Positions 1-28,546 of a stretch of DNA of 28,546 bases are shown piece after piece. Position 1 is the stretch's first letter. The number at the start of each line of letters is the position of its first letter. Below the pieces are notes generated by a model. That model was not told the origin of the DNA. It was given only the letters and a program-made list of their open reading frames with translations, and searched no databases. Both the position numbers and the translations under genes were made by a program. The DNA is from a virus, in IMG/VR virus record IMGVR_UViG_3300020548_000028, positions 1 to 28,546 of that record, one strand, 5' to 3'.

Positions 1-242
1 CTCTTTGCTACCACAGTTTTGTATTCTGTATATCCTTGTGAATGATAAAGTGTAGCCTGTGACTGGAACTGATCCAATGTATCAAGTGCCTGGATAAGAC
101 CTCTCTCAATATGGACTTCATAGAATGCAGTCCTTACTCCATCTGCTCTATCATTTGATAGAAAGTCCTTGAATGCTTTTGTCTGTTCAGGGATGTTGAT
201 AACACCATTGTTACCTTTCACTTTTGCGCTATATGTTTCCAT
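1..242 (-). CDS. Hypothetical protein, 3' end cut by the window edge
   Basis: Reading leftward from ATG at 242-240, the frame stays open for 80 codons to the window edge, so the C-terminus is missing. The protein begins METYSAKVKGNNGVINIPEQ and continues as a mostly helical soluble sequence with no signal peptide or membrane segment. I do not recognise the family. It lies downstream of a strong Bacteroidota-type promoter (267-298) whose -33 box overlaps the stop codon of the neighbouring gene. It therefore appears to be separately transcribed and belongs with the small leftward genes that probably act early in infection. One of only five CpG dinucleotides in the window lies in its fifth and sixth codons (AGC GCA). 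Confidence 0.7.
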   Translation of the reverse strand, partial: METYSAKVKGNNGVINIPEQTKAFKDFLSNDRADGVRTAFYEVHIERGLIQALDTLDQFQSQATLYHSQGYTEYKTVVAK

Positions 243-266
243 TTTATTGTGTGTTTTTGTTATATT

Positions 267-298
267 CAAATATAAGGAACTTTTTTGATTCTATCAAA
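267..298 (-). promoter_or_regulatory. Bacteroidota-type promoter P1 (-33 TTTG / -7 TATATTTG)
   Basis: On the minus strand TTTG (298-295) is followed by a 20-nt spacer and TATATTTG (274-267). This matches the known Bacteroidota primary sigma consensus TTTG-N(19-21)-TAnnTTTG. The start codon of the leftward gene is at 242, leaving a short A-rich leader. The -33 box overlaps the stop codon of the preceding gene. Two near-identical copies occur at 774-805 and 1102-1133, with the same spacer length. Confidence 0.75.
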
Positions 299-743
299 GA
301 TTATTCCAATAATCTGCAACTTTTTCTGTTGCATTTTCTTTCCACACTTTTTCAACTTCAACTCTTTTTGCTTTGAGTTTTTTGTTATTCCAACCAATAG
401 CATATTCCATATCATCATATGGATAAATCTCTGGGTGGATCATAGCAAACCATGCTTTGAAGTTTTCTCTGCTTATCTCACCCTGTCTTACACAGAATAA
501 ACCATGTTCATCAAACAACTTGTTGATACCATCAACTATCATTTGTTTGGTCAATCTATTTGAGAAGTGTTCAGAGTATAGACCTGGTTTTGGTATCAAA
601 TCAACTTCTGTATTTTTATACTTTGCTATTTGTTTCTGTAACTCAACATCTACTGGTTGTAACTCACAACAATAGAAATCACATAAGTAGTCAATATGTG
701 TGTCTAATAAATAAACCTGTCTCATTTTCTCTGTCTTGCTCAT
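294..743 (-). CDS. Hypothetical small leftward protein (149 aa)
   Basis: The protein is soluble, with no signal peptide or membrane segment, and I do not recognise its family. It begins MSKTEKMRQVYLLDTHIDYL; a second methionine at residue 7 is an alternative start. The N-terminal third has a Cys pair (FYCCEL). The middle contains a KQMIVDGINKLFDEHGL stretch that looks helical, and the C-terminus is basic and helical, ending in WNNL. It sits between two similar small leftward genes and has its own promoter immediately upstream (774-805). Individually promoted, non-homologous small proteins are typical of phage early genes that modify the host, but this role is an inference from context only. 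Confidence 0.7.
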   Translation of the reverse strand: MSKTEKMRQVYLLDTHIDYLCDFYCCELQPVDVELQKQIAKYKNTEVDLIPKPGLYSEHFSNRLTKQMIVDGINKLFDEHGLFCVRQGEISRENFKAWFAMIHPEIYPYDDMEYAIGWNNKKLKAKRVEVEKVWKENATEKVADYWNNL

Positions 744-773
744 AATATAAAGTTTTTAGGGTTTTTGTATATT

Positions 774-805
774 CAAATATAAGGATTCTTTTCTAATGGA
801 CCAAA
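774..805 (-). promoter_or_regulatory. Bacteroidota-type promoter P2
   Basis: TTTG (805-802), a 20-nt spacer and TATATTTG (781-774) read on the minus strand, about 30 nt before the ATG at 743. The region just downstream of the -7 box is nearly the same as in P1 and P3 (AATATACAAAAAC), while the spacer is more divergent than between P1 and P3. The promoter starts at the end of the neighbouring gene. Confidence 0.75.
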
Positions 806-808
806 TGA

Positions 809-1072
809 TTACAACTTATTTTCAATATGGTTATTCCAGATAGAGTGTAGACCTTCCTCATATTCAAAAGTATTTGAGTATGATTTGTAGAGTCTATCCA
901 TATCTTTGATAAAGGATTTCACTTCTTTCTTATCAAGAAGTGAAATCAACTCATCAACTATCTCAGTAACTTTTTCTTTATCAGAAGTCCATTCAACACT
1001 AACAGGGAAGTTATAGGATACAGTGTAATATACACATTCAAAGTATTCTCTTGTTGTTTTATACATTTTCAT
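809..1072 (-). CDS. Hypothetical small leftward protein (87 aa)
   Basis: I chose the ATG at 1072 (MKMYKTTREYF), giving 87 residues. The frame can be extended upstream to 1132, but that extension translates through promoter P3 and so would not be in the transcript. The product is small, acidic in its second half (DEEGL-like segments, KEKVTEIVDELISLLDKKEV) and predicted to be largely helical after an aromatic-rich N-terminus (EYFECVYYTVSYNF). The family is not recognised. Like its neighbours it is separately promoted, has no Shine-Dalgarno sequence, and probably belongs to an early, accessory set. The stop lies about 3 nt from the P2 -33 box. Confidence 0.65.
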   Translation of the reverse strand: MKMYKTTREYFECVYYTVSYNFPVSVEWTSDKEKVTEIVDELISLLDKKEVKSFIKDMDRLYKSYSNTFEYEEGLHSIWNNHIENKL

Positions 1073-1101
1073 AATGGAGAGTTTTTGTGTTTTTGTATAT
1101 T

Positions 1102-1133
1102 CAAATATAAGGAACTTTTCTGATTCTACCAAA
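1102..1133 (-). promoter_or_regulatory. Bacteroidota-type promoter P3
   Basis: On the minus strand TTTG (1133-1130), a 20-nt spacer and TATATTTG (1109-1102). The sequence is almost the same as P1 through the spacer (GAATC, then AAAAGTTCCT before the -7 box). The downstream ATG is at 1072. Its presence fixes the start of the gene at 809-1072, because the longer frame would run through the promoter. Confidence 0.75.
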
Positions 1134-1134
1134 C

Positions 1135-1575
1135 TTATTGTAAGTTTTCATCAACCCATTTGTCAAACTCCTCTTTATCTTTTTTAGAGTCTCTGAAAAC
1201 CTCATCAATCTTTTTTTCTCTGTTTTCACTTATCAACCACTGGATTATCTCAACTGATAAACTGGTAATAACCTTATCATAAAGAAGTGGTTTCATTATG
1301 TGTTGGTTGTCATTGAAGTTATGCCAGAAATCTTTACTGAAACCACCATTGATATACTGTGAGTTTGTATCCTCATCATCTATTGTCATACAGACAACCT
1401 CATCAATCCAGTGTGTATTTGAACCATCACTGAACTTAGAAATCATTTCATCTATTCCAATACCAAGTTCAAACTCCTCAGTATCTAAGAATACTCTTTC
1501 TTTCATTGTTTCCAATGCCCTTACTGGTATGATGTCAGCAAAAACACCAATAACCTTTTCTAACTTGTTTTCCAT
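1135..1575 (-). CDS. Hypothetical leftward protein (146 aa)
   Basis: Soluble, acidic protein starting MENKLEKVIGVFADIIPVRA, with an acidic centre (IGIDEMISKF, MTIDDEDTNS) and a strongly charged helical C-terminus (ENREKKIDEVFRDSKKDKEE). No recognised domain, signal peptide or membrane segment. It is the first gene of the leftward cluster and is divergent from the rightward zinc-ribbon gene at 1653; the 77-nt region between them must contain both start signals. A TATATTTG box lies 21 nt upstream of the ATG but a matching -33 TTTG is not at the usual distance. Its stop is followed at once by promoter P3. Confidence 0.7.
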   Translation of the reverse strand: MENKLEKVIGVFADIIPVRALETMKERVFLDTEEFELGIGIDEMISKFSDGSNTHWIDEVVCMTIDDEDTNSQYINGGFSKDFWHNFNDNQHIMKPLLYDKVITSLSVEIIQWLISENREKKIDEVFRDSKKDKEEFDKWVDENLQ

Positions 1576-1595
1576 ATCATTTATTATTTATACAA

Positions 1596-1603
1596 CAAAT
1601 ATA
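1596..1603 (-). promoter_or_regulatory. Candidate -7 box (TATATTTG) for the 1135-1575 gene
   Basis: The minus strand reads TATATTTG here, identical to the -7 boxes of P1-P3, 21 nt before the ATG at 1575. No TTTG occurs 20 nt further upstream, so this is either a weaker promoter or one needing an activator in the 77-nt divergent intergenic region. Confidence 0.4.
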
Positions 1604-1652
1604 CAAAAAATAACTATAAAAACTATAATATACACTAAAAAATAAAAAAAAT

Positions 1653-2372
1653 ATGGCAAGAACACAGAGAGATCCTAAAACAGATGAGGAACTGATTGAA
1701 TGGATCAAGTCAAAAAAGACAATAAAAGAGTTGAGAATGGATAACTATGCTCACTATCAACAGTGTATCAAAAGAGGGTTGAAAGGATACTTTCCAGAAA
1801 AAATGACTTCACAGTTGAAATACACAGATGAGGAACTGATTGAGTGGATTGAATCATTTGATACTATTGGTGAAATGAGAAATGATAGTTACAACAAATA
1901 TACTGTCTCAAAAAGAAGGAAACTCAACAAATACTTTCCAAAGAAAAGGACCAGGTGTGGCAACATTGCTGGTGTAGAAGCAGCAAAAGAACCAAAAGTG
2001 GTTAGAGAAAGGAAAATGAAACCTGTAAAGGAAACACCAGAACCTACACCAGTAGAGAAAGTAGAGAGAACAAAGAAAATGTATAAAGGAATGAATCTAA
2101 ATGATGGAAACATTCTATGTGGTAGGTGTCTTGAAACAAAACCAAAGAGCAATAGCAGGTTGATATGCTATACCTGCCAGAAAGTTATTGCATCAAACAC
2201 AACAAGAGGTATAGACACAAACAAGTTCAATGTAAAGGATTACTTTTGTCATACAAAGATTGTTGATGGTGGTAGAGAGTTCCATATAGATCTAAGGACT
2301 GATGAGAGAACACAGGAATACCTAACATTGATTGGTTATGGATTCATATTCAAAGAGGAGTATGATGTCTAA
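1653..2372 (+). CDS. Zinc-ribbon protein with two tandem N-terminal repeats (239 aa)
   Basis: Residues 10-48 and 58-96 are two copies of one unit that starts TDEELIEWI and ends GYFPEK or KYFPKK. Between lie a conserved TI..(L/M)R.D.Y core and a basic patch. Short repeats of this kind occur beside phage nucleases and look like small helical DNA-binding units; that function is an inference. A Pro/Lys/Glu-rich linker (residues 110-140) follows, then a zinc-ribbon-like C156-GR-C159 ... C172-YT-C175 with a 12-residue gap. The rest (residues 180-239) is unassigned. The start ATG follows the A-rich leader AAAAAATAAAAAAAATATG. Its stop is followed within 10 nt by a terminator hairpin, so it may be a single-gene unit. 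A regulator or replication accessory protein is plausible. Confidence 0.75.
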   Translation: MARTQRDPKTDEELIEWIKSKKTIKELRMDNYAHYQQCIKRGLKGYFPEKMTSQLKYTDEELIEWIESFDTIGEMRNDSYNKYTVSKRRKLNKYFPKKRTRCGNIAGVEAAKEPKVVRERKMKPVKETPEPTPVEKVERTKKMYKGMNLNDGNILCGRCLETKPKSNSRLICYTCQKVIASNTTRGIDTNKFNVKDYFCHTKIVDGGREFHIDLRTDERTQEYLTLIGYGFIFKEEYDV

Positions 2373-2376
2373 GAAC

Positions 2377-2400
2377 AGACACTCTTGGTGAGTGTCTTTC
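2377..2400 (+). terminator. Rho-independent terminator-like hairpin
   Basis: AGACACTC (2377-2384), loop TTGGT, GAGTGTCT (2390-2397), then TTTC. An 8-bp perfect stem begins 4 nt after the stop codon at 2370-2372. The T tract is short, so efficiency is uncertain. Confidence 0.6.
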
Positions 2401-2436
2401 CACTCAGAGTCTGGTATGTGGTGGGTAACAAAATAT

Positions 2437-2460
2437 ATTATTATTATTATTATTATTATT
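2437..2460 (+). repeat. (ATT)8 microsatellite, possible unwinding element
   Basis: Eight uninterrupted ATT units lie inside a longer AT-only run from about 2430. It abuts the repeated element at 2460-2484 and the inverted repeat at 2475-2513, in the 207-nt gap before the polymerase-like gene. AT-rich tracts beside dyads upstream of replication genes often mark origins; this is suggestive only. Confidence 0.6.
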
Positions 2461-2484
2461 ATATCATGATACTCTTATACACTT
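2460..2484 (+). repeat. 25-bp intergenic element, copy 1
   Basis: A 25-nt segment beginning TATATCATG and ending CTCTTATACACTT. It recurs at 13789-13813 with a single mismatch (A versus T at the tenth base). Both copies follow an AT-only run and lie a short distance upstream of a plus-strand gene. It contains no CpG and no open reading frame. Confidence 0.7.
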
Positions 2485-2513
2485 TGAAAAAAAACAAAAG
2501 GGGAAGTGTATAA
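2475..2513 (+). repeat. 10-bp perfect inverted repeat, possible hairpin or protein-binding dyad
   Basis: TTATACACTT (2475-2484) and its exact complement AAGTGTATAA (2504-2513) are separated by a 19-nt A-rich loop ending GGGG. The left arm is the end of the repeated 25-bp element. There is no following T tract, so it is not a typical terminator. It may be an operator or an origin-binding site for the adjacent replication gene. Confidence 0.5.
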
Positions 2514-2514
2514 T

Positions 2515-2537
2515 ATAATATATACAATATGTATAAC
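2515..2537 (+). promoter_or_regulatory. TATAC-N5-GTATA dyad, copy before the polymerase-like gene
   Basis: ATAATA, then TATAC (2521-2525), AATAT, GTATA (2531-2535) and AC. The 23-nt segment matches the one at 5635-5657 upstream of TerS in 21 positions, the two differences being inside the dyad spacer. It lies 42 nt before the ATG at 2580. A phage-specific promoter or operator is likely, given the same dyad before TerS and the capsid gene. Confidence 0.5.
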
Positions 2538-2579
2538 TTACTTGGAAGTGAGTAACACACAAAAAACAATACACACATT

Positions 2580-3611
2580 ATGAAAACAATCAAGATTGGA
2601 AAAGAGTTAGATTATATCCTCTCTCTACAAAAGAGGAAAGATGCCAAACATAGAATCATAAAGGTATATGATGCCCTCCTGTATAAAAATACAAAGTCAG
2701 ATAAGAAAGGATACTTTCAATGTCCATCACTATACTTATATAAGGTCTCACCTAAATACTTCAAAGTTATTGACCTACTGAAAAAACACAAGATCATAGA
2801 TTACTTATCATATAACTATGATGATAAAGATTTATTTGACATCAAAAGAAAAAAGTTCTACCACACAGAACAAGGAGTGTGTATGAGTTACAAGTTTCTT
2901 ATTGACATAGAGAATGGTTATGACTATGAAATAACAACAGACTTCTCAAAACTATATGAAGGTGAGAAATGGTATTGGAAAACAAGATACTCATTGCTAC
3001 AACTAAACTTTCCATCAGATGGTCTCCTGATAAAGAGAGATTCATTCAGTAGGAGACTACACACAAGCATAACTGGCAACATTGGTGATGGTGGATCTTA
3101 CAAAGACCTACTATCTGGTGGTGAATACTGGTCTATTGATGCAAAGACCTGTCAACCAAGATTACTTTGGTTACACCTAAAAGAGATAGGACTACAAGAT
3201 GATAAACTGAATGAGGTATTTGAGAATAACATTGACTTTTATGAATATGTAATGAAAAGAACACCATCAATAGGTGATAGAGATGATGCAAAGGAAGTAT
3301 TTACATCCTGGATAAATGGAAATGGGTATATTGATTCTGAAAAAGCAACCATAAGAGACATATTCTCAACAGCAAATGAGTTCATAAAAAAATATAAAAC
3401 AGACAACTATAAGAATGTTTGTAGGTTGTTACAATACAAAGAAGCAACCATATTCATAGATGACCTACTCAACAACATTGACTTGGAGTTCTGTCTTACA
3501 GTCCATGATTCTCTCATAGTAAAGAAAGAGGATGTAGAATATGCCCTAAACTTCTGTAAAGAAAAATACCCTGAAATGGTATTCATAGCCAAAGAAATAG
3601 CAAGGGACTAA
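2580..3611 (+). CDS. Minimal palm-domain polymerase-like replication protein (343 aa)
   Basis: The C-terminal half carries the signature motifs of family A DNA polymerases and T7-type single-subunit RNA polymerases, in order. Motif A is YWSIDAKTCQPR with D187. An O-helix-like R234-DDA-K238 (R-x3-K) is followed by F241 and an NGNGY turn. Motif C is LTVHDSLIV with H309-D310. HDS rather than HDE is typical of T7-like RNA polymerases. At 343 residues it has no room for an exonuclease domain. The N-terminal 120 residues (a YFQCPS..YL..SPKYFKVIDLLKK.KII segment followed by beta-rich sequence) resemble a winged-helix DNA-binding domain. It probably acts in replication as a polymerase, primase-polymerase or initiator. 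It lies directly downstream of an AT-rich dyad region and is followed by a GIY-YIG gene. The polymerase assignment is from motifs only; DNA versus RNA product is open. Confidence 0.6.
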   Translation: MKTIKIGKELDYILSLQKRKDAKHRIIKVYDALLYKNTKSDKKGYFQCPSLYLYKVSPKYFKVIDLLKKHKIIDYLSYNYDDKDLFDIKRKKFYHTEQGVCMSYKFLIDIENGYDYEITTDFSKLYEGEKWYWKTRYSLLQLNFPSDGLLIKRDSFSRRLHTSITGNIGDGGSYKDLLSGGEYWSIDAKTCQPRLLWLHLKEIGLQDDKLNEVFENNIDFYEYVMKRTPSIGDRDDAKEVFTSWINGNGYIDSEKATIRDIFSTANEFIKKYKTDNYKNVCRLLQYKEATIFIDDLLNNIDLEFCLTVHDSLIVKKEDVEYALNFCKEKYPEMVFIAKEIARD

Positions 3612-3658
3612 ACAAAATATAATATATAACTATAATAACTATAAAATAAAAAAAGAAT

Positions 3659-4165
3659 ATGGAATACAAGATTTATGCACTGAAAGATCCAACAGACAAC
3701 CTGATAAAGTATGTTGGAGTATCTAAGAATGTTGACATTAGATACAAACAACACTATTACTCAAAAGATGTAAGAGACAACAACCTTTGGATTGCTGACC
3801 TCAAATCAAAGAACCTAAAACCAGAACTCATTATCCTTGAAACATTGGATTCTGATGACAGAAATGTTGCATTGAATAGAGAAAGATTCTACATTGACCA
3901 ATATAAAGGAACTATTTGGAACATTGATGGAACTGGAAAGGAAAGAGGTAAGACAAAAAACAAATACACAACCATTTGCATTGATACAGAGATCAAATCA
4001 GAACTTGATAAGGTTATGATTGAAACAGGAAAGAAAATGACTTACAATGAGATTCTACAATACCTTATTGATTTCTACAATGAAGCAAATGAGGAGGATG
4101 ACTTTGTCCAGAGAATGATGGATGGAGATATGATTGATGATGGACCAGAGACATTTGACTTCTAA
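3659..4165 (+). CDS. GIY-YIG endonuclease with C-terminal ribbon-helix-helix-like domain (168 aa)
   Basis: The N-terminus is a GIY-YIG nuclease domain. A degenerate KIY (residues 4-6) and YVG (18-20) form the first strand pair, the catalytic arginine is R28 (DIRYKQH), the metal-binding glutamate is E76 (RERFYI), and a conserved asparagine is N88 (WNIDG). After a short Gly/Lys linker, residues 103-142 (TTICIDTEIKSELDKV...MTYNEILQYLID) have the strand-helix-helix pattern of a MetJ/Arc-type DNA-binding domain. The end is acidic. It could be a free-standing homing-type nuclease, a host DNA degradation enzyme or a recombination nuclease. The gene follows the polymerase-like gene by 47 nt, with an A-rich leader before the ATG. 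Confidence 0.85.
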   Translation: MEYKIYALKDPTDNLIKYVGVSKNVDIRYKQHYYSKDVRDNNLWIADLKSKNLKPELIILETLDSDDRNVALNRERFYIDQYKGTIWNIDGTGKERGKTKNKYTTICIDTEIKSELDKVMIETGKKMTYNEILQYLIDFYNEANEEDDFVQRMMDGDMIDDGPETFDF

Positions 4166-4182
4166 CCATAAACAATCCACAC

Positions 4183-4209
4183 TTTCCTTTTTACACATTT
4201 AGAAGGAAA
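4183..4209 (+). terminator. Possible weak terminator hairpin
   Basis: TTTCCTT (4183-4189) pairs exactly with AAGGAAA (4203-4209) across a 13-nt loop, 18 nt after the stop of the GIY-YIG gene. What follows is ATATATAAAAG, not a T tract, so it may instead be an mRNA processing or stability structure. Confidence 0.3.
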
Positions 4210-4235
4210 TATATAAAAGAAAAAACAAACACACA

Positions 4236-4919
4236 ATGAAAAAAGACATTATCAAAAAAGCAGAGATAAGAGAAAGAGATGTAGTTTCTTTCAACTTACA
4301 AAACCTGGGTATAACAGAAGTTATATTCTCAGAGATAGGTTCATTCTCACCTTGGGACCTGAAATACAAAAGAGATGGTGATTGGTTTGCATGTAATGTA
4401 AAGGTGTTTCAACACACCTCAGACAAACCATATGACTTTATGAAATGGAATAGTTCCTGGAAAACAAATCCTATTGAAGGACACCCAGTAAAGAGAACTG
4501 TTCTGGAAAGACTTATGACCATATCAATGACAGAAACATTCCAGGACTCACAGACTATCAAAATAGATGACAGCAATAGTTTTGAGGATACATTCACAAA
4601 CTATTACAGACCAAGTATGTTATACTTATTCTCTGATGGTGTTGCATTAGAATGGATGATTGATGAACTACCAATCTCCTGGGATCCTGTGAATGTAGGA
4701 TTCAAATCAAAACACTTTGTAGGTGCTTGGAATCCTAAAACACAAGAGGATTGGACACCAGTCTTACAACAGTTCTATGGTTTGAAACCAGAACTTGCTA
4801 ACAGATATGAATGGAAAGAACCTACAAGACAACTGAAATCTTGGAGAAATGAGGATTGCCCTTCTTTCACCAAAAAACAAGAATACTTACAATCACTTAC
4901 TGATCCAAAAATGAAATAA
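4236..4919 (+). CDS. Hypothetical protein, faint resemblance to PD-(D/E)XK nucleases (227 aa)
   Basis: No family recognised with confidence. Near the N-terminus, residues 38-60 read SPWDLKYKRDGDW...NVKVFQH. With E33 upstream this is the layout E ... PWDL ... x-V-K seen in PD-(D/E)XK nuclease folds, but the acidic residue of the final xVK motif is Asn54 here, so catalytic activity is doubtful. The rest is rich in Trp and aromatic residues (WSSWKT-like, YEWKEPTRQLKSWRNED) and contains no membrane segment. It begins a new reading frame after a possible hairpin and ends 5 nt before the next ATG, so it is probably co-transcribed with the gene at 4925. An accessory DNA-metabolism role is only a guess. 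Confidence 0.6.
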   Translation: MKKDIIKKAEIRERDVVSFNLQNLGITEVIFSEIGSFSPWDLKYKRDGDWFACNVKVFQHTSDKPYDFMKWNSSWKTNPIEGHPVKRTVLERLMTISMTETFQDSQTIKIDDSNSFEDTFTNYYRPSMLYLFSDGVALEWMIDELPISWDPVNVGFKSKHFVGAWNPKTQEDWTPVLQQFYGLKPELANRYEWKEPTRQLKSWRNEDCPSFTKKQEYLQSLTDPKMK

Positions 4920-4924
4920 TATGA

Positions 4925-5233
4925 ATGTTAGACTACACAGAAAAGGAACTGGTTGATTATGATACCTACCTAAAAACAGTAAAAAAGAGAATACAAAAAC
5001 TAAATACTCTAACTGACACATATGTTCTAATCTCACAGATTGACATTGAGAATGTAAAACAATCAAAGGATGATAAGGGAAAGTGGGAGTTCCTATACAA
5101 GATTGAAACAGGAACAAAGTTTGTAGATTATCAACAATCAATGGGTTTGATAAAATACACAGACTTCCATACTTGGAAAAAGGAAAAAACACAAAAAATC
5201 AGAGATCAAAAACTCAAACTTCTTGGAATATGA
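4925..5233 (+). CDS. Hypothetical charged helical protein (102 aa)
   Basis: Short, strongly charged protein: an N-terminal helical segment (KELVDYDTYLKTVKKRIQKL), a central hydrophobic strand-like part (DTYVLISQIDIENV) and a Lys-rich C-terminus (KKEKTQKIRDQKLKLLGI). Not recognised. I used the ATG at 4925; the ATG four bases earlier is in a different frame and is closed within 12 codons. The gap to the preceding stop is 5 nt, which implies one operon. A terminator follows about 50 nt after its stop, so it ends this transcription unit. Confidence 0.6.
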   Translation: MLDYTEKELVDYDTYLKTVKKRIQKLNTLTDTYVLISQIDIENVKQSKDDKGKWEFLYKIETGTKFVDYQQSMGLIKYTDFHTWKKEKTQKIRDQKLKLLGI

Positions 5234-5282
5234 CAATATAAATAATGTGAGAACATCTACTAATACTCACTTTATTCATTCT

Positions 5283-5315
5283 AAAACCTCTTGATAAACT
5301 TCAAGAGGTTTTTTT
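5283..5315 (+). terminator. Strong rho-independent terminator
   Basis: AAAACCTCTTG (5283-5293), an 8-nt loop, CAAGAGGTTTT (5302-5312), with the T tract running to 5315. The 11-bp perfect stem runs into seven Ts, the clearest intrinsic terminator in the window. It separates the operon ending at 5233 from the gene at 5335. A smaller hairpin GTGAG/CTCAC (5247-5270) precedes it. The A run on the left side means it could also work leftward. Confidence 0.85.
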
Positions 5316-5334
5316 ATATTTTGAAAAAAACATT

Positions 5335-5616
5335 ATGAAAATAGAAACCATAATGGAGCAGTGGGAGGAATACATAATGGATAGAACATTACTCCTTGTG
5401 TCAAGTGTAGAGAATGAGGACTATGAGTTCTCACAGATTATGAAAGATGAGATTGACAAGAAAGTCAGTGATCTTGCCAAGTTACTACAAGATAACAAAC
5501 TCACAACATTGGACCACCATTCAGTAGTTGAGCAACTCAATAAGAGGACTCACCTTCATATGAAAGAGTGGTATGATATACTGGAAGTTCCTGATGAAAA
5601 AAGAGCAAGTTTTTAG
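5335..5616 (+). CDS. Hypothetical helical protein (93 aa)
   Basis: Predicted all-helical, acidic protein (MKIETIMEQWEEYIMDRTLL ... DEIDKKVSDLAKLLQDNK ... MKEWYDILEVPDEKRASF) with no cysteines, membrane segment or recognised motif. It starts 20 nt after the T tract of the terminator, so either it has its own promoter overlapping the terminator (the intervening TATATTTTG resembles a -7 box) or it depends on read-through. It is the last gene before the intergenic region that leads into TerS. Function unknown. Confidence 0.6.
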   Translation: MKIETIMEQWEEYIMDRTLLLVSSVENEDYEFSQIMKDEIDKKVSDLAKLLQDNKLTTLDHHSVVEQLNKRTHLHMKEWYDILEVPDEKRASF

Positions 5617-5624
5617 CAAGAGAC

Positions 5625-5635
5625 ATTATAGATAA
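5625..5635 (+). repeat. 11-bp direct repeat ATTATAGATAA, copy 1
   Basis: Identical to 5677-5687, 52 bp downstream. Each copy is followed shortly by an ATATAC sequence, so a promoter-operator unit may be partly duplicated upstream of TerS. Confidence 0.45.
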
Positions 5636-5657
5636 TAATATATACTTTATGTATAAC
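5635..5657 (+). promoter_or_regulatory. TATAC-N5-GTATA dyad, copy before TerS
   Basis: ATAATA, then TATAC (5641-5645), TTTAT, GTATA (5651-5655) and AC. Matches the motif at 2515-2537 except for two bases in the spacer. The ATG of TerS is at 5709. It lies between the two copies of the ATTATAGATAA repeat. Confidence 0.5.
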
Positions 5658-5676
5658 AATGTAAAATGAGTGAGTT

Positions 5677-5687
5677 ATTATAGATAA
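5677..5687 (+). repeat. 11-bp direct repeat ATTATAGATAA, copy 2
   Basis: Exact copy of 5625-5635, followed by AAATATACTAAAATAAAA and the TerS start codon at 5709. The spacing (52 bp, about five helical turns) would place both copies on the same DNA face. Confidence 0.45.
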
Positions 5688-5708
5688 AAATATACTAAAA
5701 TAAAAAAA

Positions 5709-6140
5709 ATGAGAAAAAAAGACCCAAAATACAAAAAACAAGACCTAATCAACATTATTGTTGAAAAGAGTTGTAAGGGTGTTCTACAACCAGAGATAAT
5801 AAACTGGTTGATGACAGAAGGTGAATGTAAGATTTCTTATTGTTATGACTTATTGAGAGAGTCTAAACCTATCATACAAGACACACTCAAAGACCTATCA
5901 AAAGATAGACTTGAAAAGACAATAGCAGACCTTGAACAAATGATGTGGGAAGCAAAGAAAGCAGGTGATAAGAAACTTGCGCTTGAAATCTACAAAGAGA
6001 TAAACAAGATTACTGGTATGGGAACACAGAAAGTGGACATCACTACTGGTGGTGACAAAATAAACCAAATCTCAGTCATTAGATTGATTGAGATCAAAAA
6101 TGAAAATGATAAAGATGAGAACATTGAAGGAGAAGTATAA
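5709..6140 (+). CDS. terS: Terminase small subunit (TerS)
   Basis: The TerS recognises the packaging start on phage DNA and recruits TerL. The N-terminal 60 residues (KQDLINIIVEKSCKGVLQPEIINWLMTEG..) form a helix-turn-helix-like segment that would bind the packaging site. Residues 65-105 (DRLEKTIADLEQMMWEAKKAGDKKLALEIYKEINKITGM) are the long helical oligomerisation element. The GTQKVDITTGGDKI stretch and the following VIRLIEI strand are typical of phage small terminases, and 143 residues is a normal length. TerL lies 1.5 kb downstream, but a methyltransferase gene intervenes. The ATG follows an A-rich leader. The C-terminal end overlaps the next small gene by about 26 nt. Sequence-family match is from memory. 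Confidence 0.8.
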   Translation: MRKKDPKYKKQDLINIIVEKSCKGVLQPEIINWLMTEGECKISYCYDLLRESKPIIQDTLKDLSKDRLEKTIADLEQMMWEAKKAGDKKLALEIYKEINKITGMGTQKVDITTGGDKINQISVIRLIEIKNENDKDENIEGEV

Positions 6141-6354
6141 GAACAAAAGGTTCTATGAAAATGGAGTAGAGTATGATTTCAGAAACATAACACCTGAGAA
6201 GTTAGAAAGAATGTATAACAACAACAAAAACCTAAGACACCTGTTTGTTGAACAAGAGGAGTTTGTTGAAGTTACACCTGAGGTTGTCCTGACACCTGAG
6301 CAGTTTGATACAATGGTCAAAGAAGTAGCAAAGAGACCAAGAAAAAAGAAGTAA
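6115..6354 (+). CDS. Small charged hypothetical protein between TerS and the methyltransferase (79 aa)
   Basis: Frame open upstream to 6088 (TTG); I prefer the ATG at 6115 (MRTLKEKYKNKRFYENGVEY), which overlaps the end of TerS by 26 nt. ATGs at 6100 and 6106 are alternatives. The N-terminus is basic and the C-terminus has a VTPEVVLTPEQFDTMVKEV helix followed by a very basic tail (KRPRKKK). It ends 6 nt before the methyltransferase ATG, so it is translationally linked to both neighbours. Small proteins of this kind beside terminases occur in many phages of Bacteroidota; no function is established, and DNA binding is a guess based on charge. Confidence 0.6.
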   Translation: MRTLKEKYKNKRFYENGVEYDFRNITPEKLERMYNNNKNLRHLFVEQEEFVEVTPEVVLTPEQFDTMVKEVAKRPRKKK

Positions 6355-6360
6355 GAGTAT

Positions 6361-7635
6361 ATGAGTAAGAAAGTAAAGTTGTTGAATGGTGATAACATTG
6401 AGTTATTGAAAACATTGCCAGAAAATAGTATTGATTCTATTGTGACTGATCCACCATATGGATTGTCATTTATGGGAAAGAAATGGGACTATGATGTTCC
6501 TTCTGTTGATTTCTGGAAAGAAGTGTATAGAGTCCTAAAACCAGGTGGTCATGTTCTTTCATTTGGTGGGACCAGAACATACCATAGAATGACTGTGAAT
6601 ATAGAGGATGCTGGGTTTGAGATAAGAGACCAGATAATGTGGTTGTATGGTTCAGGGTTTCCTAAGTCACACAACATATCAAAAGCAATAAACAAAAGTG
6701 AAGGTGTTGAGTTCTATACAAAACCAGCAGAAGGTGTTGGGTTTATGAATGCAGAAGGTGAAGGTGGGTATAATGTTACTATGAACCAAATGATACAATC
6801 AGGTGAGGACACTGAGAATGCTAATAAATGGAAGGGTTGGGGAACTGCGCTAAAACCAGCAAATGAACCAATCTGTGTAGCAAGAAAGCCATTGAGTGAA
6901 AAGACTATTGCTGAGAATGTCATAAAATGGGGAACTGGTGGAATCAACATAGATGGTTGTAAGATTGGTAGTGAAGTAAGAACAACACCAGTTGGTTCAA
7001 ATGATGAGAGAGATGATGAAACACTATTTGGATTGAACTCAACTATACACCACAAAAGAGAGGAAACAACAGAAGGTAGATTTCCAGCAAACATTATATT
7101 AGATGAGGAAGCAGGTAGAGTGTTAGATGAACAGAGTGGTCCAACTTCACAAGGACATTGGTCAAAAGGAAAGACAAAAGGATTTGGTGAGTTTGGTGGT
7201 GGAAAGACAACATATGAAGGTGTTGGTCCAAAAGATAAGAATAAAGATAAAGGTGGTGCATCAAGATTCTTTTATTGTCCAAAAGTAAGTAAGAAGGAAA
7301 GAAATGCTGGTTGTGATGATTTGGAAGAAGTTCAAATGGATGAGAGTAGAAAAGAAGGAAATCCTGGTGGTGACAACCCAAGAAATAGAGGTGTCAATAA
7401 AGCAAAGAACAATCATCCAACAGTAAAACCTATTGACCTAATGGCATATCTATGTAGATTGATTACACCACCTAATGGTATTGTTCTTGATCCTTTTATG
7501 GGTTCAGGTTCAACAGGAATAGCAGCATTGAGAGAAGGGTTTAGATTCTGTGGAATGGAACAAGACAAAAACTATTTTGAGATAGCAGAAAAAAGAATAC
7601 AATGGGGTGAGACAACTTACACTGAAACACACTAA
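6361..7635 (+). CDS. DNA amino-methyltransferase, DPPY class (424 aa)
   Basis: Modifies exocyclic amino groups in DNA using S-adenosylmethionine. The catalytic motif IV D30-PPY is near the N-terminus and the cofactor motif I, DPFMGSGSTG (377-386), is near the C-terminus. This is the class beta arrangement usual for N6-adenine (less often N4-cytosine) methyltransferases. YRVLKPGGHVLSFGG (motif V-VI region) and HPTVKPIDLMAYL (motif X-like) are also present. Residues about 120-340 form an unusually long Gly/Lys/Glu-rich insert holding the target recognition region. Target sequence unknown. Inserted between TerS and TerL, so modification is coupled to packaging genes; a role in protecting phage DNA from restriction is inferred. 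No cognate nuclease is nearby. Its 3' end overlaps the TerL start by 29 nt. Confidence 0.9.
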   Translation: MSKKVKLLNGDNIELLKTLPENSIDSIVTDPPYGLSFMGKKWDYDVPSVDFWKEVYRVLKPGGHVLSFGGTRTYHRMTVNIEDAGFEIRDQIMWLYGSGFPKSHNISKAINKSEGVEFYTKPAEGVGFMNAEGEGGYNVTMNQMIQSGEDTENANKWKGWGTALKPANEPICVARKPLSEKTIAENVIKWGTGGINIDGCKIGSEVRTTPVGSNDERDDETLFGLNSTIHHKREETTEGRFPANIILDEEAGRVLDEQSGPTSQGHWSKGKTKGFGEFGGGKTTYEGVGPKDKNKDKGGASRFFYCPKVSKKERNAGCDDLEEVQMDESRKEGNPGGDNPRNRGVNKAKNNHPTVKPIDLMAYLCRLITPPNGIVLDPFMGSGSTGIAALREGFRFCGMEQDKNYFEIAEKRIQWGETTYTETH

Positions 7636-8791
7636 GGTATTCACAAAAAACCTAAAAGGTCTTGGAGATCCAAACACCAGGTTTATAGTCAATCAAGGAG
7701 GGACCAGGTCAAGTAAGACCTACTCTCTTTGTCAGTTGATTATATTTTATTGTCTACAAAATGGGAACAAGGTTGTATCTGTTGTAAGAAAGTCATTTCC
7801 TTCATTGAGAGGTTCTGTAATGAAAGACTTTTTTGAGATAATGAATGACTTAGGACTCTACTCTGAAAGAAACCATAAGAAGGTTGAACACATATACACC
7901 TTTGATAATGGTTCAAGTGTAGAGTTCTTTTCATTGGATGATGCACAAAAAGTGAGAGGTAGAAAGAGAGATGTTCTTTGGGCTAATGAAGCAAATGAAC
8001 TTACATTTGAGGACTACACTCAGTTGAATATGAGAACAACAGAAAAGTTATTCTTTGACTTCAACCCTTCTGATGATGAACACTGGCTATATCCTATCAT
8101 AGACAAACCAGATTGTCTGTTTATACACTCAACATACAAAGACAATACATTCTTGCCAGAATCACTGGTAAAAGAGATTGAGGATCTTATTCAAGTGGAT
8201 CAAGACTACTACAACATTTATGCTCTTGGACTACCTTCTAAATCAACACATACTATTTACAACCACCAGAAACCTTATTTAGAGGAACTACCAAGATATG
8301 ATGATGTCATACTTGGACTTGACTTTGGTTTCAAACACTCAACAGCGCTCATTATGTGCCAGTTCAGAGAGGATGTGTGTTATGTGAAAGAACTGATTTA
8401 TGAGACACACCTTACAAGTGAGGACCTTGTTGATAAGATGAATAAGGTATTCACAGAGAATAGCCTTAGAAAGAGTCAGTTGGTTGTAGCAGATTATGCC
8501 AGACCTGAAATGATTGAGGAGTTGAATAGAAATGGATTCAATGTCCAGAATGCAATAAAGAATGTGAGTGAAGGTATAGATGCTGTAAAGACATACAAAC
8601 TATACTACAAACAAGACAATCTCAATATAGCAAAAGAGTTCAAAAACTACAAATGGAAAAGTCAAGGAGATAGATTGTTAGATGAACCTATCAAAATGTT
8701 TGATGATGCAATGGATGCTATGAGATATGCAATACTTTATCACAAAAAAAATAAGAGAAGCACAGGAGGGTATGACTTTGTGACCTTCTGA
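7607..8791 (+). CDS. terL: Terminase large subunit (TerL)
   Basis: The packaging motor: ATPase and headful or site-specific nuclease. Walker A is GGTRSSKT (31-38), Walker B is VLWANE (123-128) with the catalytic Glu, and the coupling region is FDFNPSDDEHW (150-160). The RNase H-like nuclease domain has D239 (GLDFGF), D296 (VADYARP) and the DDAMDAMRY acidic cluster (366-373). It matches the PBSX/XtmB-type (Terminase_3) architecture in 394 residues. The start is GTG at 7607 because no ATG occurs before the Walker A motif; it lies inside the methyltransferase 3' end (29-nt overlap), implying translational coupling. The nuclease domain contains one of the few CpGs (8346). Ends 11 nt before the sigma-like gene. 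Confidence 0.95.
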   Translation: MRQLTLKHTKVFTKNLKGLGDPNTRFIVNQGGTRSSKTYSLCQLIIFYCLQNGNKVVSVVRKSFPSLRGSVMKDFFEIMNDLGLYSERNHKKVEHIYTFDNGSSVEFFSLDDAQKVRGRKRDVLWANEANELTFEDYTQLNMRTTEKLFFDFNPSDDEHWLYPIIDKPDCLFIHSTYKDNTFLPESLVKEIEDLIQVDQDYYNIYALGLPSKSTHTIYNHQKPYLEELPRYDDVILGLDFGFKHSTALIMCQFREDVCYVKELIYETHLTSEDLVDKMNKVFTENSLRKSQLVVADYARPEMIEELNRNGFNVQNAIKNVSEGIDAVKTYKLYYKQDNLNIAKEFKNYKWKSQGDRLLDEPIKMFDDAMDAMRYAILYHKKNKRSTGGYDFVTF

Positions 8792-8802
8792 CAAAGAGTA
8801 GA

Positions 8803-9393
8803 ATGAGTAAGAAAGAGTATAAAGAGGTGATAGACACATTCATCACAATGAGATGGGATTTTCTAAATGAGTGTTCAACAAACATCACCAAAAGCAAAAA
8901 GATTGATAGTGGAGATTTATTGAGTGAAATGGTCATATTCCTTTATGAGAATCAAGACAAGATTGAACCTTATCTTGATTTGAAAATGTTAGAAGGATTC
9001 TCAGTGAGTTGGATGAAACTGCAAGCACAGCACAAGACAACACCCTTCAACAGAAAATATAAGACCAACAACAATGAGAGTATTGACATACCTGATACAG
9101 AAGCAGAAGGTGTTGATATAACAGAGGAGGAGTATATCAGAGATTTGAGAACACACTATACAGATGAACAGATTGGAAAGATAATGAAAATACATGACAT
9201 ATACCCCACACTTGACAATGTGAATAGGTTATTGTTTGATGCTTATTTTATTGAGGATTTGAGTTATGACAAGATAAGAGAGAAATACACATTTTTCAGA
9301 ACAAAGGGTGGTAAGAAAGTCTATTACAAATCAAAAAAGTCAATCTATAACCTAATGTTAGGTCTAAAAAGTGAAATATGGAAAAAGTTATGA
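8803..9393 (+). CDS. Sigma-factor-like helix-turn-helix protein (196 aa)
   Basis: Layout resembles a small (ECF-type) RNA polymerase sigma factor. The N-terminal half has an acidic SGDLLSEMVIFLYEN segment like sigma region 2.1-2.2 and an aromatic/basic FSVSWMKLQAQHKTTPFNRKYK stretch. An acidic linker follows (DIPDTEAEGVDITEEEY). The C-terminal part, NVNRLLFDAYFIEDLSYDKI...KKSIYNLMLGLKSEIWKKL, looks like the region 4 helix-turn-helix, with an insertion between the two helices. At 196 residues the size fits. Sigma-like genes beside the terminase in phages of Bacteroidota suggest a late transcription switch; here it could read the motifs upstream of structural genes. An alternative is a terminase-associated DNA-binding protein. 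Overlaps the following membrane gene by 16 nt. Confidence 0.55.
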   Translation: MSKKEYKEVIDTFITMRWDFLNECSTNITKSKKIDSGDLLSEMVIFLYENQDKIEPYLDLKMLEGFSVSWMKLQAQHKTTPFNRKYKTNNNESIDIPDTEAEGVDITEEEYIRDLRTHYTDEQIGKIMKIHDIYPTLDNVNRLLFDAYFIEDLSYDKIREKYTFFRTKGGKKVYYKSKKSIYNLMLGLKSEIWKKL

Positions 9394-9656
9394 TGGTAAT
9401 GATGATAGTATTTTGGTCCTGTGTAGGTGTTCTCCTACAATGTGCTGAACCAATCATTTGGATAAAGAGAGATATGGGTTATAGAGAGGAGGAGTATGAC
9501 CAAATGACAAAGAGAAAGAGGATTGGACACAGGTTGCTATATTGTGCTATGTGTCTTACATTCTGGGTTGTTCTGATTAGCACATTTGATCCAGTAACAG
9601 CAGTAATAAGTTCAGTAGGAGCAGACATCCTACATAAAATAGTTCTAAGATTATGA
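9378..9656 (+). CDS. Small two-helix membrane protein (92 aa)
   Basis: Two hydrophobic segments are visible, residues 4-24 (MVMMIVFWSCVGVLLQCAEP region) and about 53-80 (LLYCAMCLTFWVVLIST...). A short polar loop (KRDMGYREEEYDQMTKRKR) separates them and is probably cytoplasmic by the positive-inside rule. The YCAMCLTFW motif has a CxxC-x2-W pattern seen in small phage membrane proteins of unknown function. An ATG at 9390, overlapping the previous stop as ATGA, is an alternative start. The stop overlaps the next gene's ATG (ATGA at 9653), so three genes are translationally coupled. It could be a holin-like or superinfection protein, but neither endolysin nor other lysis genes are seen here. Confidence 0.7.
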   Translation: MEKVMMVMMIVFWSCVGVLLQCAEPIIWIKRDMGYREEEYDQMTKRKRIGHRLLYCAMCLTFWVVLISTFDPVTAVISSVGADILHKIVLRL

Positions 9657-9868
9657 CAGATAATGACAAACAACTCAATCAGTTGATGATTGAACTGGAA
9701 GGTAAGGATAAGATCCTTGACCACCAAACAAGATTGCTATTCAATCTAAACAATACTTACTTTCCAGACCTTGTTGAATGGACTGTGAGTTGTCCTGCTT
9801 GTAGAACAAGAGTATATAACAGGATGAAAAAGCATTGGGAGGATAATATAAAAACAAACATTAGATAA
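9653..9868 (+). CDS. Small CxxC protein (71 aa)
   Basis: Starts with ATGA overlap on the membrane gene's stop. The N-terminal 35 residues form a predicted polar helix (KQLNQLMIELEGKDKILDHQTRLLFNL). The middle contains one CPAC pair (residues 47-50, SCPACRTRVYNRMKKHW), so a zinc site could form by dimerisation or the pair may be redox active. Not recognised. It closes the packaging operon: immediately after the stop begins the palindromic AT element that precedes the tail chaperone gene. Confidence 0.6.
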   Translation: MTDNDKQLNQLMIELEGKDKILDHQTRLLFNLNNTYFPDLVEWTVSCPACRTRVYNRMKKHWEDNIKTNIR

Positions 9869-9878
9869 AATATATTTT
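9865..9878 (+). promoter_or_regulatory. AT palindrome (AAAATATATTTT core), copy before the tail chaperone
   Basis: ATAAAATATATTTT; the 12-bp core 9867-9878 is a perfect palindrome and is identical to the cores at 17039-17050 and 21923-21934. Only 4 nt separate it from the ATG at 9883, closer than in the other two copies. It could be a phage promoter element, an operator or an mRNA leader signal. Confidence 0.45.
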
Positions 9879-9882
9879 GAGT

Positions 9883-10470
9883 ATGAAAAGTTGGAAAGAT
9901 ATAACACTTAGAAAAGCACAGAAACTTGAATCATTGCCAAAAGGATTAGACACACTTGATCTTATCATAAACCAGTTCAGTATTCTAAAAGATATGGAGA
10001 TAAATGAGGTTGAAAGATTCACACCTAATGAGTTGGTTGAAAAGGCAAATGAGTTAGAGTTCCTAAAAGAACTTCCACTTCCAAAGAAGGTAGATAAAGT
10101 CAAAGTCAATGGCAGAAAATACAAGTTGATTGATTTTACAAAGATGTCTCTTGGTCAAATGGTTGATATAGAGGAATACTACAATGAAGGTCTTGTTGAC
10201 AATGCTCACAGGATTCTTTCAGTTATGTTCTTACCAACTGAAAGAAAGTTTCCATATCTAAAAGAAACTACCATACCATATGAACCTGATGAGGTCAGAG
10301 AGAATGATATGTTAGATTGTGATATGGAGACCATTTGGGGAACACTACTTTTTTTTTATCTTGGAGAAATGAAATACACCAAAGATTTGCTGGGTTATTT
10401 AGAGGGAACAGTCCAGATGAGGAAGGAGGAACTGAACCAGTTGAAGGAGATGGTAAAAGAAAATCAATAG
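9883..10470 (+). CDS. Tail assembly chaperone, short (G-like) form (195 aa)
   Basis: Counterpart of lambda gpG/HK97 gp13: a cytoplasmic chaperone that coats the tape measure protein and recruits tail tube subunits, not part of the virion. The frame opens at a TTG (9877) but the ATG at 9883 (MKSWKDITLRKAQ) follows the AT leader and is preferred. Residues to about 158 are the common chaperone domain (LIDFTKMSLGQMVDIEEYY, ILSVMFLPTE). Translation in frame past the T9 run gives a short C-terminus (YLGEMKYTKDLLGYLEGTV...). The gene overlaps a longer -1 frame extension, the G/GT arrangement. It precedes tail completion genes, although the tape measure gene is 11 kb away. Family placement rests on the frameshift and context more than on sequence. 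Confidence 0.65.
   Translation: MKSWKDITLRKAQKLESLPKGLDTLDLIINQFSILKDMEINEVERFTPNELVEKANELEFLKELPLPKKVDKVKVNGRKYKLIDFTKMSLGQMVDIEEYYNEGLVDNAHRILSVMFLPTERKFPYLKETTIPYEPDEVRENDMLDCDMETIWGTLLFFYLGEMKYTKDLLGYLEGTVQMRKEELNQLKEMVKENQ
10350..10356 (+). other. Probable programmed -1 ribosomal frameshift site (T TTT TTT)
   Basis: The T9 run at 10349-10357 is read in the zero frame as CTT TTT TTT TAT. The heptamer T TTT TTT fits X XXY YYZ exactly, so both tRNAs re-pair after slipping back one base. The -1 frame is then open for 94 codons to 10638-10640, whereas the zero frame stops at 10470. I did not identify a downstream pseudoknot. Confidence 0.6.
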
Positions 10471-10640
10471 AGGAACTAAGAGCAGAAGCAGAACAAGATG
10501 CTCTTGAAAAGTGGGCTTGGATTGGATTGATATACAGACTCTGTGAAGGTGATATAACAAAGACAGACACAGTTGTGGCAAAACCTTTTATGGAATGTCT
10601 TATCTGGATGTCATATGAGAAAGAGGTTCTAAAAAAATAA
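10350..10640 (+). CDS. Tail assembly chaperone, -1 frameshift extension (T-like domain)
   Basis: Second reading frame of the chaperone locus. After slippage at the T run the product would be about 254 residues: 160 from the zero frame plus 94 from this frame. The extension has an acidic, flexible linker (GNSPDEEGGTEPVEGDGK), a helical part (SIEELRAEAEQDALEKWAWI) and the LIYRLCEGDITKTDTVVAKPFMECLIWMSYEKEV block typical of T domains, which bind tail tube subunits. No ATG occurs before PFMECL near the end, and the only upstream start is a TTG at 10335, so independent translation is unlikely. Next gene starts 9 nt after its stop. Confidence 0.6.
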   Translation, partial: FFLSWRNEIHQRFAGLFRGNSPDEEGGTEPVEGDGKRKSIEELRAEAEQDALEKWAWIGLIYRLCEGDITKTDTVVAKPFMECLIWMSYEKEVLKK

Positions 10641-10649
10641 AGAAATAAA

Positions 10650-11096
10650 ATGAGTTATACTTACAATCAGATTCTAAAAAAGTTAGAGAACATATCATTA
10701 TCAAATCCTTTTGTAAAGAGATTTGGTTCTGGTGAGATACAACAACTTGATACAGATGCACCAAATGAGACAGACTACCCTTATGTATGGGTTGTTCCAC
10801 AAAGTGTTTCTATTGGTGAGAATACACTGAACTATAAGTTTAGAGTAATGGTCTTTGATCAGGATGATACTGATGACCACAACCAACAAGAGATACTATC
10901 AGATACACTGAGAACACTTATTGATATAATCAAAACATTCAGATATGACACTGGTCAAGACTACAACTTAGGTGATGTCTTACCAGAAGCATTTCCATTC
11001 ACACATAGAATAGTTGATTATGTTGTTGGTTGGTATTCTGATTTAGAGATAATAACAGAACTTGATAATAGTCCTTGTGACATACCAGAGGAATAG
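10650..11096 (+). CDS. Probable tail terminator / head-tail joining protein (148 aa)
   Basis: Size and pattern fit the family of small alpha/beta proteins that cap the tail or join it to the head. An N-terminal helix (TYNQILKKLENISLSNPFVKRFGSG) is followed by a DYPYVWVVPQSVSIGENTLNYKFRVMVFDQ beta sheet, a helix (QQEILSDTLRTLIDIIKTF) and terminal strands (FTHRIVDYVVGWYSDLEIITEL). Phages of Bacteroidota often place such a protein between the HK97-gp10-like protein and the tail tube; here the gp10-like gene follows 5 nt after its stop. Soluble, no catalytic motifs. The family name is inferred from fold pattern and neighbours, not a firm sequence match. Confidence 0.5.
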   Translation: MSYTYNQILKKLENISLSNPFVKRFGSGEIQQLDTDAPNETDYPYVWVVPQSVSIGENTLNYKFRVMVFDQDDTDDHNQQEILSDTLRTLIDIIKTFRYDTGQDYNLGDVLPEAFPFTHRIVDYVVGWYSDLEIITELDNSPCDIPEE

Positions 11097-11101
11097 AGAT
11101 T

Positions 11102-11575
11102 ATGGCAGATGATAAGGTATTAGGAGCACTTACTGGAATAGCAGTAGACATAACAAAAGAAATGAAGTCAATCATAAGGTTGAATGGTGCTTTTGCATCA
11201 GGTAGGTTATATGATTCTGTCAAATACAAAGTCTATAAAGATAGAGAGGAGACATATCATATGGAGTTTGATTATGTGTATTATGGTCTGTGGGTGAACT
11301 ATGGTAGGAAACCTTCCAACAAAATGCCACCTCTGAATGACATTAGAGAATGGTGTAGACTCAAAGGTATTCCTGAGGAAGCAGCATTTCCTATTGCTAA
11401 AAAGATAAAAGAGTTTGGGTTCAAAGGTATAAACTTTACAAAACCTTTTGAGACAGATGTAGAAGTAGTAAAACAGATAATGAGTGAAATGGGTCAAAAG
11501 TTTGCTGATGACTTTGTTGAACAAACATTGAGAGATGTAAAATACTTTGATAAAAGTTATAGAACAAAAAAATAA
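11102..11575 (+). CDS. HK97 gp10-like tail/neck completion protein (157 aa)
   Basis: The YYGLWVNYGRKPSNKMPPLNDIREWCRLKGIPEEAAFPIAKKI pattern (residues about 58-102) is the hallmark of HK97 gp10-like proteins: a bulky W/YGR loop, then a helix of the type I..WC..KGI, then AF.IA..I...G. The N-terminal helix (ITKEMKSIIRLNGAFASGRLYDSVKYKVYKD) also fits, with L/SGRLYDS as the usual A..SG.L..S motif. These proteins act at the head-tail interface as a tail completion or joining component. Length is normal. It is 5 nt from the upstream gene and 8 nt from the downstream one, in one transcription unit. Confidence 0.7.
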   Translation: MADDKVLGALTGIAVDITKEMKSIIRLNGAFASGRLYDSVKYKVYKDREETYHMEFDYVYYGLWVNYGRKPSNKMPPLNDIREWCRLKGIPEEAAFPIAKKIKEFGFKGINFTKPFETDVEVVKQIMSEMGQKFADDFVEQTLRDVKYFDKSYRTKK

Positions 11576-11583
11576 AAAGAAAT

Positions 11584-13773
11584 ATGGCAGTTACAATACT
11601 TTCAAAACCTTACATAGGACAATCTTACAACATTGTTGCTGTGTATAATGGAATACCATTTGTCCTTGATTCAACATTGAAGACTTTGGGAAACTTCAAA
11701 TACATTTGTGGAATCTATCTAAACAATATAAAGATAACAGAACTTAGACACAATGCAGACATTGTAAACAACAAAAAAGGTGTCTTTGATATAGGTAGGG
11801 TTATTGAAAACTACTTAGCATCAAATAAAAACATATTCCAAAACTATGCTTCATATGATGGAGACAAGACTGTAAAGAGATTTCATGTTCAGTTTGGTGA
11901 GGAGTATTCAAGGGTTTTTTCTATTGTTGATTCAGTCAGTGATGTTGGACAACTTAGAATAGATGGGAACTGGAACCCACCAAACAACTTTGATGTTGTA
12001 TTCATATCAGGTGCAAGTATAGCAGGATATAATGGTTGGAAAAAACTTGCTACTCAGTTTGGACTAAATAGTGCCAGATTGATTCAACCTTGGCTTGGTA
12101 AACTCAATACAGATGCTGTTGTTATACCAGGAAGCAGGATCTATCAGTTCAAATCTATTGTTATCAATGGAAAAACATATCTACAATGTTTTCTATACAA
12201 ATCACCACTTGGTTTTTCAGGATTTCCTTACAAAAGAGGTGATAGAGTTCTTATTGCTCCTGCTACTGGATTGAATACATTCTACAACAATAGTGAATGG
12301 TCAATCATAACTGATCCACAGCCAGATACTCTTGGTGGTAGTCCAAACTATGTTTCATTTGTGATTGATGCTCCTTACAAATACCCTATTGCATCAACTG
12401 TGTTTTCATATACTATTTCAAGAGATAACATTGTCCATCAAAATCAAATCTCAACCTTTGATGATAAGTCAATGGCATGGAATGGAACAAGACAATGGGA
12501 CCAGACTTGGTTGAAGTTCAATGGACTGAAACCACAGGTGAACTCAACTTGGGAACAAAACTTTCATTGGTTACAATCAGCACCTGATAACTTTTTCAAA
12601 ACATTCTCAGACAAACCAACAAAGACAGAACTTGTAAGGTGGAATGATACTTATCAAATACAATCATTTGGTGGATTGCTAAACTCAACAGGAACTGGTG
12701 TTGATAAAACTGAGACACATTATAGATTAGAGACTTGGTCAAGTGATACAAACACTGATACAGGAACAATAGCAGGTCAAGCAGGTGTTGCTTTTTCTGG
12801 GTCTTGTCTTGTGTTCCAAAAGAACTCAAACATATCAAGTAGATATGGTGTTGGTGACTATGTGACTGTGTCAAAAACTACATTTCCTACTTACACTGTA
12901 ACAGGTAGAATAGTTTCTGTTGTCTATACAGCACCTACAACATACATATTCACAGACATACCTTATACTCTTGGTGGAACAGGAACAATCACATCAACAA
13001 CAAGAGTTAGATACTATGACATTTTATTACAATCACTTTCACAGGTGATTCCTTGTGGTCCTTTCAACTTACTTGGTTATAGTGAAATCAATGGAAAGGT
13101 ATGCTACAAATACTTTCTTTATCCAATAAAACCTACTACTGGAATATACTACACACCTTCTGGTGGTGTGACACCAGGAACTATTGACAACAATGGTGTG
13201 AACTCACCAGGAACAAGACCAAGAGTTGGTGAGAAGTGGGAGTTTACAATAGACACTTCTTGTTATGGGACACCTGAATATAAACTTATGTGGTTGAATA
13301 AAATGGGTGGTTATGATTTCTACAAGTTCAAGTTGAGAACTGATTCTACATTCAACATTGATAAAAGTCAGTTTGATAGAAAACTTGATAGGATACAATC
13401 ATCAAACTACTATGGTCATAAATCAGATGAAAGGGGTAGATCAACCTATAATGTTGATTCAAGAGAAACTCTTTCTGTAAATAGTGATTGGTTGACACAG
13501 GATGAGATTGATTGGTTGTTCAACATCTATGAGAGTCCTGATGTGTATATTGTGGTTGATAGAAATCCAAAGACTGGTGTTTCTATTACAGAACCTTATG
13601 TAATACCTGTAAGTGTAGTTGCTGAGGAGGTTGTAAGACCAAACAAAAAATGGAGAGGTGATAAGGGTTCTCTATACCAATACAAACTTGATTTGGAAAT
13701 GGCAACAGGTAGAGTTATACAAAGAGGAACAGGTGATGTCTTGAATATAACATTCAAGTCTCTGTATGAATAA
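11584..13773 (+). CDS. Large virion structural protein, probable tail-tip component (729 aa)
   Basis: Beta-rich, Asn/Thr/Tyr-rich protein without signal peptide or membrane segment. The N-terminus (MAVTILSKPYIGQSYNIVAVYNGIPF) and a KRFHVQFGEEYSR segment at about residue 99 recur in tail proteins of phages of Bacteroidota. The C-terminal 130 residues contain RETLSVNSDWLTQDEIDWLFNIYESPDVYIV, a block I associate with tail-tip/baseplate proteins, where it lies near the distal end. An internal region (440-560) is a Thr/Ser/Tyr-rich beta domain that may be host-range variable. It lies between tail completion genes and another large structural gene, ahead of the fibre. Exact role (distal tail or hub) is not resolved. 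Confidence 0.55.
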   Translation: MAVTILSKPYIGQSYNIVAVYNGIPFVLDSTLKTLGNFKYICGIYLNNIKITELRHNADIVNNKKGVFDIGRVIENYLASNKNIFQNYASYDGDKTVKRFHVQFGEEYSRVFSIVDSVSDVGQLRIDGNWNPPNNFDVVFISGASIAGYNGWKKLATQFGLNSARLIQPWLGKLNTDAVVIPGSRIYQFKSIVINGKTYLQCFLYKSPLGFSGFPYKRGDRVLIAPATGLNTFYNNSEWSIITDPQPDTLGGSPNYVSFVIDAPYKYPIASTVFSYTISRDNIVHQNQISTFDDKSMAWNGTRQWDQTWLKFNGLKPQVNSTWEQNFHWLQSAPDNFFKTFSDKPTKTELVRWNDTYQIQSFGGLLNSTGTGVDKTETHYRLETWSSDTNTDTGTIAGQAGVAFSGSCLVFQKNSNISSRYGVGDYVTVSKTTFPTYTVTGRIVSVVYTAPTTYIFTDIPYTLGGTGTITSTTRVRYYDILLQSLSQVIPCGPFNLLGYSEINGKVCYKYFLYPIKPTTGIYYTPSGGVTPGTIDNNGVNSPGTRPRVGEKWEFTIDTSCYGTPEYKLMWLNKMGGYDFYKFKLRTDSTFNIDKSQFDRKLDRIQSSNYYGHKSDERGRSTYNVDSRETLSVNSDWLTQDEIDWLFNIYESPDVYIVVDRNPKTGVSITEPYVIPVSVVAEEVVRPNKKWRGDKGSLYQYKLDLEMATGRVIQRGTGDVLNITFKSLYE

Positions 13774-13788
13774 TAATATATTATATTA

Positions 13789-13813
13789 TATATCATGTTA
13801 CTCTTATACACTT
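13789..13813 (+). repeat. 25-bp intergenic element, copy 2
   Basis: Differs from 2460-2484 only at the base after ATATCATG (T instead of A). It is also preceded by an AT-only run (13771-13788). It lies 22 nt upstream of the ATG at 13836. The second arm AAGTGTATAA that makes a dyad at copy 1 is missing here, so the element itself, not the hairpin, is what the two sites share. Confidence 0.7.
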
Positions 13814-13835
13814 CCAATAAAAAATAAAACTGAAT

Positions 13836-16800
13836 ATGAATAATGTATCAATAAATGTAATAAGTGATAGTGGTGCCCAAATAGGCATTCTTGATGTTCA
13901 AGATGCTGATATGAACATTGTATATCAACTATCAGATGTAAGAGAACCAGATAAGAGAAATGCTAACTATGTTAGAAAGTTCAAACTACCTGGAACAAAG
14001 AACAACAATGCCATTTTTACCTCTATGTTTGAGAATGGTTATACTATATCTGATACAGATCCTTCATTTTCTCAAATACAGATGACCTACAATCCTAACT
14101 TGAAGTTGAATGCCCAGGTGACACTGAACAACAACATATTCTTTGAAGGATCATTACAACTAAATAAGGTTCTGAAAAAGGACAACAAGTTGATAGGTTA
14201 TGAAGTGACTATCTATGGAACACTTGGTGATTTCTTTGGAGACATTGGTGATGCCAGTATGACACAACTTGACATATCTGAATACAACCACTATCTTACA
14301 AGAGACAACATTGTTTATTCTTGGAACACAAATACAGATGAATCAAACTTTGCTAAGACTATTGTTGAAAAATACCCAAGTGGATACTCCTCAAACAAAA
14401 ACTTTGGTGACAGGATATGGAAATATGGATCACTACAATACAACACTATTGGTGATGGTTATGTTTATCCACTTTTCTATACAGGTGGTGCTGACTTGAA
14501 TACTATTATCTCATCAGAGAAATGGCAACCAGCAACTTATGTCTATACACTACTAAAAAAGGTATTTGATAAATGGGGTTGGAAATGGAAATCAGAGTTC
14601 TTTGAAAGTGAATACTTCAAAAGACTTATTATACCTTGTTCAAAGGATTCATTGCAGATTACAGAGGAACAGAAAGAAAAGACAGAGTTTCTTGCCAATG
14701 TTGGTATAAAGAATCCAACTGGAACTGGTGTGAATAAAGCACAAAGACTTACACAACAAAACTCATCTGTTGCTAACACTGTGACATCAGGAAACATTGT
14801 CTTTGACTATGATACAACCTCACCAGCACAACCACAAGTAAGAGATGAGGGTGGAACATACAACACAACAACTGGTGTCTGGACATCACCTAAAAATGGT
14901 CAGTTCACAATACAAGCAAGATTGAAAGCAACTATTGAGTTTCAAGCAGCACCTGTTGGTGGATATGCCATTGTTGGACCAGATGTCACTTTCAAAGCAA
15001 AGATAATCAATAACAAAACAAAAGCAGTTCTTGCTGAGAAATCAGGTAAGTTCTTATTCACCACAACAGTGAAAGCATCAGGATACTATTATCAACAAGT
15101 TCCTATCACTGTTGATTATACAGGATTCATATCAACAGGAACAGAGATAAGTGTTATTTTTGAGAATACAATACCTCCTGGACAATATGCTGCTAAAACT
15201 ATAACACTTACATCAGGACAAGCATTTGGCTGTAACATTTATACCTATTGTGTTGGTGCTATTGATGATTCATCAAACTTTTCAGCAACATTGAATGACA
15301 AGCAACTTCAAGACAATGATTATGTGAATATGAATATGACTCTACCAGATATGGGTGTATCTGAGTTCATATTAGGTATCAATAAAATGTTCAACCTATA
15401 CTGGCAAAAGACTGGAAATGATAAAGAGTTCTACATTGAACCAAAAGATAGATTCTATAAGGTCACTGATGATGACATACTTGATTTTACAGGTTATGCA
15501 GACAACAAAGATAATATAATCATTGAACCAATGTATGATCTTACAGCAAACAAGATTGACTTGACATACAAATCAGACAATGACTATTTGAATGATGACT
15601 ATGAAAACAACAATGAAGGTATTTATGGTCATAAAAAGGTGTATATTGAAAATGACTTTCACACTGAGGTGATGAAAGTTGAGACTACATTCTCACCATC
15701 ACCACTATACTCACCACCTTTCAACCCAGGAATCATATTGACTGCATTCATACAGAAAGATGGAACAAAGTTCAAAAGAGTTGCTGTCAAACCAAGAATA
15801 CTTATTTGGGGTGGTATGCTACCTTACACAGGAACAGACATTGAAATACAAGATGCTTTTGGAACTTCTGGAAAGAAAACATACATAATGAAACAATATG
15901 GACCTGACAAGCAGTTATATCCATATGCTGGTCACCTTGACAACCCATATACACCAAATGAGGATCTTGACTATGGTGTTCCTGAACAGACATATTTTAC
16001 TATTCAAAGTTACACTAACAATAACCTATACAATAAGTATTGGAGGTCTCACATAAATGAAATCATTGATCCAAACCAACACTTATTGACTTTCACAGGT
16101 CCAATACCAAGTGAGGTAATGAGAAACCTTGATTTGAGGTGGGTTATTCAGTTTGAGAATGTCTATTATAGAATCAATAAGATTACATACAATCCAATCA
16201 CAGAACTTGCTGAGGTTGAACTATTCAAACTGAAAGAATACATTGCATTCTCACCAAAGTCATCACCAGCAGGATTTCTTGTTGTGAGTCCAGGTGGAAC
16301 AACACCAGGAACAGGACCAGTTCCAAATACTATTGGAACTACCATTTGGGATGATCCTTGGGATACAGGTTGGGGTGTTAGACCTTGGGAAGGTGGTGTG
16401 ATTGATGATTGGTTGGGTAGTGGTAGACCTTGGACAATAGGTGGTAGCAGACCTCAGTTTCAACCTGTTACTGGTTATTCACCTTGGAGACCATCAACAG
16501 GAACTACTGTGATAGGATCATCAGCACCAAAACAACCATGGACAACTACAAAAGTTGGAACAAACACATTCTCAGATACAGGATATGTTGCTGTTCAAGG
16601 TGAGTGGAATATAGTTTCACCTTCATCTAAATATGTGAGTGTGAATGGTTCATATAACAACATTACTGCTGATGTCACAAATGCCTCAGTTGTTGGTAAC
16701 TACAATACAATACTACCAGGTCTTACAAACATAAACATTGTTGGTGACAACATAGTTGCTAAAAAGTCAAACACTGCTTATATCAATGGTGTTGAGATTG

Positions 16801-17021
16801 ATTCTGGTGGTGTCACAACAACAGCAAGAACAAACAGAATCATGTCTCCTCAAAACCTTAGAGGTGGTGTGATGATTGGTGGAAAGAACTCTGTTGGTGA
16901 TTTTACAACTGGAAAAACAAAAGGTGTTGTATCTGGAAATGGACAAACTAATATACAACCATCTAATACAAATATAGGTCCAGTAACACCACCTTGGCAG
17001 TTTTTGATAAACCAGGCATAG
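13836..17021 (+). CDS. Tail hub/tip structural protein with YadA-like C-terminal repeats (1061 aa)
   Basis: The N-terminal 140 residues (VYQLSDVREPDKRNANYVRKF, KLPGTKNNNAIFTSMFENGY, FFEGSLQLNKV) match a type of tail protein common in phages of Bacteroidota that resembles tail hub or baseplate spike proteins. Residues about 290-475 form a Thr/Ala-rich beta insert. The hub-like core ends with ITYNPITELAEVELFKLKEYI near residue 800. A Trp/Gly/Pro-rich linker (835-885; WDDPWDTGWGVRPWEGG) leads to a C-terminal beta-helix-like tail (925-988; VSVNGSYNNITADVTNASVV, GNYNTILP, NIVGDNIVAKKSNTAYING) with trimeric-autotransporter (YadA head) style repeats. The end, about 70 residues, is Gly-rich and ends in PPWQFLINQA. 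Probably trimeric at the tail tip. It is followed by the fibre gene. Confidence 0.6.
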   Translation: MNNVSINVISDSGAQIGILDVQDADMNIVYQLSDVREPDKRNANYVRKFKLPGTKNNNAIFTSMFENGYTISDTDPSFSQIQMTYNPNLKLNAQVTLNNNIFFEGSLQLNKVLKKDNKLIGYEVTIYGTLGDFFGDIGDASMTQLDISEYNHYLTRDNIVYSWNTNTDESNFAKTIVEKYPSGYSSNKNFGDRIWKYGSLQYNTIGDGYVYPLFYTGGADLNTIISSEKWQPATYVYTLLKKVFDKWGWKWKSEFFESEYFKRLIIPCSKDSLQITEEQKEKTEFLANVGIKNPTGTGVNKAQRLTQQNSSVANTVTSGNIVFDYDTTSPAQPQVRDEGGTYNTTTGVWTSPKNGQFTIQARLKATIEFQAAPVGGYAIVGPDVTFKAKIINNKTKAVLAEKSGKFLFTTTVKASGYYYQQVPITVDYTGFISTGTEISVIFENTIPPGQYAAKTITLTSGQAFGCNIYTYCVGAIDDSSNFSATLNDKQLQDNDYVNMNMTLPDMGVSEFILGINKMFNLYWQKTGNDKEFYIEPKDRFYKVTDDDILDFTGYADNKDNIIIEPMYDLTANKIDLTYKSDNDYLNDDYENNNEGIYGHKKVYIENDFHTEVMKVETTFSPSPLYSPPFNPGIILTAFIQKDGTKFKRVAVKPRILIWGGMLPYTGTDIEIQDAFGTSGKKTYIMKQYGPDKQLYPYAGHLDNPYTPNEDLDYGVPEQTYFTIQSYTNNNLYNKYWRSHINEIIDPNQHLLTFTGPIPSEVMRNLDLRWVIQFENVYYRINKITYNPITELAEVELFKLKEYIAFSPKSSPAGFLVVSPGGTTPGTGPVPNTIGTTIWDDPWDTGWGVRPWEGGVIDDWLGSGRPWTIGGSRPQFQPVTGYSPWRPSTGTTVIGSSAPKQPWTTTKVGTNTFSDTGYVAVQGEWNIVSPSSKYVSVNGSYNNITADVTNASVVGNYNTILPGLTNINIVGDNIVAKKSNTAYINGVEIDSGGVTTTARTNRIMSPQNLRGGVMIGGKNSVGDFTTGKTKGVVSGNGQTNIQPSNTNIGPVTPPWQFLINQA

Positions 17022-17036
17022 AAAAACAAATGGTGT

Positions 17037-17052
17037 ATAAAATATATTTTAT
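17037..17052 (+). promoter_or_regulatory. AT palindrome (AAAATATATTTT core), copy before the tail fibre
   Basis: ATAAAATATATTTTAT, a 16-bp perfect palindrome in the 48-nt gap before the fibre ATG at 17070. The 20 nt from 17038 (TAAAATATATTTTATGAAAA) are identical to those at 21921. The ATG of that string is not the gene start, since its frame is not open. Confidence 0.5.
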
Positions 17053-17069
17053 GAAAACTAATACAGGAA

Positions 17070-19673
17070 ATGAGTTGTGAAAATGAAAATGTAGAGTATT
17101 GGAGATTGGTTCAGAAGTATTCAACAATCTCTGGTGTTGCTCCAACTATACCTCCATCACAGGATCATAGTGATGGAACCTGGTCAGATACAGACCTTTA
17201 TATAGGAGAGTTCTTTATGAATGTCTCTGATAACCTTTTATGGTATAGAACAATAGATGGAATACACCTTGTGACTGGTGCAACTGGTGCTTCTGGTTCA
17301 TTTGTTGGTGATTATGTTCCAACAAGTGGTGGAACTTATTCAGGAGGTGTATTTGCTCCTACATTCTCATCAAACACAATCACATCAGCACTGATTACAG
17401 CATCAGCATTCAATGGTCAAATCTTTGGATCAAGTGGTTCAGTGTTTTATGGTGATGGTTCAAACCTTACTGGTATTGTTGTTGGTTGGAATGGTGGAAC
17501 TGTTTCAAACCCAGTTGGTTTTGTAAATAATGTTTCTTTTGAGAATCCTATTGTAATAAATGGTCCTATCTCAACTGTAAATAGTTGTGTTGATTTTCAA
17601 TCAGACATTTGTGTGAGTGGTGGTGTTTCAGCATCATACTTTGTTGGTGATGGTTCTGGTCTTACTGGAATAGTAGCAACTTACTCAGATACTTATACAA
17701 CAGATGCTTACCTACAAGGTAGTTCAATCTATTTTGATAGGACTAATGGTGGAACAGCATCATACTTTGTTGATCTAACACCTATATTATCAACATATTC
17801 AATACTTACTACAAACTGGGATCCTAGCACAAGTGAGTTTCAGATAACTACAAATGGTGGTGATACTTTCACTGAGACTATCAATGAGTTTGCCAGTTTG
17901 AATGTTCTATCAAGTGTGACAGCAAATGATTTCTATGGAACATTTCATGGAACATTTTCAAATGACATATACACAACATCAGCAACTCTTTATGGAACTG
18001 ATGCTGTCTTTATGAGAACTGATGGTGGTTCTTACTCATTAGACTTATCAACATTATCAGGTGGTGGTTCTGGTTCAGTTGGTCCAACTGGTGCAACAGG
18101 AGCAACAGGTGCTGATGGATATAGAGCAGTTATGAATCTGTCATATACTGGTTCCTCTTTGACATTAGGATTAGGAACAATCACATTACCTATTGGTGTT
18201 CCAATAAACAACTTAGGTTGGCAACAAGGAACAAGAGTTAGAGTTTTCAATGATGCAACTCATTATATGGAAGGTCAAATAACTTCTGTTATTTCTAACC
18301 CACAGACTACTGGCATAAATGTGAATATAGACTATGTTGTTGGTTCAGGTTCTTTTGGTGTTTGGTATGTTGGCATTGCAGGTGATGTTGGATCATCAGG
18401 TGTTGCTTCACAATCATTATCACAGACACTTGCTATTGGTAATACAGCAGGTAATAGCAACATTATATTCAACAACTCATATGGTTTAGAAAACTCAACT
18501 GGTGAAGCAGACATCAAAATGGATGCTTTTCAAATAGATGCTATACACAGAAAATATACAACAGCAACAGATTGGAAAAGAGGTTTGTTTTTAGGTAGTG
18601 GTCATAATGGTGTTGCTGCTATAACAGGTGATGATTGGAATGTAACAAGTGACTTATATAGAGCAGGTTCTGTTGAGGCAACTAACACATATTCAAAAAT
18701 GTTCTATCAAGAGACTGTCTTATCAACTAATAATACTTATCAAACTTCTTTATTTACTTACAAAGATAGTATTTTGGTCAATAGTTCCTACAACACATCC
18801 ACAGCAAACTCAAACTTTGCTGGTATTCAATATAACTTTGACCATTCAGCAAACTTCACAAATAGATCACTTGTTGATAAAGAATATGTTGATAATGCTG
18901 TTGCTGGTGGTGGTGGTGGAGGTCTTACTTGGTCTGGAAATGCTGGTTATCTATCTTTTTTTGATGGTGCTAATAGTCTTGCATCTAATGACATATACTA
19001 TGATGGTAGATATACAATAGGACATGGTATTGGTTGGGACTATGATAGTTATTCAAAGTTTGGTGTTTATGACCCATCCTCAGCAGGTCCTGCTATCACA
19101 GCAGAAAGTAGTCAGTTTGGTGGAACATTCATTGCAAGAGGTTCTAATACTGGTCAAAACATTGGATTACAGGCATATGCACAGAAATCTACTATCAGTG
19201 GAAATCTAGCCTTGTATGGTAGAGCAGATGGGACACAATCAAATAATATGGCTGCATATTTTGTGGCAGAAGGTGGAACACTTTACCCAGGTTACACAGG
19301 TTATGATAACTTAGGTGTTGACATATATGTAGATAGTCAAAATAGTGTATCACCAAATGGTGTGACAAACTCTGGTATAAGAATAGGTGTTTATGGTAGA
19401 GTTGGTGACAACAACTATATTGCTCAGTTGAGAGATGGATCAGAGGGTGTTGGTAAGGTTCTTACTTGTATAACTGCTGATGGTATTGCAACTTGGCAAA
19501 CACCAACTGGTGGTGGAGGTGGAGGAACTTTCTCTGGTGGAACAGTCTCAAATGCTACCACATTCCAATCAAATGTAACATTCCAAGCAAATGTTATTGA
19601 TGAGAATGGAACAAGTGTTGACTTCACAAACATTTTGAATATGACCAACTTGGCACTAATGTATAATACATAA
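17070..19673 (+). CDS. Tail fibre with collagen-like and glycine-hinge segments (867 aa)
   Basis: Long, repetitive, beta-rich adhesin. The N-terminus (SCENENVEYWRLVQKYSTIS...GTWSDTDLYIGEFFMN..DNLLWYRT) has the usual virion-attachment pattern for such fibres. FYGDGSNLTGI and YFVGDGSGLTGI (near residues 128 and 188) are the G-D-G-S-x-L-T-G-I units common in tail fibres. A repeat TDAYLQGSSIYFDRTNGG / TSATLYGTDAVFMRTDGG lies in residues 210-325. GPTGATGATGADG (337-350) is a collagen-like triple-helix segment. DKEYVDNAVAGGGGGG (603-618) and a second Gly6 run (813-819) are hinges. A GKVLTCITADGIATWQTPTGG block (about 796-816) is a fibre-knob hallmark. Likely a homotrimer that contacts the host surface. 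The C-terminal 50 residues could be a receptor tip. Confidence 0.8.
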   Translation: MSCENENVEYWRLVQKYSTISGVAPTIPPSQDHSDGTWSDTDLYIGEFFMNVSDNLLWYRTIDGIHLVTGATGASGSFVGDYVPTSGGTYSGGVFAPTFSSNTITSALITASAFNGQIFGSSGSVFYGDGSNLTGIVVGWNGGTVSNPVGFVNNVSFENPIVINGPISTVNSCVDFQSDICVSGGVSASYFVGDGSGLTGIVATYSDTYTTDAYLQGSSIYFDRTNGGTASYFVDLTPILSTYSILTTNWDPSTSEFQITTNGGDTFTETINEFASLNVLSSVTANDFYGTFHGTFSNDIYTTSATLYGTDAVFMRTDGGSYSLDLSTLSGGGSGSVGPTGATGATGADGYRAVMNLSYTGSSLTLGLGTITLPIGVPINNLGWQQGTRVRVFNDATHYMEGQITSVISNPQTTGINVNIDYVVGSGSFGVWYVGIAGDVGSSGVASQSLSQTLAIGNTAGNSNIIFNNSYGLENSTGEADIKMDAFQIDAIHRKYTTATDWKRGLFLGSGHNGVAAITGDDWNVTSDLYRAGSVEATNTYSKMFYQETVLSTNNTYQTSLFTYKDSILVNSSYNTSTANSNFAGIQYNFDHSANFTNRSLVDKEYVDNAVAGGGGGGLTWSGNAGYLSFFDGANSLASNDIYYDGRYTIGHGIGWDYDSYSKFGVYDPSSAGPAITAESSQFGGTFIARGSNTGQNIGLQAYAQKSTISGNLALYGRADGTQSNNMAAYFVAEGGTLYPGYTGYDNLGVDIYVDSQNSVSPNGVTNSGIRIGVYGRVGDNNYIAQLRDGSEGVGKVLTCITADGIATWQTPTGGGGGGTFSGGTVSNATTFQSNVTFQANVIDENGTSVDFTNILNMTNLALMYNT

Positions 19674-19693
19674 AAAATAAAATAAAATAAAAT

Positions 19694-20116
19694 ATGGCTA
19701 CAACTTTGAACTTTACAAGTGCTCCTTTTACAAGAGTGACTCAGTTCTCACCAGCAGATACAACTGTTGCAAAAGATATATTACCAGCAAATGCTACAAA
19801 AGACAGAAGGGTTTATGGTATCACAGTATGGACTGATGAGTCTGCTGCAAAAGATGTTGCACTTCACATTTCAGATGGAACAACTACTTGGGAACTAACA
19901 ACTGTTTCTATTCCTTTGAATGCTGGTAACACAAATGCTATTGTTCCAGTAGATATGTTTGCTTCAACACAGGTATCACCATTCATCAAAAACAGAGATG
20001 CTTCTGGGGCACCATACTTACACATACCAGCAACTTGGTCTTTGAAACTTGCTTACAATGCAACAATGACTGCTGCTAAAACAGCAAACTTTGTAATAAT
20101 AGGAGAGATTTACTAA
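19694..20116 (+). CDS. Small beta-rich virion protein, probable receptor-binding or decoration protein (140 aa)
   Basis: Single-domain, beta-rich sequence with Thr/Ala/Asn composition (FTSAPFTRVTQFSPADTTVAK, RRVYGITVWTDESAAKDVALHIS, PYLHIPATWSLKLAYNATMTAAKTANFVIIGEIY). No signal peptide, membrane segment or catalytic motif. Similar proteins occur beside fibre genes in marine and Bacteroidota phages but the exact role is not established. The start follows the leader AAAATAAAATAAAATATG. Its stop TAA overlaps the next gene's ATG by one base (TAATG at 20114), so it is translated together with the LamG-like protein and could be an assembly partner for it. Confidence 0.55.
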   Translation: MATTLNFTSAPFTRVTQFSPADTTVAKDILPANATKDRRVYGITVWTDESAAKDVALHISDGTTTWELTTVSIPLNAGNTNAIVPVDMFASTQVSPFIKNRDASGAPYLHIPATWSLKLAYNATMTAAKTANFVIIGEIY

Positions 20117-21138
20117 TGAGAAGGGGATTAGAACAGGGATATGCTAATGGTGCCTTATCAGGTGTGATGAGTGGGCTTGGTAGTGGGTTACAATCATCTA
20201 ATGTGATGACCAATAGATTGAACTCATTGAATCCTTCATCTATTACAGAACCAAAACTAAAACCTGTTTTCTATATCAATGGTGATAATGTGGCGCTTAC
20301 TGGTGGATCTGTTCAGATTGCATATAATCTAATCAATGATACACCTGGTCAATACTTTCCTAAGATAGAGAATATATTTGACCAAACAGCAGGTGGAACA
20401 TACAGACCACCATTGGTTGTAAATGGTTTGAATGGTAAAAACTTTATCAACTTTGCTGATACATCAAACAGATACTTATCATCATCAACTACAATAGGAA
20501 CATATATGTATGCTTCAACAACACCAGCAGTGAGTGCAACTGGAATGACTTATATGTTTGTGATAAAAAGAAAACAAGGTGGAACATATACAATACTTGA
20601 TGGTAGAGATAGTTCAACATTACCAACAACTGGTGATTTGTTACTGGAAGTAGATGCCTCAGGTAGAATAGTATTCACATATTGTGGTGGAAACTCTGGA
20701 ACAGTTTCAACTATGACAGGAACTGCTGGTGTGAATCTACTAAATGATTGGTCAATACTTACTATAAAATGTCAGTTGAGAACAGATGGTGGTGGTATAC
20801 CAAGTGATACAGATACACCACTTGGTAGTCCAAAAACAACAAGATTTTTGAAACCTATTGATAATAGAACTGGTAATATATCATCTGCTATTGATATATT
20901 TGTTGATGGTGTAGAACAACCAAAGACAATCTCAGGAACATTTCTACAAGCAGATTGGTATAATGACCTTTCTTATAGAATGTTAGATAGAGACATTTGG
21001 ATTGGAAATAAAGGTTCTGTATTTGCAACAGGTGGAACACAAATAGCATCAGCACTTATGATACCTGCTTACATAAGCAAAGCATACCAACAAAGATTAG
21101 AAAACTATTTCAGATGGTATTACTCATTACCATTCTAA
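20116..21138 (+). CDS. LamG/concanavalin-like lectin domain protein, probable receptor-binding protein (340 aa)
   Basis: The N-terminal 30 residues are Gly/Ser-rich (GLEQGYANGALSGVMSGLGS) and look like a flexible virion anchor. Residues about 85-335 have the features of a concanavalin A-like jelly-roll: LVVNGLNGKNFINFADTSNRY.., MTYMFVIKRKQGGTYTILDG, DWSILTIKCQL, IDIFVDGVEQPKTISGTF, IWIGNKGS. The final YISKAYQQRLENYFRWYYSL block is typical of phage LamG-like proteins. These domains bind glycans, so host polysaccharide binding is a reasonable inference. It contains the fifth CpG (20294), in a GCG CTT Ala-Leu pair. One-base overlap with the preceding gene. Confidence 0.6.
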   Translation: MRRGLEQGYANGALSGVMSGLGSGLQSSNVMTNRLNSLNPSSITEPKLKPVFYINGDNVALTGGSVQIAYNLINDTPGQYFPKIENIFDQTAGGTYRPPLVVNGLNGKNFINFADTSNRYLSSSTTIGTYMYASTTPAVSATGMTYMFVIKRKQGGTYTILDGRDSSTLPTTGDLLLEVDASGRIVFTYCGGNSGTVSTMTGTAGVNLLNDWSILTIKCQLRTDGGGIPSDTDTPLGSPKTTRFLKPIDNRTGNISSAIDIFVDGVEQPKTISGTFLQADWYNDLSYRMLDRDIWIGNKGSVFATGGTQIASALMIPAYISKAYQQRLENYFRWYYSLPF

Positions 21139-21147
21139 AAAAAGAAA

Positions 21148-21303
21148 ATGAATATGTATATACTGAAACCAGAATATGAAGGAACTATTATGGAAATCAT
21201 CAGAGATGAAATGAAAATAGTTTTTGATACAACATTAGAACCAAGTTCAACATACCCACATTTCTATGATATGGGTTTCACTTGGTGTTTTGACAAAATA
21301 TAA
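21148..21303 (+). CDS. Small ORF between fibre-associated genes (51 aa)
   Basis: ATG at 21148, 9 nt after the LamG gene's stop and after an A-rich leader (AAAAAAAGAAA); ends TAA at 21301-21303, 9 nt before the next ATG. Sequence begins MNMYILKPEYEGTIMEIIRD and ends MGFTWCFDKI, with acidic character and one Cys. Tight packing between two co-oriented genes and codon use without any CpG support it as real. No recognised domain; small proteins of this kind in receptor-binding loci can be fibre chaperones, but that is speculation. Confidence 0.55.
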   Translation: MNMYILKPEYEGTIMEIIRDEMKIVFDTTLEPSSTYPHFYDMGFTWCFDKI

Positions 21304-21312
21304 TGAAATGAA

Positions 21313-21906
21313 ATGAGTGTAGTCCTAAGAAATGATGACCATAAATACTTCCTTGATTGGAACAAAGTAACAAATGAACTCCAACTTACAGAGTGGGACT
21401 ATGTTCATGTTGGTAATAAGTCTGTTCTACAACTCTCTGCTACCTATTCTGTTGGAATGGGTATATCTGGTTCACCAATATATGGATCTTGGTATGATAC
21501 TACAAACCAAACAACAACTGCTAATACACCAACACCAATGTATTGTAATAGTGGTTCTGGTAATGGAATAACAAAAGTATATGACTCTAACTTTGAGGTT
21601 GATTATGCAGGAACTTACAACATTCAGTTCTCAGTTCAGTTAGACCAAACATCAGGTGCTGGTCATCATATCTTTATATGGTTTAGAAAGAATGGTGTTG
21701 ATATACCTTATTCTGCATCAGAGGTTGCTATACAAGGAACATTAGCAGAAAGTATTCCTTCTTGGAACTTTATTGTTGATATGGAACCTGGTGATTATAT
21801 AAACATAATGTATTCTGTAACTAATACAAATGTTTATTTGAAAGCAGTTGCTCCAAACTCTATTCCAGGCATACCTTCTGTTATCATAACAATGTGGAAA
21901 CTATAA
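21313..21906 (+). CDS. C1q/TNF-like jelly-roll virion protein (197 aa)
   Basis: The N-terminus (MSVVLRNDDHKYFLDWNKVTNEL) and a Ser/Gly/Thr linker lead into a C-terminal domain (about 90-197) with the C1q-like strand pattern. Seen in order: F.VDYAGTYNIQFSVQLDQTSGAGHHIFIWFRKNG, VDIPYSAS, WNFIVDMEPGDYINIMYS, IPSVIITMWKL. C1q/TNF-like trimeric knobs often form phage fibre tips or capsid fibres that bind glycans or proteins. It is the last gene of the adhesion block, followed by the palindrome before the tape measure. Fold call from pattern only. Confidence 0.6.
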   Translation: MSVVLRNDDHKYFLDWNKVTNELQLTEWDYVHVGNKSVLQLSATYSVGMGISGSPIYGSWYDTTNQTTTANTPTPMYCNSGSGNGITKVYDSNFEVDYAGTYNIQFSVQLDQTSGAGHHIFIWFRKNGVDIPYSASEVAIQGTLAESIPSWNFIVDMEPGDYINIMYSVTNTNVYLKAVAPNSIPGIPSVIITMWKL

Positions 21907-21918
21907 AAACAATCCACC

Positions 21919-21936
21919 CATAAAATATATTTTATG
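21919..21936 (+). promoter_or_regulatory. 18-bp perfect palindrome before the tape measure
   Basis: CATAAAATATATTTTATG is a complete palindrome, the longest of the three AAAATATATTTT sites. It begins 13 nt after the upstream stop and ends 15 nt before the ATG at 21952. Symmetry suggests binding of a dimeric regulator or a phage-specific promoter. Confidence 0.5.
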
Positions 21937-21951
21937 AAAAGAATATAGAGA

Positions 21952-24900
21952 ATGGCAGAAAACATAAACATAAAGGTTCTCATAGATGCTGCTGAGAGTG
22001 CTAAAACCATTCAGGAGACAAAGAAAGCACTTAGAGATCTAAGATCAGCAGCATTACAAGTTGAGGAGGGATCACAAGCATTCAATGACATAACAACAGC
22101 AGCAGGTCAGTTACAAGACAAGATTGGTGACTTAGCAGCAACTACAAAATACCTTGGTGATGATTTGAAAAACCTAAAAGGATTCACATCAATAGCACAG
22201 GGTATAGCAGGTGGTTTTGCTATTGCTCAGGGAGCAGCACAACTATTTGGAGTTGAGAATGGTAAGGTTGAGGAAAGTATAATGAAACTTCAAACTGCTA
22301 TGTCTTTATTGCAAGGTGTTCAAGCAGTTGGTGAGGTTCTACAAAAAGAAAGTGCTGCTACTTTATTCATACAGAATGGTTTGAGAAAGGCTGCTATTGC
22401 TTTGGCTGGGGAACAAGCAGTTGCCAATGCAGCAGTAGCAGTTTCAACAGGAACAGCAACTTTGGCTCAGAGAGCACTAAATGCTGCTATGAATGCTAAC
22501 CCAATACTTGCTTTGGTTGGACTCTTAGCAACTGCTGCTACTGCTTTATTTTTATTTTCAAAAGATACTGAAAAGGCAACAAAAGCAGAGGAGGAAGCAA
22601 AGAAAGCATCAGAGGAAAGAACAAAAGCACTTGAAGCAGAGTCTGCTGCTTATGAGAGTTTTATTGGTAAGGAAGCAGCAGGTTATCAAACACTTGCAGC
22701 ACAACTTTCAGCAACAAATCCTAAATCACAAGAAAGACTTGACCTGATAAAACAGATCAATGATACTTATGGAACTACATTGAAAAATATGTCAGATGAA
22801 AATGAGTTTCAAAAACAAATAACAGCATCTATATCAGAATACATTTCATTCTTGAAACAAAAGTATGCCCTTCAATCTCAACAAAAAGCAATAGAAACTG
22901 CTCTTGGAAAACAAGCAACTCTTGAAAAACAGATTCTGGACTTAGAAATACAAAGAGGTGTTGCTCAAACTCAGTTGAATGCCAAAAAACTTGGTGTTTA
23001 TAGAGACATCAACATTGAACAAACACCTGAGTGGAAACAAGTTCAAGCAACACAAAAACTTATTGATGAGAAAAAAAATCAAATCAAAGCAGAGGAAGGT
23101 GTTGTAAGTAGTGCTATACAAAACTCTGTAAAACTATCACAACAGATAAAAGCATCTGGATTGAGGACATCTACTGAGAGAGTTGAGAATGAGAAAAAGA
23201 CAAATGATAAAGTCATAAAAGAACACAAAGACTTTGTTGCTGACTACTCAAAACTTGATGAAACAATAGTAAATAATACTGAGGATATACAAGCACAGAT
23301 TGTTGAGGGTTGGACCAACACATATGAGAAACAACTACTTGAACTAAAAAGTTCAATGGAGTCTCAAAAACAGACTATCATTGATGAATACAACTCTGCA
23401 TTAGATGTTGTGGATAACAACTTTCAAAGTTATGCTGAATCAAATAAGATAAATCTTGTAAATCTTGATACAAATCAAATAAAAGAACAATATGACAGGT
23501 TTGTAGCAACACAAGTTGGTTTGAGCCAAAAACTACAAATACTTGAAGCACAAAAGACTGCAAGACTTGACCAGATAAACAGAACATACCTTCAAGATCA
23601 GGAAAGACTATTCAAAGAACAATCTGAAAGAATAAAGGAAATCATTTTAGAATCTACAAACATTGTTCTCTCCACATCAGAATATGGAAGGTATATCAAC
23701 TATGTTGAGATTAGAACAAAGCAGTTGAAAGCAAATGTTCTTGCTGCTAACAAAGAGACTTATGATAAGATTGAAAAAGAATATTCAAAGAACTTTGACA
23801 ACTTTGAGAAGTATCAAAAACTAACAAAAGAACTGGCAAAAAGTGTTGGTTCAGAAGCATATGAATCTGAAAAGGGATACTATGAGTTGAGGTCTCAGGA
23901 TATAGCAAAGTTGAGTGTTGAACAAACCTATCTATATGACCAAAACATTACTGATAGTAAAGAGTTTATACAAACACTTGGACTTCAAAATAGTCAGTTA
24001 CTGAGTATTGGATCAACATTGAATGCTGTTTCTACATCAACAAATAAGGTTCTTTCTATCTGGACTATAATGGCATCCAGAAAAGATGATGTGAATCAAC
24101 TTACAGAGACTTTCATAAATCAGGGTAGACAAGTAACAGGTGCAGACCTTACATTACTTGACTATCTTGGAACATTAGAGAGAGTTGGTATGATTACAGG
24201 TAAGGAGAATCAAAGTATTTTGAACTTTGGAAAAGCATTGGATAAAGTAAAAGATAGTGTTGATGTGACAAATACTGCTTGGGGATCATCAGTAAAAGTG
24301 ACAGACCAGGTCAGTAAGAATGTAGGTGAGTTGATTTATCAAGTTCTTGATCTTGGTAGAGCAATAAATAGTGGTGAAACAGGTCAGAACAAGTTTCTAT
24401 CTGCTATCTATTTGGACAAACTAAACATACTGAAAGATGCTGAAAAGAACATATCTGCTGAAATAGTAACTTCTAACCAAAAGAACCTTGACCAAAATCA
24501 AAAGTTTATTGATAGTCAAAAGAGACTAATAACAGCATATGAGGAAACACTAAAAGATAAAAGCCTAAGTCCTATTGATTCTGAAAAATACAAAGTAGAA
24601 CTTGAAAAGGCACAAGGGGATCTAAAAAAGTTTGAGGAGAACCAAACTAAGTTTATTGAAAAACAAAAGACTCAAAAATCATTTGCTATAAAACCAACTG
24701 GTCCAGACCAGATTGGACTTGAACAACTTATCAAGGACTATCCAGAGTTGAATGATAAGATTGTAAAGTTGTTGGAGGACAGATACAAAGCAATGACTAA
24801 GATTGAGAATGACTTTTATGAGGAACAGAAGTATGAACTATTTATGTCTTTACAAAAAGGAAACATTACAAAAGAGAAATATGATAAAGATTCTGAGACA

Positions 24901-25845
24901 CTTGAAATAAACCACCAAGAGAATCTACTTTCTATTGATGTTTCTTATGGTAAGAAAGGTCAGGATGCTTTGGCAGCAAATGAAAAGAAAAAAGGTGAAA
25001 TAATAAAAGCAGAACAGGATAAAGTAAAAGCAAGTAAACAGGATTTTATACAAGAAATGTTGAATCTTGAATCACAACTATCTGCTGGTATTATGGATCT
25101 TGTGAATGCTGATTATGAAAGAAGGATTGAAAATCTACAAAGAGAGTATGATATAAGAATAGGTGCTGTTGCAGCAGAAGCAAGGGCATATGAACTATCA
25201 CTACAAGATAGAACTGCTGCTGAAATACAAGTAGAACAGAAAAAACAAGCATTCAAGGATGAAATGAATCAGTTGGACATTGAAAGACAGAACAAAGAGA
25301 GACAACTGAGAATGGAGCAGTTCAATAAACAAAAAGCAGCAGATATAATCCAAGCAGGTATAAATGGTGCTCTTGCTTTTACAAAAGCACTTGCTCTTAC
25401 AGGTCCATATGCTCTTGCCATTCAGGGTCTTATAGCAACACAAGTAGCAGCACAGATTGGATTCATAGCAGCACAACAACCAGCATTTGCTGATGGTGGT
25501 CTTGTTACAGGTCCAGGTGGTCCAAAGGATGACAAAATCTCTGCCAGACTATCAAATGGTGAAAGTGTAATCAATGCCAAATCAACAAAAATGTATGCTC
25601 CTGTTTTATCTGCTATAAATCAAGCAGGTGGTGGTAAAGCAATACCATTTGCCAAAGGTGGTCTTGTTACAAACACATCTACTACAATGACTATTGGTGA
25701 GAAAGCAATGGTTGTAGATACATCAAGACTTGAACAAGCAATCAATAGGTTGAATGAAAGACCTGTTGAGACTTATGTAAAAGAAAGTAGAATCACAGCA
25801 GCACAATCTCAATCTCAGAAAGAGAAAAAGAGAACAAGTTTCTAA
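21952..25845 (+). CDS. Tape measure protein (1297 aa)
   Basis: The longest frame in the window; it fills the tail tube, sets tail length and helps DNA entry. The N-terminus has Ala-rich helices (AESAKTIQETKKALRDLRSAALQVEEG). A Gly/Ala-rich segment (78-100) and a hydrophobic stretch (184-202, ILALVGLLATAATALFLF) could insert in the host membrane. Very long coiled-coil stretches follow, rich in Lys/Glu/Gln (205-450, 880-1130). The C-terminus has FADGGLVTGPGGPKDDKISARL and IPFAKGGLVTNTST, a Gly-rich pair characteristic of tape measures in Bacteroidota phages. No lysozyme or peptidase motif seen. If fully helical, 1297 residues span roughly 190 nm, so a long-tailed siphovirus is likely (inference). 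Confidence 0.9.
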   Translation: MAENINIKVLIDAAESAKTIQETKKALRDLRSAALQVEEGSQAFNDITTAAGQLQDKIGDLAATTKYLGDDLKNLKGFTSIAQGIAGGFAIAQGAAQLFGVENGKVEESIMKLQTAMSLLQGVQAVGEVLQKESAATLFIQNGLRKAAIALAGEQAVANAAVAVSTGTATLAQRALNAAMNANPILALVGLLATAATALFLFSKDTEKATKAEEEAKKASEERTKALEAESAAYESFIGKEAAGYQTLAAQLSATNPKSQERLDLIKQINDTYGTTLKNMSDENEFQKQITASISEYISFLKQKYALQSQQKAIETALGKQATLEKQILDLEIQRGVAQTQLNAKKLGVYRDINIEQTPEWKQVQATQKLIDEKKNQIKAEEGVVSSAIQNSVKLSQQIKASGLRTSTERVENEKKTNDKVIKEHKDFVADYSKLDETIVNNTEDIQAQIVEGWTNTYEKQLLELKSSMESQKQTIIDEYNSALDVVDNNFQSYAESNKINLVNLDTNQIKEQYDRFVATQVGLSQKLQILEAQKTARLDQINRTYLQDQERLFKEQSERIKEIILESTNIVLSTSEYGRYINYVEIRTKQLKANVLAANKETYDKIEKEYSKNFDNFEKYQKLTKELAKSVGSEAYESEKGYYELRSQDIAKLSVEQTYLYDQNITDSKEFIQTLGLQNSQLLSIGSTLNAVSTSTNKVLSIWTIMASRKDDVNQLTETFINQGRQVTGADLTLLDYLGTLERVGMITGKENQSILNFGKALDKVKDSVDVTNTAWGSSVKVTDQVSKNVGELIYQVLDLGRAINSGETGQNKFLSAIYLDKLNILKDAEKNISAEIVTSNQKNLDQNQKFIDSQKRLITAYEETLKDKSLSPIDSEKYKVELEKAQGDLKKFEENQTKFIEKQKTQKSFAIKPTGPDQIGLEQLIKDYPELNDKIVKLLEDRYKAMTKIENDFYEEQKYELFMSLQKGNITKEKYDKDSETLEINHQENLLSIDVSYGKKGQDALAANEKKKGEIIKAEQDKVKASKQDFIQEMLNLESQLSAGIMDLVNADYERRIENLQREYDIRIGAVAAEARAYELSLQDRTAAEIQVEQKKQAFKDEMNQLDIERQNKERQLRMEQFNKQKAADIIQAGINGALAFTKALALTGPYALAIQGLIATQVAAQIGFIAAQQPAFADGGLVTGPGGPKDDKISARLSNGESVINAKSTKMYAPVLSAINQAGGGKAIPFAKGGLVTNTSTTMTIGEKAMVVDTSRLEQAINRLNERPVETYVKESRITAAQSQSQKEKKRTSF

Positions 25846-25867
25846 AATCTACAAAAAAATAAAAAAA

Positions 25868-25880
25868 TATACTTTGTGAT
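25868..25880 (+). promoter_or_regulatory. Degenerate TATAC-N5 motif before the protease
   Basis: TATACTTTGT followed by GAT, in the 35-nt gap after the tape measure and touching the ATG at 25881. The left arm and spacer equal those at 26989-26998 before the capsid gene, but the right arm GTATA is replaced by GATAT. Possibly a leader element rather than a binding site. Confidence 0.3.
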
Positions 25881-26981
25881 ATGGAGAAAAGAATACCTAC
25901 TTACAGGATTGTAGTAAATCCTGATGATGAAAAGACAGGAGTCTATGCAGTGTCATTGGTTGATGAACCTGCTATTGAAGTTGACTGGATCAAGTTGTCA
26001 AAAGAGATACAGGACTTTGAGTTCTCTGTGAATAAGGACAAACAAATGTTGTTTGGACCTTTGCTTATTCCTAACAAACTTATTTTCAGGAGAGATGAAA
26101 AAGGTAATGAATACAACATAGTGTTTGATGAGGACACTATTCAAATCATTGCTGATAAATACAATGAGAACAAACTTGGTGATGTTTTCAACTTTCAACA
26201 TTCTGATAGAAAAGTCCAAGCAGTCTTACTTCAAAACTGGATTACAGGTGAAGTTGATAAGTCAAAGGAGTATGGATTTGAACTACCAAAAGGAACTTGG
26301 TTTGGTGGTGTAAAAGTAAAGGATGAGGAGTTCTGGATGAGTGAAGTAAAGACAGAGAAAGTAAAAGGATTCTCTGTTGAAATCATGGCAGGAACTGAAC
26401 TTATAGAAATGACTGCTGAGGCAGATAAAAATAAAAATGAACAACTTATGGAATATAAGACAAGAGATGGTCTTACATTGACTTGGGAAGGTGATGCTGC
26501 TGTTGGAAAAGAAGTATTCTTGGTATTAGAGGATGGAACTAAGGTTTCTGCTGATAATGGAGAATATGAGTTAGAAGATGGAACAAAACTGGTTGTAAGT
26601 GAAGGTAAGGTTGCAGAAATCAAACCAGTTGAAGTTGAAGCAGGAAATGATGAGGAAATGGCAGAACCTGTTGCTACTGAAACACCTTCTCAACCAACTG
26701 TTGATGTTATGGAGATTGTAAAGCCTATTTTTGAGGAAATGAGAACTATCATAGCAGAGTTGAGTTCAAGAATAGACAAACTTGAAAATGTTGAACCAAC
26801 AACTGAGGAGGAATCCACATTATCAAAAGTTAGAGAGTTAGAGGATAAAGTTGAAGTTCTTTCTAAAATGGCAGGAGCACCTTCTATCACTAAAACTAAA
26901 ACTGATAGTGAAATCAAAAGAGAAAACTCTGAGAAACACATTCTTGCAAGAGTTGAGTTCTTGAAAAATCTACAAAAATAG
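25881..26981 (+). CDS. Prohead protease (XkdF-like) fused to a scaffold-like C-terminus (366 aa)
   Basis: Processes the scaffold and capsid during prohead maturation. The N-terminal 170 residues fit the XkdF-like phage serine protease family: YAVSLVDEPAI (22-32), GPLLIPN (59-65), NFQHSD with H107, WITGEV (120-125), GTWFGGVKVKDEEFW, and KGFSVEI with S165. H107 and S165 are the likely catalytic pair. Residues 190-245 form a beta-rich DGT-(K/x)-rich insert (TRDGLTLTWEG, LEDGTKVSADN, LEDGTKLVVSEGKVAEIKP). Residues 270-366 are helical and coiled coil (PIFEEMRTIIAELSSRIDKLENV, KVRELEDKVEVLSKMAG), as in scaffolds. One gene therefore probably supplies both protease and scaffold; the gene lies just upstream of the capsid gene, as usual. 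Confidence 0.75.
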   Translation: MEKRIPTYRIVVNPDDEKTGVYAVSLVDEPAIEVDWIKLSKEIQDFEFSVNKDKQMLFGPLLIPNKLIFRRDEKGNEYNIVFDEDTIQIIADKYNENKLGDVFNFQHSDRKVQAVLLQNWITGEVDKSKEYGFELPKGTWFGGVKVKDEEFWMSEVKTEKVKGFSVEIMAGTELIEMTAEADKNKNEQLMEYKTRDGLTLTWEGDAAVGKEVFLVLEDGTKVSADNGEYELEDGTKLVVSEGKVAEIKPVEVEAGNDEEMAEPVATETPSQPTVDVMEIVKPIFEEMRTIIAELSSRIDKLENVEPTTEEESTLSKVRELEDKVEVLSKMAGAPSITKTKTDSEIKRENSEKHILARVEFLKNLQK

Positions 26982-26988
26982 ATGATTT

Positions 26989-27003
26989 TATACTTTGTGT
27001 ATA
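26989..27003 (+). promoter_or_regulatory. TATAC-N5-GTATA dyad, copy before the capsid gene
   Basis: TATAC (26989-26993), TTTGT, GTATA (26999-27003), in the 47-nt gap between protease and capsid. Same dyad as 2521-2535 and 5641-5655. It would allow separate, high-level transcription of the capsid gene. ATG is 25 nt downstream after an A-rich leader. Confidence 0.5.
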
Positions 27004-27028
27004 AAAATAAAAAAAATAAAAATAAAAT

Positions 27029-27958
27029 ATGAATACAAATAGTTTCAAACTAAGTTTCACTGACAACACTGTGTTCTATGGTAAGGATGCTGAGGGATTC
27101 TATGCAAAAGCATTATTGACTGGTAAGTCAAAAGAGGAGTTCAAGTTGATACCAAATGTGAAATCAAAAATCAAGTTAGGGCAGTTGAACATTGGAAACA
27201 TCTTACAAGATGCTGATTGTTCATTCTCATCTACTGGTGAAGGAACATTGGATCAAAAATCTTTTGAGGTTTGTCCAATCAAAATCAACTTAGAGTATTG
27301 CCAAAGAACTTTTGAAGTTGATTACTTATCTCAGTTATTGAGACCAGGATCAAACAATGTAGAAGTAATGCCAGCATCTGTTGAGTCATTTCTTTTAGAA
27401 CAAGCAGCATTGAAAGTATCTGCTGACACAGAACAAATAGTATGGAAAGGTGATTCAGCAACTGCTTCTTATCCACTTTCTTTATGTGATGGTTTACAAA
27501 AACAGTTCAAAGCAGATGGTAATGTTATTGACATTACAGCAACTGCTTCTATCACTACTGCAAATGTTATTGCTGAGTTGACAAAAGTATATAATGCTAT
27601 TCCAGAGCAAATCATTGCTGAGGATGATATGAGAATCTTCTTATCTCCAACTGCTCACAGAGCATACAGACAAGCATTGGCATCTGCTTCATCTGAGGCA
27701 TATTACATGCAAAACTATGGAGAGTTACACTTCTTAGATGTGAAACTTTCAGTAGCACCAGGTTTGACAGCAAACTATATGGTAGCAGCAAGAAAATCTA
27801 ACTTACTTTTATTGACTGACTTGATGTCTGACTTTGAGGATGTTCAAATCTTACCACAGAAAAATGTAACTGGTGTTCCAGTTGTAAGAATGATTGGTGA
27901 GTTCAAGTTTGGTGTTGGATACATCTATGGTTCAGAAGTAGTTTTCTACTGGAACTAA
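27029..27958 (+). CDS. Major capsid protein, HK97-fold type (309 aa)
   Basis: Position (directly after protease-scaffold) and sequence fit a Bacteroidota phage major capsid protein. The N-terminal arm (NTNSFKLSFTDNTVFYGKDAEGF) is followed by an E-loop-like region (about 40-90, with CSFSSTGEGTLDQKSFEVCPIKINLEYCQRTFEVDYL). The P-domain spine helix is about 115-140 (PASVESFLLEQAALKVSADTEQIVW). The A-domain contains AHRAYRQALASASSEAYYMQ and a terminal strand series (VPVVRMIGEFKFGVGYIYGSEVVFYWN). About 309 residues is within the range for such proteins. It starts ATATG after a long A-rich leader and ends in a hairpin. Cysteines at about 72 and 90 are unusual in number. Fold assignment by pattern, not structure. 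Confidence 0.8.
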   Translation: MNTNSFKLSFTDNTVFYGKDAEGFYAKALLTGKSKEEFKLIPNVKSKIKLGQLNIGNILQDADCSFSSTGEGTLDQKSFEVCPIKINLEYCQRTFEVDYLSQLLRPGSNNVEVMPASVESFLLEQAALKVSADTEQIVWKGDSATASYPLSLCDGLQKQFKADGNVIDITATASITTANVIAELTKVYNAIPEQIIAEDDMRIFLSPTAHRAYRQALASASSEAYYMQNYGELHFLDVKLSVAPGLTANYMVAARKSNLLLLTDLMSDFEDVQILPQKNVTGVPVVRMIGEFKFGVGYIYGSEVVFYWN

Positions 27959-27974
27959 AAACTAAAACAGATAT

Positions 27975-27996
27975 GGGGTTCTCAATGAACCCCTTT
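27975..27996 (+). terminator. Hairpin after the capsid gene, possible partial terminator
   Basis: GGGGTTC (27975-27981), loop TCAAT, GAACCCC (27987-27993), then TTTAT. The 7-bp stem is GC-rich for this genome but the T tract is short. Located 17 nt after the capsid stop; it may limit read-through or protect the capsid mRNA 3' end. Confidence 0.55.
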
Positions 27997-28021
27997 ATCA
28001 TAAAAATAAAAAATACAAAAT

Positions 28022-28546
28022 ATGGCAATATGTAATGCATTATCTGCTGGTTTATCAAAGAGTTGTGAAACTAATGCAGGAGGTATAAACAAGATCTATA
28101 TTACTGATTTTGAAAATGTGACTTCATATACTATTGGTGCTGCTACTGCTCCTCAAACAGGAGACTGGATAGATGCTCTAACATTGAATGGTTCAACAAA
28201 GTTCTATGAGTTCCAAACTAACAAAAATGTTTGTAACTTCACTGAATCTGTTGCTATTGATTTGAACAATGGAACTACTTTTTTCAATCAAGTTGTAAGT
28301 CTTGTTTTATCAAGGAGAGAAACAACAAAAAGAACTGCTATTGAGAAGTTGGTAGATGGTCAAAAACAACTTTTGATTATTGTTCTTGATTCTAATGGTA
28401 ACTACTGGTTATTTGGAAAACAAGAAGGTTCATATGTAACTGCTATTGAAGGTGGTTCTGGAACAGCAAAAGCAGATGCTAATGGTTATACTATTACTTT
28501 CACAGCAATGGAACCAGATCAAGCATGGGGTGTAGACCCAACTATT
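28022..28546 (+). CDS. Tail-tube-like structural protein, cut at the window edge (175 aa present)
   Basis: Open from ATG at 28022 (MAICNALSAGLSKSCETNAG) to the last base without a stop. The beginning has two Cys (residues 4 and 15) and a GGINKIYITDFENV strand. The middle holds RRETTKRTAIEKLVDGQKQLLIIVLDSNGNYWLFGKQEGS, and the last visible part is GTAKADANGYTITFTAMEPDQAWGVDPTI. The motif DxNGxYxLxG followed by DANGYTITF and then E..(P/D)A resembles tail tube proteins of phages of Bacteroidota, which form the ring stack around the tape measure. I regard this as a probable tail tube; a capsid-associated protein is the alternative. It starts after an ATAAAAATAAAAAATACAAAATATG leader, 26 nt after the hairpin. 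Confidence 0.5.
   Translation, partial: MAICNALSAGLSKSCETNAGGINKIYITDFENVTSYTIGAATAPQTGDWIDALTLNGSTKFYEFQTNKNVCNFTESVAIDLNNGTTFFNQVVSLVLSRRETTKRTAIEKLVDGQKQLLIIVLDSNGNYWLFGKQEGSYVTAIEGGSGTAKADANGYTITFTAMEPDQAWGVDPTI

Follow-up and report, generated by a model that had tools for sequence, protein, structure and literature searches.

The window, a stretch of viral DNA 28,546 nucleotides long, carries on its plus strand an open reading frame (2580-3611) for a 343-residue protein, and the question raised by this locus is whether that protein is a polymerase and, if so, of what kind and for what purpose. An earlier sequence-only reading saw in it D187 within SIDAKTCQPRLL, R234-x3-K238, and VHD310S, all of which are present, and took them for the ordered motifs of a palm-fingers core of family A type. 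When the window protein alone was compared by sequence with Pfam, PHROG, NCBIfam, and PDB, there was no match, and the PF00476 (DNA_pol_A) model scores it below detection. The features of the locus are collected in Table 1.

Table 1. Features of the polymerase locus and its upstream region (window coordinates; aa, residues of the 343-aa protein; H, helix; E, strand)
Feature	Position	Strand	Remarks
AT-rich (TAT)n tract upstream of gene	2431-2462		Same place in relatives
25-bp element TATATCATGATACTCTTATACACTT	2460-2484	+	Contains inverted iteron copy at 2475-2484
Iteron-like copy 2, AAGTGTATAA	2504-2513	+	Second dyad arm
Iteron-like copy 3, TGTATAAC	2530-2537	+	23 bp after copy 2; same spacing in four relatives
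Copy 4, AAGTGAGTAACA	2546-2557	+	Nearly invariant among most relatives
Gene for 343-aa protein, predicted winged helix plus family A palm/fingers	2580-3611	+	AF2, Foldseek, profile comparison, conservation
N-terminal winged-helix-like domain, aa 1-118	2580-2933	+	DSSP on two AF2 models; conserved family-wide
Elements of N-terminal domain			H20-36, E45-49, H50-56, H60-69, E73-77, E99-106 (DSSP)
Beta hairpin region, aa 151-162 (IKRDSFSRRLHT)	3030-3065	+	Invariant R159; equivalent of Pol I 'tGRvHTsf'
Motif A, aa 183-193, YWSIDAKTCQP	3126-3158	+	D187 catalytic; Q192 at steric-gate position (D+5)
Fingers O-helix, R234-x3-K238 ... G247	3279-3320	+	AF2, profile comparison, conservation
Q-helix motif Q285-x2-E288	3432-3443	+	Profile comparison, conservation
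Motif C, V308-H309-D310-S311	3501-3512	+	AF2, profile comparison, conservation
Second copy of 25-bp element	13789-13813	+	One position different; AT-rich flank; between tail genes

An AF2 model built from 62 sequences has a mean pLDDT of 82.7, with values >90 in most of the catalytic core. In this model D187 is in strand 183-188, R234 and K238 are on helix 234-246, and H309-D310 are at the turn of a beta hairpin (305-308/311-315), so that the predicted placement of D187, the O-helix, and HD310S is the palm/fingers layout of Pol I. A Foldseek search of the PDB gave 75 matches at E<=0.001, Bst, Taq, Klenow, and Pol theta among them, and the best 50 of the 75 are all family A DNA polymerases. The TM-scores, about 0.4 by query, are modest, as is expected because only the core is in common. 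Among viral models, the best matches are phage proteins of ~400-430 aa, including one named 'Putative DNA polymerase I [uncultured marine phage]', and virophage replication proteins are also found.

Profile comparisons place the protein more precisely. The profile of its family (see below) aligns with that of Pol I with the O-helix, Q-helix, and motif C in register (E=0.0035) and with that of divPolA2 over 178 columns that take in the hairpin, motif A, O-helix, and motif C (hhalign, E=2.6e-11); divPolA2, a phage PolA variant of barbaviruses, ICP1-like phages, and Aeromonas phages described in 2024 (PMC11348598), itself matches the Pol I profile at E=2e-4. A profile search of the PDB returned short segments of one DNA polymerase I and was otherwise uninformative. 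T7 RNAP aligns with the family profile over 20 columns only, all at motif C, which rules out kinship with T7 RNAP beyond that motif. Based on the predicted structure, the structural matches, and these profiles, we conclude that the protein is a member of the family A superfamily, that it is neither Pol I proper nor T7 RNAP, and that its closest relative is divPolA2. The proposed palm-fingers core is thus borne out by the AF2 layout, by the family A matches, and by the invariance of the catalytic residues described below. In contrast, the suggestion that HDS at motif C hints at an RNA polymerase is not sustained, given the 20-column alignment and the DNA polymerases that make up the best 50 of 75 PDB matches; HDS is also the motif C of some divPolA2 proteins.

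DSSP finds the order H-E-H-H-E-E, which is that of a winged helix, at the N terminus both in the full AF2 model and in a separate model of this part. Foldseek gave no significant match for the N-terminal part (best E, 0.43); the matches listed are mostly winged-helix regulators and other winged-helix proteins, including Rep/initiator entries. The N terminus of the family and that of divPolA2 align by hhalign over 16 columns only (E=0.018). Since the topology fits but the structural matches are not significant, the winged helix suspected earlier is likely rather than proven. Between this domain and the hairpin the AF2 model of the window protein has a single helix (130-141), where longer relatives have more sequence. 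No exonuclease domain is present, in agreement with the sequence-only reading, because the winged-helix-like N terminus and the palm/fingers core account for the whole protein. As modeled, therefore, the 343-aa protein is a minimal Pol I-type core that follows a likely winged-helix DNA-binding domain and whose thumb is small or missing. Directly 3' of its gene in the window is a GIY-YIG gene (3659-4165), and one relative, from Tenacibaculum (L124:9989-12046), is a 686-aa protein whose C-terminal extension reads like a GIY-YIG/NUMOD homing endonuclease.

IMG/VR holds near-identical relatives of the window protein and others with 87% identity. The wider family was entered through a marginal tblastn match (E=0.3) to residues 159-312 in a 636-kb phage, in an open reading frame that has GRFHTNF, DIKNSQPRLL, RAEAK, and TVHDSI. 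This match was confirmed by the relatives that the 636-kb phage protein found when it was itself the query: five further phage records, 595-735 kb in size and with E values as low as 7e-59, and a protein on a 35-kb Hymenobacter plasmid. Profile-guided scans then gave 131 confirmed family loci in IMG/VR, a small-phage clade of relatives with 36-87% identity, and 23 bacterial contigs with members, mostly from Bacteroidota but also from Chlorobiota/Ignavibacteriales and one planctomycete. In a class-level survey around the Hymenobacter genome, 22 of 295 genomes had members. When the plasmid is counted with the 23 contigs, 13 of 24 bacterial loci have nearby a gene that, as read from its sequence, is tyrosine-integrase-like. 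The family therefore spans phages of up to 735 kb, the Hymenobacter plasmid, and integrated elements of Bacteroidota, Chlorobiota, and Planctomycetota, and the window virus is a small phage of Bacteroidota-type bacteria. These mobile-element polymerases form a widespread group without an earlier family entry: none in Pfam, NCBIfam, or PDB, and weak matches only in PHROGs, for what is a large family of family A polymerases with a winged-helix-like domain. Two of the large phages (L012, at about 9728-10462, and L014, at about 9618-10277) also encode, after the family member and on the same strand, a second PolA-like protein that matches PF00476 and lies in a frame of 409-460 aa.

Conservation was counted in 112 distinct family sequences, a set obtained by repeating the count on a profile search free of any filter on D...QP or HDS. 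R159, D187, Q192, Y221, K238, E288, H309, and D310 are present in 100% of these sequences, S311 in 109/112, P193 in 109/112, and Q285 in 110/112, and 111/112 have R or K at position 234; the D...QP and HDS columns are partly favored, since the profile was built from sequences prefiltered on them, and the hairpin and motif A columns carry a partial ascertainment bias from loci fetched by peptide patterns on those motifs, while K238, E288, and HD formed no part of the patterns of the distant scans. Eight residues that do not vary in 112 sequences show that the motifs are not due to chance. The D+5 position, or steric gate, at which RNA polymerases carry Gly, is Q in 112/112 sequences, and this family-wide Q offers a direct test point for sugar selection.

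What else the small phages have for replication can be judged from their gene content. G009 (29,581 b, 123-base end overlap) and G010 (29,615 b, 55-base end overlap) are complete circular maps, since their ends overlap and a methyltransferase gene is split across them. The window (1 to 28546) is incomplete; the gap of about 6 kb between its ends, in which a portal-like gene lies, is filled by the near-identical contig G007, and joined they make a circular map whose size adds up to about 34.6 kb. When G009 and the window with the G007 gap were scanned against Pfam and PHROG, the genes found were terminase, portal, structural/packaging, methyltransferase, ParB_N, GIY-YIG, and HTH genes. No helicase, primase, SSB, or second polymerase was found in these two genomes by Pfam or among the best 25 of 92 PHROG families, so that weak PHROG matches may be hidden, and within the same scope the small genomes showed neither a known primase domain nor a recognizable OB-fold partner. 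By direct search, PF00476 and DnaB_C are absent from the small genomes. We conclude that the family A-type gene is the sole recognizable replication gene in the complete ~29.5-kb relatives.

The region upstream of the gene resembles an origin. The dyad and the AT-rich region said to adjoin the gene are both there, and the dyad arms (2475-2484 and 2504-2513) are complementary at 10/10 positions. Relatives have in common, upstream of the gene, an AT-rich tract, TATATCATnnnnCTnTT, a repeat core, and AAGTGAGYAACA. The core is specific to the genome (TGTATAA in the window, GTAGGAA in G008, TAAGAAA in G009 and G010) and each genome has it in one inverted and two direct copies. Copies 2 and 3, the direct ones, are exactly 23 bp apart in the window, G008, G009, G010, and L095; in L095 the inverted copy carries a different core. 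The GC-skew minimum of the window, which is a partial genome, is at 1635, near the array and not at it. A hairpin-bearing segment of ~150-190 bp upstream of the gene appears inverted between G009 (L150) and G010 (L151), and upstream of the relative L093:2562-2912 there are two copies of the AT-rich block with CTGTTTAGAACTTC, about 110 bp from each other. On the plasmid (L007), no iteron array was found upstream of the gene with the settings used, and a three-copy AT-rich repeat is present downstream of it; the iteron-like array is therefore shown for the small-phage clade only.

The winged helix appears to change together with the repeat core. Residues 45-77 have 0/33 differences between G009 and G010, which have the same core, versus 17% elsewhere (P=0.003), and helices 50-69 have 7/20 differences (35%) between the window and G008, which have different cores, versus 11% elsewhere (P=0.008); both are post hoc tests on few genomes, with the regions chosen after the alignment had been seen, and most other pairs are trendless.

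The full 25-bp element is present in one or two copies per genome, with the second copy of G009 at 2363. The two copies in the window are near-identical and separated by 11 kb. Both follow an AT-rich tract; the first lies upstream of the polymerase gene, and the second precedes a tail gene start by 23 bp. Chance was considered as the origin of the repeated element and is ruled out (2 matches, versus 0 in 100 shuffles). Given the second copies at 13789 and in G009, the site may serve as more than an origin.

The sequence-only reading guessed at a primase-polymerase or replication initiator, and this is the candidate function with the best support, short of proof. On balance, we lean toward an origin-binding initiator/polymerase that starts DNA synthesis, after which the host takes over; in this we infer the binding, the priming, and the use of dNTPs. 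The winged helix would bind the iterons, the AT-rich tract would open, the palm/fingers core would use dNTPs to make or extend the first DNA strand, and replication would then be taken over and completed by the host replisome with its helicase, primase, and Pol III. An initiator-polymerase of this kind would act like the primase-type TV-Pols such as CCPol, but with a site-recognition domain of its own. The priming case that we know of among A-family enzymes is CCPol, which depends on its partner MP, and this counts against the initiator reading, as do the second copies of the 25-bp element and a GC-skew minimum that lies off the array in the partial genome of the window.

In a narrower form of the proposal, which we consider possible but doubtful, the protein is an iteron-binding initiator and autoregulator whose core only extends RNA primers made by the host RNA polymerase or primase. 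Pol I extends RNA primers at ColE1-type origins, which is a precedent for such a role. The lack of any recognized primase domain or OB-fold partner in the small genomes agrees with it, as does the observation that CCPol alone only extends primers (PMC7581432). However, no primer transcript or promoter was identified, and all of the evidence is common to primer extension and to the initiator model, so that sequence does not tell them apart. We think it unlikely, somewhat more so than primer extension, that the protein is a one-protein initiator that joins an iteron-reading wing to a family A core capable of de novo priming and works without helicase, primase, or SSB partner. If this were true, a Pol I-type fold would be a self-sufficient, origin-specific primase-polymerase in phages, plasmids, and integrated elements of Bacteroidota.

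The large-phage relatives raise the alternative of an accessory repair or gap-filling polymerase, whose wing would hold DNA nonspecifically and whose repeats would be an operator or promoter unrelated to replication. DnaB_C, the mark of a DnaB-type helicase, is present in 7/8 of these phages, Pol III alpha in 2/8, and a PF00476 protein (a second PolA) in 2/8; with a helicase of their own and, in some cases, other polymerases, they need not use the family protein as replicase, and a similar argument has been made for divPolA2 (PMC11348598). Such a role is nonetheless improbable for the family, because the gene is the only recognizable replication gene in the small complete genomes, because it persists on a plasmid and in integrated elements, and because the repeat array seems to coevolve with the winged helix. 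Least probable of all is a minimal single-subunit RNA polymerase or RNA primase whose wing reads promoter-like repeats and whose RNA serves transcription or priming: although the protein shares the HDS of motif C with T7 RNAP, the 25-bp element is repeated upstream of two genes, and the authors of divPolA2 weighed an RNA polymerase role for it (PMC11348598), the short T7 RNAP alignment, the DNA polymerases that fill the best 50 of 75 PDB matches, the invariant Q in place of Gly at D+5, and a full element found only once or twice per genome, few copies for a promoter set, all speak against it.

The origin-binding initiator/polymerase thus remains our preferred reading. The gene is the likely replication gene of small phages and mobile elements that are otherwise without one, and it offers a compact system for asking whether a Pol I-type core starts DNA synthesis at a defined origin.

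The protein had also been called possibly of a little-described type. This stands insofar as there was no family entry, and it needs correction insofar as divPolA2 (PMC11348598) and TV-Pol/CCPol (PMC2579912, PMC7581432) are described neighbors. The family resembles divPolA2 in size class (~430 aa), in the lack of an exonuclease, in an active palm, in an extra N-terminal domain that replaces the thumb, and, for some divPolA2 members, in HDS at motif C. In contrast, divPolA2 has mostly E at the steric-gate position, where the window family has an invariant Q, mostly as QP; the phages in which divPolA2 was described have a regular polymerase as well, whereas the small genomes yielded no polymerase besides the family protein; and the window family has a winged-helix-like N terminus and occurs in Bacteroidota elements. 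A scan of IMG/VR for divPolA2 relatives found none. The present family thus extends divPolA2-type polymerases to another host set.

The TV-Pol family, which includes CCPol of SCCmec (PMC2579912, PMC7581432, PMC10061031), likewise consists of small mobile-element and virus polymerases related to superfamily A with a similar architecture, and its hairpin Arg, two palm Asp residues, RxxxK fingers, and lack of a nuclease are all found in the window family. CCPol-MP, a small A-family polymerase with an OB-fold partner, primes DNA at an iteron origin (PMC7581432, PMC10061031), and the nearby iteron origin is a further likeness (PMC7581432). The linkage to a D5-like helicase seen in viral TV-Pols is absent, with no helicase family in the two small genomes, and the window family has no recognized SSB partner but has a predicted winged helix fused at its N terminus. 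The thumb of TV-Pols is a two-helix coiled coil; the window protein is modeled with one helix (130-141) from the wing domain to the hairpin, a stretch that is longer in some relatives. Ma-LMM01 gp030, which we took as a phage TV-Pol from its transposase neighbor and its motifs and which is the sole TV-Pol compared by profile, aligns with the family as a single sequence at an LQ..E patch only (30 columns, E=0.12).

Compared with Pol I (Bst, Taq, and Klenow), the fold, the catalytic layout, the 'GRxHT' hairpin, RxxxK, the Q-helix Gln, and the HD motif are retained, but the family is without exonucleases, the loop between hairpin and motif A is shortened, the thumb is reduced, D+5 has changed from E to Q and motif C from HDE to HDS, and the similarity is below PF00476 detection. 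T7-like single-subunit RNA polymerases belong to the same superfamily and have HDS at motif C, but there is no profile similarity past that motif and the family has Q, not G, at D+5. With iteron-type plasmid initiators (winged-helix Rep) and PrimPol proteins the family would share a DNA-binding wing domain and the idea of an initiator plus polymerase, and, in the small-phage clade only, the position of the gene beside an AT-rich tract and phased repeats; its core, however, is a family A polymerase rather than an AEP or Rep fold, and it has no helicase domain. What is new in comparison with described polymerases is the combination of Q at D+5, HDS, a fused winged-helix-like domain, a different set of hosts, and standing as the sole recognizable replication gene in small genomes.
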